The notes beneath the pieces are model-generated. The model worked only from the letters and a program-made list of their open reading frames with translations, ran no database searches and was not told where the DNA came from. A DNA stretch of 64,000 bases from Nitratireductor pacificus pht-3B (GTDB lineage Bacteria; Pseudomonadota; Alphaproteobacteria; Rhizobiales; Rhizobiaceae), in assembly GCF_000300335.1 (NCBI RefSeq), contig NZ_AMRM01000011.1, positions 1-64,000 of the forward strand, read 5' to 3'. Position 1 is the first letter of the stretch. Every line of letters begins with the position of its first letter. Made by a program: the position numbers and the translations under genes. Positions 1 to 64,000 of the stretch are shown piece after piece.

Positions 1-587
1 CCGACAAGCCGGGCATGCACGGCCCCAAGGCGACGCTGGACGAGCTGTCCTCCGTGCTGGTGCCGGAAAAGGATGGCGGCGTGCTGTCGCGCGTCGGCGT
101 GGTGGACTATTCCATCGGCAAGGGCGTTGCGCCCGGCGTCTTCGTCGTCGCCGACATGTCGCATCCGCGCATTTCGGAGCGCATGGAAGACCTGAAGATG
201 GGCAAGGGTCCCTATTTCACCTTCCACCGCCCCTATCACCTGACCTCGCTCGAGGTGCCGCTGACCTGCGCCCGCGTTGTGCTCTACGGCAAGGCGGACA
301 TGGTGCCGCTCGACAAGCCGGTCGCCGAGGTCTGCGCCGTCGCCAAGAAGGACATGCAGCCGGGCGAGACGCTCGATGCGATTGGTGAATACTGCTACCG
401 CGCCTGGATCATGACGGTGCCGGAAGCGCGCGCCTCCAGGGCGATCCCCTGCGGCCTGCTTCAGGGCGGCACGGTCACCAAGCCCATCAGGAAGGGCGAA
501 CTCATCACGTCCGACAACGCTGCCCCGCCGGCCGGTTCCAAGATCGCCGAGCTGCGCGCGCGTCAGGACAAGCTCGTTTACGGCTAG
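1..587 (+). CDS. COG4091-type dehydrogenase with C-terminal SAF domain (5'-partial)
   Basis: This is the C-terminal end of a longer protein. The frame is open from the first bases of the window, so the methionine at 15 is not a real start. The visible 190 residues match the end of the 'homoserine dehydrogenase-like, contains SAF domain' family (COG4091). Following the dehydrogenase part, residues about 100-165 (CAVAKKDMQPGETLDAIG through TKPIRKGELITSDN) have the SAF pattern of two 'G-E-x-L/I' turns also found in sialic acid synthases and antifreeze proteins. COG4091 members are predicted NAD(P)-dependent oxidoreductases acting on sugar- or polyol-derived acids; the substrate is not known here. 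About 115 bases downstream begins an E1-E1-E2 operon on the same strand, which suggests a shared catabolic pathway. Confidence 0.75.
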   Translation, partial: DKPGMHGPKATLDELSSVLVPEKDGGVLSRVGVVDYSIGKGVAPGVFVVADMSHPRISERMEDLKMGKGPYFTFHRPYHLTSLEVPLTCARVVLYGKADMVPLDKPVAEVCAVAKKDMQPGETLDAIGEYCYRAWIMTVPEARASRAIPCGLLQGGTVTKPIRKGELITSDNAAPPAGSKIAELRARQDKLVYG

Positions 588-641
588 ATCGCCGCGCGTC
601 CGCGCGACGCGCACAGGAACGATCCGATTTATCGAGGGAGC

Positions 642-686
642 CTCGGACCAACCGGAAACCGGTTTCCACTTTCCGGTCCGAAGCCC
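642..686. repeat. Intergenic palindromic repeat, family A (copy 1)
   Basis: Outer arms CGGACC and GGTCCG enclose the perfect 14-base palindrome GGAAACCGGTTTCC. Read on the minus strand it resembles the element at 15571-15616 (CGGACC, then AAAGTGGAA, then a CCGG core). It lies between the COG4091 gene and the E1-alpha gene. Confidence 0.6.
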
Positions 687-703
687 CAGACAGGAGCGTG
701 AAT

Positions 704-1738
704 ATGTCGGCCACGGCCAGGAAGAGCGCCTCGAAAACCGAGGGCGCCAATCAGCCTTTCATCTACAGGCAGTTCGATCAGGACAAGCTGCGCGATGCGC
801 TGCGCAAGATGTATCTGATCCGCCAGTTCGAGGAGGGCGCGGAAGAAAGCTACATGCGCGGCCTGATCCATGGCACGATGCACCTGTCCATCGGCCAGGA
901 GGCGAGCGCCGTCGGCATCTGCCTCGGCCTTTCCGATGAAGACCAGATCACCTCCACGCATCGCGGCCATGGCCACTGCATCGCCAAGGGCGCCGACGTC
1001 TCGCGCATGTTCGCCGAGTTCTTCGGCAAGACGACGGGTTATTGCCGCGGCCGCGGCGGCTCCATGCACATCGCCGACGTATCGACGGGCAATCTCGGCG
1101 CCAACGGCATCGTCGGTGGCGGCCTGCCGATTGCCGTCGGCGCTGCCCTGACCGCCAAGAAGATGAAGACCGGCAATGTCGTCGTCTGCTTCTTCGGCGA
1201 CGGCGCGAACAATGAGGGCGCGTTCCACGAGGCGCTCAACATGGCGGCCATCTGGAAGCTGCCGGTCGTCTTCGTCTGCGAGAACAACGGCTACGGCATG
1301 TCCACCTCCGTGGCCCGCGCGACGGCGGTTCCCAACATCGCCGACCGCGCCGCCGCCTATGCGATGCCCGGCGTGATCGTCAACGGCAATGTCGTTTCGG
1401 ATGTGGCCGAGGCAATGCACGAGGCGAGCGAACGCGCCAGGCGCGGCGACGGTCCGACGCTGATCGAGTGCAAGACCTACCGCTATCGCGGCCACTCCAA
1501 GAGCGACCGCAACCGCTATCGCAGCAAGGAAGAAATCGAGGAGTGGATGACCGAACGCGATCCGATCGAGGCGTTCGAGGCCGAACTCGTCGAGTTCGGC
1601 GTCATCGACGCCGCCGGCATCGAGGCGATCCGCGCCGATGTCGCCCGGGAGATCGCCGCCGGCATCGAGTTCGCCAAGGAAAGCCCGATGCCGGATGTCG
1701 CCAACCTCGAAAAATACGTCTACACGGAGCAGGCTTGA
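704..1738 (+). CDS. Thiamine-dependent 2-oxo acid (acetoin/pyruvate-type) dehydrogenase E1 alpha subunit
   Basis: This 344-residue E1 alpha subunit binds thiamine diphosphate and decarboxylates a 2-oxo acid or acetoin together with the beta subunit encoded next. The ThDP motif [15 protein letters not shown] with the distal ENN lies at about residues 165-196, and the family stretch [10 protein letters not shown] at about 116-125. ATG 704 is preferred over GTG 698 because CAGGAG at 691-696 is correctly spaced for it. The gene ends one base before the E1-beta ATG, so the two are translationally linked. E1-alpha and E1-beta are separate and of AcoA/AcoB size, and the beta subunit has no lipoyl domain, unlike housekeeping rhizobial PdhB. 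An acetoin-type or dedicated complex is therefore more likely than the main PDH. Confidence 0.88.
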
Positions 1739-1739
1739 T

Positions 1740-2750
1740 ATGGATGCGCAGGTCGAGACAGCCACGCGTGAACTGAGCTACGCGCAGGCCATCCAGGAGG
1801 CCATGGCCATCGCCATGGAGCGCGACGAGCGCGTGTTCCTGATGGGCGAGGATATCGGCGTCTACGGCGGCGCGTTCCAGGTGACCGGCGACCTCGTCGA
1901 GCGGTTCGGCCCCGAGCGGGTCATGGACACGCCGATCTCGGAGCTGGGCGGCGCCGGCATCGCGGTCGGCGCGGCCGTCACCGGCATGCGGCCGGTCTTC
2001 GAGTTCCAGTTCTCCGATTTCGCGACGCTCGCCATGGAGCAGATCGTCAACCAGGCCGCCAAGATGCGCTACATGCTGGGCGGCGCCGTTTCGGTTCCTG
2101 TCGTCATGCGCTTTCCGGCCGGCTCCGGCACGGGTGCTGCCGCGCAGCACAGCCAGAGCCTGGAAGCCTGGCTCGGCCACGTGCCCGGCCTGAAGGTGAT
2201 CCAGCCGGCGACGCCGCACGACGCCAAGGGCCTGCTGCTGGCGGCGATCGAAGACCCGGACCCGGTGATGATCTTCGAGCACAAGCTGCTCTACAAGATG
2301 AAGGGCGCGGTGCCCGAGGGCTACTACACGGTGCCGATCGGCAAGGCCGATGTGCGCCGCGAGGGCCGGGACCTGACCATCGTCGCCACGTCGATCATGG
2401 TGCACAAGGCGTTGGAAGCGGCCGAGACGCTTTCCGGCGAGGGCATCGACATCGAGGTGATCGACCTGCGCACCATCCGTCCGATGGACCGGCAGACGGT
2501 GATCGAGAGCGTGCGCAAGACGTCGCGCCTGATGTGCGTCTATGAGGGCGTGAAGACGCTGGGCATCGGCGCCGAGGTTTCGGCGATGATTGCCGAGAGC
2601 GAGGCGTTCGACTATCTCGACGCCCCGATCGTGCGGCTGGGCGGCGCGGAGACGCCGATCCCCTACAATCCGGAGCTGGAAAAGGCGACGGTTCCGCAGG
2701 TGGACGGAATCGTCAGAGCGGCGCGCGACCTCGTGACGGGAGCGCGCTGA
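1740..2750 (+). CDS. 2-oxo acid dehydrogenase E1 beta subunit
   Basis: This 336-residue transketolase-like subunit pairs with the preceding E1 alpha to form the alpha2beta2 E1. Typical beta features are [12 protein letters not shown] near residue 35, the [10 protein letters not shown] region near 85, [13 protein letters not shown] near 130, and the C-terminal transketolase domain with [11 protein letters not shown] near 240. The ATG at 1740 starts right after the E1-alpha stop; an in-frame ATG 102 bases upstream lies inside E1-alpha and is rejected. There is no N-terminal lipoyl domain, which separates it from the long PdhB of many alphaproteobacteria and agrees with AcoB-like proteins. The E2 gene follows two bases after its stop. 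Confidence 0.9.
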
Positions 2751-2752
2751 CC

Positions 2753-4069
2753 ATGCCCGTCGAAGTCATTCTGCCGAAAGTCGACATGGACATGGCGACG
2801 GGCCGGATCTCGGCCTGGCTCGCCGAGGAAGGCGCGACGGTCAAGAAGGGCGACGTGCTGTTCGAGATCGAGACCGACAAGGCGGCGATGGAGATCGACG
2901 CGCCGGCAAGCGGCATCCTGCGCAACGTGACCGGCAAGGAAGGCGTCGACATTCCCGTCGGCCAGGCCGTGGCCTGGATCTACGAGGAAGGTGAGGCCGT
3001 GGCCGATGCGCCGGCTTCTGCGCCTGCCGAAGCCGTGGCCGAAGCGTCCGCAAAGGCCGAAGCGCCGGCTCCCGTTGAAACCGCAGCGCCTGTCGCGGCT
3101 GCTCCGGCGGCAACTGCAGAAGCATCCTCGGGCGTTCGCGCCTCTCCGCTTGCCCGCCGTCTGGCGAAGGAAGCTGGTCTCGATCTTTCCGCCATCGCCG
3201 GTTCTGGCCCGAAGGGCCGGATCGTCAAGGCCGATGTGGAAGCCGCCGGCAGAAATGGCGGTGCGCAAGCAGTTGCAGATGCACCGGCAGCAACCACGGT
3301 CCCGGTTGCGCCTCAGGCTATGTCCGACGACGCCGTGCTGAAGCTCTTCGAGGAAGGCTCCTACGAGCTGATCCCGCATGACGGCATGCGCAAGACCATC
3401 GCCCGCCGTCTGGTCGAGGCGAAGTCCACCATCCCGCATTTCTACCTGACGCTCGATTGCGAGATCGACGCGCTTCTGGCGCTGCGCAAGCAGCTCAACG
3501 ATGCCGCGCCGATGGTGAAGACCAGGGAAGGGGAAAAGCAGGCCTACAAGCTGTCGGTCAACGACATGGTCATCAAGGCCCATGCCAGGGCGCTAGCCAT
3601 GGTGCCGGACGCCAATGTGTCCTGGACCGAGAATGCGATGGTGAAGCACAGGCATGCCGATGTGGGCGTCGCCGTGTCGATCCCGGGTGGCCTGATCACG
3701 CCGATCATCCGCCGCGCCGACGAGAAGACGCTGTCGGCCATCTCCAACGAGATGAAGGACCTGGCCGCGCGGGCGCGCTCGCGCAAGCTGAAGGCGGAAG
3801 AGTATCAGGGCGGCAACACCGCCGTTTCCAATCTCGGCATGTTCGGCATCAAGGATTTCGCCGCCGTCATCAACCCGCCGCATGCGACGATCCTCGCGGT
3901 CGGCGCGGGCGAGAGCCGAGCCGTGGTCAAGGATGGCGCGGTGAAAGTTGCAACGGTGATGTCAGTGACCTTGTCGACCGATCACCGGGCAGTGGACGGG
4001 GCGCTGGGTGCGGAGCTTCTGGCGGCCTTCAAGCAGGTGATCGAGCACCCGATGGCCATGCTGGTGTAG
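2753..4069 (+). CDS. Dihydrolipoamide acyltransferase E2 component
   Basis: This 438-residue core enzyme transfers the acyl group from E1 to CoA through a lipoyl arm. The lipoyl domain is at residues 1-78, with the modified lysine at 43 in IETDKAAMEI. An Ala/Pro/Glu-rich linker spans 83-126. The peripheral subunit-binding domain is at 128-163 (RASPLARRLAKEAGLDL, GSGPKGRIVKADV), and the catalytic domain runs from about 205 to the end with DHRAVDG at 410-416. The two-base gap after E1-beta makes this a three-gene operon. No lipoamide dehydrogenase (E3) follows, so E3 must be encoded elsewhere. The acyl substrate cannot be read from the sequence. Confidence 0.9.
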   Translation: MPVEVILPKVDMDMATGRISAWLAEEGATVKKGDVLFEIETDKAAMEIDAPASGILRNVTGKEGVDIPVGQAVAWIYEEGEAVADAPASAPAEAVAEASAKAEAPAPVETAAPVAAAPAATAEASSGVRASPLARRLAKEAGLDLSAIAGSGPKGRIVKADVEAAGRNGGAQAVADAPAATTVPVAPQAMSDDAVLKLFEEGSYELIPHDGMRKTIARRLVEAKSTIPHFYLTLDCEIDALLALRKQLNDAAPMVKTREGEKQAYKLSVNDMVIKAHARALAMVPDANVSWTENAMVKHRHADVGVAVSIPGGLITPIIRRADEKTLSAISNEMKDLAARARSRKLKAEEYQGGNTAVSNLGMFGIKDFAAVINPPHATILAVGAGESRAVVKDGAVKVATVMSVTLSTDHRAVDGALGAELLAAFKQVIEHPMAMLV

Positions 4070-4144
4070 GCCGTTTCACGGAATACCGTGCAACTCGGCG
4101 CTGTCCGCGTTCAGATGTTGGCAGCGCCATTTTTTTGCATGTCG

Positions 4145-4831
4145 TCAGCCTTCGGCGTGCGCGCCGGCGATGAAGCCGCGCCGCGCCAGTTCGCGCTCGA
4201 CGCCCGGCCAGTCGGTGCAGATGGCATGCGCGCCAGCTTGCGTCAGTTTCTCTGCATGGCCGGAGTAAGTGTGGCTGCCGCCGGTGAAGCCGATGGCCGT
4301 CATGCCGGCTGCGACGGCTCCCTGAACGCCGAAGGGCGAATCCTCGATCACCACCGATGAGGATGGCTCGGAACCAAGCCTCTCGGCGGCGAAGAGGAAG
4401 ATGTCGGGCGCCGGCTTGCCATGCTTCACCATCGCGGTGCTGAAGACCTCCTCGCCGAAGAAGCTGGCGAGACCGGTCACCTCCAGGCTAAGCGCGATGC
4501 GCTTCATCGAGGAGGAGGAGGCGACGCAGCGCGGCCCCCGGAGGCTCTGCAGGAAGGGGAGGATGCCGCGCGTCGGCTCGAGGTCTTCGGCGAACAGCGC
4601 CTGCGTCTCCACCCAGAAGTCGCCGGTGGCGTGTTCGGGGAAGGCATGTCCGGTCAGCTCGTGAATCCGGGTGATGATGTCCGCCTGCTTCATGCCGATG
4701 CACTGGCCGACGATGTCGGTCGTGATGGTCATGCCGTGCTTGCGGTAGACGCGCTCGAAGGCGATGGCCGCCAGGGGTTCGCTGTCGACGAGAACGCCGT
4801 CGCAATCGAAGATGATCAGGGGACGCTGCAT
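4145..4831 (-). CDS. HAD-superfamily hydrolase (phosphatase / beta-phosphoglucomutase-like)
   Basis: This 228-residue HAD subfamily IA enzyme has motif I FDCDGVLVDSEP at residues 9-20 (nucleophile and acid/base aspartates), motif II in VASSSSM near 104-110, the motif III lysine in HGKPAPDIF near 137, and motif IV VIEDSPFGVQ near 162. The helical cap insert after motif I places it with sugar-phosphate phosphatases and phosphoglucomutases. It is convergent with the E2 gene and lies just before the glucitol PTS operon. A role in dephosphorylating or isomerising the PTS-imported polyol phosphate is plausible but is inference from position only. Confidence 0.82.
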   Translation of the reverse strand: MQRPLIIFDCDGVLVDSEPLAAIAFERVYRKHGMTITTDIVGQCIGMKQADIITRIHELTGHAFPEHATGDFWVETQALFAEDLEPTRGILPFLQSLRGPRCVASSSSMKRIALSLEVTGLASFFGEEVFSTAMVKHGKPAPDIFLFAAERLGSEPSSSVVIEDSPFGVQGAVAAGMTAIGFTGGSHTYSGHAEKLTQAGAHAICTDWPGVERELARRGFIAGAHAEG

Positions 4832-4879
4832 GGAGGCTCCGGGTCTGTGAGGCGTTTCGGTAAGCTGGGCCTGCGCCGT

Positions 4880-5527
4880 TCAGGCGATGGAATCGGGCGT
4901 GGCCCGCGGCGATTGCAGGGCGGCGCTGCCGGCTTCGATGGCCCGGCGCATGGCGAGCCGTCCCTCGACCAGATCGGGCGCGACCCAGTTGGGTTCGCCG
5001 CCCAGGAAGCGGTCGAGAAAGGCCACGGCGGAGGCCGGCATCTCGCGCGTATTCTCGCGGTAGGACCACCAGGTTCGCAAGTCGTCGGCACAGCGATCGA
5101 GCAGCGGCGTCTGGCCGAACTCCTGCTCGAAGATGGCGGCGATCGCGCAGACGCAGTAGTTCGTATAGAGGAAACCCTCCGGCCAGAAGCGGACGATCTC
5201 GGAGCTGGCGGCACTGCCGGTGACCGTGCTGCCCGGGCTCACGCTCGCCGGCGCCCGGCGGATCATCTCCTTCAGCGCCAGCCCGGCGGCGTAGACGATG
5301 AAATCGGCGCGGTCGAGCCGGGCGAAGTCCTTGCGGGCGTCGATCATCTCGACCCAGTCGAGGAACACGCGGGTGAGCTTTTCCTCGTCGATCTCGAACG
5401 CGACGCCGTAATGCGCCGTCACCGCCCGCGCGTTGCCGCGAAAGGTGGCGCGGAACCAGCGCAGCTGCCGCAGCCTGTGGCGCAGGTCGGGCATTACCGC
5501 CAGCTCGTTCTTGAAGTCCAGATCCAC
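4880..5527 (-). CDS. Conserved hypothetical protein
   Basis: Function not recognised. The likely product has 215 residues and starts at GTG 5527, preceded by AAAGGAG at good spacing. An upstream ATG at 5623 would add 32 residues of non-conserved character. The protein is soluble, has no signal peptide, and is rich in Trp, Tyr, Arg and Asp. It has clusters such as RFWPEGFLYTNYCVCAIAAI (middle) and LRTWWSYRENTREMPASAV (later). It follows the HAD gene's start by 48 bases on the same strand, so HAD and this gene probably form one operon with this gene first. Its position between the E1/E2 operon and the PTS operon suggests it belongs to the same island. Confidence 0.65.
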   Translation of the reverse strand: MDLDFKNELAVMPDLRHRLRQLRWFRATFRGNARAVTAHYGVAFEIDEEKLTRVFLDWVEMIDARKDFARLDRADFIVYAAGLALKEMIRRAPASVSPGSTVTGSAASSEIVRFWPEGFLYTNYCVCAIAAIFEQEFGQTPLLDRCADDLRTWWSYRENTREMPASAVAFLDRFLGGEPNWVAPDLVEGRLAMRRAIEAGSAALQSPRATPDSIA

Positions 5528-5624
5528 GTTTGCAGCTCCTTTGCGGGAATCATAGCATGCGGGCGGCAGCTTCCAATCGGATATGCCGGACCGCGGGCCA
5601 GCGCCGCTCCCATGAATATACAAT

Positions 5625-5655
5625 TTGACATTTCAAAAAACAAATGTTCTTAATT
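5625..5655 (+). promoter_or_regulatory. Promoter with overlapping inverted repeat upstream of the glucitol PTS operon
   Basis: TTGACA at 5625-5630 is a consensus -35 box, with CTTAAT at 5649-5654 a possible -10 at 18-base spacing. Within it, ACATTT (5628-5633) and AAATGT (5642-5647) form an inverted repeat with an 8-base spacer, a candidate operator for the SorC regulator at 11390 or for GutM. The stretch is notably AT-rich for this DNA. Predicted by eye only. Confidence 0.45.
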
Positions 5656-5724
5656 TCCTGTTCCCGTTGCGCGGATGCTGGCTTCGCAATCACCGGGAAC
5701 AGGCGGTTTGGGAGGAGTTGCCTG

Positions 5725-6168
5725 ATGGCATTGTGGCAATGGGGGCTTTTGCTCCTGGCTTTGGTCTGGGCGCTGCAGTCCTACGGGGTGTGGCTGCAGA
5801 TGCGGCACTATTCCGACGTCTTCAAAGGCATCACGCAGAAATTCACAGACGGTTATGTGGGCACGGGCGCGTTTCACGGCCGCTTCCTGAAGAAGGGCGC
5901 CATCGCCATCGTGGTCATCGCGCCGGACCTGACGGTGCGCCGCATCCTGACGATGAGCGGCCGCTCGGTCTTCGCGAAGTTCGTCCGCCACGAGGAATTC
6001 GAGGGCATGACGCTCGACCGGCTGCGCGCCGAGCCGGCCCTGTTCGGCCCTGACGCGCCGGGCCTGACGGCGGCGATCACCCAGGCGGTGGCGCAGATCG
6101 ACCGCACGCGGTCGGGCGACGAACCGCCGCTCAGGGAATCGCTGGTGGCGACCAGTCCGCAGACATGA
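5725..6168 (+). CDS. gutM: GutM-family transcriptional activator of a glucitol operon
   Basis: This 147-residue protein of the GutM/SrlM family opens with one membrane-spanning helix (ALWQWGLLLLALVWALQSYG) and then a small soluble domain (KGAIAIVVIAPDLTVRRI, ending with a low-complexity tail). E. coli GutM activates the glucitol operon; membrane anchoring is typical of the family. ATG 5725 is chosen because GGAGGAG lies just upstream; the frame extends to 5644 without a ribosome site. It is the first gene of the PTS operon, whereas in E. coli gutM follows the structural genes. The EIIC gene starts 59 bases downstream. Confidence 0.8.
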   Translation: MALWQWGLLLLALVWALQSYGVWLQMRHYSDVFKGITQKFTDGYVGTGAFHGRFLKKGAIAIVVIAPDLTVRRILTMSGRSVFAKFVRHEEFEGMTLDRLRAEPALFGPDAPGLTAAITQAVAQIDRTRSGDEPPLRESLVATSPQT

Positions 6169-6227
6169 ACGGCAAGATCCGGAGCCGGCCGAGAAGCCGG
6201 CAGGACCACTGAAGGAGAGGGAGGAAA

Positions 6228-6986
6228 ATGTCAGTCATTTCACTCATGGCGCAACACGCCGACACGGCCATGCAGGGGTTGCATATGGCCGGGTCGTTCG
6301 CTGGCGACGCCGCGCTGCATGGCAAGCTCGCCATGAAGGGGGCGTCGCATGATCTCGTCGTCCTCGCGCAGGCGAGCGGCGACATATCGGTCGAGGAGTT
6401 CCGCGAGAAGCTGAACACCGTCGCCCAGGAGGAACAGCTCGGCTGGCTCACCGCCGCCGGCAAGTACTTCATCGGCATCTTCCAGAAGGGCGGCGAGGTT
6501 TTCGCCGGCTTTGTCACCGGCATCATTCCGACGCTGGTGGTGCTGATGACCGCCTTCTACGCCATCACCGAACTGGTCGGCGAGAAGCGCGTGCACGGTC
6601 TCGCGCAGAGCGCCGGCCGCATCGCGCTCACCCGCTACACCGTGCTGCCGGTGCTGGCCGTGTTCTTCCTGACCAACCCGATGGCCTACACCTTCGGCTC
6701 GTTCCTCGAGGAGAAGCACAAGCCCGCCTTCTACGATGCGGCGGTCTCCTACGTGCATCCGCCGCTCGGCCTGTTCCCGCACATCAATCCGGGCGAGTAC
6801 TTCGTCTGGGGCGGCATTCTCGTGGCGCTGCTCGAGCTGGAGCGCACCGGCGCCGTGCCGGGCGGTTATCATATCACCGTGGCGATCTGGTACGCCATCG
6901 TCGGCCTCGGCGTGATCCTGCTGAAGGGCATGCTGACCGAGCGGATCACCGCGATCATGGCGCGCCGCCAGGGCGTTGAGCTCTAG
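6228..6986 (+). CDS. srlA: PTS glucitol/sorbitol-type transporter EIIC component
   Basis: This membrane permease subunit of a glucitol-family PTS has 252 residues. From about residue 75 it matches SrlA closely: AGKYFIGIFQKGGEVFAGFV, then hydrophobic segments, and the signature GLFPHINPGEYFVWGGI near 180-196. The first 70 or so residues have no counterpart in the roughly 187-residue E. coli SrlA and look soluble and helical (VEEFREKLNTVAQEEQLGWL). The start is well supported by GGAGAGGGAGG just upstream, so the extension is probably real. It forms the transport path with SrlE, encoded 13 bases downstream. Actual substrate specificity within the polyols is unproven. Confidence 0.92.
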   Translation: MSVISLMAQHADTAMQGLHMAGSFAGDAALHGKLAMKGASHDLVVLAQASGDISVEEFREKLNTVAQEEQLGWLTAAGKYFIGIFQKGGEVFAGFVTGIIPTLVVLMTAFYAITELVGEKRVHGLAQSAGRIALTRYTVLPVLAVFFLTNPMAYTFGSFLEEKHKPAFYDAAVSYVHPPLGLFPHINPGEYFVWGGILVALLELERTGAVPGGYHITVAIWYAIVGLGVILLKGMLTERITAIMARRQGVEL

Positions 6987-6999
6987 GGGAGGGGCGGAC

Positions 7000-8004
7000 A
7001 TGGCAAATTCATACAAGGCGGTCAGGATTTCCAAGGGCGCGTCCGGCTGGGGCGGCCCGCTGGTGATCGCACCGACGGCCGAACGCAACAAGATCGTCTC
7101 CGTCACGGGCGGCGGCATCCACCCGGTGGCCAAGCGCATCGCCGAGATGACGGGCGCGGAAGCGGTCGATGGCTTCAAGAGCCCGCCGCTGGAAAGCGAG
7201 ATGGCCGTCGTCGTCGTCGATTGCGGCGGCACGGCGCGCTGCGGCGTCTATCCGCGCAAGCGCATCCCGACCGTCAACCTGACCCCTGTCGGCCAGGCCG
7301 GGCCGCTGGCGCAGTTCATCACCGAGGACATCTATGTCTCGGGCGTCACGCCGGAGAGCATCGAGATGGCCGACGGGAGCGCTGCCGCGACGGTTGCCGG
7401 CGGCGCGGCTTCTTCGGACGGCTTTGCGGCGGCGAATGCGGCCGCTCCGGCGGAGATGCCGAGCGAGGGCGGACTGATCGGCCTGATCAGCAGCGTCGGC
7501 CGGGTGATGGGCCGGGTCGTCGGCATCTTCTTCAATGCCGGCCGGCGGACCATCGACCAGGTGGTGCGCAACGTGCTGCCGTTCATGGCCTTCGTGACCA
7601 TGCTGATCGGCCTCATCCTCTATACGGGCATCGGCGACGTGCTGGCCCAGCCGATGGGACCGCTGGCCAACAACATCATCGGCCTGCTGATCATCTCGGC
7701 CATCTGCGGCCTGCCGTTCCTGTCCCCTGTGCTCGGGCCGGGCGCGGTCATCGCGCAGGTGATCGGCGTCGCCATCATCGGTCCGCAGATCGCCAACGGC
7801 ACGATTTCGCCGGCGATGGCGCTGCCGGCGCTGTTTGCCTACAACACGCAGGTGGGCTGCGACTTCGTGCCCGTCGGCCTGGCGCTGGGCGAGGCGAAGC
7901 CGAAGACGATCGAGATCGGCGTCCCGGCCGTGCTGATCAGCCGCCAGATCATGGGCCCGGTCTCGGTGCTCATCGCCTGGCTGGTGAGCCTGGTGGTGCT
8001 TTAG
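7000..8004 (+). CDS. srlE: PTS glucitol/sorbitol-type transporter EIIB(C) component
   Basis: This 334-residue EIIB-membrane protein starts at ATG 7000 with GGGGAGGGG upstream. The N-terminal EIIB domain (1-115) carries the likely phosphorylated cysteine C75 in VVDCGGTARCGVYPRKR, which matches the position in E. coli SrlE. An Ala-rich linker (about 124-155) leads to the membrane domain (about 185-334), which includes GLPFLSPVLGPGAVIAQVIG and AYNTQVGCDFVPVGLALGE. It takes phosphate from SrlB and passes it to the incoming polyol. The gap to srlB is 71 bases and contains a GC-rich hairpin. Confidence 0.92.
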   Translation: MANSYKAVRISKGASGWGGPLVIAPTAERNKIVSVTGGGIHPVAKRIAEMTGAEAVDGFKSPPLESEMAVVVVDCGGTARCGVYPRKRIPTVNLTPVGQAGPLAQFITEDIYVSGVTPESIEMADGSAAATVAGGAASSDGFAAANAAAPAEMPSEGGLIGLISSVGRVMGRVVGIFFNAGRRTIDQVVRNVLPFMAFVTMLIGLILYTGIGDVLAQPMGPLANNIIGLLIISAICGLPFLSPVLGPGAVIAQVIGVAIIGPQIANGTISPAMALPALFAYNTQVGCDFVPVGLALGEAKPKTIEIGVPAVLISRQIMGPVSVLIAWLVSLVVL

Positions 8005-8014
8005 GAATCCGGAG

Positions 8015-8037
8015 GGGCGGCGTTGCTGCCGCCGCCC
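8015..8037 (+). other. Intra-operon hairpin between srlE and srlB
   Basis: GGGCGGCG and CGCCGCCC form an 8-bp stem with a 7-base loop, right after the srlE stop. There is no clear T-run, so it is more likely an mRNA processing or stability element, or a weak attenuator, than a strong terminator. Confidence 0.4.
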
Positions 8038-8075
8038 TTCCAACTGTTTGCATGGTGTTTTCTGGGAGTTTTTGA

Positions 8076-8456
8076 ATGCCGGTGTTTCTCAAGACGCGCA
8101 TTACCGCGATTGGACCCGAGGTGGCCGAACTGGCCGAGGGCGGCGTGCTGATCCTGTTCGCCGACGGTGCGCCCGAGGAACTCGCCGAGGTTTCGGTCCT
8201 GCACGCGACGCAGGAGGGGCCTGCCCCTGACGCGCCGGGCGCCGGCACGCCGGTCCGCGTGGGAACGGTTTCCGCAGAGATCACGGCCATGGGCGACGCC
8301 GCCTGGAACAAGGTGCGCGAGATCGGCCATGTGGTGATCAATTTCAACGGCGCCGATGCGGTGGAGCGTCCGGGCGAGATCTGCGCCTCGGAGATCGAGC
8401 CGTCCGTTCTGGTCGCCGCGCTTGAGACCGGCGCCGTCATCACCATCGGCGAATAG
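8076..8456 (+). CDS. srlB: PTS glucitol/sorbitol-type EIIA component
   Basis: This cytosolic EIIA protein of 126 residues is the usual size for SrlB. His43 in EVSVLHATQE aligns with the phosphorylated histidine of E. coli SrlB. The C-terminal part, NKVREIGHVVINFNG and RPGEICASEIEP, is characteristic of the family. It accepts phosphate from an HPr domain (here fused to Enzyme I in the next gene, 34 bases downstream) and passes it to Cys75 of SrlE. Confidence 0.9.
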   Translation: MPVFLKTRITAIGPEVAELAEGGVLILFADGAPEELAEVSVLHATQEGPAPDAPGAGTPVRVGTVSAEITAMGDAAWNKVREIGHVVINFNGADAVERPGEICASEIEPSVLVAALETGAVITIGE

Positions 8457-8490
8457 CGCCGCACGTTCACGCAGAGTATACGAGAAGCCT

Positions 8491-10464
8491 ATGGAACGCT
8501 CGACCATCGTCCGAGTGCAGGAAGGCCTGCACGCCCGACCCGCGACCCGCTTCGTGCGGCTTGCCAAGGGTTTCGAGAGCGACGTGGAAATCGTCAAGGG
8601 CGGCAAGGCCGTGAGCGCGAAAAGCTCGGTCAAGCTGATGCTGCTCGGCGTGAAGGAGAATGACGAGGTCACCATCCGCGCGGAAGGGGCCGATTCCATC
8701 GAGGCGGTCGAAGCCCTGATCGCCTATCTGGACAACCCGCTTTCCGGCGTGGAGGAGGCTCCCGCCGAGGCAGCCGCCGCGCCGGCGGTGGCGCAGCCTG
8801 CGCCGGCGGCGCGGCAGGCGGAGCCGGACCTGCCGGGCGGTCTCAGGGGCGTTCCGGCCAGCGCCGGCGTGTCGCTGGGGCCGGTGTTCGCGCATTTCCC
8901 GCCGCAGATCACGCCGCGCAACGAAACGCTTGCGCCGGCGCAGATCGGGCCTGAGAAGGCGCTGTTCGAGGATGCGGTGGCGCGTCTGCAGGAGCGGCTC
9001 GACCGGTCGCTCGCGGATGACGGCATGCAGGAGAGCGACCGTGCCATCGTCGCGGCGCTGCGCGATATCGCCGCCGATGACGCCCTGCGCGACGAGACGC
9101 TGAAGGCCATCGACGGCGGGCTCGACGCCGTTTCGGCGGTCATCGCCGCGTCGTCGCGGCTTGCCGCCGAGTTCCGCGCGCTCGACGACGCCTATCTCAG
9201 CGCCCGTGCCGAGGACCTAGACGCGATCGCCCGGCAGATCTGCCTGACGCTGCTTGGCCAGGAAGACGCGCGGCTCGACGACATCGCGGACGGCGCGATC
9301 CTGGTCGCCGAGGACATCGGCGCCTGGGACCTGGCGCGTGCGCCGCTGAAGCGCCTGGGTGGCGTGGTCTGCGGCCATGGCGGGGCAACCTCGCATGTGG
9401 CGATCATCGCGCGCACCCACGGCATTCCGGCCGTCCTCGGCCTGGGGGACGCCGTGCACGCGCTTCGCGAGGCGGACGAAGCGGCGGTGGACGGAGATGC
9501 CGGCCTTGTGTTCGCTGCTCCCGACGGCGCCACGCGCCAGCGCTTCGCCGACATGATCGGTGCGGCCAACAGGGAGAAGGAGGCGCTGAAGGCCTACAGG
9601 GACGTGGTGCCGCGCCGGGGCGACGGAACGGTCGTCCATGTGGCGGCCAATCTGGGCGCGCTCGAGGAGATCGAGGCCGCGCAGGCGGCGGGTGCCATGG
9701 GCGTCGGCCTGTTCCGCACGGAACTCCTGTTCATGCGACACATGCACCTGCCGTCCGAAGACATGCAGGCCGAGACCTATTCGGCGCTGGCGCAGGCGTT
9801 TCCCGACCACCCGGTGATCGTGCGCACGCTCGACATCGGCGGCGACAAGCCGATTGCGGGCGTCGAGTTCCCCGAGGAGGAGAACCCCTTCCTCGGCTGG
9901 CGCGGCATCCGCATGTGCCTCGACCGGCCCGACATCTTCAAGGTGCAGCTCCGGGCGCTGCTGCGCGCCGCGGTGCACGGCAATCTGCGGGTCATGCTGC
10001 CGATGGTGTCGGATGTGGACGAGGTCCGGCGCACGCGGAGGCTGATCGAGGAATGCGCGGCCGAGCTTTCCGCCGAGGGCGTGGCCCATGCGGCCTTCCC
10101 GCTCGGCGTGATGATCGAGACGCCGGCCGCCGTTTTCGGTGCGCGGGCACTGGCGAAGGAAGTCGCCTTCTTCTCCATCGGCACGAATGACCTGACGCAG
10201 TATGTGATGGCGGCGGACCGGCTGAACCCGGCCGTGGCCTCGCTCAACGACGCGGCGCATCCGGCTGTGATGGCGGCCGTCGCGCAGGCGGCGCAGGCGG
10301 CGGTGGAAGCGGGGATCGAGATCGGCATGTGCGGCGAGGCCGCGGCGCGGGAGGATCTCGTCGCCGAGTTCATCCGCATGGGGCTGACCGAGCTCAGCAT
10401 GAGCCCGGCATCGGTGCAGCGCGTGAAGAAGCAGCTTTCGGAGCTGTTCGACGCGGGGACGTAG
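8491..10464 (+). CDS. ptsI: HPr-Enzyme I fusion phosphotransferase (PEP--protein phosphotransferase)
   Basis: One 657-residue protein carries both general PTS components. Residues 1-86 are HPr, with the phosphorylated His14 in QEGLHARPATR and a regulatory-site-like serine pair at 45-46 (SAKSSVKLMLLGV). An Ala/Pro linker (about 88-115) leads to Enzyme I. The EI phosphohistidine is His302 in GGATSHVAIIARTHGIPAV; the PEP-binding part includes FRTELLFM, ETPAAVF and IGTNDLTQYVMAADR; the catalytic cysteine is C614 in GMCGEAA. ATG 8491 is chosen because HPr starts there; upstream frame is srlB-overlapping noise. As last gene of the operon it makes the system independent of other PTS carriers. Confidence 0.93.
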   Translation: MERSTIVRVQEGLHARPATRFVRLAKGFESDVEIVKGGKAVSAKSSVKLMLLGVKENDEVTIRAEGADSIEAVEALIAYLDNPLSGVEEAPAEAAAAPAVAQPAPAARQAEPDLPGGLRGVPASAGVSLGPVFAHFPPQITPRNETLAPAQIGPEKALFEDAVARLQERLDRSLADDGMQESDRAIVAALRDIAADDALRDETLKAIDGGLDAVSAVIAASSRLAAEFRALDDAYLSARAEDLDAIARQICLTLLGQEDARLDDIADGAILVAEDIGAWDLARAPLKRLGGVVCGHGGATSHVAIIARTHGIPAVLGLGDAVHALREADEAAVDGDAGLVFAAPDGATRQRFADMIGAANREKEALKAYRDVVPRRGDGTVVHVAANLGALEEIEAAQAAGAMGVGLFRTELLFMRHMHLPSEDMQAETYSALAQAFPDHPVIVRTLDIGGDKPIAGVEFPEEENPFLGWRGIRMCLDRPDIFKVQLRALLRAAVHGNLRVMLPMVSDVDEVRRTRRLIEECAAELSAEGVAHAAFPLGVMIETPAAVFGARALAKEVAFFSIGTNDLTQYVMAADRLNPAVASLNDAAHPAVMAAVAQAAQAAVEAGIEIGMCGEAAAREDLVAEFIRMGLTELSMSPASVQRVKKQLSELFDAGT

Positions 10465-10501
10465 GCCCGGTTCTCCCAGCCCTGGCCTTGACGCGGCCGT
10501 G

Positions 10502-11254
10502 TTAGGGCAGATGCGTCAGCAGGCTGTCGAAGATCGCGGCGAGATCGGCGATGGGCCGATCCGCCTGCAGGCTACGCGCCATGCGCTCGCTGCGGGCAGC
10601 GATCGCGAGTGCGGCGATCTCCAGCAGGTCTTCCGGCTCGACGTTTTCGTCGGCCGTCAGGAGCGCCGAGGCTAGGAGGCCCGGCGCGAAGCAGCGGATG
10701 CAGGCCTGCCGGCTGGCCGGTGTCGCAGGCGCCCCGTCGAGCGCCTGACGGCAGATTTCCTGAAGCAGTGCGGCCAGCACGCCGGCCATGGCGGCGCGGG
10801 CTTCGGCCGACGCCGCGCCGCGCAGCACGAGCAGGCGATGGCCGTGCCGGCGGCGCACGGCGGCGTGGGCGCCGGTGAAGAAGGTTTCGCGGATCATCGG
10901 CGGAGAATCAGTCTCCTGCGTTGCCGCCAATCGCCCGGCCACACGGTACATGTGGCGGCGGAAGGCGGTCTCTCCCTCCACCGGGTCCGGCGCGAAATAG
11001 CCGGCGAGCGGACGGAGGTCATGCGCGCCGATCCGGGGGCGGGGCAGCACCGCATGCGAGACGGATTCGGCGAGGGTCAGCGTGTCGTCGACGACGCTGA
11101 CAGCGCGGCCGATGACGCCCTCCACCTCGGACAAGCGCCCCCGCGGCCGAATCGGCAGGCGCTGGTCGTGGCGGTGCGCGCGCAGAAAATCGCGCATGTC
11201 GCGCAAGCGGTCCTTAAGATGAACCGCCATCTCTTCTGAAGCGTCTCTAAGCAT
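10502..11254 (-). CDS. Uncharacterised protein next to the SorC regulator
   Basis: Function not recognised. The predicted product has 250 residues and starts at ATG 11254 with GAGGA nine bases upstream. It is soluble, Ala/Arg/Leu-rich and probably mostly helical, with no signal peptide or membrane helix. Visible stretches include LKDRLRDMRDFLRAHRHDQ near the N-terminus and a helical C-terminus (LLEIAALAIAARSERMARSL). It is convergent with the PTS operon (37-base gap) and divergent from the SorC gene (135 bases). That position suggests a function or regulation linked to the PTS island, but nothing in the sequence says what it does. Confidence 0.6.
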   Translation of the reverse strand: MLRDASEEMAVHLKDRLRDMRDFLRAHRHDQRLPIRPRGRLSEVEGVIGRAVSVVDDTLTLAESVSHAVLPRPRIGAHDLRPLAGYFAPDPVEGETAFRRHMYRVAGRLAATQETDSPPMIRETFFTGAHAAVRRRHGHRLLVLRGAASAEARAAMAGVLAALLQEICRQALDGAPATPASRQACIRCFAPGLLASALLTADENVEPEDLLEIAALAIAARSERMARSLQADRPIADLAAIFDSLLTHLP

Positions 11255-11389
11255 AAGGTGGCATCCTCAAGTAACCGGTTTTCCGCCAAGCGCCATTGAC
11301 CGGGAGACCACATCATTGTTTTGGTCTGTCGGGAAATCAAGCGCGGCGGTGGCTGCGGGCAAATACAGGCGGGGGAAGGCCGGGTGAGC

Positions 11390-12406
11390 ATGGCGAAGGA
11401 TCGAAAGCAGGCGAAGGGCGGGAACGGCTCGGGAGAAATCGCCGTCGCGTCGCCTAGGGGCGGCGTGATCGGCAACAAGGCCGACCGCCTGCGCGTGCGC
11501 GCCGCCTGGATGTATTTCGTCGAGCAGAAGACGCAGAACGAGATCGCCGAGATCCTCGGCATCGGCCGGGTCAGCGTGGTGCGCATGCTGGCCGAGGCGC
11601 GCTCGCGCAACGAGGTCAAGATCACTATCGAGGGGGATCTGGCGGAGATCACCAGCATCGAGCGGGCGCTCGAGGAGCGTTTCGGCCTGGAACGCGCCGT
11701 CGTGGCGCCGCTGTCGCAGGCCGGGGCCGATCCGATCCCGGCCATCAGCGCGGCAACCGGCAGTTTCGTTTCCGACGTCATGGAGGCGGGCATGTCGGTC
11801 GGCGTCGGCTGGGGGCGCACCCTGTTCGGCTCGCTGCCCTTCATCCGCGCCCGTCCGCTGGCCGATTTCAAGGTGATCTCGCTGCTCGGCGGCGTCGGCG
11901 TGGCGCGGCGGTTCAACCCGGCGGAGTTCGCCTGGCGCTTTGCCCGCGCCTTCCAGGGGGACGGCTACCTGATCCCGGCGCCGGCCGTCGTCGACAGCGT
12001 GGAGACGAAGACGGCGCTGATCGAACGCTGCGGCCTGCACGAGATCCTGACGCTCGCCGACACGCTGGACGCCGTGCTGGTCTCGGTCGGCGGCATCGCC
12101 TCGGCGACCACCTTCTATCGCGGCGGCTATCTGAGCGAAGGGGTGCGCGAAGCGCTGTCCGGCGAAGGCGCGGTCGGCGACATCCTCTATCATTTCTACG
12201 ACCGCGACGGCGCGCTGGTGAACCACCCGATCAACGACCGGGTCATGTCGGTCGATGTCGACAGGCTGCGCCGGGCGCGCATGCGCATCCTGACCTCCGG
12301 CGGCGCCGACAAGATCGATGCGCTGATCGGCGCGATGAAGCTCGTCGAGCCGACCGTGTTCATCACCGACGAGGAAAGCGCCCGACAGGTCCTGGCGCTG
12401 GCCTAG
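11390..12406 (+). CDS. SorC-family sugar-responsive transcriptional regulator
   Basis: This SorC/DeoR-type regulator has about 338 residues. The N-terminal helix-turn-helix is at about 30-70 (MYFVEQKTQNEIAEILGIGR then VSVVRML). The C-terminal sugar-phosphate-binding domain shows the family marks ISLLGGVGVA, PAPAVVDSVETKTAL, VSVGGIA and DRVMSVD. ATG 11390 is preferred; GTG 11384 two codons upstream is also possible, with GGGGGAAGG at 11371-11379. SorC members sense phosphorylated sugars or polyols and control nearby transport operons (sorbose, erythritol, deoxyribonucleosides). It is the obvious candidate regulator of the PTS operon 5.7 kb upstream. Confidence 0.88.
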   Translation: MAKDRKQAKGGNGSGEIAVASPRGGVIGNKADRLRVRAAWMYFVEQKTQNEIAEILGIGRVSVVRMLAEARSRNEVKITIEGDLAEITSIERALEERFGLERAVVAPLSQAGADPIPAISAATGSFVSDVMEAGMSVGVGWGRTLFGSLPFIRARPLADFKVISLLGGVGVARRFNPAEFAWRFARAFQGDGYLIPAPAVVDSVETKTALIERCGLHEILTLADTLDAVLVSVGGIASATTFYRGGYLSEGVREALSGEGAVGDILYHFYDRDGALVNHPINDRVMSVDVDRLRRARMRILTSGGADKIDALIGAMKLVEPTVFITDEESARQVLALA

Positions 12407-12483
12407 GCGGCCCGGAGGCGGCTATAAGGCTTGGGACATTCTCCGGCTCACCCTGCAGCAAAGGACCCCCCGGGGCGCAAACG

Positions 12484-13383
12484 ATGATGGTGGAAGACAA
12501 GTTCGCGCGGCGGTTCCTCCCCTCCTTCTCCGTCCTGCGCAGTTTCGCATCCGCCGCGCGCCACCAGAGCTTCACTCTCGCGGCGGAGGAACTGAACCTG
12601 ACGCAAAGCGCGGTCAGCCGGCATATCCGCGACATGGAGGCGGCGCTCGGCTTCAGCCTGTTCCGCCGTGTCGGGCGGCGTGTGGTGCTGACCCCGGCGG
12701 GCAAGAATCTCGCCGATGCGCTGGAAGACGATCTGGGCCGGATCGCGCAGACGCTGCACCGGGCGATCGCCGCCGGCATGTCGGGAACGGTGCTGAACGT
12801 CGCCAGCCTGCCGACCTTCGCCGCGCGCTGGCTGATCCCGCGCCTGCCGGATTTCGAGCGTGCGCATCCCGGCGTCGGCGTCAACCTGACGGCGCGCATC
12901 AACCCGTTCGACCTGGCGCATGAGCGTTTCGACGTGGCGATCCATTTCGGCCGGGAGAACTGGCCCGACGCGAAGCTCACCAAGCTGTGCGACGAGGAGA
13001 TGGTCGCCGTCGCCGCGCCGCGGTTTGTCGAACAACATGGCATCGGCGGCCCGGAAACGCTGTTCGATGCGCCGCTGCTGCACCTGCAGAGCCGGCCGGG
13101 CGCCTGGGCCGACTGGATGCGCGAGGCGGGCGTCGGCGCGGTGCCGGCTCTGCCGGGCAAGCAGTTCGACCAGTTCACCATGGTCATCGCCGGCGTGACG
13201 GCGGGACTCGGCGCCGGACTGGTGCCAACCTACCTGATCGAGGAGGAGTTGCGTTCGGGCGCGCTGGTCCAGCTTGGTCAGACCGTGCTGAAGACGGCCA
13301 ACAGCTATTTCCTCGCGCAGCCGCTCGGCGCCGACAACCCCTCGGCGGACGCCTTCGTCTCGTGGGTCGTCAGGCAGGTCTGA
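12484..13383 (+). CDS. LysR-family transcriptional regulator (GcvA-like)
   Basis: This 299-residue LysR regulator has its winged helix-turn-helix at about 12-70 (LRSFASAARHQSFTLAAEEL, NLTQSAVSRHIRDMEAALG). A periplasmic-binding-protein-like effector domain covers about 95-299. The opening FLPSFSVLRSFASAARH resembles the GcvA subgroup. It is followed on the same strand, 185 bases later, by an ALDH7-type dehydrogenase and is a likely regulator of it. ATG 12484 and the next codon ATG 12487 are both possible starts. Confidence 0.88.
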   Translation: MMVEDKFARRFLPSFSVLRSFASAARHQSFTLAAEELNLTQSAVSRHIRDMEAALGFSLFRRVGRRVVLTPAGKNLADALEDDLGRIAQTLHRAIAAGMSGTVLNVASLPTFAARWLIPRLPDFERAHPGVGVNLTARINPFDLAHERFDVAIHFGRENWPDAKLTKLCDEEMVAVAAPRFVEQHGIGGPETLFDAPLLHLQSRPGAWADWMREAGVGAVPALPGKQFDQFTMVIAGVTAGLGAGLVPTYLIEEELRSGALVQLGQTVLKTANSYFLAQPLGADNPSADAFVSWVVRQV

Positions 13384-13426
13384 CACCGGGATTCCTGCGG
13401 AAAAGTCGTCGATTCCCGGCAGATGC

Positions 13427-13438
13427 ATGACCGGTCAT
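13427..13438. promoter_or_regulatory. 12-base palindrome in the ALDH7 promoter region
   Basis: ATGACCGGTCAT is a perfect palindrome between the LysR gene and the aldehyde dehydrogenase gene, 130 bases before the latter's start. It could be a regulator half-site pair. No other support. Confidence 0.25.
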
Positions 13439-13568
13439 CATCAATACAGTCCGATTTTCCGTTTCCATTGGGACGGGCCCGCCCCTACATTCCGGCCAAA
13501 GGGCGCGCTGCCCGCTTGCGCGGCGCATTGTGTGCCATCGAAGCCAATTTCCAGGGAGCCAAGCACCC

Positions 13569-15083
13569 ATGAGCATCAAGACCGAGACGAGCGACATCCT
13601 GAAGCGGCTGGGCGTCGATCCGAAGACCCTGTCCGGCGGCGACCTTGCCGTCCGCACCCCGGTGACGGGCGAGCAGATCGCCGAGATCGCCTCCATCTCC
13701 GCCGCCGAGACCGGCGCGGTCATCGACCGGGCGCACGAGGCGTTCAAGGCCTGGCGCGACGTGCCGGCGCCGCGCCGCGGCGAACTGGTGCGCCTTCTGG
13801 GCGAGGAACTGCGCGCGGCGAAGGACGATCTCGGCCGCCTCGTTTCGATCGAGGTGGGCAAGGTCCGCTCCGAGGGCCTCGGCGAGGTGCAGGAGATGAT
13901 CGACATCTGCGACTTCGCCGTCGGCCTGTCGCGCCAGCTCTACGGCCTGACCATCGCCACCGAGCGGCCGGGCCACCGGATGATGGAGACATGGCATCCG
14001 CTCGGCGTGATCGGCATCATCTCGGCCTTCAACTTCCCGGTCGCCGTATGGTCGTGGAACGCGGCGCTGGCACTGGTGTGCGGCGACAGCGTGGTGTGGA
14101 AGCCTTCGGAGAAGACGCCGCTGACGGCGCTCGCCTGCGCGGCGATCTTCGAGCGCGCCGCCAAGCGCTTCGGCGCCGATGCGCCGGCCAATCTGATGAC
14201 CGTGATCATCGGCGACCGCGCGGTCGGCGAGGTGCTGGTCGATCACCCCAAGGTGCCGCTGGTTTCTGCCACCGGCTCGACACGGATGGGCCGCGAAGTG
14301 GGGCCGCGCCTTGCGAAGCGCTTCGCCCGGGCGGTTCTGGAACTGGGCGGCAACAATGCCGGCATCGTCTGTCCCTCGGCCGATCTCGACATGGCGCTGC
14401 GCGCCATCGCCTTCGGTGCCATGGGCACCGCGGGTCAGCGCTGCACGACGCTGCGCCGCCTGTTCGTGCATGATTCTGTCTACGACGCGCTGCTGCCGCG
14501 CCTGCGCAAGGCCTATGGCTCCGTTTCCGTCGGCAGCCCGCTGGCGACGGACGCGCTGGTCGGTCCGCTGATCGACAAGGCGGCCTTCGACAACATGCAG
14601 AAGGCGCTTCAGGCCGCCAAGGAACTGGGCGGCACGGTCACCGGCGGCGGCCGCTTCGACAGCGGCGATGCCGATGCCTACTACGCCCACCCGGCCCTGG
14701 TGGAGATGCCGAAGCAGGATGGCGTGGTGCTCGAGGAGACCTTCGCGCCGATCCTCTACGTGATGAAGTACAGCGATTTCGACGCGGTGCTCGAAGAGCA
14801 CAATGCCGTGGGCGCCGGCCTCTCGTCGTCGATCTTCACCACCGACATGCGCGAGGCGGAGGAGTTCCTGAGCGCCCGTGGTTCGGATTGCGGCATCGCC
14901 AACGTCAACATCGGTACCTCGGGGGCCGAGATCGGCGGCGCGTTCGGGGGCGAGAAGGAGACGGGCGGCGGCCGCGAATCTGGTTCCGACGCATGGAAGG
15001 CCTATATGCGCCGCGCCACCAACACGGTGAACTACTCGAAGGCCCTGCCGCTGGCGCAGGGCGTGTCATTCGACATCGAATAG
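13569..15083 (+). CDS. amaB: ALDH7-type dehydrogenase (2-aminoadipate 6-semialdehyde / piperideine-6-carboxylate dehydrogenase)
   Basis: This antiquitin-type aldehyde dehydrogenase of 504 residues most likely oxidises 2-aminoadipate 6-semialdehyde in lysine breakdown. The catalytic Cys292 is in GTAGQRCTTLRR and the general base Glu258 in VLELGGNNAG. The C-terminal stretch GTSGAEIGGAFGGEKETGGG followed by RESGSDAWKAYMRR is near-diagnostic for ALDH7. ATG 13569 follows CAGGGAG. A LysR gene lies upstream and a strong terminator follows 20 bases after the stop, so it is probably transcribed alone. Other lysine catabolic genes are not in view. Confidence 0.88.
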   Translation: MSIKTETSDILKRLGVDPKTLSGGDLAVRTPVTGEQIAEIASISAAETGAVIDRAHEAFKAWRDVPAPRRGELVRLLGEELRAAKDDLGRLVSIEVGKVRSEGLGEVQEMIDICDFAVGLSRQLYGLTIATERPGHRMMETWHPLGVIGIISAFNFPVAVWSWNAALALVCGDSVVWKPSEKTPLTALACAAIFERAAKRFGADAPANLMTVIIGDRAVGEVLVDHPKVPLVSATGSTRMGREVGPRLAKRFARAVLELGGNNAGIVCPSADLDMALRAIAFGAMGTAGQRCTTLRRLFVHDSVYDALLPRLRKAYGSVSVGSPLATDALVGPLIDKAAFDNMQKALQAAKELGGTVTGGGRFDSGDADAYYAHPALVEMPKQDGVVLEETFAPILYVMKYSDFDAVLEEHNAVGAGLSSSIFTTDMREAEEFLSARGSDCGIANVNIGTSGAEIGGAFGGEKETGGGRESGSDAWKAYMRRATNTVNYSKALPLAQGVSFDIE

Positions 15084-15103
15084 AACCGGCGTCCGAGCCA
15101 AAC

Positions 15104-15133
15104 AAAAAAGGGTGGCCATTGGCCGCCCTTTTC
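15104..15133 (+). terminator. Rho-independent terminator after the ALDH7 gene
   Basis: AAAGGGTGGCC and GGCCGCCCTTT form an 11-bp stem with one G-T pair and a three-base loop, with A-rich and T-rich flanks. It probably works in both directions, also serving gapR from the other strand. Confidence 0.75.
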
Positions 15134-15182
15134 CGCGTTTATGCGGATGTCAGGTGATCCCACCCGACTGCAAAACGCTCTA
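15134..15182 (+). repeat. Intergenic palindromic repeat, family B (copy 1)
   Basis: This copy reads CGCGTTTATGCGGATGTCAG, then GTGATCCCACCCGACTGC, then AAAACGCTCTA. The core is an imperfect TCAGGTGAT...CACCTGA inverted repeat. Other copies are at 19015-19061, 30733-30780 and 36580-36629. Its last bases, CTA on the plus strand, are the TAG stop codon of the gapR gene on the minus strand. Confidence 0.75.
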
Positions 15183-15443
15183 TTCCATGCCGAGCGCGGC
15201 CATGTAGAGGTCTAGGATTGCCTCTTCTTCCTGGCGCTCGGCCTGATCCTTCTTGCGCAGCCGCACCAGCGTGCGCACCGCCTTGGTGTCGAAGCCATTG
15301 CCCTTCATCTCGGCGTAGACTTCCTTGATGTCCTCGGCGATCGTCTTCTTGTCTTCCTCAAGACGCTCGACGCGCTCGATAAAGGCGCGAAGCTGGCCGG
15401 CGGCCACGGTCTCTGACGTCTCGGTGGTGATATCGTCGGCCAT
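15180..15443 (-). CDS. gapR: DUF2312 protein, GapR-like nucleoid-associated protein
   Basis: This 87-residue DUF2312 protein corresponds in length and sequence to Caulobacter GapR, a nucleoid protein that binds overtwisted DNA ahead of replication and transcription. The central stretch [20 protein letters not shown] followed by AEMKGNGFD, and the C-terminal [15 protein letters not shown], are typical; the protein is almost entirely helical and coiled-coil. The start ATG 15443 opens with MADD, as in homologues. Its TAG stop lies inside a family-B intergenic repeat. It is the last minus-strand gene before the ALDH7 terminator. Confidence 0.9.
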
Positions 15444-15570
15444 GCGAAACTCCAGTTCATGGATCGAATACCCGCGACTCGGCGCGCGGGGTGGTTGCAG
15501 GTTCGATGCCTCAGCGAGGGCTTAGGGTCAAGGGGCGAAACGGGCGGAGGCCTGCGCTTTCGCGGCTTGG

Positions 15571-15616
15571 AGCATCGGACCAAAAAGTGGAATCCGGATT
15601 TCGTTGTTCCGATGCT
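15571..15616. repeat. Intergenic palindromic repeat, family A (copy 2)
   Basis: AGCATCGGA (15571-15579) and TCCGATGCT (15608-15616) form a perfect 9-bp stem around CCAAAAAGTGGAATCCGG-type sequence. It is followed at 15632-15660 by a second hairpin, GCGTCC-GAAA-GGACGC, that resembles the tail of the family-C repeats. Confidence 0.55.
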
Positions 15617-15665
15617 CAGTCAATGATGCAGATCGTCCTTTGTGCGTCCGAAAGGACGCGGCCAT

Positions 15666-16784
15666 CTAATGGTCCTTCGGGCGGTTCGCCTCGAAGGATG
15701 CCTTCTGGTCGTCGGTCGCCTCGGTCTGGTGCAGCGCGCGCCACTCCTCATAGGGCATGCCGTAGACGATCTCGCGCGATTCGTCCTTGCTCAGCGCGAT
15801 GCCGTCGGCCTCGGCCGCCTCGCGATACCAGTTCGACAGGCAGTTCCGGCAGAAGCCGGCGAGATTCATCAGGTCGATGTTCTGCACGTCGCTGCGTCCG
15901 CGCAGGTGCTCGACCAGGCGGCGAAAGGCGGCCGCCTCCAGGTCGCGTTTCTGGTCGTCGGTCAGCGTCGTCATGATGGGGTCCTCATCCTGTCCGGTCG
16001 GTGGCGAGCCGAAGTGTCTCACCTCATGCATATCGGGCCGGGCGTTGAGCGCGTCAAGGATGGGCGCCAGGCGCTCGGCCCAGGCCCGCGCGCCTGCCGG
16101 TTCGGCGATCAGGTCCTGCCGGATCTCGATCAGCGCATGCGCCAGCCCGTTCATGGTCGCATGGCGGTGCATCGTGTCGCCGGGGAGGGCGCCGTCATAG
16201 GGTTCGTTGTCGCCGATGACCAGGGTTTCGTCGGCGGCGAGCGCGGCGATCAGCGGCGCGACCGCACGGTCGTCGCGGTCCCACAATATCCCGGCATGCC
16301 AGGGGCGCGGCCGCCCCTGCATCACGGGGGTGAAGGAATGCACGGAGATGATGAGGGGCGCGGCGCCGCTTTCCCTGGCGACCTCGTCGATCAGCGCCGC
16401 AACCGCATCGTGGTAGGGATGGTAGAACAGGTCGAGCCTGCGCCGCCGTTCCTCCGGCGAGATCGGATAGTTCCCCGGCACGATGGTGCCGTCATAAAGC
16501 TGCCGGATCAGGGTCGGATCGTTCTCGCTGCGGTTGGGATCGATCAGGAGCCGGGAAAAGCCGCACAGCACCGCCGGGGCGCCGGTCAGCGAAGCAAGCC
16601 CGCGCGTCACCGCCTCGACGCCGATGTCATAGGCGATGTGGCGCTCGAACTCCGCATCCGGCAGGCCGAGCTGGCCATAGGATAGCGGCAGGGCGCGCCG
16701 GGCGTGATCGGCGATCAGCACGAGGCCGTGGGCGGCATTGCCGGAAATGCGTTCGAACGGGGCTTCGAAGGGGGTAGCATTCAT
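15666..16784 (-). CDS. N-formylglutamate amidohydrolase fused to a DUF1244 domain
   Basis: One frame joins two proteins that are usually separate. Residues about 1-270 are an N-formylglutamate amidohydrolase (zinc enzyme that frees glutamate at the end of histidine breakdown or related formylamide turnover), with VLIADHARRALP, SRLLIDPNRSEND and ISVHSFTPVM. Residues about 271-372 are a complete DUF1244 domain with NIDLMNLAGFCRNCLSNWYR. Between them no stop occurs. An internal ATG at 15974 has GAGGA seven bases upstream, so the DUF1244 part may also be translated alone. ATG 16784 fits the homologous N-terminus; ATG 16847 is 21 codons upstream. Neither has a strong ribosome site. Confidence 0.85.
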   Translation of the reverse strand: MNATPFEAPFERISGNAAHGLVLIADHARRALPLSYGQLGLPDAEFERHIAYDIGVEAVTRGLASLTGAPAVLCGFSRLLIDPNRSENDPTLIRQLYDGTIVPGNYPISPEERRRRLDLFYHPYHDAVAALIDEVARESGAAPLIISVHSFTPVMQGRPRPWHAGILWDRDDRAVAPLIAALAADETLVIGDNEPYDGALPGDTMHRHATMNGLAHALIEIRQDLIAEPAGARAWAERLAPILDALNARPDMHEVRHFGSPPTGQDEDPIMTTLTDDQKRDLEAAAFRRLVEHLRGRSDVQNIDLMNLAGFCRNCLSNWYREAAEADGIALSKDESREIVYGMPYEEWRALHQTEATDDQKASFEANRPKDH

Positions 16785-16940
16785 CAGGGGCGGGCTTAAA
16801 ACGATTGGATCGGGGTTCTGTCGCGGTTGTGTCACCAGTCCTTTCATGAAGTGCGGTCAACCGCAATGCCTGGGTTGAAAACATCAATTGGCCGCGGATG
16901 GCGCGTTGACAGGGGGGCGGACATTGCCGAAAAGGAAAAT

Positions 16941-17465
16941 ATGCTCAAGTTGCGATCAGGGTGTCGGGAAATGCTTCGTCGGGCGTCGCGCATGAACTGC
17001 CGGGGGGCTTTTCTGCTTGCTGCCGTTGGACTGGGGGGCGTGCTCGTTTCGCCAGGTCCGGCGCTCGCCGACTTTCGCGTCTGCAATTCGACGCAGAACC
17101 TGGTCGGTGTGGCCATCGGCTACCGGACAGCCAGCGGCTGGGTCAGCGAGGGCTGGTGGCATATTGAGAAATCGAGCTGCAAGACGCTGATCGAGGGATC
17201 GCTCGAATCACGCTTCTATTACATCTATGCGGAAGACGCCCAGAGCGGCGGGCGCTGGGAGGGCGAGACCCAGATGTGCATCGCGCTCACGGAATTCAAG
17301 ATAGCCGGCACCAACGACTGTTTCGCGCGCGGTTTCCAGCGCGCCGGCTTCCAGGAATACGACACGCGGGAGCAGGAAAACTGGATGGTTGATCTGACCG
17401 ATGGCCCGGCCGATGGCCGCACGATCACGGGTACCAATGCAGGCACCAATGGCGGCGCGCAATGA
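16941..17465 (+). CDS. Secreted DUF1036 protein
   Basis: This DUF1036 protein has 174 residues and a signal peptide (hydrophobic GAFLLAAVGLGGVLVSPG, cleavage after PALA). The mature part begins DFRVCNST and includes VAIGYRTASGWVSEGWWHIE and YYIYAEDAQSGGRWEG, the family core, with several cysteines that could form disulfides. The C-terminus is a Thr/Asn/Gly repeat (TGTNAGTNGGAQ). ATG 16941 is supported by AAAAGGA just upstream. Its stop overlaps the pyk ATG (ATGA), so the two are coupled; this DUF1036-pyk pairing is common in Hyphomicrobiales. The molecular role is unknown. Confidence 0.85.
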   Translation: MLKLRSGCREMLRRASRMNCRGAFLLAAVGLGGVLVSPGPALADFRVCNSTQNLVGVAIGYRTASGWVSEGWWHIEKSSCKTLIEGSLESRFYYIYAEDAQSGGRWEGETQMCIALTEFKIAGTNDCFARGFQRAGFQEYDTREQENWMVDLTDGPADGRTITGTNAGTNGGAQ

Positions 17466-18898
17466 GGCGTAACCGCAAGGTGAAGATCCTCGCCACGCTC
17501 GGTCCGGCCTCTTCGGACGAAGCGATGATCGAGCGCCTGCTGAGGGCGGGCGCGGATGTCTTCCGTATCAATATGAGCCATGCCAGCCACGATCTGATGC
17601 GCACGCTGGTCGAGCGCATCCGCTCGGTGGAAAAGAAGGTCGGGCATCCGATCGGTATCCTCGCCGACCTGCAGGGGCCAAAACTGCGCGTCGGCACGTT
17701 CGCCGACAAGAGCGCGGCGCTCGAGGTGGGGCAGAAGTTCGTGCTGGACGACAATCCGGCACCGGGCGACGCCAGCCGCGTGCACCTGCCGCACCCTGAA
17801 ATCCTGAAGTCGGTTGAGCCTGGCCACAGGCTCCTGATCGACGACGGGCGGCTGCAGCTCAAGGCGCTGAAGAACAACGGCAAGTCGATCACCTGCGAGG
17901 TGGTGGCAGGCAGCAAGATTTCCGACCGCAAGGGCGTCAGCCTGCCGGACACCGACCTGCCGATGGGCGCGCTGACGGAGAAGGACCGCAAGGACCTCGA
18001 CGCCGTGCTGGCGGCGAATGTCGACTGGATCGCGCTTTCCTTCATCCAGCGGCCCGAGGACCTTGCCGAGGTGCGCAAGGTGGCGCGCGGGCGGGCGCTG
18101 CTGCTCGCCAAGATCGAGAAGCCGCAGGCCGTGAAGCGGCTGGCTGAGATCATCGAGCTTTCCGACGCCCTGATGGTGGCGCGCGGCGATCTCGGCGTCG
18201 AGATGCCGCTCGAGGCGGTTCCCGGCATCCAGAAGCAGATCACCCGCGCCTGCCGGCGCGCCGGAAAGCCGGTCGTCGTGGCGACGCAGATGCTCGAATC
18301 GATGATCTCGGCGCCGGTTCCGACCCGTGCCGAAGTGTCGGACGTGGCGACTGCGGTGTTCGAGGGCGCCGACGCGATCATGCTGTCGGCGGAGTCCGCG
18401 GCGGGCGAATATCCCGCCGAGGCGGTGACGACGATGGACGCCATCGCCACGCAGGTGGAGCGCGACCCGACCTATGGCGGGATCATCAACGGCCAGCGCA
18501 GCGAGCCGGAGGCGACAGGCGCCGACGCCATCTCCATGGCGGCGCGGCAGATCGCCGAGACGCTCAACCTCTCGGCCATCATCACCTACACCTCGTCCGG
18601 AACGACCGGCCTGCGCGCCGCGCGCGAGCGCCCGCACGTGCCGATCATCGCGCTGTCGCCGGTGGTCGAGACCGCGCGCCGTCTGTCGCTGGTGTGGGGC
18701 ACGCATTGCGTGGTCACGGCGGATGCCAGCGATCTGGACGACATGGTCGACCGCGCCTGCCGGATCGCCTTCGAGGAGAAGTTCGCGAAGCCTGGCGACC
18801 GCGTGATCATCACCGCCGGCGTGCCGCTGCGCACGCCCGGCGCGACCAACATGCTGCGCATCGCCTATATCGGCTCGGACGGGCTGGGCGGAATCTAA
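17462..18898 (+). CDS. pyk: Pyruvate kinase
   Basis: Pyruvate kinase converts phosphoenolpyruvate and ADP to pyruvate and ATP in lower glycolysis. The 478-residue product has the N-terminal substrate segment KILATLGPAS and RINMSHASH, the active-site lysine region LLAKIEKPQAV near 215-225, MVARGDLGVEMP near 238-249, and ATQMLESMI near 276. The C-terminal allosteric domain follows. The ATG overlaps the DUF1036 stop by four bases. Its TAA stop merges directly into a family-C palindromic repeat. Confidence 0.95.
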   Translation: MRRNRKVKILATLGPASSDEAMIERLLRAGADVFRINMSHASHDLMRTLVERIRSVEKKVGHPIGILADLQGPKLRVGTFADKSAALEVGQKFVLDDNPAPGDASRVHLPHPEILKSVEPGHRLLIDDGRLQLKALKNNGKSITCEVVAGSKISDRKGVSLPDTDLPMGALTEKDRKDLDAVLAANVDWIALSFIQRPEDLAEVRKVARGRALLLAKIEKPQAVKRLAEIIELSDALMVARGDLGVEMPLEAVPGIQKQITRACRRAGKPVVVATQMLESMISAPVPTRAEVSDVATAVFEGADAIMLSAESAAGEYPAEAVTTMDAIATQVERDPTYGGIINGQRSEPEATGADAISMAARQIAETLNLSAIITYTSSGTTGLRAARERPHVPIIALSPVVETARRLSLVWGTHCVVTADASDLDDMVDRACRIAFEEKFAKPGDRVIITAGVPLRTPGATNMLRIAYIGSDGLGGI

Positions 18899-19000
18899 TG
18901 CATGTCGCTTTCAAATGAATTCATTTGAAAGACAACGAACATGCATCATTTCAAAGTGCTACAGCGTCCTTTGCGCGTCTTATAAGACGCGCGGCGCTGT
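18896..19000 (+). repeat. Intergenic palindromic repeat, family C (copy 1, full length)
   Basis: It begins at the pyk stop codon. Outer arms ATGCATGT and ACATGCAT enclose a perfect 24-base palindrome at 18908-18931 whose left half is CTTTCAAATGAA. The tail continues as CAAAGTGCTACAGCGTCC, TTTGCGCGTC and a GCGTC-TTATAA-GACGC hairpin. A second copy is at 20530-20599 and a tail-only copy at 24609-24637. Confidence 0.75.
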
Positions 19001-19014
19001 GGGTCTTTGTTTCT

Positions 19015-19061
19015 CGCGTTTATGCGGTCGTCAGGTGATTCCATCTGATCGCAAAACGCTA
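19015..19061 (+). repeat. Intergenic palindromic repeat, family B (copy 2)
   Basis: Starts CGCGTTTATGCGG and ends GCAAAACGCT, with core TCAGGTGATTCCATCTGA. It follows directly on the family-C repeat behind pyk, making a composite intergenic region. Confidence 0.7.
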
Positions 19062-19125
19062 TGACCGCCTCTTCTATGCGGGTATGCGGGATGCCGGGCG
19101 GACCGCCCAGGGCCTGAGCCTGCCT

Positions 19126-19716
19126 CTATATTCCCTGGCCCGCCAGTTCGTCGGAAAGCTCGGCGACGGCCTTCTGCGCGCTGCGCAGCATCGGGTAGAC
19201 GTCGAGAACGCGTTCATAGGCGCCCAGTGCCTGTTCACGCCGGCCCGTTGCCTGGAGGATCCGCGCCATGCCCGCCAGCGCGCCGAAATGGCGCGGCTCC
19301 AGCTCAAGCGTGCGCGAAATGTCGGCCATGGCGCGCGCATAGTCGTTCATGGTGAAGTGCAGGGTGGCGCGCCGGTTCCACGCTTCCGCGTAGTCGGGAT
19401 AGAGCAGGACGAGCTGGTCGAGGAAATCGAGGGCGACGGAGACCTTCTTCTCCTTGATCGCCTCGTTGGCCCATTGCATCAGCAGGGCGGCGGTGGCGCT
19501 GCCGGGAGTGTTCCAAGCCTCGCCGATGCGCGCGGCGATGCGCCGCGCGGCCTGCTCGTTGCGTTCGTGCTTGAGGTCCTGGAAAAGCGCATCGAGCCTG
19601 GAGGGCGTTTCCTGCGCCGTCTGTGCGGGCGGAGGCACCTGCAACGGCTCGTCGGCCCGGTTGGCCGGGACGAAGGCAAGCAATGCCGTGCAGAAAGCTG
19701 CGATGAATCGGATCAT
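19126..19716 (-). CDS. Secreted tetratricopeptide-repeat protein
   Basis: This 196-residue exported protein has an N-terminal signal (FIAAFCTALLAFVPA, probable cleavage after NRA). At least two TPR units follow at about 95-170, with the typical W-x-x-L-G-x-A-Y-A-x-F-A-P spacing (AEAWNRRATLHFTMNDYARA and HFGALAGMARILQATGRREQ). TPR domains mediate protein-protein contacts, so it is likely a periplasmic scaffold, but the partner is unknown. It stands alone on the minus strand between the repeat region behind pyk and rpmJ. Confidence 0.8.
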   Translation of the reverse strand: MIRFIAAFCTALLAFVPANRADEPLQVPPPAQTAQETPSRLDALFQDLKHERNEQAARRIAARIGEAWNTPGSATAALLMQWANEAIKEKKVSVALDFLDQLVLLYPDYAEAWNRRATLHFTMNDYARAMADISRTLELEPRHFGALAGMARILQATGRREQALGAYERVLDVYPMLRSAQKAVAELSDELAGQGI

Positions 19717-19798
19717 GGCGCGATCATACGCGCGCGCCGGGATCAGGAAAACTGAATTTCGCGTGAACCGCGCCCCGTCAGGCGGGGCAGGCGGTCGG

Positions 19799-19924
19799 TC
19801 AGCCCTGCCGTGCCTTGAAGCGCGGGTTGGACTTGTTGATGATGTAGATGCGGCCCTTGCGGCGGACCATGCGGTTTTCCCGGTGGCGGCTCTTCAGCGC
19901 CTTGAGCGAATTCTTGATCTTCAT
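19799..19924 (-). CDS. rpmJ: 50S ribosomal protein L36
   Basis: This 41-residue L36 begins [20 protein letters not shown] and is Lys/Arg-rich, as expected for a component of the large ribosomal subunit. It lacks the four zinc-binding cysteines of classical L36, so it is the 'C-minus' (YkgO-like) form usual in alphaproteobacteria. ATG 19924 is chosen by homology; the frame extends upstream to 20005 without conserved sequence. It is monocistronic and well separated from its neighbours. Confidence 0.93.
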
Positions 19925-20118
19925 CGGTCTTGTCCGTGGTTGGGCCATGTGGCCCGGAAATGACAAGGCGCGCCATCCCCGCGCGCCACAAGTTGCCCGG
20001 CTCATAGACGAGGATGCTCGTCCGTGTCAACCTTTTGCACCTGTTTGCGCCATGCGCCGTTGCGACAGACCGTCGAATCGGGGTGAACTGACAATTCACG
20101 AGAACCCGGAGCAAGAAC

Positions 20119-20532
20119 ATGTCCGTTACAAGGTCGTTGCGTTTGACCGCCTGTTGCCTCGCAGGATGGGTCATGACCGCAGCCGGTCCATCCCTCGCCC
20201 AGGAAGCGGACTGCCGCGACCCGCAGACGCAGACGGATATGAGCCTCTGCGCGGCGCAGGCCTACAAGAAGGCCGACGAGGCCTTGAACGCGAGCTACCG
20301 GAAACTGACGCAGCGCTATGGCGGCGATGACGACGCCAAGGCCGGGCTTCTGGCGGCGCAACGGGCGTGGATCGTCTTCCGCGACGCCGAATGCGATCTG
20401 ACGGCGCTGGGCGTGAAGGGCGGCTCCGCCTATCCGATGGTGCGGGCCATGTGCCTGGAAGCGCTGACGACGGAGCGGACCGGTCAGCTCGACGACCGCC
20501 TGAACTGCGAGGAGGGCGACCTCAGCTGCTAA
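20119..20532 (+). CDS. Secreted LprI-like (DUF1311) protein
   Basis: This 137-residue exported protein has a signal peptide (LTACCLAGWVMTAAGPSLAQ) and then a lysozyme-inhibitor LprI-type N-terminal domain (DUF1311). Four cysteines (near CRDPQTQTDMSLCAAQAYKK, the CDL motif and the MCLEAL motif) and the pattern ALNASYRKL...AQRAWIVFRDAEC are typical. Mycobacterial LprI inhibits lysozyme; most proteobacterial relatives are uncharacterised. Its TAA stop is the first triplet of a family-C repeat. Confidence 0.8.
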   Translation: MSVTRSLRLTACCLAGWVMTAAGPSLAQEADCRDPQTQTDMSLCAAQAYKKADEALNASYRKLTQRYGGDDDAKAGLLAAQRAWIVFRDAECDLTALGVKGGSAYPMVRAMCLEALTTERTGQLDDRLNCEEGDLSC

Positions 20533-20599
20533 TGCATGTCGCTTTCAAATGCATTCATTTGAAAGACAACGAACATGCATCCTTTCAAAGGACGCTGTA
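20530..20599 (+). repeat. Intergenic palindromic repeat, family C (copy 2)
   Basis: Starts TAATGCATGTCGCTTTCAAA at the stop codon of the LprI-like gene, exactly as copy 1 starts at the pyk stop. The palindrome has one central mismatch. It ends with a shortened tail, CAAAGGACGCTGTAGG, just before the end of purK on the other strand. Confidence 0.75.
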
Positions 20600-20602
20600 G
20601 GA

Positions 20603-21682
20603 TCAGGACCTGCTGATGCGGGTGAAGTGGCCCATCTTGCGGCCTGGCCTGATCTCCGTCTTGCCATAGAGATGCAGCACCAGGTTCGGCTCGCGCAGTA
20701 GCTGCGGCGCCCGTAGGACCTCATCGCCGATCAGGTTCTCCATGACGCAGTCCGAGTGCCTGCGGGGATTGCCGAGTGGCAGCCCTGCGACAGCCCGGAT
20801 ATGCTGCTCGAACTGGGAGATGGCGCAGGCCGCCTCCGTCCAGTGGCCGGAATTGTGCACGCGCGGCGCGATCTCGTTGACCAGGACCTCGCCGCTTTTC
20901 AGAACGAAGAACTCGACGCCGATGACGCCCACATAGTCGAGCGCGGCGAGAATGTCGGTCGCCGCCCGCCGGACGGCTTCCGTCGTCTGCGGGCCGATCG
21001 CCGCGGGTACGGTCGAACTGTGCAGGATCCCGTTCCTGTGCCGGTTCTCGACCGGGTCGTAGACCGCCATTGCGCCATCGGCGGCGCGCGCGGCGATGAC
21101 CGAGACCTCCCGCTCGAACGGCACCAACCCCTCGAGGATCAGCGGCACGGCGCCCATCTCCCGGTATGCGCCCTCCGGGCTCGACGGCTTGTCGGCGCGG
21201 AAAACGCGCTGGCCCTTGCCGTCATACCCCATGCGGCGCGTCTTCAGGACGCCGCTGCCGGCGAAACGCTTGAGGCCGGCCTTCAGCTCATCGTCGCTGT
21301 CCACAGAAACGAAGGGGGCTGTGGATATCCCGGCCGCGTTCAGGAAGATCTTCTCCGCCAGGCGGTCCTGCGCGGTCTCCAGCGCGTCCGGCGGCGGAAA
21401 GACGGGGCGCTCCTCGGCGAGCGTGCGCGCCGTGGCGACGGGAACGTTCTCGAACTCGTAGGTGATCACGGCGCACAGCGACAGGAGCCGGCGCCGCGCA
21501 ACCGCATCGTCATAGGGGGCCTTGATGAAGATGTCGGCAAGCTGGGCGGCTGGACTGTCCTCGACAGGATCGAGAACGGCGGTGCGGTAGCCGAGCCTGG
21601 CGGCGGCCATCGCCAGCATGCGCCCGAGCTGGCCGCCGCCGAGAATCCCGATCGTCGCGCCGGGGGCGAGTGTATGCTGCAT
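20603..21682 (-). CDS. purK: N5-carboxyaminoimidazole ribonucleotide synthase
   Basis: PurK makes N5-CAIR from AIR, bicarbonate and ATP in purine synthesis. The 359-residue ATP-grasp protein starts GATIGILGGGQLGRMLAMAA and shows VLKTRRMGYDGKGQRVF (ATP-binding), VIGVEFFVLKSGEVLVNEIA (metal-binding) and PRVHNSGHWTEAAC. ATG 21682 lies two bases after the purE stop, so translation is coupled. The product goes to PurE. It ends close to a family-C repeat. Confidence 0.94.
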   Translation of the reverse strand: MQHTLAPGATIGILGGGQLGRMLAMAAARLGYRTAVLDPVEDSPAAQLADIFIKAPYDDAVARRRLLSLCAVITYEFENVPVATARTLAEERPVFPPPDALETAQDRLAEKIFLNAAGISTAPFVSVDSDDELKAGLKRFAGSGVLKTRRMGYDGKGQRVFRADKPSSPEGAYREMGAVPLILEGLVPFEREVSVIAARAADGAMAVYDPVENRHRNGILHSSTVPAAIGPQTTEAVRRAATDILAALDYVGVIGVEFFVLKSGEVLVNEIAPRVHNSGHWTEAACAISQFEQHIRAVAGLPLGNPRRHSDCVMENLIGDEVLRAPQLLREPNLVLHLYGKTEIRPGRKMGHFTRISRS

Positions 21683-21684
21683 GA

Positions 21685-22176
21685 TCAGTCCACCGGATGC
21701 TCGGCCACTTGCGCGGTCTGCGCGGCCCGCCACATGTCCAGGCGCTCCGACAGCGCCTCGTCATGGAGAGCCAGGACGGCTGCCGAAAGGAGCGCGGCGT
21801 TGACGGCCCCGGCCCGGCCGATGGCCAGCGTCCCGACCGGGATGCCGGCGGGCATCTGGACGATGGAGAGCAGCGAGTCCTGGCCGGACAGGGCCTTCGA
21901 TTCCACGGGAACGCCGAACACCGGAAGCGGCGTCAGGGCGGCGGTCATGCCGGGCAAGTGGGCAGCGCCGCCGGCACCGGCGATGATGGTCTTGTAGCCC
22001 TCGTCGCGTGCGCTGCGGGCGAATTCATAGAGGCGCTCGGGCGTGCGGTGGGCGGAGACGATCAGCGCTTCGTAGTCGATGCCCAGCGCATCGAGCGTGT
22101 CGGCGGCATGGCGCATTGTCGCCCAGTCCGACTGGCTTCCCATGATGATCGCTACCGGTGCGGATCGTTCAACCAT
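21685..22176 (-). CDS. purE: N5-carboxyaminoimidazole ribonucleotide mutase
   Basis: PurE converts N5-CAIR to CAIR, the step after PurK. The 163-residue protein has class I features: [13 protein letters not shown] at the N-terminus, [13 protein letters not shown] with the active-site histidine, and [15 protein letters not shown] 22176 is preferred, with GGGGAA upstream; a TTG four codons earlier is possible. It is first in a purE-purK operon. Confidence 0.94.
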
Positions 22177-22398
22177 GCCGTTCCCCAATCCCTGGCGCCG
22201 TCGACGGCCGGTCGACGCTCGGCGGCGCCGATTCCCGTCGGCGTCTCTTGTTCTGTCGCAGAAAAATGCGGATGTCAGACCTTACCGAAGGCAGCGTGTA
22301 GTCAAAAGCGCCCGCGGCCGCAAGGCTGGATGGCCACGTGGCATTTCGGACGCACCAGGGACGATCCAAATTATTGATGGCGCATCGGACAGCCGGCA

Positions 22399-22623
22399 TC
22401 AGGCGATGATATCGGGGATGATGCGGTCTTCCAGTTCCTGGAGGCGGTCTTTCAGGGCGAGCTTCTTCTTCTTCATGCGCTGGATGCGCAGGGGATCGCA
22501 GGCGGTGGCGATCATCGCCTCAATTGCGGCATCGAAATCCGCGTGATCCTGTTTGAGGCGAGCGAATTCAAGACGAATTTCGGCCTGTTCCTGTTCCGAT
22601 ATCACCACGGCCAGCTGATCCAT
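22399..22623 (-). CDS. DUF465 (YdcH-like) small protein
   Basis: This 74-residue helical protein is of the DUF465/YdcH family, with the hallmark C-terminal half MKKKKLALKDRLQELED. ATG 22623 starts the family-like MDQLAVVISEQEQ; a further upstream start would add seven residues. The function of DUF465 proteins is not established. It is divergent from a second DUF465 gene at 22838, with about 214 bases between them. Confidence 0.82.
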   Translation of the reverse strand: MDQLAVVISEQEQAEIRLEFARLKQDHADFDAAIEAMIATACDPLRIQRMKKKKLALKDRLQELEDRIIPDIIA

Positions 22624-22837
22624 GACTCTGCATTTCCGGCGCAAATCGCCGTGTCGGGCGCGCTGTCGGAGACGTCGGACAGCACCTTCATGAATAGCAT
22701 ATTCACATCGTCCGGGAAATCCTACCAGCTTCTATTCGACAAGCCACAATTGCGGTGGCAGACTGCCTGATGCCGCCGGGAAAACCGGGCGGGTTCGATC
22801 CCGGCGCGTATTCGAGGAAGCTAAGGAGATCCAAATC

Positions 22838-23017
22838 ATGTCTCTTGAATCCCATCTTGCGGAGTTGAAGCGTAAACACGGCGAACTGGAGCGCGAACTG
22901 GACGATGCCAGGCTCCACCCATCGGTCGACGAGGCCGACATCGCTTTGCTCAAGCGGCGCAAGCTGGCTATCAAGGATGAAATGGAGAAACTGCGGGCGG
23001 GCTGGACCCGTCACTGA
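22838..23017 (+). CDS. DUF465 (YdcH-like) small protein, second copy
   Basis: This 59-residue protein begins MSLESHLAELKRKHGELERE and contains the DUF465 signature LLKRRKLAIKDEMEKL. A strong ribosome site, AAGGAG, sits eight bases before the ATG. It is entirely helical, probably a coiled-coil hairpin. It faces away from the DUF465 gene at 22399-22623 and is a shorter paralogue of it. Confidence 0.88.
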   Translation: MSLESHLAELKRKHGELERELDDARLHPSVDEADIALLKRRKLAIKDEMEKLRAGWTRH

Positions 23018-23153
23018 AGCGGGCATTCCGCTCTTCCATTAATCTGCTGCATTCGCGCCAGTTCGGTAATTTGAGCCGGGCTGAGAAGCGGGTTCGGGCC
23101 AGAACGTCAGCGGTTCCTCCGGAGCCGCTGATGTTTTTCCGGCTCCGAAACAA

Positions 23154-24407
23154 TCATTCCTCCGTCTCGCCATCCGTGTCGCTGCGCGGATCGAGCACCG
23201 CGGCCTGCGGGGTCGCGGCGCGCTCCGAGGGCAGCGTCTTGAACGCCTCGCGGTCCTCGACCGGCACGGGGGCGCGACGGGTGATGCGCAACAGCGTATA
23301 GGCGCCGAGCGCGAAATGCGCGAGCGCCGTGGTCAGGAACAGGCTTTCCGCGTCCATCCGCTCCATCAAGACGCCGCCGGCGAGCGGCCCGAGCATGGTT
23401 CCGAAACCGTAGAGGAACAGGAGACCGCTCGAGACCTTGACGAAGTCCTCGGGCGCGGCGTGGTCGTTGGCATGGGCGACGATGATCGAATACAGCGTAT
23501 AGGCAAAGGCGCCGTAGACCGCCGTCATGACGATGACGACCGTGCCGCTGCGCGGGGCCGTCAGGAGAATGAGCAGGCCGATCAGCCCGGAGCCGAAGGC
23601 GGCGGCCGCGATAACGAAACGGCGGTCGATGCGGTCGGAGAGGCGTCCGGCGGGGAGCTGAAGGGCCGCGCCCGCCAGGACGGCCAGGCTCATCATCGTG
23701 GCGATCTGAAGGGTCGAGATGCCGATCTCGCCGCCATAGACCGCGCCGAGCGTGCCCCAGGCGCCGTTCGCCACGCCGATCAGGACGCAACCGACGAAGG
23801 CCACCGGCGAATTGGCGTAGAGGCCCTTGAGGTCGAGCGAGACCTCGGCCAGGGGCTGCGGGGTGACCGCCTTGGAGACGGCCGTCGGAATGAGGGCCAG
23901 GCAGAACAAGATGCCCGTGGTCATGAACAGAATGGTGTTCGACACGTCGCCGAAAGCCACGGCCATCTGGCCGGCGGTCAGGGCCGCGTAGGTGACCATC
24001 ATGTAGATGCCGAAGACCGTGCCCCGGTTCTCGTTGGTCGATCTCTCGTTGAGCCAGCTCTCGATGACCATGAAGGCGCCGGCCATGATGAAGCCGGTGA
24101 AGACGCGCAGCACGATCCAGCCGACGGATTCGATCCACATGCCGCTCAGCAGTGCGATGATGGCGCCGAGCGCGGCGAAGGCGCCGAAGGCCCGCACATG
24201 GCCGGCGCGGCGGACAATGCGCGGACCGAGGAAGCAGCCGGCGACGAAGCCGATGGCCCATGCGGTGCCGAGCGCGCCCAGAGCCGCGGTCGAGAAGCCC
24301 TCCGCCTGGCCGCGCAGCGGCAGGAGCAGCCCGTGCAGGCCGGAGGCGGTCAGCAGAAACGCGGTTCCGCAGAGAAGGGCGACGATGGAGCCGAGGCGTG
24401 ACAGCAT
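23154..24407 (-). CDS. MFS transporter (YcaD-like)
   Basis: This 417-residue major facilitator has about 12 membrane helices. The early helices include SIVALLCGTAFLLTASGLHG, then the inter-helix GPRIVRRAGHVR (motif A-like) and FMVIESWLNERSTNENRGTV, which is typical of the YcaD/UMF subgroup. A second motif-A copy is GRLSDRIDRRFV. The C-terminal tail of about 40 residues is acidic and soluble. The substrate is unknown. It stands alone, with 230 bases of non-coding DNA upstream that includes the end of a family-C repeat. Confidence 0.87.
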   Translation of the reverse strand: MLSRLGSIVALLCGTAFLLTASGLHGLLLPLRGQAEGFSTAALGALGTAWAIGFVAGCFLGPRIVRRAGHVRAFGAFAALGAIIALLSGMWIESVGWIVLRVFTGFIMAGAFMVIESWLNERSTNENRGTVFGIYMMVTYAALTAGQMAVAFGDVSNTILFMTTGILFCLALIPTAVSKAVTPQPLAEVSLDLKGLYANSPVAFVGCVLIGVANGAWGTLGAVYGGEIGISTLQIATMMSLAVLAGAALQLPAGRLSDRIDRRFVIAAAAFGSGLIGLLILLTAPRSGTVVIVMTAVYGAFAYTLYSIIVAHANDHAAPEDFVKVSSGLLFLYGFGTMLGPLAGGVLMERMDAESLFLTTALAHFALGAYTLLRITRRAPVPVEDREAFKTLPSERAATPQAAVLDPRSDTDGETEE

Positions 24408-24608
24408 GGGCAGGTTCCGCGTGGTGGTCGCTTTTCAGCCTGTGGCCGGCGGGCGATTGTTGTGGATTGCCTTCACCTACGTACGGGGCTCAAGCGTGAT
24501 TCGTCCGGCAGAAGCCGAGTCGTCGTCTGACCGATGAAACGCACTATGCGCAAACAAGCAACGCGATGGTGGCAGAAATCCGCCGTCAAACGTCCGATTT
24601 GCGCATGG

Positions 24609-24637
24609 GACGCGCAAAGGACGCTGTAACACTTTGA
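24609..24637 (-). repeat. Family C repeat, tail-only copy
   Basis: On the minus strand it reads TCAAAGTGTTACAGCGTCC and TTTGCGCGTC, nearly identical to the tail of copy 1. It begins directly at the TGA stop of the DUF1192 gene (24638-24640). Confidence 0.65.
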
Positions 24638-24832
24638 TCAGTCCCGGCGGAACAGGGCTTCTGCGGCGTTCTTGGTGGCGCCCTTGCTGGCGATCTCCTG
24701 CTCCAGCCGGGCGATTTCTTCCTTCATCCGGCCGATACGGCTGTGCAGCTCGTCCACGGAGAGCAGGGACAGGTCCTGGCCGATCCGGTGGCCGCTCCCG
24801 GGCTTCGCTTCCTCTTCGTCGAAGATGCTCAT
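24638..24832 (-). CDS. DUF1192 small protein
   Basis: This 64-residue DUF1192 protein starts MSIFDEEEAKPGSGHRIGQD and continues with the family core LSVDELHSRIGRMKEEIARL. The second half is a predicted helix or coiled coil. ATG 24832 has GGGAGA upstream. Function unknown; the family is conserved in alphaproteobacteria. It is divergent from the quinone oxidoreductase gene. Confidence 0.85.
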   Translation of the reverse strand: MSIFDEEEAKPGSGHRIGQDLSLLSVDELHSRIGRMKEEIARLEQEIASKGATKNAAEALFRRD

Positions 24833-24978
24833 GGCGTTTCTCCCGTTGCCTCCCGCCTGCAAGACGATACATAACCATTGGCCAGATCGGCGCGGATCCG
24901 CTTCTTGCGGTTCCGTTCCCGCCAATTCCCCGTCCGGCGATGGTGCCGTGGGGCGGACCTCAAATCAACAGGGGCGTC

Positions 24979-25986
24979 ATGAATCAGAAAGCACTTCCCG
25001 AGAAGATGACCGCCGTGGCGATTACCGAACCGGGCGGGCCGATGGTCCTGAAGCCGGAGCAGCGGGAGATGCTGCAGCCGGGCGAGGGAGAAATCCTGAT
25101 CAGGGTGCGCGCCGCAGGGGTCAACCGGCCGGATGTCATCCAGCGCAAGGGACTGTACCCGCCGCCGCCCGGCGCCTCCGACCTGCCCGGCCTGGAAGCG
25201 GCGGGCGAGGTGGTCATGGTCGGCGAAGGGGTCAGGCGCTGGCACGTGGGCGACCGGGTCACGGCGCTGACGCCCGGCGGTGGCTACGCCGAATACTGCC
25301 TGACGCACGAAACCAACGCGCTGCCCGTGCCACATGGCTTCACCTTCACCGAAGCGGCGGCCATCCCGGAGACCTATTTTACCGTCTGGCACAACGTGTT
25401 CCAGCGGGGCGGACTGAAGGAGCGGGAAACGCTTCTCGTGCATGGTGGCTCGTCGGGCATCGGCACGACGGCGATCCAGCTCGGCACGGCGCTCGGCGCG
25501 CGGGTGATCGCGACCGCCGGTTCGGCGGAGAAATGCGCCGCCTGCACGGCGCTCGGCGCAGTGCGCGCGGTCAATTACCGCGAGGAGGATTTCGTCGAGG
25601 CGGTCCGGGAGGAGACGGACGGCAACGGCGCCGACGTCATCCTCGACATGATCGGCGGTGACTATATCGACCGCAACTACGCGGCGGCGGCGATGGACGG
25701 CCGCATCGTGCAGATCGCCTTCCTCAACGGCGCCAAGGCGACGGCGGATTTCTCGCAGGTGATGCGCAAGCGGCTGATCCACACCGGCTCGACGCTCAGG
25801 CCGCGTTCCGTGGCCTTCAAGGGACGCATCGCCACCGAGCTCGAGGCGCATATCTGGCCGCTTCTCGCCGCCCGCAAGATCGCTCCCGTGATGGACATGA
25901 TCTTTCCGCTGAAGGAGGCCTGGCGGGCGCATGAGCGGATGGAGGAAGGCGCGCATATCGGCAAGATCGTTCTCGACGTTTCCTGA
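24979..25986 (+). CDS. NAD(P)H-quinone oxidoreductase (medium-chain, PIG3-like)
   Basis: This zinc-free medium-chain dehydrogenase/reductase of 335 residues has a GroES-like N-terminal half (VRAAGVNRPDVIQRKGLYPP) and a Rossmann half with LVHGGSSGIGTTAIQLGTAL for NADPH. It belongs to the quinone oxidoreductase/PIG3 group, which reduces quinones or other activated carbonyls; the exact substrate is unknown. ATG 24979 is used; ATG 25006 (MTAVAITEPGG) is the alternative. A strong bidirectional terminator follows. Confidence 0.88.
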   Translation: MNQKALPEKMTAVAITEPGGPMVLKPEQREMLQPGEGEILIRVRAAGVNRPDVIQRKGLYPPPPGASDLPGLEAAGEVVMVGEGVRRWHVGDRVTALTPGGGYAEYCLTHETNALPVPHGFTFTEAAAIPETYFTVWHNVFQRGGLKERETLLVHGGSSGIGTTAIQLGTALGARVIATAGSAEKCAACTALGAVRAVNYREEDFVEAVREETDGNGADVILDMIGGDYIDRNYAAAAMDGRIVQIAFLNGAKATADFSQVMRKRLIHTGSTLRPRSVAFKGRIATELEAHIWPLLAARKIAPVMDMIFPLKEAWRAHERMEEGAHIGKIVLDVS

Positions 25987-25990
25987 ATGT

Positions 25991-26022
25991 GAAAACCCCG
26001 GCTTCGAGGAAGCCGGGGTTCT
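25991..26022. terminator. Bidirectional rho-independent terminator
   Basis: AACCCCGGCTTC and GAAGCCGGGGTT form a perfect 12-bp stem (25994-26020) with a 3-base loop. The T-run is on the minus strand. It lies between two convergent genes and probably serves both. Confidence 0.85.
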
Positions 26023-26045
26023 CCGCCCTGGGAGGCTGCGTCAGG

Positions 26046-28244
26046 TCAGTTCAGGGCGTCGAGCGGGCCGAGATTGACGAAGATCGTTTCGCCGGAGGAA
26101 TCGTCGACGCCGTCATTGTCGGTGACGAAATAGGCCGTGCCACTCGCATCAATGGCGAAACCCTCAACCTTGTCGACCGCGTAGCCGTTGTTGGCCGAGA
26201 CCATGTCGGCAAGGATGTCGCGCACGAGCACCTTCCCCACCACCGGCAGGTCGGAACCGAGTGCCGCCGGGCTGAAGCCTTTGAGCGAGACAGTGTAGAG
26301 CTTCTTGATCTTCGCCGCGGCGCCGATCTGGTTGTCGCGCTCGACGATGTAGAGCTTGCCGTTGTGCGCCGTGATCTCCGACAGGCCGACCCAGCCCCTT
26401 TCACCCGCATCGAGCGGATAGCGGACGGCCGACCATTCCTTTGCAGCGGGCTTGTAGGCGAGAAGCTTCACATGGCCCTTGGGGTCGTCCTTCCATTCGC
26501 GCTGAACGGCCATCACCAGCATCTGCTCGTCGCCCTCGCCGGTCACGGTGATGCCTTCCAGGCCGAAGCGGGTTTCGTGCGCCAGAAGCGCGGCAGGGAG
26601 GGCGATCTCCTTGCGGATGCGACCTTCGGCATCCACCTGGAACAGGGCATGCGGGGTCAGCTTGTCGCTGTTGCCTTCCGAGGCGAGCCAGAAGCCGCCC
26701 TTGCCGTCCGCCGCGATGCCCTCGAGGTCGAGCTTCTGGGCGGGCGCGCCGTCACGCGTCACGACAGTCTTGCGGGTGATGCGGGCCGGCTTCTGCGTTG
26801 CGTCGATGGCGAAGATGGCCGGCTGGTTGCCGTAGAAGGAGTCCGAGACGGCATGCAGCATGCCGGGCTCGATCGGGTCGGCGGCCAGGCCCGACAGCGC
26901 GCCCCAGCCGAGGGGGAGACCGGCCTCGTCGTCGACGGCGGCGATCGTCGGATAGACGGCAGCGCCTTCGCCAAGTTCATAGACCATGACATGCGAGCGC
27001 GCGCCGCCGTCTTCCGCCAGGTCGGTCTCGTTAGCGGTCACCAGAAGGTTGCGCCCGGGGATGGCGACGAGGCCTTCCGGGCCGATGCCCGACGGCAGGA
27101 CCTGAACGAATTCGGGCGCCGCGCCCGTGTCGCGGTAGACGGCGATCAGGGAGGCGCGCTCGAGCGCGACGAAGATGTACTGCGTGTCGCCGAAGGTGGC
27201 GACTTCGAGGCCTTCCGGCTCGACGCCCTTGGCGTCCGAGCGCTTGTCGGGATAGTGGCCGACGGCGGCGGCACGGTGGTCGAGATCGGCGCCCGAATCG
27301 AACAGCACCTCGCCCTTCCTGCTGAAGATGGAGAAGCTGCGCGAGCCGCCCTCGTAATCGCCTTCGTTGGCGACGACGAAGCGGTCGTTGTCGAGCCATT
27401 TTACGGCGTCCGGCTCGCGCCTGAGATCGGCTGCCGCCTGGTCGAAGGCGATGGCGCCGTTGTCCAGCGTGTCGATCTTCTCCTGGCTGACCGTACCGGC
27501 GGAGAAGTGCTCGATCACCGCACCGGTCTTGGCCGAGACGATGGCGATGTGGTTGTTCTCCTGGAGGGTGACGGCAATCTCGCCGGCATCGTTGAAGGCG
27601 ACGAATTCGGGTTCCGGATCCTCCGGCGCGATCGCGGCGAGGCCGGTCAGGGCGACGGTCTTCATGCTGCCGCAGTCGGGGGTTCCGTCCGTGAGCGTGA
27701 AGATCTTCAGGTCGCCGGCGGGCATCTGCGGGATGACGCCGTCATTCAGGTCCTCGTCGCGCTCGTTCTCGATGGCGACGGCAAGAAAACGGCCGTCATT
27801 GCTGACGGCAACCGAATCGGGCTGTCCGCCGAGGTCGCAGGACTTCTCGACCGCCTTCGAGGCCATGTCGATCACGACCAGGTTGCCGGAGGGTTTCGTA
27901 TAGCTTTCGGAGGTATTGACCGCGGCGATGGCCTTCGTTCCGGCGACCGCCACGGAGGTCGGCTCGCCGTCGAGCGGTAATGAGTTGCCGGCCTTCGGCG
28001 CCTTCGGGTCGGCGATATCGACGAAGCCGACGCCGCCCAGCGGGCTATCGGAATAGATCAGCGTCATGCCGTCGGGGCTTGCCGCGATGATCTCGGATGA
28101 GGTTTCCGTCACCGCATCGGCGTCCGCCGGAAGATTTGCGGCGACCGGGAAGGTGGCGATGCGGTTGAACGTCTTGTCGGCATGCGCCGGCACGATGGCA
28201 GCCGCGCTGAACAGCAGGCTGAATAAGAAGGTTCGGTGTCCCAT
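26046..28244 (-). CDS. Secreted esterase-like/phytase-like beta-propeller protein
   Basis: This large exported protein of 732 residues has a signal peptide (TFLFSLLFSAAAIVPAHA). Residues about 25-400 form a YncE/alkaline-phosphatase-like beta-propeller with repeated blocks such as SVAVAGTKAIAAVNTSESYT and SVAVSNDGRFLAVAIENERD. Residues about 420-732 match the 'esterase-like activity of phytase' family (DLEGIAADGKGGFWLASEGN, GLEGITVTGEGDEQMLVMAV, DGVDDSSGET). ATG 28244 follows GAGGGAG; the open frame upstream is not conserved. A role in releasing phosphate from organic esters in the periplasm fits a PHO-box-like site upstream, but enzyme activity is inference. Confidence 0.85.
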   Translation of the reverse strand: MGHRTFLFSLLFSAAAIVPAHADKTFNRIATFPVAANLPADADAVTETSSEIIAASPDGMTLIYSDSPLGGVGFVDIADPKAPKAGNSLPLDGEPTSVAVAGTKAIAAVNTSESYTKPSGNLVVIDMASKAVEKSCDLGGQPDSVAVSNDGRFLAVAIENERDEDLNDGVIPQMPAGDLKIFTLTDGTPDCGSMKTVALTGLAAIAPEDPEPEFVAFNDAGEIAVTLQENNHIAIVSAKTGAVIEHFSAGTVSQEKIDTLDNGAIAFDQAAADLRREPDAVKWLDNDRFVVANEGDYEGGSRSFSIFSRKGEVLFDSGADLDHRAAAVGHYPDKRSDAKGVEPEGLEVATFGDTQYIFVALERASLIAVYRDTGAAPEFVQVLPSGIGPEGLVAIPGRNLLVTANETDLAEDGGARSHVMVYELGEGAAVYPTIAAVDDEAGLPLGWGALSGLAADPIEPGMLHAVSDSFYGNQPAIFAIDATQKPARITRKTVVTRDGAPAQKLDLEGIAADGKGGFWLASEGNSDKLTPHALFQVDAEGRIRKEIALPAALLAHETRFGLEGITVTGEGDEQMLVMAVQREWKDDPKGHVKLLAYKPAAKEWSAVRYPLDAGERGWVGLSEITAHNGKLYIVERDNQIGAAAKIKKLYTVSLKGFSPAALGSDLPVVGKVLVRDILADMVSANNGYAVDKVEGFAIDASGTAYFVTDNDGVDDSSGETIFVNLGPLDALN

Positions 28245-28566
28245 GTGGCAAGCTCCCTCGCGGCCCCCGCGGCGCTGCGCGTCCGGCCGGACGCGCGGTA
28301 ACGCCGCATCGATTGACCCGGGCATCCTGCTCGAGCGGGACCGCGTCCCGGTCTCGGTCGATGCTCCGGAGGCGGCACCATCCGGAGCGTGCGTTTCAGG
28401 TGAATGACGTATCGATGACCGTATCGTGACAGTACACAGGGGCGGGCCTGCGCATTTTGTTGCGCGGCATGCCGATTTGAGTCTATAAAGCCCCATATTC
28501 CCAACATCGGTGGCAATGACCACCGCCTGCGCTAGGGACGCGGGCGAAGGAAGAGGATTCATATCT
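28245..28566. other. Divergent intergenic region (phytase-like gene / trcR)
   Basis: No gene is seen in these 322 bases. It holds the PHO-box-like site at 28400-28432 and, for the plus strand, a candidate promoter TTGCGC (28460-28465), 18 bases, TATAAA (28484-28489) in front of trcR. Short ORFs here have no ribosome site. Confidence 0.5.
28400..28432 (-). promoter_or_regulatory. Probable PHO box (PhoB site) upstream of the phytase-like gene
   Basis: On the minus strand there are three consecutive 11-base units: CTGTCACGATA, CGGTCATCGAT, ACGTCATTCAC. PhoB sites are known as 11-base direct repeats of the CTGTCAT-N4 type, and all three units keep the TCA/TCAT core in phase. It lies 156 bases before the start of the phytase-like gene, which is a plausible Pho regulon member. 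Confidence 0.6.
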
Positions 28567-29271
28567 ATGGCCAACACGCTTCTCATGCCCAAGGCCACCG
28601 CCGTGTGGCTGGTCGACAATACGGCGCTGACCTTCGAGCAGATCGCCGAGTTCTGCCGGCTTCATCCGCTCGAGGTGGGTGCGATCGCCGATGGCGACGC
28701 CGCGCAGGGCATCAAGGGCATGGACCCGGTGATGACCGGTCAGCTCACGCGCGAGGAAATCGCCCGCGGCGAGGGCAACCCCAATCACAAGCTGAAGCTC
28801 TCGGAACCGAAGGTTCGGGTCCCGGAGACCAAGCGCAAGGGGCCGCGCTACACGCCGCTGTCGAAGCGGCAGGACCGCCCCAATGCGATCCTGTGGCTGG
28901 TGCGCAATCATCCCGAGCTGAAGGACGCGCAGATCTCGCGTCTGGTCGGCACGACCAAGTCGACGATCGAGCAGATCCGCGAACGGACCCACTGGAACTC
29001 GGCCAATCTGGTGCCGATGGATCCGGTGACGCTCGGCCTGTGCTCGCAGATCGATCTCGATCTGGAAGTGCAGCGCGCCGCGCGCTACCTGCCGGCGGCG
29101 CCCGCCGGTGAGACGCTGCTGCCCGCCTCCCAGACGGAGGGGCTTTTGATCGAGGGCCTCGGCGGTTCCGACACGCCGCCGGAAGAAAAGGAGCTCGATG
29201 CCGACGCGGTGTTCGCGAAGCTGTCTTCGCTGAAATCGAAAGACGAGAACGAGGACGAAGACGAACACTGA
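28567..29271 (+). CDS. trcR: DUF1013 protein, cell-cycle transcriptional regulator TrcR-like
   Basis: This 234-residue DUF1013 protein is strongly conserved in alphaproteobacteria and corresponds to TrcR, described as a cell-cycle transcriptional regulator. The opening LLMPKATAVWLVDNTALTFE and the region RPNAILWLVRNHPELKDAQI then SRLVGTTKSTIEQIRERTHW (a helix-turn-helix-like segment) are typical. The C-terminus is acidic (DENEDEDEH). ATG 28567 is preceded by GAAGAGGA. A perfect hairpin about 60 bases after the stop is the likely terminator. Confidence 0.9.
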   Translation: MANTLLMPKATAVWLVDNTALTFEQIAEFCRLHPLEVGAIADGDAAQGIKGMDPVMTGQLTREEIARGEGNPNHKLKLSEPKVRVPETKRKGPRYTPLSKRQDRPNAILWLVRNHPELKDAQISRLVGTTKSTIEQIRERTHWNSANLVPMDPVTLGLCSQIDLDLEVQRAARYLPAAPAGETLLPASQTEGLLIEGLGGSDTPPEEKELDADAVFAKLSSLKSKDENEDEDEH

Positions 29272-29330
29272 TCCGCTCCGCCGGCGCGTTTGCGGGCCGG
29301 CGAAACCACGTCATGCTTCGATTGCCTATC

Positions 29331-29371
29331 CAGCTCCGTGCGTCTTGCGAGACGCACGGAGCTGTCGTGTT
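29331..29371 (+). terminator. Terminator-like hairpin after trcR
   Basis: CAGCTCCGTGCGTCT and AGACGCACGGAGCTG form a perfect 15-bp stem with loop TGCG (29331-29364), followed by TCGTGTTTT. It is the best terminator candidate for trcR. Confidence 0.6.
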
Positions 29372-29458
29372 TTGAACGAACCGTGCATCAGACCCGCTCA
29401 GTGCTTCACAGACACGCTGAGCAGGTCCATCTCTTTGTTTTTTCAGAATAAACGCTAC

Positions 29459-29485
29459 AGGCGCACCGGAAAATCCGGTACGCCT
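29459..29485 (-). terminator. Terminator-like hairpin after the YafY-type gene
   Basis: On the minus strand AGGCGTACCGG, then ATTTT, then CCGGTGCGCCT forms a stem with one mismatch just after the regulator's stop codon, followed by GTAGCGTTTATT. Confidence 0.5.
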
Positions 29486-29490
29486 CGGGA

Positions 29491-30201
29491 TCAGCTCGCG
29501 TAGGCCCTGCCGATCATCGCCTCGTGCATCTCCATGCGGCGATAGAAATCGGCAAGCTGCTTGCCGCGCTCGAGGCGGAAGGTGCGCCCCGCCGGGCTGA
29601 TCGTCGCGATGCGGTCGATGCGGAAGGTGCGGAAATCACCCCTGAGCTCGCACCAGGCGACGAGTGTCCAGACCTTGCCCCAGAACCACAGGCCCAGAGG
29701 GCGCACGTCGCGCTCCGAACCGCGCCCGGCCTCGTCGCGGTAATCGAGACGCAGCACCTCGCGCGCCTCGACGGCGCGTTCCAATGCGTCGATCGTCTGC
29801 CGGTCCATGTCGCTGACGACCCAGCGCGGCGAATGGATCTCGGTGCGGGCGATGCGGTCTCGTTCCTGCTCGGGCAGGACCGTGCCGATCTTGATCAGCG
29901 CTTCCTCCGCCGCGCGCGCCATGGCCGCGCCGCCGAAGGCGCGAACCATGCGTCCGCCCGCCACCAGCGCGACGATCTCGTCGCGGGTGAACATCAGCGG
30001 CGGCAGCTCGAAGCCCTCGCGCATCAGATAGCCGACGCCGGCCTCGCCATCGATCGGCACGCCGGTCGACTGCAGGTCGGCAATATCGCGATAGATCGTG
30101 CGCTCCGACACTTCGAGGCGTTCGCTCAGGAGACGCGCGGTCACCAGGCGTCCGCCCCGCAGGTGCTGGACGATTTGAAAAAGTCGGTCAGCGCGGCGCA
30201 T
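29491..30201 (-). CDS. YafY-family regulator (HTH + WYL-type domain)
   Basis: This 236-residue DeoR-like regulator has an N-terminal winged helix at 1-60 (LLSERLEVSERTIYRDIADL followed by QSTGVPIDGEAGVGYL) and a C-terminal WYL-type sensor domain (VLRLDYRDEAGRGSERDVRP then LGLWFWGKVWTLVAWCELRG). ATG 30201 is preceded by GAGGAAAG. It starts 12 bases after the VOC-family gene on the same strand, so the two form an operon. Two identical palindromes nearby (30632-30649 and 30987-31004) are candidate operators for it. WYL proteins often repress neighbouring genes in response to stress or ligands. Confidence 0.88.
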   Translation of the reverse strand: MRRADRLFQIVQHLRGGRLVTARLLSERLEVSERTIYRDIADLQSTGVPIDGEAGVGYLMREGFELPPLMFTRDEIVALVAGGRMVRAFGGAAMARAAEEALIKIGTVLPEQERDRIARTEIHSPRWVVSDMDRQTIDALERAVEAREVLRLDYRDEAGRGSERDVRPLGLWFWGKVWTLVAWCELRGDFRTFRIDRIATISPAGRTFRLERGKQLADFYRRMEMHEAMIGRAYAS

Positions 30202-30213
30202 GAATTACTTTCC

Positions 30214-30588
30214 TCACGCAAATAATCCGAAGCTGTTTCCGTCGGGGTCGAGACAATACACGAAACGGCCGGCAGGAATAGTGATAATGGGGGAGACCAC
30301 TTCACCGCCATTTTCGGCGACGCGCTGCATGGCGTCTTCCAGCGGGGCCGAGACGGCGAGATGGATGGTCGGGCCGGTGCCAGCGGGTGCCGGCTTGCCG
30401 GGATAGATGTGCCCGGCAATCGCGTTCTTCGGGTCGCTGCTGGCGAAGACGGCGAAGGGATTGGGGCCATCCTCCTCCAGCCGGAGTTCGTTCTCTACCA
30501 CGGCGGCATAGAATTTACGGGAACGGTCCATGTCGGTTACGGGGACCTCCGCCCAGACAACGGCGTTCAGCGGCAGAAAGTCGGACAT
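30214..30588 (-). CDS. VOC-family (glyoxalase-like) protein
   Basis: This 124-residue vicinal-oxygen-chelate protein has the fold features AVVWAEVPVTDMDRSRKFYA in the first beta-alpha unit and FVYCLDPDGNSFGLFA at the end. It lies upstream of and in operon with the YafY regulator. ATG 30588 has GGAGA nine bases upstream; ATG 30603 five codons earlier is the alternative. Members include glyoxalase, bleomycin-resistance and dioxygenase proteins; the substrate is unknown, and the histidine/glutamate metal ligands are not fully evident. Confidence 0.85.
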   Translation of the reverse strand: MSDFLPLNAVVWAEVPVTDMDRSRKFYAAVVENELRLEEDGPNPFAVFASSDPKNAIAGHIYPGKPAPAGTGPTIHLAVSAPLEDAMQRVAENGGEVVSPIITIPAGRFVYCLDPDGNSFGLFA

Positions 30589-30631
30589 GACGTGATTCTC
30601 CATTCGAGGTTTCGAGAATGGCACAGGGCTG

Positions 30632-30649
30632 CTGACAGCATTCTGTCAG
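30632..30649. promoter_or_regulatory. Palindromic operator candidate (copy 1)
   Basis: CTGACAGCATTCTGTCAG has perfect 7-bp arms around a four-base centre. It lies 44 bases before the start of the VOC-YafY operon. A second copy differing by one central base is at 30987-31004. Confidence 0.65.
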
Positions 30650-30732
30650 GAGCGATGGCGGGATGCCGGCAGATGAGCCGGCTTTCTTGCAGAGACGCCG
30701 CTGCGCCAGGCTTTTCGGGGTGGTTCTCTCTC

Positions 30733-30780
30733 AGCGTTTATGCGGGCGTCAGGTGATTCACCTGACTGCGAAACCCTCTA
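30733..30780 (+). repeat. Intergenic palindromic repeat, family B (copy 3)
   Basis: AGCGTTTATGCGGGCGTCAG, then GTGATTCACCTGACTGC, then GAAACCCTCTA. The final CTA is the TAG stop codon of the DUF1127 gene on the minus strand, the same arrangement as at gapR. Confidence 0.75.
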
Positions 30781-30939
30781 ATCCCGGTCGTCGCGCGGGT
30801 TGCTCCAACCGATGTCGCGTTGCAGTGCGGCGGGCAACTCACTCAGGACCCGCGCGGCGATGATGCGCCTGCGCCGATGTCTTCGGCGCTGAACCCAGCG
30901 CTGCAGCATGGAACGGAACTCGGTGTGGCCGGCTGTCAT
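30778..30939 (-). CDS. DUF1127 small protein
   Basis: This 53-residue basic protein has a DUF1127-like C-terminal half: VLSELPAALQRDIGWSNPRD, preceded by an Arg-rich stretch (RWVQRRRHRRRRIIAAR). AGGAGG lies nine bases before ATG 30939. DUF1127 proteins in related bacteria bind RNA and affect phosphate and carbon metabolism; the specific role here is unknown. The palindrome at 30987-31004 lies 48 bases upstream of its start. Its stop codon is inside a family-B repeat. Confidence 0.82.
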   Translation of the reverse strand: MTAGHTEFRSMLQRWVQRRRHRRRRIIAARVLSELPAALQRDIGWSNPRDDRD

Positions 30940-30986
30940 GGCGATTCGCCTCCTGATCGTGTCAGGAGGAGCATGCACCAGCGGTG

Positions 30987-31004
30987 CTGACAGCATACTG
31001 TCAG
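30987..31004. promoter_or_regulatory. Palindromic operator candidate (copy 2)
   Basis: CTGACAGCATACTGTCAG lies upstream of the DUF1127 gene and overlaps the stop codon of the SDR gene (31001-31003). Same palindrome as at 30632-30649. Confidence 0.65.
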
Positions 31005-31795
31005 GAGGTTTCGGGGCGGATGTCCACGGTGTAGTTCAGGGGCAGGCGGCCGCCATCGGCATAGATGGTCTGGCCGGTGATGTAGCTGGCGTCGTCGGAG
31101 GCGAGGAAGGCGGCGATGGAGGCGATCTCCGCCGGCTCGCCGACACGCCCGAGCGGCGTGCGCGACAGAAGGCGGCTGCGCGAGGACTGGTCGGTGTTCA
31201 CATTGGTCAGCATGTCGGTCATGATCGAGCCGGGTCCGATCGCGTTGACCCGTATGCCGTAGGGCGCAAGCGCCAGCGCCATGACACGGGTCAGCTGGCT
31301 GACCCCGCCCTTCGAAACGGTGTAGGCAAGCTGCTCGGGGATCGCCAGGACGGCGTTGATCGACGACATGTTGATGATCGTGCCCGCGGCGTCGCCCCGC
31401 TCGACCTTCTCCACCATGTAGCGGGCGACCGCCTGGCTGGCCAGGAAGGTTCCCTTCAGATTGGTCTCCAGGACCTGATCGAAATCCTCCTCGCGCAGGT
31501 CGAGGAAACCGGCCGCGTGGACGATGCCCGCATTGTTGACGAGGATGTCGACGTCGCCGAAGGCGTCGATGGTCTCCGCAAGGAGATTGTGCACGTCGAG
31601 CCGCTTGCCGATGTCCGCCTTGACGAAGCGGACATCGCCCAGCTTCTCCAGGTCCGGAAGCGCCTTCTGCCCCTTCTCGGCGTCGATGTCGGCGGTCATG
31701 ACCCTGACGCCCTGCCGCAGGAAGCGCTCGGCGATGGCGTAGCCGATGCCGCCGGCAGCGCCCGTCACGATGGCCGTTTTTCCGTCGAGTGCCAT
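31001..31795 (-). CDS. Short-chain dehydrogenase/reductase (SDR)
   Basis: This classical SDR has 264 residues. The cofactor motif TGAAGGIG is at about 11-18 and an acidic residue after the second strand (ADID) favours NAD. NNAG is near 89, the catalytic serine is in INMSSINAV, and YTVSK supplies the Tyr and Lys. Relatives oxidise sugars, polyols or 3-hydroxyacyl compounds; substrate unknown. ATG 31795 is preceded by GAGGACAGG. It follows prpE on the same strand by 87 bases and may be co-transcribed. Confidence 0.9.
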   Translation of the reverse strand: MALDGKTAIVTGAAGGIGYAIAERFLRQGVRVMTADIDAEKGQKALPDLEKLGDVRFVKADIGKRLDVHNLLAETIDAFGDVDILVNNAGIVHAAGFLDLREEDFDQVLETNLKGTFLASQAVARYMVEKVERGDAAGTIINMSSINAVLAIPEQLAYTVSKGGVSQLTRVMALALAPYGIRVNAIGPGSIMTDMLTNVNTDQSSRSRLLSRTPLGRVGEPAEIASIAAFLASDDASYITGQTIYADGGRLPLNYTVDIRPETS

Positions 31796-31882
31796 GGTCC
31801 TGTCCTCATGCCGAAACCGGCCGGACCCTGCGCCGCCCCGCGCGGAAGGTCAAGGGCGGGCGCGCGTTTACGACGGGACCGT

Positions 31883-33784
31883 TCAGCCCGCAGGTTTCCG
31901 CAGGGCTTCGGCGATCTCCTCGAGGATCAGCGGATCGTCGATGGTGGCCGGCATGGTCCACTCCTCGTGATCGGCGATCTTCTGCATGGTCGCGCGCAGG
32001 ATCTTGCCGGAGCGGGTTTTCGGCAGCCGCTTCACCGGGACCACGCGCTTGAAGGCGGCGACCGGGCCGATGCGCTCGCGCACCATGGCAACGAGTTCCT
32101 TCTCGATGGTCGCCATGTCGCCAGAGGCCTTGCCTTGCAGCACGACGAAGCCGCAGGGAACCTGGCCCTTCAGCGCATCGGCAACGCCGATCACTGCGCA
32201 TTCGGCGACGGCGGGGTGCTCCGCCACCACTTCCTCCATGCCGCCGGTCGACAGCCGGTGGCCGGCGACATTGATGATGTCGTCCGTGCGGGCCATGATG
32301 AACAGATAGCTGTCCTCGTCGATCATGCCGGCATCGGCGGTCTTGTAGAAGCCCGGAAACTCGCGGAGATAGGCTTCCACAAAGCGCCTGTCGTCGTTCC
32401 AAAGGGTGGGCAGGGAGCCGGGCGCCAGAGGCAGCCGGACGACGACATTGCCGAGCTTTCCTGTCTCGACCTGGTGGCCGGCATCGTCGAGCACCTGCAC
32501 GTCGTAGCCGGGCATGGGGACGCCCGGCGAGCCGTACTTGACCGGCAGCATGCCCAGGCCGACCGGGTTCTGGCTGATCGGCGCGCCGGTCTCGGTCTGC
32601 CACCAGTGGTCGATCACCGGCACGCCGAGGGTCCGTTCCGCCCATTTCACCGTGTCGGGGTCGGCGCGTTCGCCGGCGAGAAACAGCGTGCGGAAGCGCG
32701 ACAGGTCGTGCGGCGGCAGCAGCGACGCGTCCGGGTCGGCGGTGCGGATGGCACGGAAGGCGGTGGGCGCCGTGAAGAGCGCGGCAACGCCATGCTCGGC
32801 GATGACGCGCCAGAACGTGCCCGCATCGGGCGTGCCGACCGGCTTGCCCTCGAACAGCACCGTGGCGCAGCCATGCAGGAGCGGCGCGTAGACGATGTAG
32901 GAATGGCCGACCACCCAGCCGACATCGGAGGCGGCCCAGAAGGTCTCGCCCGGCGCGATGCCGAACTCGTTGAACATCGACCATTTGAGCCGCACCATGT
33001 GGCCGCCATTGTCGCGCACGACGCCCTTCGGGCGGCCGGTCGTGCCGGAGGTGTAGAGGATGTAGAGCGGTTCGGTCGCCAGAACCGGCACGCAGGGCAC
33101 CTTCCGCGCCTCGCGCCGCGCCGCGCCGACGAGCTCTGCATAGTCGTGGTCGCGTCCGGCGACCAGTTCACATCCCTGTTCCTCGCGTTGCAGGATCAGG
33201 CAGTTCTCCGGCTTGGCGGACGACAGGCGGATCGCCTCGTCGAGCAGCGGCTTGTAGGCGACAATCCGACCCGGCTCGACGCCGCAGGACGCCGAAACGA
33301 TGGCCTTCGGGGCAGCGTCGTCGATGCGGGCGGCAAGCTCGCGGGCGGCGAAGCCGCCGAACACAACCGAATGCACCGCGCCGATGCGGGCGCAGGCGAG
33401 CATCGCGAACACCGCTTCCGGCACCATCGGCATGTAGATGACGACGCGGTCGCCCCTGCCGACGCCGAGGTCCTGGAGAACGGCGGCGAGCGCCGATACC
33501 TCTGTCTTCAGCTCCCCGTAGGTGTAGGTCCGCTTCCGCCCAGTGATTGGGCTGTCATAGATGAGGGCCGGCTGGTCCTTCCGTCCACCGTCAACATGCC
33601 GGTCGACCGCATTGAAGCAGGTGTTGCACGTCGCCCCGGAAAACCAGCGGCCGTAGATGCCTGCTTCGGGGTCGAACAGCTTCTCCCATGGACTGAACCA
33701 GTCGATCTCTTGCGCGGCCTCCTCCCAGAAGGCGCGCGGATCGTCCTGCCAGCTCCGATAGACCTCGCGGTAACGTGACTCCAT
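31883..33784 (-). CDS. prpE: Propionyl-CoA synthetase (acyl-CoA synthetase)
   Basis: PrpE activates propionate with ATP and CoA. The 633-residue protein begins MESRYREVYRSWQDDPRAFW and shows CNTCFNAVDRHVDGGR, which separates PrpE from Acs. The AMP-binding signature YTSGTTGRPKGVVRDNGG is near 235, the TxTE-type motif is in DHWWQTETGAP, and the C-terminal catalytic lysine, which is open to regulatory acetylation, is about K594 in [18 protein letters not shown] precedes ATG 33784. A second related enzyme, acs, is at 49421. Confidence 0.92.
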   Translation of the reverse strand: MESRYREVYRSWQDDPRAFWEEAAQEIDWFSPWEKLFDPEAGIYGRWFSGATCNTCFNAVDRHVDGGRKDQPALIYDSPITGRKRTYTYGELKTEVSALAAVLQDLGVGRGDRVVIYMPMVPEAVFAMLACARIGAVHSVVFGGFAARELAARIDDAAPKAIVSASCGVEPGRIVAYKPLLDEAIRLSSAKPENCLILQREEQGCELVAGRDHDYAELVGAARREARKVPCVPVLATEPLYILYTSGTTGRPKGVVRDNGGHMVRLKWSMFNEFGIAPGETFWAASDVGWVVGHSYIVYAPLLHGCATVLFEGKPVGTPDAGTFWRVIAEHGVAALFTAPTAFRAIRTADPDASLLPPHDLSRFRTLFLAGERADPDTVKWAERTLGVPVIDHWWQTETGAPISQNPVGLGMLPVKYGSPGVPMPGYDVQVLDDAGHQVETGKLGNVVVRLPLAPGSLPTLWNDDRRFVEAYLREFPGFYKTADAGMIDEDSYLFIMARTDDIINVAGHRLSTGGMEEVVAEHPAVAECAVIGVADALKGQVPCGFVVLQGKASGDMATIEKELVAMVRERIGPVAAFKRVVPVKRLPKTRSGKILRATMQKIADHEEWTMPATIDDPLILEEIAEALRKPAG

Positions 33785-33930
33785 CCCGCCTCCTCCCTGC
33801 GGTTCGTGTCCGTCTCCTCCCATTGATAGCGGATCAGGCACGGGGCGGTAAATCAGACTTGCGGGGGAGGCGGTGCTTTGACAGAGGGCCGGGCGAGCGG
33901 GCACAAGGGGAGACCTTTCCTGTTCAGGCC

Positions 33931-34098
33931 ATGCCCATGACGAAAATACTGCTGTTGCTCATCCTGGTGATGATGGTTGCCCATCTCATCCGGCCGCTCG
34001 GCCTGCCGGGTCTCAGGAAGCGCAGCGACTTCTGGAAGCTGGCGCTGGTGGCGCTCGGCGCCGTCTCGCTGGTCATCCTGCTACGCGGCGGGGTGTAG
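33931..34098 (+). CDS. Small two-helix membrane protein
   Basis: The predicted 55-residue protein has two hydrophobic segments, TKILLLLILVMMVAHLIRP and FWKLALVALGAVSLVILL, separated by a basic loop (GLRKRSD). It lies divergent from prpE and convergent with fba. ATG 33931 or 33937 could be the start; the nearest purine-rich site, AAGGGGAGA, is rather far upstream. Function not recognised; the clean hydrophobic pattern supports a real protein. Confidence 0.55.
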   Translation: MPMTKILLLLILVMMVAHLIRPLGLPGLRKRSDFWKLALVALGAVSLVILLRGGV

Positions 34099-34127
34099 TC
34101 CTTCCCCACTGTCACGGCAGCCCGGCA

Positions 34128-34161
34128 AGAAAAACGGCCCGCAAGCGGTGCCTGCGGGCCG
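34128..34161 (-). terminator. Rho-independent terminator after fba
   Basis: On the minus strand CGGCCCGCAGGC, ACC, GCTTGCGGGCCG forms a 12-bp stem with one mismatch, followed by TTTTTCTT. It lies 25 bases after the fba stop. Confidence 0.85.
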
Positions 34162-34186
34162 GTTCGAGGTTCAAGACGGTGTCCGC

Positions 34187-35209
34187 TCAGGCGGCTTCGC
34201 GTTCTTTATTCCAGTCGCCCTTCGCTGCAAGGCCGTTCATCTTCGCGCGGTGCGCGAAGGCCTGCTGCGCGGCGGCGACGTTTTCCGGCTTGCCGCCCCA
34301 CGCCTTCAGGCCGGCGGCCTGCAGGGCGCGGCCGTAGGAGAAGGTCAGCGCCCAGGGCATGTCGAAGCCGGCGTTCATGAGCGAAAGATGCGCCGTCGCT
34401 TCTTCGTCCGACTGGCCGCCGGAGAGGAAGGCGATGCCCGGCACCGCCGCAGGCACGGTGGCCTTCAGGCAGCGCACGGTCTTCTCGGCCACTTCCTCGC
34501 GCGACGCCTTGCGGGCGTTCTTGCCGTCGATGACCATGTTCGGCTTGAGGACCATGCCCTCCAGCGAGACGCGGGCGTCGTAGAGCTCGGCGAAAACGGT
34601 CTTCAGGACCCATTCGGTGACGTCGTAGCAGCGGTCGATCGAATGATCGCCCGGCTGGCCGTCCATCAGCACCTCAGGCTCGACGATCGGCACGATGCCG
34701 GCTTCCTGACAGAGCGCGGCGTAGCGCGCCAGCGCCTGGGCGTTCTGCTTGACCGCGCCCCAGCTCGGCAGGTCCTTCGAGATGGAGATCACGCCGCGCC
34801 ACTTGGCGAAACGCGCGCCCAGCCCGTGATATTCGGCGAGCCGCTCGCGCAGGCCGTCGAGGCCTTCGGTGACAGTCTCCCCGGCGAAGCCGGCCAGCGG
34901 CTTGGCGCCGCCATCGACCTTGATGCCCGGCACGGCGCCGGCGGCCTTGATCAGATCGACCAGCGGCGTGCCGTCGGCAGCCTTCTGGCGCAGGGTCTCG
35001 TCGTAAAGGATGACGCCGGAGATGTGGTTCTTCATGGCGTCTTCGGCGCGGAACATCATCTCGCGATAGTCGCGGCGCGTGTCGGCGGTCGATTCCAGGC
35101 CGATCGTGTCGAAGCGCTTCTTGATCGTGCCGGAACTCTCGTCCGCCGCCAGAATCCCCTGTCCCGGGGTCACCATTGCGGCTGCAATATCCTCAAGCCG
35201 TTCGCTCAT
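34187..35209 (-). CDS. fba: Fructose-bisphosphate aldolase, class I
   Basis: Class I (Schiff-base) aldolase interconverts fructose 1,6-bisphosphate with dihydroxyacetone phosphate and glyceraldehyde 3-phosphate. The 340-residue protein starts MSERLEDIAAAMVTPGQGIL and has AADESSGTIKKRF, KWRGVISI, and the Schiff-base lysine K222 in LEGMVLKPNMV. The C-terminal segment includes LSGGQSDEEATAHLSLMNAG. It is downstream of pgk on the same strand (149 bases) and belongs to the tkt-gap-pgk-fba set. Confidence 0.94.
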   Translation of the reverse strand: MSERLEDIAAAMVTPGQGILAADESSGTIKKRFDTIGLESTADTRRDYREMMFRAEDAMKNHISGVILYDETLRQKAADGTPLVDLIKAAGAVPGIKVDGGAKPLAGFAGETVTEGLDGLRERLAEYHGLGARFAKWRGVISISKDLPSWGAVKQNAQALARYAALCQEAGIVPIVEPEVLMDGQPGDHSIDRCYDVTEWVLKTVFAELYDARVSLEGMVLKPNMVIDGKNARKASREEVAEKTVRCLKATVPAAVPGIAFLSGGQSDEEATAHLSLMNAGFDMPWALTFSYGRALQAAGLKAWGGKPENVAAAQQAFAHRAKMNGLAAKGDWNKEREAA

Positions 35210-35320
35210 TTCAGGTCTCCTGTCTGTTCCTGTCGGGGCGCATAGCAGATGGCGCGAACAAACGGAATGCGGCCCCGGAAGCCCTAATCGATTGAAGTGA
35301 CAGCCTGTTCACACATTGCT

Positions 35321-35372
35321 TAACGGCCGGGCTTAACGACCGGGTTTAACAGTCGGGCTCAACGACCGGTCG
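35321..35372. repeat. Four tandem 13-base repeats at the 3' end of pgk
   Basis: Units TAACGGCCGGGCT, TAACGACCGGGTT, TAACAGTCGGGCT and CAACGACCGGTCG follow without gaps. The pgk stop codon (35359-35361) lies at the junction of units three and four, so the array runs from the last pgk codons into the intergenic region. Confidence 0.8.
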
Positions 35373-36561
35373 CAAGAGCCTCGACGCCCGGCAGCACCTT
35401 GCCTTCCATCCATTCGAGGAAGGCACCGCCGGCGGTCGAGACATAGGAGAATTCATCGGCGACGCCGGCATGGTTGAGGGCGGCCACCGTGTCGCCGCCA
35501 CCGGCGACCGATACCAGCAGACCCTCGCCGGTGCGGTGCGCGGCGTGCCGCGCCGCGGCGACGGTGGCCGCGTCGAAAGGCGCGATTTCGAAGGCACCGA
35601 GCGGGCCGTTCCAGACGACCGTGTCGGCACGGTCGAGCCATTCATTGATCTTCACGACGCTCTGCGGGCCGACGTCGAGGATCATCCCATCGGCGGGCAC
35701 GGCCTCGATGGCGACGATCTCGCTTTCGGCGCCGGCCTTGAACTCGCGGGCAACGACCGCATCGACCGGCAGGATGATGGCGCAGCCGCTCTCGGCGGCC
35801 TCGATCATGATCTGCTTGGCCGTGGGCGCCAGATCGTGCTCGCAGAGTGACTTGCCGACCTCCGTGCCGCGCGCGGCGAGGAAGGTGTTGGCCATGCCGC
35901 CGCCGATGACCAGCGCATCGACCTTCTTCACCAGGTTCATCAGCAGGTCGATCTTGGTCGAGACCTTGGCGCCGCCGACGATGGCGAGCACCGGGCGTGC
36001 CGGGTCGCCGAGACCCTTCTCGAGCGCCTCCAGCTCGGCCTGCATGGTGCGCCCGGCATAGGCGGGCAGCAGATGCGCCAGGCCTTCGGTGGAGGCATGC
36101 GCCCGGTGGGCGGCGGAGAAGGCGTCGTTGACATAGATGTCGCCATTGGCCGCCAGCGCCCTGGCGAAGTCCCGGTCGTTCTTCTCCTCGCCGGCATGGA
36201 AGCGGGTGTTCTCCAGGAGCAGGATGTCGCCATCGGCCATCTCGGCCACGGCATTCGCAGCCGCATCGCCGATGCAGTCGGCGGCAAAGTGGATGCGCCG
36301 GTCGAGCGTCGTCTCGGCGGCGAAGGCGATGGGCTGGAGCGAGGCGGCCGGATCGGGCTTGCCCTTGGGGCGGCCGAAATGCGCGAGCAGGATGACCTTC
36401 GCGCCCTTGTCGGAGAGTTCCGTCAGGGTCGGCGCGATGCGCTCGATGCGGGTCGCGTCGGTGACCTGGCCGTCCTTCATCGGAACGTTCAGGTCGACGC
36501 GGACCAGCACGCGCTTGCCGGCAATGTCATTCAGATCGTCGAGTGTCTTGAAATCCGGCAT
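35359..36561 (-). CDS. pgk: Phosphoglycerate kinase
   Basis: Pgk transfers phosphate between 1,3-bisphosphoglycerate and ADP. The 400-residue protein has [15 protein letters not shown] near the N-terminus, [14 protein letters not shown], and the C-terminal nucleotide-binding region ([27 protein letters not shown]). A family-B repeat lies in its 5' region, and a tandem 13-base repeat overlaps its 3' end. In many relatives pgk directly follows gap; here about 3.7 kb of other genes lie between. Confidence 0.96.
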
Positions 36562-36579
36562 GTCGCGCTTTCGCCTCCA

Positions 36580-36629
36580 TAGAGCGTTTTGCAGTCAGGT
36601 GGAATCACCTGACGCCCGCATAAACGCGG
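36580..36629 (-). repeat. Intergenic palindromic repeat, family B (copy 4)
   Basis: Reverse-orientation copy: TAGAGCGTTTTGCAGTCAGG, then TGGAATCACCTGACGCCC, then GCATAAACGCGG. It has the best-preserved core palindrome (TCAGGTGGAATCACCTGA) and sits 18 bases before the pgk start. Confidence 0.75.
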
Positions 36630-36646
36630 AAGAACAAAGTGATTGG

Positions 36647-36679
36647 CTCGCTCTGCGTTTCCGGGAAACGTAGAGCGAG
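36647..36679 (-). terminator. Hairpin after the antiporter gene
   Basis: CTCGCTCTGCGTTTCC and GGAAACGTAGAGCGAG form a 16-bp stem with a one-base gap and one mismatch. It lies 60 bases after the antiporter stop (minus strand). No T-run, so terminator function is uncertain. Confidence 0.45.
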
Positions 36680-36740
36680 TTCGGAAAAATCGTTGGCGAC
36701 CATACAGCGCGCCGCGCCGGACGCAAGGTGCGGCGGCACC

Positions 36741-38549
36741 TTACCCCGGCGTGCCGTTCGTGCCGCGGCGGAACAGCCGGCGCAGGAGATCGCCGGGGCT
36801 GAGGAACATCGGCACGCGGACGGTGCTTGCCGGCGGTTCCAGCGACAGGCCGATGGCCGTGATCTTCCCGTCTTCATCGACGTCGCGGACGATCAGTTCG
36901 ATCGAGCCGAGCGTGGCGCGGTCGCCGTATTCGGCGCGCCCGCCCAGCCGGCCGCGCACGAGGTCGGCAATCGTCATCTGCTGCTCTTCCTCGCTCAGGC
37001 CCGGAGCATAGGCCGCCTCGATGTCGGACGCGGGCCGGTCGGGATCGACCGCGAAGGCGCCGAAGAACTCGGCGTCCTCCGGGTCCATGGCGACGGGGCT
37101 GGCGAACAGCCGGTCGAGCAGGCGCGGATAGCGGTCCGGCACGAAGATGTAGACGTGATCGCCAGCGGAAAGCCGGCCGGCATACTGGTAGGTCATCGAG
37201 CGTCCGTCGCGCACGACGAGCGACGGTTTCGCCCAGCGGGGAATGCGTTGACCGCGCTCCACCGGGCTGCCGGCGACGACGCGGTAGGCGAGCAGTTCGT
37301 GGCGCGCCGAACCCGGCAGTTCGAGTTCCACCTTGTTGAGCGGCCCCATGCGGGGCGGCAGTGTCAGCGCGAGGCGACGGGCCAGCGGCCCCACGCTCCA
37401 GCCCTGAACGACGAGCGACACGAGCACGATGATGAACACGATGTTGAACAACGGCCGGCCGTTCTCCAGCCCGTCGATCAGCGGCGTGATCGCCAGCAGG
37501 ATCGACACCGCGCCGCGCAGGCCGACCCAGGAGATGAATGCGTTCTCGGCGGGGGCGAAGCGGAAGGGCAGCAGGCAGAGCATCACGGCAAGCGGCCGGG
37601 CGACGAAGATCAGGAACAGGCCGATGAACAGCGCCGGCAGGGCGATCGCTGCGAACTGCGAAGGGGTGGCGAACAGGCCGAGCACGAGGAACATGATGAT
37701 CTGCGCCAGCCAGGTCACGCCGTCCTGGAAACGCTTCAGCAGAGCGGTCGAGCGCAGGCGGGCGCTGCCGGCGATCAGGCCCGCCACATAGACGGCGAGG
37801 AAGCCGGAGCCGCCCATGGCGCCGGCCAGCGCGAAGACCAGCAGCGACAGCGCCAGGACGAAGATCGGCAGCAGGCCCTGCTCCAGCTTCAGCCACATCA
37901 CCAGCCGCACGATGGCGTAGCCGCCGAGGACGCCGGCAACGAGGCCGATGCCCATCTGCTGGAGAAAACCGAGCGCGATGTCGGTGGCCAGCGTGTCGGC
38001 CTGGAGCGCTTCGCCGCTGCTGATCAGGCTGACCAGCGACAGGGTGAGGAAGATGGCGATCGGGTCGTTCGAGCCGGACTCCACCTCCAGCGTCGAGCGG
38101 ACGCGCTCGCGCACGGAGATGTTGCCGACACGCAGGAGGAAGAACACGGCGGCGGCATCGGTGGAGGCGACGGTGGCGCCCAGGAGGAAGGCCTCGAGCC
38201 AGGTGAAGTCGGTGACGTAGTAGGTGGCGACGCCGACCAGACCGGCCGTCATCACAACCCCGATGGTCGCCAGCACCAGCGCGGGCGCGGCGGCCTGGCG
38301 AAACGAGCTGAAGGAGGTGCCGAAGCCCGAATCGAAGAGGATGACCGCCAGCGCCAGCGAGCCGATGAAATAGGCGAGCGCCGCGTTGTCGAAATCGAGG
38401 CCCAGCCCGTCGGTGCCGGCGGCCAGGCCGATGCCCAGGAAGATGAGAAGCAGTGGGGCACCGAAGCGGAAGGCGATCAGGCTCGAAAACGCGGCAAAGA
38501 GCACGAGCGCCGTGCCCACCAGCGTAATGAGATATATGCCCTGATCCAT
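36741..38549 (-). CDS. CPA1-type K+/H+ antiporter, NhaP2/CvrA-like
   Basis: This cation/proton antiporter has 602 residues, with about 12 membrane helices in the first 390. Features include the ion-site segment GATVASTDAAAVFFLL, then VESGSNDPIAIFLTL and SWVGLRGAVSILLAI. After residue 400 comes a soluble part with a TrkA-C-like domain (ELPGSARHELLAYRVVAGSP, AGDHVYIFVPDR) and a CorC/HlyC-type end (EFFGAFAVD, LGGRAEYGD). This architecture is that of NhaP2/CvrA antiporters that protect against high K+ or osmotic change. ATG 38549 has GAGAGG upstream. It lies between gap and pgk. Confidence 0.9.
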   Translation of the reverse strand: MDQGIYLITLVGTALVLFAAFSSLIAFRFGAPLLLIFLGIGLAAGTDGLGLDFDNAALAYFIGSLALAVILFDSGFGTSFSSFRQAAAPALVLATIGVVMTAGLVGVATYYVTDFTWLEAFLLGATVASTDAAAVFFLLRVGNISVRERVRSTLEVESGSNDPIAIFLTLSLVSLISSGEALQADTLATDIALGFLQQMGIGLVAGVLGGYAIVRLVMWLKLEQGLLPIFVLALSLLVFALAGAMGGSGFLAVYVAGLIAGSARLRSTALLKRFQDGVTWLAQIIMFLVLGLFATPSQFAAIALPALFIGLFLIFVARPLAVMLCLLPFRFAPAENAFISWVGLRGAVSILLAITPLIDGLENGRPLFNIVFIIVLVSLVVQGWSVGPLARRLALTLPPRMGPLNKVELELPGSARHELLAYRVVAGSPVERGQRIPRWAKPSLVVRDGRSMTYQYAGRLSAGDHVYIFVPDRYPRLLDRLFASPVAMDPEDAEFFGAFAVDPDRPASDIEAAYAPGLSEEEQQMTIADLVRGRLGGRAEYGDRATLGSIELIVRDVDEDGKITAIGLSLEPPASTVRVPMFLSPGDLLRRLFRRGTNGTPG

Positions 38550-38634
38550 CCGCCTCTCGATCGTGCTGCAGCGCCACAAGTCGCTGTTCTTTTTATAAAA
38601 GATGCGGCGGAAGTGAGATGCAAGGGCGAGGCGG

Positions 38635-38673
38635 AAAGAAAAACGCCCGGCGCGTCATCGCCGGGCGTTTTCA
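38635..38673. terminator. Rho-independent terminator
   Basis: AACGCCCGGCG and CGCCGGGCGTT form a perfect 11-bp stem with a 6-base loop (38642-38669) and A/T runs on both sides. It ends the orphan gene pair at 38692-40169. Confidence 0.85.
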
Positions 38674-38691
38674 CAGAACCGCAGTGCCCGG

Positions 38692-39297
38692 TCAGTGCAG
38701 CTTGATCACCGCCGGAACCCTGCCGTTGTCGGCCCGGTCGTCGAACCGGATAAAGCCGGCAAAGACGTTGTCGCTGGTCAGATGGAACTCGCCCAGCAGG
38801 TCGTTGAAGTTCATCTCGATCTTGTCGCCCTTCACGAAGAGCGACGTGGCCGTCCAGCAATTGTCGGTGCTGTTGAAGCTGATGCAGCCATGCTGCGGGG
38901 ACTTGAACCGTGCCTCGCGCGACCACAGGCCCGAGAGGCCCTGAACGATCTTCTTGTCGGTCGCGGAGGCGTTGCTGTCGATCACCAGCTCGATGTCCAC
39001 CCGGGTCTTCGACATCATGCTGGTGAAGGCGATCTGCTCACGCACCAGCGGATCCTTGGCCGCCGCGATGCCTTCGCGGATCGCATAGGCGCGGATCGTC
39101 GGATTGTCGGAGCAGGACAGTTCCTCGAAGGCGAAGAGACGGTCCAGCGGGTCGGCGCCCGCCTCGACGAGCTTGTCGCGATACTCCTTCATCTCGGCGG
39201 TGGACAGGTTCTTGTACTGCTCGCATGCCTGTGCGCCTGCCGCACTCAACAGTACGCCAAGCGCAGCCAGTGTCAGCTGCTTGAAACTCTTCTTCAT
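38692..39297 (-). CDS. Secreted protein of unknown function
   Basis: Not recognised. The 201-residue product has a signal peptide (LTLAALGVLLSAAGAQA) and mature start CEQYKNLSTAEMKEYRDKLV. Visible features are a helical first half (DRLFAFEELSCSDNPTIRAY) and a C-terminal half with alternating beta-like strands (GCISFNSTDNCWTATSLFVK, VFAGFIRFDDRADNGRVPAV). Four or more cysteines may pair in the periplasm. It overlaps the upstream gene by four bases (ATGA), so the two are one operon and probably act together. Confidence 0.75.
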   Translation of the reverse strand: MKKSFKQLTLAALGVLLSAAGAQACEQYKNLSTAEMKEYRDKLVEAGADPLDRLFAFEELSCSDNPTIRAYAIREGIAAAKDPLVREQIAFTSMMSKTRVDIELVIDSNASATDKKIVQGLSGLWSREARFKSPQHGCISFNSTDNCWTATSLFVKGDKIEMNFNDLLGEFHLTSDNVFAGFIRFDDRADNGRVPAVIKLH

Positions 39298-40169
39298 GCC
39301 CTCTTGCCCTCTGCTACGGAAATGATCATTCGTCTGGCCGTGCCAGTGGTCTCTACCGTGCCGATGGCGACCGTGCAGCCGGTCCAGAGTTCGACCGGCG
39401 CCTTCAGCGGCAGAATTTTCTCGAAACCCCGGAACCCCGCTCCGGGAACGCTTCTGTTCCGGCTCTTCAGGAGAATTTCGGATCCGGCGCCATCAACGAT
39501 GAGCTCCGCCGAGAATCCCTTGTGCCCGCACAGATCGAATGTCTGCGCCTCGAAAACGCCGAATACCCTGGCCTCGTCGAGGCCGGGGTCCTCCGGCCGG
39601 CGCGCCTCTTCCCCGGGGGGCGCGACGGGAGCCGGCTCGGGCTGCGCGGTTGCCGTGGCGGGGGGCGCTGCAGGCCGGCCGGCTTCGGACATGGCGTCCG
39701 GTGCGGCCGGTGGAAGCACGGCTTCCGTGGCGACTGCGGCAACCTCCTCCTCGCGGGGGGCTTCGACAACCATCGATCCCGAGGCCGGTTCCTCCGGCGC
39801 GGCGGCGACCGGCTGCGTCTCGGATTGGGATCTCTGGGACTGGGACGTCGGGGGCTGGGGCGCGGGAGCGGCCTGACGCCGTTCCGCCTCCTCGGCGCGG
39901 CGCGCGATCTCCTCGAGCTTCCGGTTCAGGTTGGCGACCGCGTCGGTGCTCCTGTCGATGGCCTCGACGCTCTTGGAAAGGTACTCGGTCTGCTGCCGGT
40001 CCAGCTCGGCGCGAGCCTTGTTCTCGCTGCTGTTCCACCAATCCTGAAAGATGGACTGGGTAACCATCAGGGCTACCGATCCGAGCGCGGTGACGATTGC
40101 CGACGCCTTCAGCCAGTTGCGCAACGCCACCCTTATTCTCCCCAAGTCAGCCCTTGCGGAATTCAGCAC
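39294..40169 (-). CDS. Membrane-anchored coiled-coil protein of unknown function
   Basis: Not recognised. The 291-residue product has one membrane helix (ASAIVTALGSVALMVTQSIF) near residue 25, then a coiled coil (DAVANLNRKLEEIARRAEEA), a long Pro/Ala/Glu linker (about 98-195), and a small C-terminal domain with two cysteines (TFDLCGHKGFSAELIVDGAG and ELWTGCTVAIGTVETTG). The layout suggests an inner-membrane protein reaching into the periplasm. The start is GTG 40169 with no clear ribosome site; a shorter start is possible. It is coupled to the secreted protein that follows. Confidence 0.65.
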   Translation of the reverse strand: MLNSARADLGRIRVALRNWLKASAIVTALGSVALMVTQSIFQDWWNSSENKARAELDRQQTEYLSKSVEAIDRSTDAVANLNRKLEEIARRAEEAERRQAAPAPQPPTSQSQRSQSETQPVAAAPEEPASGSMVVEAPREEEVAAVATEAVLPPAAPDAMSEAGRPAAPPATATAQPEPAPVAPPGEEARRPEDPGLDEARVFGVFEAQTFDLCGHKGFSAELIVDGAGSEILLKSRNRSVPGAGFRGFEKILPLKAPVELWTGCTVAIGTVETTGTARRMIISVAEGKRA

Positions 40170-40215
40170 AGGAAGGTGCGGGGTTCAACCTTGGAAAGAA
40201 GATCTGGCAGAAATG

Positions 40216-40243
40216 AAAAACCCCCCGCTGGTGCAGCGGGGGG
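40216..40243 (-). terminator. Rho-independent terminator after gap
   Basis: On the minus strand CCCCCCGCTG, CAC, CAGCGGGGGG is a perfect 10-bp stem followed by TTTTT. It lies 29 bases after the gap stop. Confidence 0.9.
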
Positions 40244-40271
40244 TGGAAACGCTTTTCTTCTTGGGACGGGG

Positions 40272-41279
40272 TCAGATCGTCTTGCCGAAGGCAATCGCCG
40301 TGTCGGCCATCCGGTTCGAGAAACCCCATTCATTGTCGTACCAGGACATGACGCGGACCAGATCGCCTTCGATGACCTTGGTCTGGTCGAGGGCGAAGGT
40401 CGAGGATGCCGGGTTGTGGTTCATGTCGATCGAGACGAGCGGCTCATTGGTGTAGGCGAGGATGCCCTTCAGCTTGCCATCGGCTGCGGCGACCAGCGCG
40501 TTGTTGATCTCCTCCACGGTGACCTTGCGCTTCGGCACGAACTTGAAGTCGATGACCGAGACGTTCGGGGTCGGCACGCGGATCGAGACGCCGTCGAGCT
40601 TGCCGTTGAGTTCCGGCAGCACGAGACCGACCGCCTTGGCCGCACCCGTCGAGGTGGGGATCATCGACATCGCGGCCGCGCGGGCGCGATAGAGGTCCTT
40701 GTGCATCGTGTCGAGCGTCGGCTGGTCACCCGTATAGGCATGGATCGTCGTCATGAAGCCCTTCTCGATGCCGAAGGCGTCGTTCAGGACCATGGCGACC
40801 GGCGCCAGGCAATTGGTGGTGCAGGAGGCGTTGGAGACGACCAGATGCTCCTTGGCGATCTTGTCGTGGTTGACGCCATAGACGACCGTCAGGTCGGCGC
40901 CCGAGGCCGGCGCGGAGACCAGCACGCGCTTGGCGCCTGCCTGGAGATGCAGGGATGCCTTCTCCTTCGAGGTGAAGATGCCGGTGCATTCCATGACGAT
41001 GTCGACGCCCAGCTCGCCCCAGGGCAGCTTGGCCGGATCGCGCTCGGCGAAGACCTTGAACGTATCGGTGCCGATGCTGATCGTGTCGCCATCGACCTTC
41101 ACCTCGGAAGGGAAGCGGCCATGCACGCTGTCGTAGCGCAAGAGGTGGGCGTTGGTCTCGACCGGGCCGAGATCGTTGATGGCGACAACGTCGATGTCCT
41201 TGCGGCCCGATTCATAGATGGCGCGGACGATGTTGCGGCCGATGCGGCCAAATCCGTTGATGGCTATTTTGACGGTCAT
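40272..41279 (-). CDS. gap: Glyceraldehyde-3-phosphate dehydrogenase, type I
   Basis: Gap oxidises glyceraldehyde 3-phosphate to 1,3-bisphosphoglycerate with NAD. The 335-residue protein has the Rossmann start [20 protein letters not shown] and the catalytic Cys153 in [12 protein letters not shown]. It follows tkt on the same strand, with two hairpins between them, and has its own terminator downstream. The pgk gene, usually next, is about 3.7 kb away. Confidence 0.96.
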
Positions 41280-41317
41280 GAATTTCCTCCGCGGAGTGGG
41301 TGGCCGTGCGCGCGCAC

Positions 41318-41346
41318 GGAAAAGGACGCCGCTTCATAGCGGCGTC
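41318..41346 (-). terminator. Rho-independent terminator after tkt
   Basis: On the minus strand GACGCCGC, TATGAA, GCGGCGTC is an 8-bp stem followed by CTTTTCC. A second perfect hairpin, GGACCAGC-AAAT-GCTGGTCC, is at 41369-41388 between it and tkt. Confidence 0.65.
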
Positions 41347-41415
41347 GGCTTCAAGAATCCAGATGCGGGGACCAGCAAATGCTGGTCCAGGAACAGGGGC
41401 GGGTGCGCCTCGGGA

Positions 41416-43410
41416 TCAAGCCTGCTTCGCGAGGCGCTTCTGCGCGGCGCCGGCCGCCGCCTCGGCGGTGATCCCGAAATGCTGGTAGAGCGCCGGGGCG
41501 GGGGCGCTCGCGCCGAAGCCCGTCATGCCGATGAACACGCCGTCCGAGCCGATGATCGCATCCCAGCCCTGGCGGATGCCGGCTTCGATGGCGACCCTGA
41601 CCGGAGCGTTGCCGATCACCGCCTTGCGGTAGTCGGCGGTCTGTTCCTCGAACAGCTCGAAGCAGGGCACGGAGACGACGCGGGCCGGATGCCCGGCCTT
41701 GTCGAGCAGCGCCTTCGCCGCCACGGCGATCTCCACCTCGGAACCGGTGGCGAACAGCGTCACCTCGGCGTCGTCGTCGCTGGAGGCCAGCTCGTAGGCG
41801 CCGCGCGCGCAGAGATTGTCTTCCTCGTGCGCGGTGCGGACGGGTGCCAGGTTCTGCCGCGACAGGGCCAGCGTCGAAGGGGTCTCGCGCGAGGCGATGG
41901 CAACCTGCCAGCATTCGGCGGTCTCGACCGCGTCGGCCGGGCGGAACACGTAGTGGTTGGGGATGGCACGCAGCGCCGCCAGATGCTCCACCGGCTGGTG
42001 CGTCGGGCCGTCTTCGCCGAGGCCGATGGAATCATGCGTCATGACGAAGATCGAGCGGATCCGCATCAGCGAGGCAAGCCGCATGGCCGGGCGGGCATAG
42101 TCCGAGAAGGTCAGGAACGTGCCGCCATAGGGGATGATGCCGCCATGCAGCGTCATGCCGTTCATCGCCGCCGCCATGGCGTGCTCGCGGATGCCATAAT
42201 GCACGTAGCGGCCGGAATAGTCCTTCGCAGAGATCGGCCCGGTCTGGCTGGTCCTGGTGTTGTTTGAGCCGGTCAGGTCGGCGGAGCCGCCGATGGTTTC
42301 CGGCAGGCAGGCGTTGATCACCTCGAGCGCCATTTCCGACGACTTGCGGGTCGCGACCTTCGGCGGCTCGGCGGCGAGCTTCTCCTTGTACTCGACGATG
42401 GCGGCGTCGAAATTCTCCGGCAGGTCGCCGCGCATGCGGCGCTCGAACTCGCCGCGCATCTCCGCGTCCGCGCCGGCAAGGCGTTCTTCCCAGGCCTTCC
42501 GCTCCTTGGTGGAGCGCAACCCGGCAAGGCGCCAGTCGTCGAGGATGTCGGAGGGCACGACGAAGGGCTCTGCGGTCCAGCCAAGCGCCTTGCGGGCGCC
42601 GGCGATCTCTTCCTTGCCGAGGGGCGATCCGTGCACCTTGGCGGTGCCGGACTTGGTCGGGGCGCCGAAGCCGATGGTGGTGCGGAAGGCGATCAGGGTC
42701 GGCTTGTCGGACTCGCGGGCCGCCGTGATCGCGGCCGCGATGGCTTCGGGATCATGGCCGTCGGCGCGCATCGTGTTCCAGCCGGAGGCGGCGAAACGGG
42801 CGCATTGGTCGGTGGAATCGGTCAGCGAGATCGCGCCGTCGATGGAGATCTGGTTGTCGTCGAAGAGGACGATCAGCTTGTTCAGCTTGAGGTGCCCGGC
42901 AAGCGTCAGCGCTTCCTGGCTGATGCCTTCCATCAGGCAGCCGTCGCCGGCCAGCACATAGGTGTAGTGGTCGACCAGATCGTCGCCGAAACGGGCATTC
43001 AGGATGCGTTCGGCGAGCGCCATGCCGACGGAGTTCGCCAGGCCCTGACCGAGCGGGCCGGTGGTCGTCTCGATGCCGGCGGCGTGACCGAATTCCGGGT
43101 GGCCGGCCGTGCACGCGCCGAGCTGGCGGAAGTTCTTGATCTCGTCGATCGTGACGTCCTCGTAGCCGAGGAGGTAGAGCAGCGAATAGAGCAGCATCGA
43201 GCCGTGGCCGGCCGACAGGACGAAGCGGTCGCGATCGGGCCAGTGCGGGTTCTTCGGATCCTGGCTCATGAACCGGGTGAACAGCACGGTGGCGATGTCG
43301 GCCGCGCCCATCGGGAGGCCGGGATGGCCGGAATTGGCCTTCTCCACGGCGTCCATGGAAAGGAAGCGGATCGCGTTTGCCATCCGGTCGTGTTTGTCGC
43401 GTGAGATCAT
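41416..43410 (-). CDS. tkt: Transketolase
   Basis: Transketolase moves two-carbon units between sugar phosphates in the pentose phosphate pathway with thiamine diphosphate. The 664-residue protein has [20 protein letters not shown] with [23 protein letters not shown], the ThDP motif [14 protein letters not shown] and DDNQISIDG, and the pyrimidine-domain [12 protein letters not shown] with [22 protein letters not shown] 43410 fits homologues; the frame runs upstream to 43560 without conservation. It heads the minus-strand carbon-metabolism set and is divergent from the DUF4164-zapA operon. Confidence 0.96.
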
Positions 43411-43854
43411 GGTTGCTCGATTGCTCGCTGCAGGCAGTTGATTGAGGACTGGTATCGACAGTCCCGGCCCCTTGAAAAGCAGGCGACACATAGCAGTTGC
43501 GGCCTTGAAGTCAACAAAGAGGCGGCGTCGGGGAGCGAGTCCGGCCAGGCATGCGCACACGTTTCGTATCGGAACCGTCGCAGCATTTTGGGGGATTAGC
43601 GGATGCGCTTTGTTGACGGGAGGTTCACCCGGCGCCTAATCTTTTCCTTATAAGGTGTTAGTAAGGCCCGCGATTCGCGAGCACGGCCTGACGGGACGGA
43701 ATGCCGTCCCTGCCGAGAGGGCCGATCTGCGCGAGCGGAAGGGCTGCATGAGAGTAAGCAAGATTGCCTGTGTCACATCGATTGCGGATCGCCACCCGGC
43801 GCGCGGCGCTCAGGTGGGCCGATGCCCGCAATCGCAGGACTGGGGTTGGCGGTC
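43411..43854. other. Divergent intergenic region with promoter and structured leader (tkt / DUF4164)
   Basis: No gene is supported in these 444 bases. A plus-strand promoter candidate is TTGACG (about 43613-43618), 18 bases, TAATCT, just before the palindrome CCTTATAAGG. The roughly 200-base leader that follows holds GGGACGG-AATG-CCGTCCC near 43693-43710, and a 9-bp pairing between CGATTGCGG (43779-43787) and CCGCAATCG (43826-43834). Confidence 0.45.
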
Positions 43855-44127
43855 ATGAGTGGTGAAACGACGCTCAAGGAGGCGATCGGGCGGTTAGGGA
43901 AGGCCCTGACCGCGCTCGAGGACGCGGTCGATGCGCGGCTGGAGCACGAGCAGGACTTCGCCGAGTCCGACGCGGAACTGCAGCGCATGAACGCCGACCG
44001 TTCCCGCCTCGCCCAGGAGATCGACAAGTCCGAGGCGCGCGCCGAACGGCTTGAGGAAGTGAACCGCGAGGTCTCGCGGCGTTTGGTCACGGCCATGGAG
44101 ACGATCCGCGCCGTTTTGGATCGATAG
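43855..44127 (+). CDS. DUF4164 coiled-coil protein
   Basis: This 90-residue protein is predicted to be almost wholly helical (LKEAIGRLGKALTALEDAVD then ARLEHEQDFAESDAELQRMN), in keeping with the DUF4164 family found upstream of zapA in Hyphomicrobiales. ATG 43855 gives the family-like MSGETTLKEAI; ATG 43822 is an alternative with AGGTGGG upstream. The zapA ATG follows eight bases after the stop, so the two are co-transcribed and may act together at the divisome; the role is unproven. Confidence 0.8.
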   Translation: MSGETTLKEAIGRLGKALTALEDAVDARLEHEQDFAESDAELQRMNADRSRLAQEIDKSEARAERLEEVNREVSRRLVTAMETIRAVLDR

Positions 44128-44135
44128 GACGTGCG

Positions 44136-44510
44136 ATGGCACAGGTAACAGTCACCATTGACGGCAAGTCCTACCGGATGGCCTGCGACGAGGGGCAGGA
44201 AGAGCATCTCATCGACCTGGCGCAGCGTTTCGACCGCTACGTGATGCATCTGAAGGGTTCCTTCGGCGAAATCGGCGATCACCGGCTGAGCGTGATGGCC
44301 GGCATCATGGTGATGGACGAGCTGGCGGAGTTGCAGAAGCGCATGAAGGGGATGGAAGGCGAGATCGCCACGCTCCGCAAGACGCGCGACGACGCGCTGA
44401 ACAAGGCCGACAAGAACGATGCCGCGCTGACCGGCGTGCTCCTGGAGATGGCCGAGCGCATCGAAGCCCTGTCGGGAAAGCTTGCCGGCAGGCCGTCCGG
44501 GAATGCCTGA
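44136..44510 (+). CDS. zapA: Cell division protein ZapA
   Basis: ZapA binds FtsZ and promotes protofilament bundling at mid-cell. The 124-residue protein has the globular head AQVTVTIDGKSYRMACDEGQ and EEHLIDLAQRFDRYV, the conserved DHRLSVMAGIMVMDELAEL, and a C-terminal coiled coil. It follows the DUF4164 gene in one operon. The 6S RNA and fthC, often found downstream in alphaproteobacteria, are not seen; instead a two-gene orphan unit follows. Confidence 0.92.
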   Translation: MAQVTVTIDGKSYRMACDEGQEEHLIDLAQRFDRYVMHLKGSFGEIGDHRLSVMAGIMVMDELAELQKRMKGMEGEIATLRKTRDDALNKADKNDAALTGVLLEMAERIEALSGKLAGRPSGNA

Positions 44511-44684
44511 GGGCAGACTCTTGAGGCCGATCCAGGATCGGTGATCCATCAGATTTCGTCTCCGGTGCATTCATCCAGAGGACGAACGTGCATCATACCC
44601 TTTCCGTATAGGTTGTTGTAAGCTCCAATTTATTGTTTACTTCTTGCCGTCAGCAGAACAACGACAATATTGGGGGCTGGGCTA

Positions 44685-45713
44685 ATGTATCGTGTGGCCG
44701 CTGCTTTGGCGGTTTCTCTGAGCGTGGCGCCCCACGCCACTGCGCAGACGCAATCGCTGTGTGGCCGGATAGCGCAGGCTGAAGCACTCGGAATCGTCGC
44801 CGAACCTGGCATGGCGCCCGCTTTGGCCGAGAATTGGCAGATGACCGGCATTCAGGGTCCTGTCGTGACCTATCTCCCCAAGAATGTGCAATCGGGAGAT
44901 ACGGTTGCCGCTCTGGTCGAGAAGGGAGGTTTCCTGCCGGATCGGAACAACATTGCCTTCACGCAGGCGCTCAATCCGGGAAAAACCGATCTGAACACGC
45001 TCGGCATCGGCGAAGCTCTCAATGTCCCGTCGATCTCCAGCATGGGCGAGGAGGACACAAGCATAGACGGGTACAAGACTTGGACCGGGTTGCAGGTTGC
45101 GCTTTCCGCGGAGACCAGCAAGCAGGAAGCGGTCGCCAAAATAGAGACCGTTGGGGCAAAGCTGGACACGCTCAGCGGCGCCGATTCCGTAACCGGCAGA
45201 ATTCGGCGCGACATCACTATGATCGGGGACCTCATCAACAGCCCGATGCGCGTGCAGTCGAACGGTGCGATCGGCGTCGATGAGTTCGTGCTGCTCGAAC
45301 AGAAATCCGGTGCATATCAGGCTGCCGAGTATGTCTCTGGTCTTTTCGAGGCCGATCAGATCGAGTTGTACCCGGCAGAGCAGATCGCTGTGATTACCGA
45401 TGCGGTGACAGCGCAAGTGGCTGCGCTGGGAATCGGCCGTGCGGAGTTCGTCGTGCGGACTTATTCTCCCACCTACGAGCAACTGACAGGGCTGCGGGTT
45501 TACAGGGCTACGGAGGCCAGTCACCGTGCCGGCTGCCAGGACGAGAACAAGATCGAGTTCGACACACGGAGCTTCCAGGCCCGCACGCTGGCACCGGTGG
45601 CGAAGTGGTGGTTTTGGGCAGAGGATGCCGCCGGCAGAAAGAGCAAGGCCAGAAGCATCGATCTCCGCTCCGGCGGGAGGGATATGGACTACACGATAGA
45701 ATGGGCGGACTGA
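44685..45713 (+). CDS. Secreted protein with divergent LysM-like segment, function unknown
   Basis: Not recognised as a known family. The 342-residue product has a signal peptide (AAALAVSLSVAPHATAQ). Residues about 67-114 (VQSGDTVAALVEKGGF ... IAFTQALNPGKTDLNTLGIGEALNVP) resemble a LysM peptidoglycan-binding repeat. The C-terminal third is likely beta-rich, with GLRVYRATEASHRAGCQDEN and APVAKWWFWAEDAAGR. ATG 44685 is preceded by GGGGGC; a TTG at 44670 is possible. The DNA is visibly less GC-rich than its neighbours. It precedes a small membrane protein gene by one base, so the pair is an operon. Confidence 0.75.
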   Translation: MYRVAAALAVSLSVAPHATAQTQSLCGRIAQAEALGIVAEPGMAPALAENWQMTGIQGPVVTYLPKNVQSGDTVAALVEKGGFLPDRNNIAFTQALNPGKTDLNTLGIGEALNVPSISSMGEEDTSIDGYKTWTGLQVALSAETSKQEAVAKIETVGAKLDTLSGADSVTGRIRRDITMIGDLINSPMRVQSNGAIGVDEFVLLEQKSGAYQAAEYVSGLFEADQIELYPAEQIAVITDAVTAQVAALGIGRAEFVVRTYSPTYEQLTGLRVYRATEASHRAGCQDENKIEFDTRSFQARTLAPVAKWWFWAEDAAGRKSKARSIDLRSGGRDMDYTIEWAD

Positions 45714-45714
45714 G

Positions 45715-46194
45715 ATGGGTGAGTATGTAAGGGGGTTTCTGGAAATCGCCAACGACCTGCTTGGTCCAAACCTGGTCATTGTCGTCGTTATAGCTCTGCT
45801 GGCGGGCATGGCTGCGGGCTTAAAGCTCGGCGGAGCGATGAAGACCTTTCTCGTCACCGCCGCCGTCGCCCTGTATTTCGGCTCCATGAACTGGGTGGCC
45901 TTCCCCTATCCATACGACGATGCACGGCCGGACTGGCAGGTGGCCGGCTTTTCCTACACGCCCGACGCTCAAACGATACTCACGGATGATGCACAATTGC
46001 AGGACTATTCCCTGCAGAGGCGCAATGCGGAACTCGTCAGTATTTTTGGCGGCGATGTGGAGATGGTGTGGTCGCAACGGTCCTTGTTTCACGCAGGTTT
46101 GCTGTTTCAGTTTATTTTTGCCTTTTGTGCGTTTGCGTTGGGAGTCTTGCTGGAGACCGTTGGTGAAAGAGGCTACAAGCTGCTTTCGAAATAG
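45715..46194 (+). CDS. Small membrane protein of unknown function, partner of the LysM-like protein
   Basis: Not recognised. The 159-residue product has two N-terminal hydrophobic helices ([17 protein letters not shown] and [20 protein letters not shown]), a polar periplasmic or cytosolic middle ([20 protein letters not shown]), and a C-terminal helix ([20 protein letters not shown]). Its ATG begins one base after the previous stop. Together they look like a membrane and exported protein pair. The unit sits between zapA and rimM, where conserved neighbours would be expected. Confidence 0.75.
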
Positions 46195-46206
46195 CGGCCG
46201 GAATGC

Positions 46207-46779
46207 ATGACCAAGACAGACAGACCGAAGAATCCAGTTCAGCTTGCCGTGATCGGCGCGGCGCAGGGGCTGCGCGGCGAGGTGCGCGTCAAATCGTTCA
46301 CCGGCGATCCGATGGCGCTCGGCGATTACGGGCCGCTGACGACGGGGGACGGGCGGATGCTGACCGTCCGGCAGCTTCGGCCGGTCAAGAATGTCGTCGT
46401 GGCGCAATTCGCCGAGGTGGGCGACCGCAACGCGGCGGAGGCGCTGAACGGCACCGCGCTTTTCGTCGAGCGCGCCGCACTGCCGGCCGAACTGGACGAG
46501 GAAGAATATTATCACGCGGACCTGATCGGGCTGGCCGCCGTCGACGAGGCAGGGCAGCGTTTCGGGACGATCGGCGCGCTGCACAATTTCGGCGCCGGGG
46601 ATATCCTCGAGGTGACCCTGGCGACGGGAGGCTCGGCGCTGGTGCCTTTCACCCGTGCGGCTGTCCCGTCGATCGACCTTGCCGCGAAAGTGGCGCGCTT
46701 CGACCGGGCAGCGGCGGGCCTGCTCGAGGACGAAGACGACGAAGCGGGCCCGGAGGAACCGGCGGGGGATTCGGCGTGA
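46207..46779 (+). CDS. rimM: Ribosome maturation factor RimM
   Basis: RimM helps mature the head of the 30S subunit and binds S19. The 190-residue protein has [20 protein letters not shown] at the N-terminus and the PRC-barrel half [20 protein letters not shown] to [13 protein letters not shown]. The C-terminal tail is acidic ([17 protein letters not shown]). Its stop overlaps the trmD GTG start. The usual upstream neighbour rpsP is absent. Confidence 0.92.
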
Positions 46780-47477
46780 GTTTCCGCGCCACCGTTCTCA
46801 GCCTCTATCCGGAGATGTTTCCCGGTGCGCTAGACCTCTCGCTGGCGGGAAAGGCGCGCGCCGCGGGACTGTGGTCGCTGGACGCCGTGCAGATCCGCGA
46901 TTACGCGACCGGCAAGCATCGCAATGTGGACGACACGCCGGCCGGCGGCGGCGCCGGCATGGTGATGCGGGCCGATGTGCTCGCCCGCGCGCTGGACGAT
47001 GTGGCGGGTCCGGAGGATCCACGCCCGAAACTCCTGATGAGCCCGCGCGGCCGGCCGCTCGACCAGGCGCGCGTGCGGGCGTTGGCGGCTGGGCCCGGCG
47101 CGGTGATCCTGTGCGGCCGTTTCGAGGGCATCGACCAGCGCCTCATCGATGCGCGGGCGCTGGAGGAGGTGTCGATCGGCGACTACATCCTGTCCGGCGG
47201 TGAACCGGCGGCGCTGGTGCTGCTCGACGCGGTGATCCGCCTGCTGCCCGGGGTGATGGGCAACGAGCAATCGGGCGAGGAAGAGAGTTTCGAGGGCGGT
47301 TTGCTCGAGCATCCGCAATATACGCGCCCGCAGACCTTCGAGGGTGAGCCGATTCCCGACGTGCTCCTGTCCGGCAATCACGCGAAGATCGCCGCATGGC
47401 GGCGCGGCGAGGCGGAGAAGCTGACGCGCGAGCGGCGCCCGGACCTGTGGGCCGGGCGCGACGCGTCGGAGACGTGA
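46776..47477 (+). CDS. trmD: tRNA (guanine-37-N1)-methyltransferase
   Basis: TrmD methylates G37 of tRNAs using S-adenosylmethionine and prevents frameshifting. The 233-residue protein begins at GTG 46776 (overlap GTGA with rimM), giving [19 protein letters not shown]. The trefoil-knot motifs are [26 protein letters not shown] and [19 protein letters not shown]. The end [20 protein letters not shown] with [12 protein letters not shown] is typical. In frame upstream lies only an anti-frame of rimM, so no fusion is involved. Confidence 0.94.
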
Positions 47478-47489
47478 CGGCAAGACGCT

Positions 47490-47834
47490 CTATTCAAGCC
47501 ACTCGGTGACGAACGCACCGTTCTCGTGGATATCGATGGTGGCGAGCGTGCCGGGGCCGAGATTCTCGAAACGGTGGGGCGTGTCGGCGGGAACGACGAG
47601 AATGTCGCCCGGCCCGGCCTCGATCCGCTCCTCGCCGACGACGAACAGGCCGCGGCCGCGGCGGACGACGAAGGTCTCCGGATAGGGATGCCTGTGCAGG
47701 CGCGGCCCGGCGCCGATGGTCTCGATCTCGTTGACGATGACGCAGACATTGGCGCCGTGCGCCCCGCCCTGCCATTCGCCGTGGAAGCGGCCGGGATCGG
47801 CGAGCCAGTCGCCGGCCTGGGTGACGGGTTTCAT
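47490..47834 (-). CDS. Cupin-domain protein
   Basis: This 114-residue single-domain cupin has the metal-site motif 1 GPRLHRHPYPETFVVRRGRG and motif 2 near PGDILVVPADTPHRFENLG, with the expected His and Glu ligands. Such small cupins can be enzymes or sugar-/ligand-binding proteins; the substrate is not evident. It lies on the opposite strand between trmD and rplS, splitting a gene pair that is normally adjacent. Confidence 0.87.
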   Translation of the reverse strand: MKPVTQAGDWLADPGRFHGEWQGGAHGANVCVIVNEIETIGAGPRLHRHPYPETFVVRRGRGLFVVGEERIEAGPGDILVVPADTPHRFENLGPGTLATIDIHENGAFVTEWLE

Positions 47835-48221
47835 GCGCGGTTTCCTCTCCAGATCGTCCCTTGCGGCCCGGCGCGAGAGTGCCGTGCATGGCCTGCCGCG
47901 TCAACGAAGCGCTTGCATCCCGCCGGAGCGCAGGGTTCCGACGCCGGGTCAGCAGGGCGGCGAAGCGGTCGGAGTGGGGGGGGCGAGGCGTGTCCGGCAA
48001 TCGGCCTTCGTCGTTGAGCCGTGCGTGGACTCCTGTTGATTCCCTCTGCGTTCTCGTGTATGTGCCCCGCACACAAACGGCTGCGGCCGGAAGACTCATA
48101 TCAATGAACGCGTGAATTCGCTCCTGCTTCCTCCCTCGGGAGGGCACTCTTCAGGCGGTTTTCGAAACTGCCCCCCGGGATGAGCGCTCTGACGGTTCGA
48201 GAAGAACAAGAGGACAGTGAG
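47835..48221. other. Intergenic region upstream of rplS
   Basis: No gene is supported in these 387 bases. A promoter candidate for rplS is TTGATT (48036-48041), 17 bases, TATGTG (48059-48064), leaving a leader of about 150 bases. The leader contains small hairpins such as CTCCC-TC-GGGAG and GGTTTTCGAAAC. Confidence 0.45.
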
Positions 48222-48746
48222 ATGGACATCATCCGTCAGCTCGAGGCCGAGCAGGCCGAAAAGATCGCAGCCCAGCGCAAGTTTCCCGAATTCCAGCCCG
48301 GCGATACGCTGCGCGTTCTCGTGCGCGTCACCGAAGGTACGCGTACCCGCGTGCAGGCCTATGAAGGCGTCTGCATCGCCCGCTCCGGCTCCGGCTTCCA
48401 GGAAAACTTCACCGTCCGCAAGATTTCCTACGGCGAAGGCGTGGAGCGTGTCTTCCCGGTCTATTCGCCGCTCGTCGAGGGCGTCGAGGTGGTCCGTCGC
48501 GGCCGCGTTCGCCGCGCCAAGCTCTACTATCTGCGTGATCGCCGCGGCAAGTCGGCCCGCATCACCGAGAACACCGGCGTTCGCGCCCGCCGCCTGAACG
48601 ACGCCGAGCGCCAGGCGCTGGCCGAGGAGAAGGCCCGCGTCGAGGCCGAGAAGATCGCCGCGGCCCAGGCGCTCGCTGCCGAGAAGGCCGCCGAGGAAGC
48701 CGCCAAGGCACAGGAAGCCGCCGCCGCCGAGACCAGCGCGGAATAG
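48222..48746 (+). CDS. rplS: 50S ribosomal protein L19
   Basis: L19 sits at the 30S-50S interface. The 174-residue protein contains the whole L19 core ([60 protein letters not shown]). It also has a C-terminal Ala/Glu/Lys-rich extension of about 55 residues, seen in Hyphomicrobiales and predicted to be helical. ATG 48222 has GAGGACAG upstream; the frame extends 14 codons further without support. A very long palindromic hairpin ends the gene. Confidence 0.95.
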
Positions 48747-48808
48747 GCTTCTCGCCGCACGCCCTTCAGCCGGAAGGGCTTCGGAGCGCGGCAGACAGAG
48801 ACAATCAA

Positions 48809-48844
48809 AAGCGGTCCCGCCGAACCGGTTCGGCGGGACCGCTT
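48809..48844. terminator. Long perfect hairpin after rplS
   Basis: The left arm AAGCGGTCCCGCCGAACC and its exact complement make an 18-bp stem without a loop gap. A-rich DNA lies before and GCGTTTTG after it. Likely terminator for rplS. Confidence 0.75.
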
Positions 48845-48857
48845 GCGTTTTGCGCCT

Positions 48858-49157
48858 ATGGCAGCCGATAGTCGTTCGATGTGGAGGGGGATTTACATAG
48901 GAGCGGCGGCGTTGTTGGCGCTTGCCGGCGATGGTCATGCGCTGGAGGGCATGCAGCGTCTCCAGCCGGCGTCCGACATGCTGCTTGTGCAGAGCAGGCG
49001 CGGCGGATGCAAGAGTGTCAGTTCCTGCCGCGAGGCCGTGATCATGTGGTGCAACGGCTATCGTCGCGCCGATGGCGACGGCGATGGCATCCCGTGCGAA
49101 AACGTGTGCCCCGACAAGCAGACCGTCGACAGGATCCGGAAGGACATCGGTTGCTGA
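48858..49157 (+). CDS. Excalibur calcium-binding domain protein
   Basis: This small exported protein of about 99 residues has a signal or anchor helix (GIYIGAAALLALAGDGHAL). It ends with an Excalibur domain whose hallmarks are visible: CKSVSSCREAVIMWCNGYRR and the calcium loop DGDGDGIPCENVC. ATG 48858 or 48879 could be the start; neither has a strong ribosome site. Excalibur domains bind calcium and often occur in secreted nucleases, but no nuclease domain is present here. Confidence 0.78.
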   Translation: MAADSRSMWRGIYIGAAALLALAGDGHALEGMQRLQPASDMLLVQSRRGGCKSVSSCREAVIMWCNGYRRADGDGDGIPCENVCPDKQTVDRIRKDIGC

Positions 49158-49186
49158 CGCGGTTTTCCGTCGCGTCTCAAAACAAA

Positions 49187-49216
49187 GGCCGCTCCCGAAG
49201 GAACGGCCCCGTGTTT
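49187..49216 (-). terminator. Terminator-like hairpin after the small ORF at 49278
   Basis: On the minus strand GGCCGTTCC, TTCG, GGAGCGGCC forms a 9-bp stem with a G-T pair, followed by TTTGTTTTG. It would end a short transcript running from about 49380. Confidence 0.55.
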
Positions 49217-49277
49217 TCTGGTTCGCACGCGGTCGTGCCTGACTTCATCGGTGAAGCCCGGCCGCGTTTCCTGCGCT

Positions 49278-49346
49278 TCAGCGGAGAGGCTGCTCCCCCT
49301 GAAGGCAATCCATCGAGACCACGTTTGAACGGAAATCACTCGACAT
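49278..49346 (-). CDS. Candidate 22-residue small protein with perfect Shine-Dalgarno
   Basis: The ORF encodes MSSDFRSNVVSMDCLQGEQP followed by LR. GAAAGGAGGTGATCC (49348-49362) is an exact complement of the 16S rRNA 3' end, seven bases before the ATG. A terminator-like hairpin lies downstream and the acs hairpin upstream, so it is framed as its own short transcription unit. No family is recognised. The alternative is that the plus strand carries a chance or functional anti-Shine-Dalgarno sequence. Confidence 0.45.
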   Translation of the reverse strand: MSSDFRSNVVSMDCLQGEQPLR

Positions 49347-49384
49347 CGGATCACCTCCTTTCGTTTCGTTGACGTTACCCACAA

Positions 49385-49406
49385 TGTGGAGGCGTCAGCC
49401 TCCACA
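49385..49406 (-). terminator. Hairpin after acs
   Basis: TGTGGAGGC, GTCA, GCCTCCACA is a perfect 9-bp stem 14 bases after the acs stop. No T-run follows on the minus strand, so it may be a weak terminator or an RNA end. Confidence 0.5.
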
Positions 49407-49420
49407 TGCAAGGGGAAGGG

Positions 49421-51376
<1,956 letters not shown>

Positions 51377-51533
51377 TTCCACTCCTCCCGGTAGGCAATC
51401 GCTGGAGACCGGATGCGCGTCCGGGCGACGCGGGGTCTCTTGGCTCGCGCGCATTATTACCATTCTGCGGTCGGCGACAACATTAGACATTGGACGGCGG
51501 CGAAGGCTGCGGCGCGAAAGCGGTTCCTGGTTC

Positions 51534-51562
51534 GTTAGCACCGGCGTTCTAATGCTGCTAAC
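51534..51562. promoter_or_regulatory. Inverted repeat between acs and usg
   Basis: GTTAGCA (51534-51540) and TGCTAAC (51556-51562) are separated by 15 bases, followed by an AT-rich stretch typical of promoters (ATTACACAATAATTTGATAT). It may be an operator for acs or usg. No known motif recognised. Confidence 0.3.
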
Positions 51563-51671
51563 AATCTGTAATTACACAATAATTTGATATTCTGAGATGT
51601 TTTCTGCTGGACGGCCGGGACAACCTCACCGACACTTTCTTCATCCGAGACGTGATTCGGAAAGGCAATGC

Positions 51672-51944
51672 ATGCAGCAAACGCGCGAGTTCGAGCTCAT
51701 GCTCAAGGGATACGGCCTGACGACGGCGGAGTTCCTGTATCATCTGCCGGATCATCCGCATCTCCTGCAGAGCTTCATCTGGCAGCATTACGATATCGCA
51801 CCGGATTTCCCGGCGCTGCACCGGTTCATCGATTTCTGGAAGGCCAGGATCGAGGGGCCGCTGCACTCGGTGATCTACACGCATCGCGGGCTGGTCAAGC
51901 CGAGCGAATGGCGCAGCGTGACAGGCGAACTGGTGCTTCACTGA
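51672..51944 (+). CDS. usg: Usg-family protein
   Basis: This 90-residue Usg protein begins MQQTREFELMLKGYGLTTAE and contains PDHPHLLQSFIWQHYDIAPD with FPALHRFIDFWKARIEGPLH, near-identical in layout to Usg proteins of alphaproteobacteria. The name derives from an ORF near tryptophan biosynthesis genes; its biochemical role is not known. ATG 51672 is preceded by GGAAAGG. It stands alone, divergent from acs. Confidence 0.85.
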   Translation: MQQTREFELMLKGYGLTTAEFLYHLPDHPHLLQSFIWQHYDIAPDFPALHRFIDFWKARIEGPLHSVIYTHRGLVKPSEWRSVTGELVLH

Positions 51945-52045
51945 CCGGTCGGTTGGGGCCGTGGCGGCTTCCGGGCGTGGGTTCTCTCCTTCCCCTCGCC
52001 CGGAAGCTCCGCATCGCATGATTTCCAGCCCTGCTCAGGGCATCC

Positions 52046-53080
52046 CTAAACGGCCGGCGGATTGAGCCGCGCGAACCCCTCCTGACGGCGGTAGGGGAAA
52101 TAGGGATAGGGCGCATCGACCAGGCTCGCCGCGTCGAGCCTGGCGATTTGATCGTCGGAAAGCGACCAGCCGACGGCGCCGAGATTCTGCCTGAGCTGTT
52201 CTTCGTTGCGCGCGCCGATGATGACGGAGGAAACGCTCGGCCGCCGCGTGAGCCAGTTGATGGCGATCTGCGGCACCGACTTGCCGGTCTCGGCGGCGAT
52301 TTCGTCGAGTGCGTCGACCACCCGGTAGAGCAGGTCGTCGGCGACGGGCGGGCCGAAGCTCGCCGTGTCGTGCAGGCGGCTGCCCTCGGGCAGCGTCTCG
52401 CCGCGGCGGAGCTTGCCGGTCAGCCGGCCCCAGCCGAGTGGGCTCCAGACCAGCGCGCCGACGCCCTGGTCGAGGCCAAGCGGCATCAGTTCCCATTCGT
52501 AGTCGCGGCCGACCAGCGAGTAGTAGACCTGGTGGGCGACATAGCGCTGCCAGCCGTTGCGGTCGGCGGCGGCAAGCGATTTCATCACCTGCCAGCCGGA
52601 GAAGTTCGACACGCCCGTGTAGCGCAGCTTGCCGGCGCGGACGAGATCGTCGAGCGTCGAGAGCACCTCCTCGACCGGTGTGGCGGCGTCGAAGGCGTGC
52701 AGCTGCAGGAGGTCGATATGGTCGGTTCCGAGCCGCTTCAACGAGGCTTCCACGGCGCGGATCAGGCGCGCGCGCGAGGAGCCGGCGTCGTTCGGCCCGT
52801 CGCCCATCGGCAGGGTGGTCTTGGTGGAGATCAGTACCGCGTCGCGGCGGCCCTTTATGGCTTCCCCGAGAACGGCTTCCGAGGCGCCGTCGGAATAGAC
52901 GTCGGCGGTGTCGAACAGGTTGAGACCGGCATCGAGGCAGATGTCGATCAGGCGGCGCGCTTCGTCCGCGTCGGTGGTGCCCCAGGCGCCGAACAGCGGC
53001 CCGGTGCCGCCGAACGTGCCGGTTCCGAAGCTGAGCACCGGGACGTTGAGGCCCGATGCGCCGAGACGGCGGTGTTCCAT
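52046..53080 (-). CDS. Aldo/keto reductase
   Basis: This 344-residue aldo/keto reductase has a TIM barrel with the catalytic tetrad in NLFDTADVYSDGASEAVLGE (Asp, Tyr), ISTKTTLP (Lys) and DLLQLHAFD (His). The NADPH-binding C-terminal region is SSVIIGARNEEQLRQNL. Substrate unknown. It is followed upstream by an MFS gene on the same strand (105-base gap with a GT-rich repeat), and a LysR gene is divergent from that MFS gene, so the three may form one detoxification or catabolic unit. Confidence 0.9.
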   Translation of the reverse strand: MEHRRLGASGLNVPVLSFGTGTFGGTGPLFGAWGTTDADEARRLIDICLDAGLNLFDTADVYSDGASEAVLGEAIKGRRDAVLISTKTTLPMGDGPNDAGSSRARLIRAVEASLKRLGTDHIDLLQLHAFDAATPVEEVLSTLDDLVRAGKLRYTGVSNFSGWQVMKSLAAADRNGWQRYVAHQVYYSLVGRDYEWELMPLGLDQGVGALVWSPLGWGRLTGKLRRGETLPEGSRLHDTASFGPPVADDLLYRVVDALDEIAAETGKSVPQIAINWLTRRPSVSSVIIGARNEEQLRQNLGAVGWSLSDDQIARLDAASLVDAPYPYFPYRRQEGFARLNPPAV

Positions 53081-53090
53081 GATGTGCTCC

Positions 53091-53128
53091 TTGGTTGGTG
53101 GTGTGGGGTTGGTGGTTCGTGGTGAGGG
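53091..53128. repeat. GGTTGGTGGT-type low-complexity tandem repeat
   Basis: Short GGTTGGTGGT/GGTGTGGGGTT-like units repeat between the aldo/keto reductase start and the MFS stop. It looks like a simple-sequence tract and could affect expression of the reductase. Confidence 0.45.
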
Positions 53129-53185
53129 AAGGGATCGCGGACGCCGCCCGCTGCATCGCCCGGGTCTGCGCCGGAGGACGGCGCT

Positions 53186-54373
53186 CTAACCCGGCGCCGT
53201 CTCGCAGAGCGCGCCGCTTCGGGTCGCCCGGCGGTCGAGGCGCTGGGCGAGGACGGCGATCGCGAGGGCGGCGAGCGGCACGAAGCCGGCCACCCAGATG
53301 ACGGCGTCGAGACCCGGGCCGTGGTCGATGACCGCGCCGCCGAGCCAGGCGCCGATGGCGTTGCCCAGGTTGAAGGCAGCGATGTTGAAGGAGGAGGCGA
53401 GGCCCTGGCCGGCGCCCTCCGCCTTCTGCAGCACCCAGATCTGCAGCGGCGGCACGGTGGCGAAGGCGGCGGCGCCGAACAGGCCGATGGCGAGGACGGC
53501 GGCGCGCTTGTCGTGCACGGCGAAGCTCAGGGCAAACAGCACCACGGCGAGGGCGGCGAGCGAGCCGAGCAGCGCCGGCACCAGACGCCGGTCGGCGAGA
53601 CGGCCGCCGAGGAGGTTGCCGGCGATGAGGCCGGCGCCGAAGACGAGCAGGATCGGCGAGACCGCGCCCTCGGAGAAACCGGTGATGCGGGTCAGGATCG
53701 GCGCGATGTAGGTGAAGGCGGCGAAGACGCCGACCCAGCTCAGGACGGTGGTCAGCAGGCCGAGCAGCACCTGCGGCCGGCCAAGCACGGCGAGCGTCCC
53801 GCCCGCCTCCTCGCCGGTCTCCCGGCGCTCGTCGCGCGGCACGAGGAGGGCGATGACGAGAAGGGCGACGATGCCGACCAGGGTGACGGCGAGGAAGGTG
53901 GACCGCCAGCCGAAGGCCTGGCCGAGCCAGGTGCCGAAGGGAACGCCAAGGATGTTGGCGACGGTCAGGCCGGTGAACATGGCGGCGATGGCGGAGGCCT
54001 TGCGGTCGGGAGCGACGAGGCCGGTGGCGACCATCGAGCCGACGCCGAAAAAGGAAGCGTGCGCGAAGGCGGTGAGCACGCGCGCGGCCATCAGGGTGGT
54101 GTAGTCGGGCGCCAGCGCACAGGCGAGGTTGCCGAGCGTGAAGACGACCATCAGCCCCATCAGCAGCGTCTTGCGCGACCAGCGTTCGGTGAGCGCGCCG
54201 AGGATCGGCGCGCCGGCCACGACGCCGAGCGCATAGCCCGAGATGAGCAGGCCGGCGGCGGAGATCGTCACGCCGAGATCGGCGCTCACCTCGAGCAGCA
54301 GGCCCATGATGACGAATTCGGTGACGCCGATCCCGAAGGCACCGGCGGTGAGCGCGTAGAGGGCGAGAGGCAT
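53186..54373 (-). CDS. MFS efflux transporter (AraJ/DHA1-like)
   Basis: This 395-residue transporter has 12 predicted membrane helices. Features include GYALGVVAGAPILGALTERW then SRKTLLMGLM (motif A of the DHA1 group), and NIAAFNLGNAIGAWLGGAVI near the C-terminus, typical of AraJ/YdhP/PbuE-type sugar or drug exporters. It lies between the aldo/keto reductase and a divergent LysR gene, suggesting LysR control. The substrate is unknown. Confidence 0.9.
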   Translation of the reverse strand: MPLALYALTAGAFGIGVTEFVIMGLLLEVSADLGVTISAAGLLISGYALGVVAGAPILGALTERWSRKTLLMGLMVVFTLGNLACALAPDYTTLMAARVLTAFAHASFFGVGSMVATGLVAPDRKASAIAAMFTGLTVANILGVPFGTWLGQAFGWRSTFLAVTLVGIVALLVIALLVPRDERRETGEEAGGTLAVLGRPQVLLGLLTTVLSWVGVFAAFTYIAPILTRITGFSEGAVSPILLVFGAGLIAGNLLGGRLADRRLVPALLGSLAALAVVLFALSFAVHDKRAAVLAIGLFGAAAFATVPPLQIWVLQKAEGAGQGLASSFNIAAFNLGNAIGAWLGGAVIDHGPGLDAVIWVAGFVPLAALAIAVLAQRLDRRATRSGALCETAPG

Positions 54374-54457
54374 TTGCGGTCCCTTTGCCGTTGTTGGTGG
54401 GCCGTTATCGGTGGGCCGCGCGCGAGCGGCTTCAACAGCTAGATGGACCTTTACGTA

Positions 54458-54484
54458 TTGATGAATTAGACTTCAGATCATCAA
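54458..54484. promoter_or_regulatory. LysR-type operator candidate between MFS and LysR genes
   Basis: TTGATG (54458-54463) and CATCAA (54479-54484) form an inverted repeat with a 15-base AT-rich spacer in the divergent promoter region, the place where LysR proteins usually bind. Confidence 0.45.
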
Positions 54485-54496
54485 AATACCTATGAA

Positions 54497-55432
54497 ATGA
54501 GTTCACAAATGGCGCGTATCGACGTGAACCGCTCGGCGGAGATGGAAGTCTTCGTGCGGGTCGTGGAGATGCAGAGCTTCTCCGCCGCGGCGCGTGCGCT
54601 CCGGATGACGCCTTCGGCGGTCAGCAAGCTGATCGGCCGGCTGGAGGCCCGGCTCGGCACGCGTCTGGTGCGCCGCTCGACGCGGCGCTTGCAGGTGACG
54701 CCGGAAGGCAACGCCTTCTACGAGAGCGGCGTGCGCATCCTCGCCGACATGGCGGCAGCGGAACGCGAGGCGGCCGCGGGTGCCGCCCCGCGCGGCCGGC
54801 TCAGGATCAACAGCAACGTGCCCTTCGGCCAGCATCGGCTGATCCCGCTGGTGCCGAAGTTCCTGGCGCGGCATCCGGAGGTGGCGGTGGACCTGGTGCT
54901 GACCGACCATGTGGTGGACCTGCTCGAGGAGCGCGCCGACCTCGCCATCCGCGCCGGGCCGCTCGCCGATTCGAGCCTGATCGTCCGCAAGCTCGGCCAG
55001 ACGCGCATGGCCGTCGTGGCGTCGCCGGCCTATCTCGAGGCGCATGGGCGGCCACGGACGCCGGCCGACCTTGCGGCGCACAACCTGCTCGGCTTCTGCT
55101 TCTCACGCATCTACGAGGGATGGCCCTTCACGGGCGCGGAGGGGCAAATCGTCACCGTGCCGGCGACCGGGCGCTCGCTGATCAGCGACGGAGAAACCAT
55201 GCGGCTGATGGCGCTGGCCGGCGCCGGCATCGCCCGACACGCCTTGTGGCATGTGGGTCCGGACATCGCGGCCGGCCGGCTGGTGCCCCTGCTGGAGGAG
55301 CACAATCCGGGTGACGAGGAAGCCGTGCACGCCGTCTATGTCGGCCAGGGCAGGTTCCTGCCGGCGCGGGTCAGGGCGTTCCTCGACTTCCTCGCCGAGG
55401 CGGTCAATCTCGACGATACGGCGCGCACTTAA
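54497..55432 (+). CDS. LysR-family transcriptional regulator
   Basis: This 311-residue LysR protein has the helix-turn-helix at about 14-70 (VRVVEMQSFSAAARALRMTP then SAVSKLIGRLEARLGTRLVR) and an effector domain from about 95 (RGRLRINSNVPFGQHRLIPL). Starts at ATG 54497 or 54509 are possible; no good ribosome site is seen. It is divergent from an MFS transporter and probably controls that gene and the aldo/keto reductase. Confidence 0.88.
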   Translation: MSSQMARIDVNRSAEMEVFVRVVEMQSFSAAARALRMTPSAVSKLIGRLEARLGTRLVRRSTRRLQVTPEGNAFYESGVRILADMAAAEREAAAGAAPRGRLRINSNVPFGQHRLIPLVPKFLARHPEVAVDLVLTDHVVDLLEERADLAIRAGPLADSSLIVRKLGQTRMAVVASPAYLEAHGRPRTPADLAAHNLLGFCFSRIYEGWPFTGAEGQIVTVPATGRSLISDGETMRLMALAGAGIARHALWHVGPDIAAGRLVPLLEEHNPGDEEAVHAVYVGQGRFLPARVRAFLDFLAEAVNLDDTART

Positions 55433-55581
55433 ACGCCGGCTGATCATCATTCGGCTTATCTTCCTACCCGGGCAGGCATGCCGTATCATGCGGGTCGCCG
55501 CCGCGTGGAGCAGCGGGGCTGACGGACCGGGGGAGGTTCGGAACCGGGGGCGCGCGCCCGAGGGGCGCAAAGGGGAGAAGA

Positions 55582-55965
55582 ATGAACGGGTTGGCTAGGA
55601 TATGCTGGGTCACGGCGCCGATCTACGCCGCGCTCGGGATGATACTGGGTCTGGTCATGGCGGCGTCAGGCGATCATACGCTGGCGCCGGCGCACGGCCA
55701 TCTGAACCTGCTCGGCTGGGTGACGATCGCGCTCTACGGCGCGTTCTACACGCTGGTGCCGCTTGCGGCCGAGAGCCGACTGGCGCGGCTGCAGGTGCTG
55801 CTCGCCGAGATCGGCGTCGTCACCGCCGTGCCAGGCATCGCCATGGCGATCATGGGCATGGGCGAAGGGCTGGCGAAGGTCGGTTCGCTGATCATTCTGG
55901 CGGCGATGCTGCTGTTCGTCTTCATCGTGATCCGCACGGTGGGGCAACCGGCCGCGACGGCCTGA
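55582..55965 (+). CDS. Four-helix membrane protein resembling part of a heme-copper oxidase subunit I
   Basis: The 127-residue product has four hydrophobic helices. The second, APAHGHLNLLGWVTIALYGA followed by FYTLVP, resembles the His-containing helix of cbb3/NO-reductase-type subunit I, as in stand-alone small membrane proteins annotated in alphaproteobacteria. It has no complete oxidase metal centre, so it is not an oxidase by itself. GGGGAGAAG precedes ATG 55582. Function unknown. Confidence 0.75.
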   Translation: MNGLARICWVTAPIYAALGMILGLVMAASGDHTLAPAHGHLNLLGWVTIALYGAFYTLVPLAAESRLARLQVLLAEIGVVTAVPGIAMAIMGMGEGLAKVGSLIILAAMLLFVFIVIRTVGQPAATA

Positions 55966-55977
55966 CGACGACCGTTT

Positions 55978-56640
55978 TCAGCGCGCCCCGAAGATCGCCG
56001 AGCCGACGCGCACGCTGGTGGCGCCGAAGGCAATGGCCTTCTCGTAGTCGCCCGACATGCCCATCGAGCATTTCGCGACGTCCGCCTCGCGCGCCAGCTT
56101 CTCCAGCAGGGCGAAATGCGGGCCGGCATTCTCGTCGAAGGGCGGAATGCACATCAGCCCCTCGATGGCGAGGCCGTGCACGTCGCGGCAATGGCTGACG
56201 AAGGCCACCGTCTCGCGCGGGTCGATGCCCGCCTTCTGCGGCTCGAGCCCGGTATTGACCTGGACATAAAGACGCGGGCTGCGGCCCTGCTTCTTTATCT
56301 CGCCGGCGAGCGCGGCGGCGATCTTCTCGCGGTCGACGCTCTCGATGACGTCGAACAGCGCCACGGCGTCGGCGGCCTTGTTGGATTGCAGCGGTCCGAT
56401 GAGGCGCAGCTCGATGTCGGGAAACGCCTCCTTCAGCGCCGGCCACTTGCCCTGCGCTTCCTGCACGCGGTTCTCGCCGAAGATGCGCTGGCCGGCCTCG
56501 ATGACGGGGCGGATGGCGTCGGCGTCGAAGGTCTTCGAGACGGCGACGAGCGACACCGAACCGGTCGCCCGCCCGGCCGCTTTCCCGGCGGCGGCGATGG
56601 TATCCCGGACGGCATGCAGGTTCTCGACGGCGTTGCTCAT
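55978..56640 (-). CDS. YggS-family PLP-binding protein
   Basis: YggS/PLPBP proteins bind pyridoxal 5'-phosphate and keep its level balanced, with no known catalysis. The 220-residue protein has the PLP lysine K36 in VSLVAVSKTFDADAI, the barrel motifs FGENRVQEAQGKWPAL and IELRLIGPLQSNKAADAV, and the C-terminal MGMSGDYEKAIAFGATSVRV. ATG 56640 has GGGAGA upstream. It is divergent from leuS, a common pairing in Hyphomicrobiales. Confidence 0.9.
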   Translation of the reverse strand: MSNAVENLHAVRDTIAAAGKAAGRATGSVSLVAVSKTFDADAIRPVIEAGQRIFGENRVQEAQGKWPALKEAFPDIELRLIGPLQSNKAADAVALFDVIESVDREKIAAALAGEIKKQGRSPRLYVQVNTGLEPQKAGIDPRETVAFVSHCRDVHGLAIEGLMCIPPFDENAGPHFALLEKLAREADVAKCSMGMSGDYEKAIAFGATSVRVGSAIFGAR

Positions 56641-56750
56641 GTCGCTTGATGTCTCCCACACAAGACCGATCCCGGAGTTGACGCTTCGGCGAAACCATGG
56701 TGAAGGTCCGCCTTCGACTTTCCCGCTCCTTATCTTGTGAAAATCCGGCC

Positions 56751-59369
56751 ATGGCAACCGAACGTTACAATCCCCGTGTCGCAGAACCCCGCTGGCAAAA
56801 GGCCTGGGACGAGGCGAAGCTGTTCGAGGCCAGCAATGACGACGGCCGGCCGAAATACTACGTGCTGGAGATGTTCCCCTATCCGTCGGGGCGCATCCAT
56901 ATCGGCCACACGCGCAACTACACGATGGGCGACGTGGTGGCGCGCTACAAGCGGGCCAAGGGCTACAACGTGCTGCATCCGATGGGCTGGGACGCGTTCG
57001 GCATGCCGGCGGAAAACGCCGCGATGCAGAACAAGGTGCATCCCAAGGAGTGGACCTACCAGAACATCGCCGTGATGCGCGACCAGCTGAAGACCTTCGG
57101 CCTGTCGCTCGACTGGAGCCGCGAGTTCGCCACCTGCGACGTGGACTACTACCACCGCCAGCAGATGCTGTTCGTCGACTTCTTCGAGAAGGGGCTGGTG
57201 ACGCGCAAGACCTCCAAGGTCAACTGGGATCCGGTCGATCATACCGTGCTCGCCAACGAGCAGGTGATCGACGGGCGCGGCTGGCGCTCCGGCGCGGAAG
57301 TCGAGCAGCGCGAGCTGGCGCAGTGGTTCTTCAAGATCACCGACTACGCGCAGGATCTGTCGGACGCCCTCGACGGGCTGGACCAGTGGCCGGACAAGGT
57401 GCGCCTGATGCAGCGCAACTGGATCGGCCGCTCCGAGGGCATGCTGGTCCGCTGGGCGCTGGCGCCAGAAGGAGCGCCGGAAGGCGAAAGCGAGCTGGAG
57501 GTCTACACGACCCGGCCCGACACGCTGTTCGGCGCGTCCTTCATGGCGATCGCCGCCGACCATCCGCTGGCGAAGAAGCTGGCCGCCCAGAACCCCGCGC
57601 TCGCCGCCTTCTGCGAGGAATGCCGGCGCATCGGTACCTCGGCGGCGGCCCTGGAAACGGCGGAGAAGAAGGGTTTTGACACGGGCATGCGCGTGCGCCA
57701 TCCGTTCGATCCGGAATGGACGCTGCCGGTCTATGTCGCCAATTTCGTCCTGATGGACTACGGCACGGGCGCCATCTTCGGCTGCCCGTCCGGCGACCAG
57801 CGCGACCTGGACTTCGCCAACAAGTACGGCCTGCCGGTGACGCCGGTGGTGATGCCGGCGGATGCCGACGCCGCCACCTTCCAGATCACCGAGGAGGCTT
57901 ATACGGACGACGGCGTGATGATCAATTCGCGCTTCCTCGACGGCCTGACGCCAAAGGAAGCGTTCGAGGAGGTGGCGAAGCGGCTGTCCGCCGAGACCAT
58001 CGGCAATCGCCCCGTCGGCGAGCGCAAGGTGAACTTCCGCCTGCGCGACTGGGGCGTCTCGCGCCAGCGCTACTGGGGCTGCCCGATCCCGATGATCCAT
58101 TGCGAGGCGTGCGGCGTGGTGCCGGTGCCGAAGGCCGACCTGCCGGTGAAGCTGCCGGACGACATCGAGTTCGACCGGCCGGGCAATCCGCTCGACCGGC
58201 ATCCGAGCTGGAAGCACGTCAACTGCCCGAACTGCGGCGCGGATGCGCGCCGCGAGACGGACACGATGGATACGTTCGTCGATTCGTCCTGGTATTTCGC
58301 CCGCTTCACCGCGCCCTGGGAGAACGATCCGACCGACCCGAAAGCGGCCAATGAATGGCTGCCGGTCGACCAGTATATCGGCGGCATCGAGCACGCGATC
58401 CTGCACCTGCTCTATTCCCGCTTCTTCACCCGCGCCATGCGCGACACGGAACATCTGGCGCTCGCCGAGCCGTTCAAGGGCCTGTTCACGCAGGGCATGG
58501 TGGTGCACGAGACCTACCGCGCCGCGGACGGGCGCTGGCTCGCGCCGAACGAGGTGGAGCTCACCGGCTCGGGCGGCGCGCGCAAGGCCATCGAGATCGC
58601 CAATGGCGAACCCGCGACCATCGGCTCGCTGGAGAAGATGTCGAAATCGAAAAAGAACACGGTGAGCCCGGAAGACATCACCCATTCCTTCGGAGCCGAC
58701 ACGGCGCGCTGGTTCATGCTGTCGGATTCGCCGCCCGAGCGCGACGTGGAATGGACCGACGACGGCGCGACGGGCGCGCATCGCTTCGTGCAGCGCGTCT
58801 GGCGCCTGGTCTCCGAGACCGCGGAGCATGTGCGCGGCGTGACGCCGAAGGCCGGCGGGGACGGAGCGGCCCTCGTCGCCTCCAAGGCGGCCCACAAGGC
58901 GCTCAAGGCGGTGGGCGAGGACATCGAGAAGCTGGCCTTCAACCGTGCCATCGCGCGCGTTCACCAGCTCGTCAACGATCTGCAGGAGCCACTCTCCGCA
59001 CTGGGCTCCGATGCCGACGAGGCCACGAAGGGCGCGGCGCGCGAGGCGATCGACATCCTCATCCACCTGGTCGCGCCCTTCATGCCGCACTTGGCGGAAG
59101 AGTGCTGGGCGGAAATCGGCGGCGAGGGACTGGTGGCTGCGAGCGCGTGGCCGGCGTTCGATCCGGCGCTGGTCGTGGACAACGAAATCGTCCTGCCCGT
59201 TCAGATCAACGGCAAGAAGCGCGGCGATTTGACAATTGCGCGCGACGCAGATCAATCTGCCGTCGAAGATGCGGTGCTTCAACTCGATTTCGTCCAGAAG
59301 GCGCTGAACGGTTCTGAGCCGCGCAAGGTGATTGTCGTTCCGCAGCGCATCGTCAACATCGTTGCCTGA
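56751..59369 (+). CDS. leuS: Leucyl-tRNA synthetase
   Basis: LeuS charges tRNA-Leu. The 872-residue class I enzyme has the HIGH motif at 50-53 in [15 protein letters not shown], the editing (CP1) domain with [20 protein letters not shown], a zinc-site region ([20 protein letters not shown]), and KMSKS at about 629-633 (EKMSKSKKN). ATG 56751 fits homologues exactly ([19 protein letters not shown]). The LptE-like gene follows 18 bases after its stop, suggesting an operon. Confidence 0.97.
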
Positions 59370-59387
59370 CATCGAGGAACCGGATTG

Positions 59388-59954
59388 ATGCTGTTTGGAA
59401 AACAGGGGGAAACCTTGAACCCGACGTTTCGCGTTTCGCTTCTGGCGGGCCTGGCCCTGTCTGTCGCCGTCGCCTCGGGCTGCACCGTGCGTCCCCTGAT
59501 GGCGACGCCGGACGTCTCGTCCTCCGGCACGGCATCCATGCCGGCGCTCTCCTCCGTCGCCATCGCGCCGGTCGATACGCGCTATGGCCAGCAGGTGCGC
59601 AATCATCTGATCTTCCTGCTCAATGGCGGTGCCGGCCAGCCGGCGAACGCGCGCTACACGCTTGACCTGACGGTCACCCGCGCCACCTCGGCCGCCGCGC
59701 GCATCCAGGTAATCACCGATAACGAGCCGACCGCCGGCACGCTGACCATGACGGGTCTCTACCGCCTGACGGACAGCCAGACGGGTGCCGTCGTCGCCTC
59801 CGGCAAGCGCGAGATGACATCGGCCTACGACGTTCCCCGGCAGGAGTTCGCGGCGATCCGCGCAATACGGGACGCGGAGGACCGCGCGGCGCGCGAACTG
59901 GCCGAATTGCTCCGCCTTGCAGTGGGCCAGGACTTGGCGCGGGCCGGAGGATAG
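59388..59954 (+). CDS. lptE: LPS-assembly lipoprotein LptE-like
   Basis: This 188-residue lipoprotein has a lipobox ending VAVASGC. Members (COG5468/LptE-like) fit the leuS-lptE position in Hyphomicrobiales, and in E. coli LptE plugs LptD for LPS export. The central region ARYTLDLTVTRATSAAARIQ and the end EDRAARELAELLRLAVGQDL are typical. ATG 59388 has GAGGA nine bases upstream; TTG 59415, with GGGGGA upstream, would give an even tidier signal peptide. The usual next gene, holA, is not seen. Confidence 0.8.
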   Translation: MLFGKQGETLNPTFRVSLLAGLALSVAVASGCTVRPLMATPDVSSSGTASMPALSSVAIAPVDTRYGQQVRNHLIFLLNGGAGQPANARYTLDLTVTRATSAAARIQVITDNEPTAGTLTMTGLYRLTDSQTGAVVASGKREMTSAYDVPRQEFAAIRAIRDAEDRAARELAELLRLAVGQDLARAGG

Positions 59955-60177
59955 TCGTACTATCGCGGCGGCAGGCGATTTGCGCGGGGAACCATTGCCC
60001 GCTCATTTGTATTGTACGTCAGTGTCATTGCGTCGTCACAGTGTTCGGTGAAACAACCGCTGAAGCATGATCTTTGATTTGGGTTCCGATTCTCGCCAGA
60101 GATCGCGCTTGGATGACAGGATGGGGCAGAATGGCGGTTCGGACGACAGTCGCAATGCTTCAGGGAGCGGTTCGCCC

Positions 60178-61086
60178 ATGGATTTTCACACGACGCTGAC
60201 TTCGGTCGCCGCGGTGCTGGGAAACCGGGTTCTGGGGCGTGACCTCTATGCCCCCGACACGCCGCATGTGGTCGATCAGCTCATCGCAGAACGCACCACC
60301 CACCTTTCGCAGCACATGCTGTGGCCGCTGGCGCAGCCCTTCCTTTACCGATTCCTCCATTATCGCCAGGCGGTGGCGATGGCCGACAAGGTGGCCGAGC
60401 TGCCGGGCTGGGAGGCGTTCTCCTATATCAGCGGTCTGCTGTCGCTGGAGATATCCGCCCGCGGCATGGAGAACATTCCGGCCACGGGCGGCTTCATTCT
60501 GGCCCCGACTCACCCGACCGGCATCGCCGACGGGATCGCCGTGTTCGACCTGATGCGGGACCACCGGCGCGACCTGGCCTTCTTCGCCAACCGCGACGCA
60601 CTGCGCGTCAATCCGCGGTTTCGCGATCTGGTCATCCCGGTCGAATGGCGGGCGGGCGAGAAATCGCATGCCAAGAGCCGCGATACGCTGGAGATGACCG
60701 CCAAGGCCTTCGGCGCCGGCAAGGCCATCGTGCTGTTCCCGTCGGGACGCATCGCCTACTGGAACAAGGACAAGCTGACCGAGCGGCCATGGCAGCCCTC
60801 CGTCGTCGCGCTGGCGCGGCGCTACGAGGTGCCGGTGGTGCCGGTCAACATCACGGCGCGCAATTCCGGGCTGTTCTATCTCCTGTCGCGCTATTCGTCG
60901 GAGCTGCGCGACATGACGCTGTTCCACGAGCTCCTGAACAAGAAGGGCCGCGCGATCAGCATGACGATCGGCAAACCGATCGCGCCGGAGGCCCTTGGGG
61001 GGGAACCGGCGGACGTCGCCGCCCGCCTTCAGGAACATGCGGTCACGCGGCTTCGCGAGGATCCGCAGGCGACCTTCGAAGGATAA
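60178..61086 (+). CDS. PlsC-like acyltransferase
   Basis: This phospholipid/glycerol acyltransferase-like protein has 302 residues from ATG 60178, which has GGGAG 11 bases upstream. ATG 60121 and 60067 add up to 37 low-complexity residues. The acyltransferase motif I appears as APTHPTGIADGIAV (an H-x4-D-like variant), then FANRDALRVNPRFRDLVIP, and motif III-like LFPSGRIAYWNKDKL (PSGR replacing PEGT). It probably acylates a lysophospholipid or similar lipid at the inner membrane. The substrate cannot be assigned. Confidence 0.8.
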   Translation: MDFHTTLTSVAAVLGNRVLGRDLYAPDTPHVVDQLIAERTTHLSQHMLWPLAQPFLYRFLHYRQAVAMADKVAELPGWEAFSYISGLLSLEISARGMENIPATGGFILAPTHPTGIADGIAVFDLMRDHRRDLAFFANRDALRVNPRFRDLVIPVEWRAGEKSHAKSRDTLEMTAKAFGAGKAIVLFPSGRIAYWNKDKLTERPWQPSVVALARRYEVPVVPVNITARNSGLFYLLSRYSSELRDMTLFHELLNKKGRAISMTIGKPIAPEALGGEPADVAARLQEHAVTRLREDPQATFEG

Positions 61087-61125
61087 CGCGCGGGGTGCGC
61101 TTGCGCAGCAGTCGATGGGGCTTCC

Positions 61126-61168
61126 GCAATTCGTCATCCTCGGGTCAAGCCCGAGGATGACGAATTGC
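61126..61168. repeat. Intergenic palindromic repeat, family D (copy 1)
   Basis: A perfect 19-bp stem (left arm GCAATTCGTCATCCTCGGG) encloses the loop TCAAG. A shorter copy in opposite loop orientation is at 61222-61251. Sequences of the CGTCATCCTCGGG type are common intergenic elements in Hyphomicrobiales. Confidence 0.8.
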
Positions 61169-61221
61169 AGAAAAGTTCATATCAGCGGCCAGCGCCGGTG
61201 ATTGGCGCCAGCCTCACCACC

Positions 61222-61251
61222 GCTCGTCATCCTCGGGCTTGACCCGAGGAA
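61222..61251. repeat. Intergenic palindromic repeat, family D (copy 2, truncated)
   Basis: GCTCGTCATCCTCGGG, CTTGA, CCCGAGGAAC: 7-bp stem CCTCGGG/CCCGAGG. The right arm stops before the GATGACG seen in copy 1, and the loop is the reverse complement of copy 1. Confidence 0.7.
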
Positions 61252-61302
61252 CCATGCCGGAACGCTGCCGGTTGCCGATGGCCGGGCAAATCCGGTTTCC
61301 GC

Positions 61303-61956
61303 TCAGCCGATCTTCTGGCCGGTCTTCGCCCAGTCGGCGAGGAAGGCTTCCAGGCCCTTGTCGGTCAGCGGGTGCTTGACCAGCGCCTTCAGGACCGACG
61401 GCGGCACCGTCGAGACGTCGGCGCCGATCAGCGCGGCCTGCTTGACATGGTTGACCGTGCGGATCGAGGCGGCGAGGATTTCCGTGCCGAAATCGTAATT
61501 GTCGTAGATCGTGCGGATCTCGGCGATCAGGTCCATCCCGTCGATGCCCATGTCGTCCAGGCGGCCGATGAAGGGCGAGATGAACGTCGCGCCGGCCTTG
61601 GCAGCAAGCAGGGCCTGGTTGGCCGAGAAGCACAGCGTGACGTTGACCAGGCGGCCGGAGGAGGTGATCGCCTTGCACGCCTTCAGCCCGTCCATGGTCA
61701 GCGGGACCTTGATGCAGATGTTGTCGGCGATCTTCGACAGGATGTCGGCTTCCTTCATCATGCCGGCGAAATCCGTAGCGGTCACCTCCGCAGAGACCGG
61801 GCCATCGACGATGCCGCAGATCTCCTTGGTCACTTCCAGAATGTCGCGGCCCGACTTCATGATCAGCGAAGGGTTGGTGGTGACGCCGTCGAGCAGACCC
61901 GTGTCGCTCAGTTCGCGGATATCGTTCACGTCAGCCGTGTCGACGAAGAATTTCAT
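61303..61956 (-). CDS. fsa: Transaldolase / fructose-6-phosphate aldolase-like protein
   Basis: This 217-residue small transaldolase-family enzyme begins [20 protein letters not shown] and [18 protein letters not shown]. The Schiff-base lysine lies in [15 protein letters not shown], and [14 protein letters not shown] follows. Whether it is a true transaldolase (pentose phosphate pathway) or a fructose-6-phosphate aldolase cannot be told from sequence alone; the short form is the usual transaldolase of many Hyphomicrobiales. It is divergent from priA (109-base gap). Confidence 0.92.
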
Positions 61957-62065
61957 GGCAAGCTCCTTTGCGGGATCGGGCGGGCGGACAGGGACAAGAG
62001 AGAGGATCCCGACCCTTGATGTTGGGTCTTTGCTCTAATGCAAGAACAGGGCAAGGTCACGCCCG

Positions 62066-64000
62066 ATGACAGAAGATTCGCCCGCAAAAAGCATTCTGCC
62101 CCGCGTCGTGCCGGTGATGGTGCCGATGCCGGCGGACCGACCCTATTCCTATGCCGTGCCGGACGGTGCGAAGGCCGTCCCCGGCTCGATCGTGCGCGTG
62201 CCACTCGGACCGCGGGAGGTGGCGGGCATCGTCTGGGACGGTGCGGGCGAGGCGCTGTCGGCCAAGCGCCTGCGGCCGATCTCCGAGATTTTCGATTGCC
62301 CGCCCGTGGCCGAGGAGATGCGCCGCTTCGTCGACTGGATCGCCGCCTACACGCTGTCGCCGCCCGGGCTGGTGGCGCGCATGCTTTTGCGCGCGCCGGC
62401 GGCTTTCGACCCCGAGCCGTGGACCGAAGGCCTGCGGCTGGTCGAGGGTGCCGGCCCGGACAGGATGACGGCGGCGCGCAACCGCGTGCTGGAGATGGCC
62501 GGCGACGGTCAGGCCTGGACGCGCGCCGGGCTTGCCCATGCGGCGGGCGTGTCCTCGAGCGTGATCGAGGGCCTGCGCGAACAGGGCGTGTTCGAGACCG
62601 TGTCGATCCCGCCGCAGCCGGTGGTGGCGGCGCCCGATGCGGGTTTCGCCAAGGCGGAGCTGACGCCCGATCAGGAAGCGGCGGCGCTGCGGCTGCGCGA
62701 AAGGGCGGGCACGGACGCCTTCAGCGTCACCCTGCTCGACGGCGTGACGGGATCGGGCAAGACAGAGGTCTATTTCGAGGCCATCGCCGCCGCGCTGGAG
62801 CGCGGAAAGCAGGTGCTGATCCTCATCCCGGAAATCGCGCTGACGCAGGCCTTCCTCGAGCGGTTTCACGATCGCTTCGGCGCGAAGCCCGGCGAGTGGC
62901 ATTCCGATCTCGCGCCGAAGAAGCGCGAGCGGGTCTGGCGGCAGGTGGCCGAAGGCCAGGTGCGCGTGGTCGCCGGCGCGCGCTCGGCGCTGTTCCTGCC
63001 CTTCAAGGAACTCGGCCTGATCGTCATCGACGAGGAGCACGACCCCGCCTACAAGCAGGAGGACCGCGTCTTCTACAATGCGCGCGACATGGGCGTGGTG
63101 CGCGGCCATATCGGCGATTTCCCGGTCGTGCTCGCCTCGGCCACGCCATCGCTGGAAAGCCGGGTCAACGCTAATCAGGGACGCTATGAGCGCATCGTCC
63201 TGTCGTCGCGCTTCGCCGAAGCGGCATTGCCCGATCTCGCGACCATAGACATGCGCAAGGCGCCGCCCGAGCGCGGCGGATTCCTGTCGCCGGTGCTGAT
63301 CGATGCGATGCGGAAGACGCTGGCGCGCGGCGAGCAGTCGCTTCTGTTCCTCAACCGGCGGGGCTATGCGCCGCTGACCCTGTGCCGGGTGTGTGGTCAC
63401 CGCTTCCAGTGTCCCGAGTGCTCGAGCTGGCTGGTCGAGCACCGCTTTCGCGGGCAGCTTGTCTGCCATCATTGCGGCCACAACGAGCCGCGTCCGGAAG
63501 CCTGCCCGGAATGCGGCACGCTGGACCACCTTGTTGCCTGCGGGCCGGGGGTCGAGCGCATCGCCGAGGAGGTCGACCGGCATTTCCCCGAGGCGCGCAC
63601 GATCATGCTGTCGTCCGACATGATGGGCGGCGTGAAGCGGCTGCGGCTCGAGCTGGAGGCGATCGCCAAGGGCGAGGCGGATATCATCGTCGGCACGCAG
63701 CTCGTCGCGAAGGGGCACAATTTTCCGGCGATGACGCTGGTCGGCGTCGTCGATGCCGATCTTGGGCTCGCCAATGGCGACCCGCGCGCCGCCGAACGGA
63801 CGTTCCAGCTCCTCGCGCAGGTGACGGGCCGCGCCGGGCGGACCGGCAGGAAGAGCGTAGGCCTTCTCCAGACCTATCAGCCGGAGCATCCGGTGATGCG
63901 GGCCATCGTGACCGGCGATGCGGAAGCCTTCTACGAGCGCGAGATCGCCGAGCGCGAACGCGCCGGCCTGCCGCCCTTTGGCCGGCTGGCGGGCATCATC
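62066..64000 (+). CDS. priA: Primosomal protein N' / replication restart helicase PriA (3'-partial)
   Basis: PriA reloads the replisome at stalled forks. From ATG 62066 the frame is open to the window end (645 codons), so the C-terminus is missing. The N-terminal 3'-DNA-binding domain begins LPRVVPVMVPMPADRPYSYA. Walker A is GVTGSGKTEVY near residue 232, the DEEH helicase box near 321, and the zinc region near 439-485 has CRVCGHRFQCPEC, CHHCG and CPECG. Helicase motifs V and VI are visible (IVGTQLVAKGHNFPAMTLVG, LLAQVTGRAGRTGRKSVG). Confidence 0.95.
   Translation, partial: MTEDSPAKSILPRVVPVMVPMPADRPYSYAVPDGAKAVPGSIVRVPLGPREVAGIVWDGAGEALSAKRLRPISEIFDCPPVAEEMRRFVDWIAAYTLSPPGLVARMLLRAPAAFDPEPWTEGLRLVEGAGPDRMTAARNRVLEMAGDGQAWTRAGLAHAAGVSSSVIEGLREQGVFETVSIPPQPVVAAPDAGFAKAELTPDQEAAALRLRERAGTDAFSVTLLDGVTGSGKTEVYFEAIAAALERGKQVLILIPEIALTQAFLERFHDRFGAKPGEWHSDLAPKKRERVWRQVAEGQVRVVAGARSALFLPFKELGLIVIDEEHDPAYKQEDRVFYNARDMGVVRGHIGDFPVVLASATPSLESRVNANQGRYERIVLSSRFAEAALPDLATIDMRKAPPERGGFLSPVLIDAMRKTLARGEQSLLFLNRRGYAPLTLCRVCGHRFQCPECSSWLVEHRFRGQLVCHHCGHNEPRPEACPECGTLDHLVACGPGVERIAEEVDRHFPEARTIMLSSDMMGGVKRLRLELEAIAKGEADIIVGTQLVAKGHNFPAMTLVGVVDADLGLANGDPRAAERTFQLLAQVTGRAGRTGRKSVGLLQTYQPEHPVMRAIVTGDAEAFYEREIAERERAGLPPFGRLAGII

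Follow-up and report, generated by a model that had tools for sequence, protein, structure and literature searches.

A Gut-type PTS with a dedicated HPr-Enzyme I fusion, linked to DXR-II and a PDH-like complex: a candidate pathway for 2-C-methyl tetritol catabolism

A self-contained Gut-type PTS operon

The window, which is the whole stretch of 64,000 nucleotides that was analysed, carries five genes of a Gut-type PTS on the forward strand. These encode GutM (5725..6168; Pfam GutM 68 bits), the start of which is preceded by a GGGAGG-like site; an SrlA-type EIIC (6228..6986; EII-GUT 206 bits), with an N-terminal extension of ∼74 residues and a family match from residue 74-75; an SrlE-type EIIBC with Cys75 (7000..8004; EIIBC-GUT_N/C 240/138 bits; NF049924 449 bits, cut-off 400); an SrlB-type EIIA with His43 (8076..8456; PTSIIA_gutA 88 bits); and an HPr-Enzyme I (EI) fusion of 657 aa (8491..10464), with His14 in HPr and His302 in EI. 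This residue numbering rests on starts at 5725, 6228, 7000, 8076 and 8491. The initial annotation had described gutM-srlA-srlE-srlB-HPr/EI at 5725-10464 with the same four residues as a complete, self-contained system, and both Pfam and residue inspection agree with this: all domains exceed their Pfam cut-offs and the relay residues are present. With GutM, EIIC, EIIBC, EIIA and the phosphorylatable His and Cys residues all found (Pfam, NCBIfam), the system belongs to the Gut PTS family. Chance similarity was dismissed, since all five proteins exceed the Pfam cut-offs and recur in order.

HPr and the N-terminal, mobile and C-terminal domains of EI share one ORF (Pfam, above cut-off), which scores 430.6 bits with the NCBIfam model PTS_I_fam (cut-off 341.7) and in which no EIIA domain was found by Pfam. 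Membership of PTS-Ntr was considered and dismissed because Pfam found no GAF domain in the fusion, whereas the genome's other EI has one, which bears out the earlier view of the fusion as a separate system. An ordinary PTS-Ntr is present elsewhere in this genome, with a GAF-EI protein adjoining an aspartokinase-like ORF and with HPr, EIIA-Man and HprK grouped together.

As had been suspected, a survey of the order showed the Gut PTS to be rare, with PF03612 in 20 of 397 genomes. The best matches of the five genes are collinear and on one strand in all 19 same-order relatives fetched, and a single open frame holds HPr and EI in 18 of them (the exception being genome G085, locus L046). Over all fetched loci with both HPr and EI matches, fusion was seen in 40 of 41; in the Priestia cluster HPr stands alone, and no EI was found there.

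The operon lies in a larger conserved cluster

The PTS operon is part of a larger conserved cluster that begins at the left edge of the window. The operon itself had been recognised in the initial annotation, which missed the extension leftwards to the window edge and rightwards to 12406. The window edge is the contig start, and there the reading frame of a DXR-II/DRL reductoisomerase stays open, of which the C-terminal part from about residue 245 is visible (3..587, +; DRL_cat 95.7 bits, SAF). Residues 2-125 of a DRL are found at the start of contig C12. Downstream on the same strand follow E1alpha (698..1738; E1_dh 301 bits) and E1beta (1740..2750; Transket_pyr, Transketolase_C; PRK09212 411.7 bits, cut-off 321; without a lipoyl domain) of a PDH-like thiamine diphosphate dehydrogenase complex, and an E2 dihydrolipoamide acetyltransferase with lipoyl, E3-binding and catalytic domains (2753..4069; TIGR01349 474.6 bits, cut-off 445).

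Two genes on the reverse strand separate E2 from gutM. The first encodes a HAD-family hydrolase (4145..4831), probably a sugar-phosphate phosphatase, which reached no NCBIfam equivalog cut-off and is present in 14 of 19 relatives. The second encodes a conserved all-helical protein (4880..5494, the ORF possibly starting at 5623) that is present in 17 of 19 relatives and has an AlphaFold pLDDT of 91.9. An MtlR-like label for this protein was dropped, as it has no Pfam or NCBIfam match and no PDB fold match at E <= 0.001. Beyond the fusion lie an uncharacterised protein (10502..11254, -) with no Pfam or NCBIfam match and with homologues of 28-38% identity in 10 of 19 same-order relatives, and a SorC/DeoR-family regulator with a sugar-binding domain (11390..12406, +; ORF from 11321; Sugar-bind 173 bits) that is found in 17 of 19 relatives. 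The best NCBIfam models for the regulator were DeoR and LsrR, both below cut-off.

Identity of the reductoisomerase

The visible part of the window DRL scores 333 bits against residues 249-435 (187 residues) of the Brucella DRL structure 3UPL, and the DRL of relative L029 matches the Brucella DRL end to end with 713 bits. By this full-length similarity, established through L029, the enzyme adjoining the PTS is assigned to DXR-II. In the available text of PMC3847144, residues 121, 229, 250 and 320 are given as functional-divergence sites and residues 191, 193 and 229 as inhibitor anchors. Gly121, Lys191, Lys193, Thr229, His250 and Arg320 are kept in all 67 E1-linked DRLs, all of which come from other loci; for the window DRL, of which residues 1-248 are outside the window, the aligned visible part takes in the positions of His250 and Arg320. 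At four distant control loci (35-37% identity, 8 kb flanks) the oxidoreductase carries Ile or Pro in position 229 and Leu or Glu in position 193. Gly121 is unspecific, being present in 3 of the 4 controls, and both His250 and Arg320 are retained in one control; Ala121 occurs in 3 of 14 DRLs without a recognised neighbour. No E1, SrlE or kinase match was found within the 8 kb flanks of the four controls, two of which sit in rfbF/rfbC sugar-nucleotide clusters.

Linkage of DXR-II, E1/E2 and the PTS

PF21135 matches 209 of the 397 genomes surveyed in the order, including 19 of the 20 with the PTS; the remaining one (G162, 58% complete) shows a partial DRL where a contig begins. Since this model is so widespread and also matches DLO-type relatives, co-occurrence by itself is a weak argument for a link with DXR-II, and we relied on adjacency and residues instead. 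E1alpha lies in the same stretch as the PTS in 15 of the 20 PTS-bearing genomes. In G309, DRL-E1-E2 is on the PTS contig about 14 kb away; in G248 and G209 the E2 gene is broken by a contig end and DRL-E1 is on another piece; G155 has E1-E2 beside the PTS and its DRLs on other contigs; G104 keeps the PTS and has DRL and E2 as fragments only; and in G210 neither DRL nor E1 lies near the PTS.

We also surveyed 62 named DRL loci, each flanked by at least 9 kb on both sides. E1alpha was present in 32 of these, 18 of which also had SrlE and six a PfkB kinase; another 20 loci had an FGGY kinase without E1, and nothing was recognised in 10. In other Rhizobiales and relatives the DXR-II-E1-E2 genes are accompanied by an ABC importer and a PfkB kinase that replace the PTS, as expected if the job of the PTS is import and phosphorylation. 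The link between PTS and DXR-II recurs in Burkholderiales and in Bacillota (5 of 5 Bacillota loci fetched), with a Gut PTS beside DXR-II in Listeria, Ligilactobacillus, Enterococcus and Priestia. Priestia also has E1-E2-E3, and no E1/E2 was found near the PTS in the other four Bacillota loci; in Ligilactobacillus their place is taken by an FSA-type aldolase and a transketolase. A Gat-type PTS is also present in some clusters.

The E1/E2 complex

Against curated NCBIfam models, E1beta (at subfamily level) and E2 score above cut-off, while E1alpha narrowly misses the cut-off for PDH E1 (PDH_E1_alph_y 384.1 bits, cut-off 393.85). Acetoin dehydrogenase models gave a single, partial match, to E2, with 108.4 bits against a cut-off of 307. 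Among the curated models, those for PDH give E1alpha and E1beta their highest scores, so that pyruvate may still be the substrate. The identities to the genome's own PDH are 39-41% for E1alpha, 46% for E1beta and 68% for E2, and this stronger divergence of E1 points to the same acyl group taken from a different substrate. The Priestia E1alpha is 53% identical to that of the window, compared with 39% for the PDH E1alpha of the window's own genome.

For the E1 comparison we used these identities and set aside an E1beta tree in which Priestia joined canonical PDH on long branches, a placement flagged as possibly false and with 5 rows left out. The E1beta motif was present in 58 of 70 rows, and 59 rows were compared. 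A Gly after Ser-Glu-x-Gly was considered as a single diagnostic change in the E1beta active site and left unused, as it occurs in only 48 of 58.

A proposed catabolic pathway and its alternatives

From the genes, their families, the diagnostic residues and the conserved linkage, all read from the sequence, we infer the substrate, the direction of DXR-II, the substrate of E1, the source of E3 and the regulation as follows. The PTS probably handles uptake for a gene cluster that degrades 2-C-methyl-D-erythritol (ME) or a closely related 2-C-methyl tetritol. Phosphate from PEP would be relayed by the HPr-EI fusion via SrlB and SrlE, and DXR-II would run the first step of isoprenoid synthesis in reverse, from MEP to DXP. 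E1alpha/E1beta with thiamine diphosphate would cleave DXP as acetoin dehydrogenase cleaves acetoin, such that the two-carbon unit passes to the lipoyl arm of E2 and then to CoA, yielding acetyl-CoA and freeing glyceraldehyde 3-phosphate. E3 may be supplied by the housekeeping PDH, and MEP or DXP is probably the signal for the SorC-family regulator. The DXR equilibrium favours MEP, which counts against the reverse direction, and in five near-complete relatives (see below) the cluster DRL, as the only DXR found, must also work anabolically. The Salmonella sorbitol PTS reportedly transports ME (Testa et al. 2004). PDH is reported to form 1-deoxy-D-xylulose from pyruvate and D-glyceraldehyde, the DXP output of wild-type PDH in vivo being too low to replace DXS (PMC3424233). 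We regard as evenly balanced the wider proposal of a new pathway in which 2-C-methyl tetritols from plants or atmospheric isoprene oxidation are imported, the committed MEP step is reversed and a DXP dehydrogenase (acetyl-transferring) produces acetyl-CoA and glyceraldehyde 3-phosphate, with DXR-II being catabolic first and the biosynthetic copies that replace DXR-I in Brucella-type genomes recruited from it.

It is unlikely that the substrate is another branched or deoxy polyol (2-C-methylthreitol, apiitol, hamamelitol or a 1-deoxyalditol), handled by an analogous reverse isomero-reduction after which E1/E2 cleaves a 1-deoxyketose phosphate. Sequence cannot reveal the specificity of a Gut PTS, and the Gat-type PTS of some clusters may import a second stereoisomer or sugar alcohol. 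However, the examined DXR-II residues are intact in every E1-linked copy, and an acetyl-transferring E1/E2 would suit a 1-deoxy-2-ketose, which apiitol and hamamelitol should not yield.

Still less probable is salvage, whereby imported ME feeds the MEP pathway for isoprenoids, DXR-II serves simply as the DXR of biosynthesis and E1/E2 as an additional PDH. This reading draws on the failure to find DXR-I in the window genome (0 matches; a control search was positive in 9 of 14 genomes) and on five near-complete relatives (G336, G085, G188, G264 and G372; 98-100%) in which no DXR of either type was found besides the cluster DRL. Moreover, Listeria pairs DXR-II with the PTS and has MEP-pathway genes, which the available part of PMC13001223 gives as incomplete in L. 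innocua. Against salvage, ME arriving as MEP would make DXR unnecessary, a second complete DXR-II is present elsewhere in the window genome, and E1/E2 would be left without a role. In addition, the accessible text of PMC3847144 describes DXR-II in Finegoldia and Anaerococcus but no other MEP enzyme, with Finegoldia also lacking any MVA enzyme and its DXR-II activity confirmed.

An ordinary sorbitol (glucitol) PTS that adjoins unrelated genes by chance is the least credible reading: the GutM, SrlA, SrlE and SrlB families fit it and SrlA and SrlE each pass one NCBIfam equivalog cut-off, but SrlB and GutM score far under theirs, SrlA and SrlE miss the TIGR cut-offs, and the DXR-II linkage is seen repeatedly in Alphaproteobacteria, Burkholderiales and Bacillota, in most cases alongside E1/E2. 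No SrlD/sorbitol-6-phosphate-dehydrogenase-like (SDR) gene was recognised in the cluster or among the 20 ORFs at 15-21733 (Pfam; 15 of them also NCBIfam). The self-contained PTS of the initial annotation stands; a role as a sorbitol system is unsupported, the PTS being tied instead to DXR-II and a PDH-like E1/E2.

Implications

In the available portions of PMC3847144 and PMC13001223, DXR-II is called redundant and its scattered distribution is explained by no tested ecological trait except a link to animal pathogenicity; the terms sorbitol, phosphotransferase, genomic context and pyruvate dehydrogenase are absent from the text of PMC3847144. A catabolic role, if true, would explain this distribution and why many bacteria hold this "redundant" enzyme. 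ME and its glucosides occur in plants (PMC11192765, as far as its text was available) and 2-methyltetrols derive from isoprene (PMC11868990, likewise), and through the proposed pathway soil and leaf bacteria would take part in breaking down both. Two further predictions would follow, a new enzyme activity and a carbon source new to rhizobia and their relatives. Among the matches listed, no open-access title or abstract beginning describes a cluster of this kind that breaks down ME or DXP, which is a weak negative with the subscription literature mostly outside it.

Comparison with known systems

The enterobacterial srl/gut operon (srlAEBD-gutM-srlR-gutQ) shares the GutM, SrlA, SrlE and SrlB families and the phospho-relay residues with the window cluster, which differs in its own HPr-EI fusion, its SorC-family regulator and its DXR-II and E1/E2 genes, with no SrlD-like gene recognised. 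A dedicated fused phosphocarrier in an alphaproteobacterium is also known from the Rhodobacter fructose PTS with its IIA-HPr-EI multiphosphoryl protein, whereas the window fusion is without an EIIA domain and belongs with the Gut, not the Fru, family. With acetoin dehydrogenase (AcoABC) and pyruvate dehydrogenase the complex has in common the E1alpha/E1beta/E2 architecture and thiamine-dependent acetyl transfer to CoA, but its E1 represents a conserved lineage tied to DXR-II, for which the phosphorylated acyloin DXP is the proposed substrate. The MTA-isoprenoid shunt of Rhodospirillum rubrum is another DXS-independent origin of DXP; it differs in carbon source, and no RuBisCO-like protein or cupin was found in the 20 window ORFs (Pfam). 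Finally, DXR type II/DRL of Brucella (3UPL/3UPY; PMC3847144) is of the same family and probably catalyses the same reaction, and its diagnostic residues are those kept in the E1-linked DRLs of other loci. In the parts of the literature examined, the Brucella enzyme is treated solely as one of isoprenoid biosynthesis, whereas the DRL of the window is proposed to run backwards in catabolism.

The PTS operon is part of a larger gene cluster

All five genes of the glucitol-type PTS operon described in the initial annotation (GutM, SrlA, SrlE, SrlB and an HPr-Enzyme I fusion; window 5725-10464, + strand) were borne out by Pfam family matches and, for SrlA, SrlE and the fusion, by NCBIfam as well. 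With start codons at 5725, 6228, 7000, 8076 and 8491, the residue numbers reported there (His14 and His302 in the fusion, His43 in SrlB, Cys75 in SrlE) were matched exactly. The fusion had been described as lacking an EIIA domain, and Pfam indeed returned HPr and three EI domains and no EIIA; a GAF domain, sought in the fusion as a sign of PTS-Ntr origin, was absent from the Pfam results as well. The window genome (assembly of 4.47 Mb in 51 contigs) also has an ordinary regulatory PTS: a GAF-EI protein adjoins an ORF judged by eye to be aspartokinase-like, and a group of genes encodes HPr, EIIA-Man and the C-terminal domain of HprK. SrlA carries an N-terminal extension of ∼74 residues ahead of the family match (window 6228-6449). 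The SrlA alignment begins at residue 1, extension included, in 17 of 19 relatives, and annotated Bacillota EIIC genes are shorter than the window SrlA.

To the left of the PTS lie genes for E2, E1beta and E1alpha of a 2-oxoacid-dehydrogenase-type complex, plus the 3' part of a gene for the reductoisomerase DXR-II (DRL). The DXR-II reading frame is still open where the window, and with it the contig, begins, and the start of another contig of this genome, C12, encodes residues 2-125 of a DRL distinct from the second genomic copy. Between the E1/E2 genes and the PTS, two genes run on the opposite strand, one for a HAD-family hydrolase and one for a conserved helical protein; to the right of the PTS follow a second protein without family match and a SorC/DeoR-type regulator. 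The helical protein (4880-5494, − strand; present in 17/19 relatives) has an AlphaFold model with pLDDT 91.9 and gave zero matches in a PDB search at E ≤ 0.001 and a family-model search. An L-piperidine-6-carboxylate dehydrogenase gene (13530-15083, + strand; 819 bits, cut-off 730), which adjoins a LysR regulator, apparently has no tie to the cluster. Among the matches listed, the closest named match to the cluster was a Nitratireductor MAG (visible DRL part 97%, SrlA 92%).

Conservation within the order

The distribution of SrlE in the host's order is rare and patchy (PF03612 in 20 of 397 genomes and 12 of 142 genera). A survey of the order for the same five-gene arrangement, as initially proposed, found gene order and strand kept in all 19 relatives fetched. 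HPr and EI share a single open frame in 18 of these, the exception being genome G085 (locus L046, 6414-8368), where no single frame spans both, owing to either a split gene or a frameshift. A SorC-type gene was present in 17/19 relatives and the HAD gene in 14/19.

E1alpha lies within the stretch in 14 of the 19 relatives, as well as in the window. Genome G309 has DRL-E1alpha-E1beta-E2 on the PTS contig, with the DRL ∼14 kb from SrlE. In G248 and G209 the PTS contig stops with the end of E2 at its edge, the rest of E2 lying with E1 and DRL at another contig's edge; this separation is an assembly break inside E2. G104 has adjacent DRL and E2 fragments next to an intact PTS (locus L163, 11967-12596), so that its cluster is probably in decay, and no other DXR of either type was found in this genome. 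The PTS of G210 is distant from its DRL, and no E1 matches were found near either. In G155, counted among the 14, E1 and E2 adjoin the PTS; a DRL and its distant relative are on other contigs, without E1.

Identity and copies of the reductoisomerase

The DRL of one relative (L029) matched the solved structure of Brucella DRL over its full length (713 bits). Passages of PMC3847144 set true DXR-II apart from two look-alike families and name Gly121, Thr229, His250 and Arg320 among the sites discussed for DXR-II. These sites, together with Lys191 and Lys193, were checked in 106 DRL proteins from fetched loci. All six residues were intact in 67/67 DRLs with E1 nearby, in 21/21 FGGY-linked DRLs and in 4/4 other DRLs with PTS only, and among DRLs without a recognised neighbour Ala121 occurred in 3/14. 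At position 229 the four distant DRL relatives (35-37% identity) that served as controls carry Ile or Pro, and at 193 Leu or Glu; Gly121 is found in three of the four, His250 and Arg320 also in one, and no E1, SrlE or kinase was found near them. The distant SAF-domain relatives L156 and L157 are located in rfbF/rfbC/SDR sugar-nucleotide clusters, a setting that hints at the function of the DLO families.

No DXR-I was found in the window genome, and DXR-I is present in 2 of 20 PTS genomes. A second, complete DXR-II of the window genome lies on contig C2, with no matches to E1, PTS or kinase around it, and can supply isoprenoid synthesis. The cluster DRL is the sole DXR found in five near-complete relatives, and there it must therefore act in isoprenoid synthesis as well as in the proposed catabolic role.

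DRL neighbourhoods in named genomes and other phyla

Named genomes were sampled as the best 80 of at least 431 confirmed relatives, ranked by a divergent alphaproteobacterial query and thus a biased sample, and neighbourhoods were counted in the 62 loci flanked on both sides by 9 kb or more. Within these best 80 of at least 431, E1alpha was present in 32/62 loci (18 with SrlE, 6 with a PfkB kinase, 8 with neither), and the 30 loci without E1alpha had an FGGY kinase in 20 cases, one also with PfkB, and no recognised partner in 10. Four of the eight loci with neither (L075, L079, L083 and L106) have HPr-EI or HAD and helical-protein genes near the stretch end. ABC sugar-transporter genes were seen by eye at the FGGY-linked loci L064 and L053. 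FGGY-kinase loci without E1 may represent an alternative entry to MEP or DXP.

On Agrobacterium plasmid pAtCFBP7129b the order is SorC - ABC importer - PfkB kinase - DXR-II - E1alpha - E1beta - E2 - LpdA - LipA, and S. meliloti pRM41A and R. sophoriradicis pCC511_1 agree with it save for details. The PTS imports and phosphorylates, and an ABC importer plus kinase is the two-step equivalent; the common first intermediate, passed to DXR-II, is therefore probably a phosphorylated sugar alcohol. Exceptions are the Phyllobacterium plasmid DXR-II copies L137 and L164, which occur with ABC sugar-transporter genes but without E1. A second, Gat-type PTS (EIIC, IIB and in some IIA) stands beside the Gut PTS in L066 (7454-9691), L145 (2679-4939) and L147 (16815-19013), and beside DXR-II without E1 in L154 and L167; perhaps it takes up a stereoisomer, using the common HPr-EI fusion. 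A thiamine biosynthesis operon adjoins the cluster on a Rhizobium plasmid (L145, 18817-24026); E1 depends on thiamine diphosphate as cofactor, and DXP is a precursor of thiazole.

The entire cluster is found in two Burkholderiales loci, L061 and L093, among the best 80 of at least 431 relatives. A plasmid-collection search gave 111 records with a match; the 60 listed include 8 from Bacillota, and 5 of these 8 were fetched. A single Priestia aryabhattai plasmid carries the Gut PTS and HPr, E1alpha, E1beta, E2, LpdA, SorC, DXR-II and an FGGY kinase. Among the matches listed, Listeria monocytogenes and L. innocua have SorC - DXR-II - GutM - SrlA - SrlE - SrlB, and Ligilactobacillus has DXR-II - SrlB - SrlA - SrlE - GutM - SorC - FSA aldolase - transketolase; an unannotated Enterococcus raffinosus record has DXR-II plus SrlA, SrlE and SorC matches. 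These three groups and the FGGY-linked DRLs, being without E1, need some other fate for DXP or a different use.

On a tree of 113 DRLs, built by a quick method and with some long branches, the E1 linkage label required 10 changes. E1-linked DRLs are spread across deep branches (Priestia, three Rhodospirillales or unclassified alphaproteobacterial MAGs, Acetobacteraceae, Burkholderiaceae and Rhizobiales), and most DRLs without recognised neighbours, including Brucella-type and Mesorhizobium second copies, are nested within one E1-rich clade. This pattern suggests an early origin for the catabolic linkage, with the biosynthetic role a later development.

A candidate pathway and its E1/E2 complex

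Beyond gene identity and linkage, all parts of the following pathway for 2-C-methyl-D-erythritol (ME) catabolism are inferred. The PTS would convert ME and PEP to MEP and pyruvate. The DXR reaction is reversible, and DXR-II running in reverse would turn MEP and NADP+ into DXP and NADPH, after which E1/E2/E3 would convert DXP, CoA and NAD+ to acetyl-CoA, glyceraldehyde 3-phosphate and NADH. The PTS step is proposed because ME is, by the title of Testa et al. 2004, carried into Salmonella by the sorbitol PTS. Plants accumulate ME and ME glucosides (PMC11192765), and 2-methyltetrols are aerosol compounds related to isoprene (PMC11868990). The actual substrate could be a close analogue of ME.

For the ME pathway, the last step can be compared with pyruvate dehydrogenase (PDH). 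According to passages of PMC3424233, PDH forms 1-deoxyxylulose from pyruvate and glyceraldehyde, although wild-type E. coli PDH makes too little DXP in vivo to stand in for DXS. An E3 gene adjoins the window genome's own PDH; some other clusters carry their own LpdA, and some LipA as well. The window E1alpha shares 64-81% identity with 33 alphaproteobacterial and burkholderial cluster E1alphas, 53% with that of Priestia and 39% with its own genome's PDH, to which E1beta and E2 are 46% and 68% identical. Counting as conserved those columns where one residue makes up 97% or more of the cluster rows, 88 of 150 in E1alpha and 96 of 144 in E1beta are common to canonical PDH, and the thiamine diphosphate motif is intact. 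By these identities and conserved columns the E1 is a separate lineage tied to and co-travelling with DXR-II, the acetyl-carrying E2 having stayed nearer to PDH. In DXP, an acyloin, carbons one and two form an acetyl group, and the E1/E2 pattern fits a complex that would cleave another substrate than PDH does, to the same acetyl unit.
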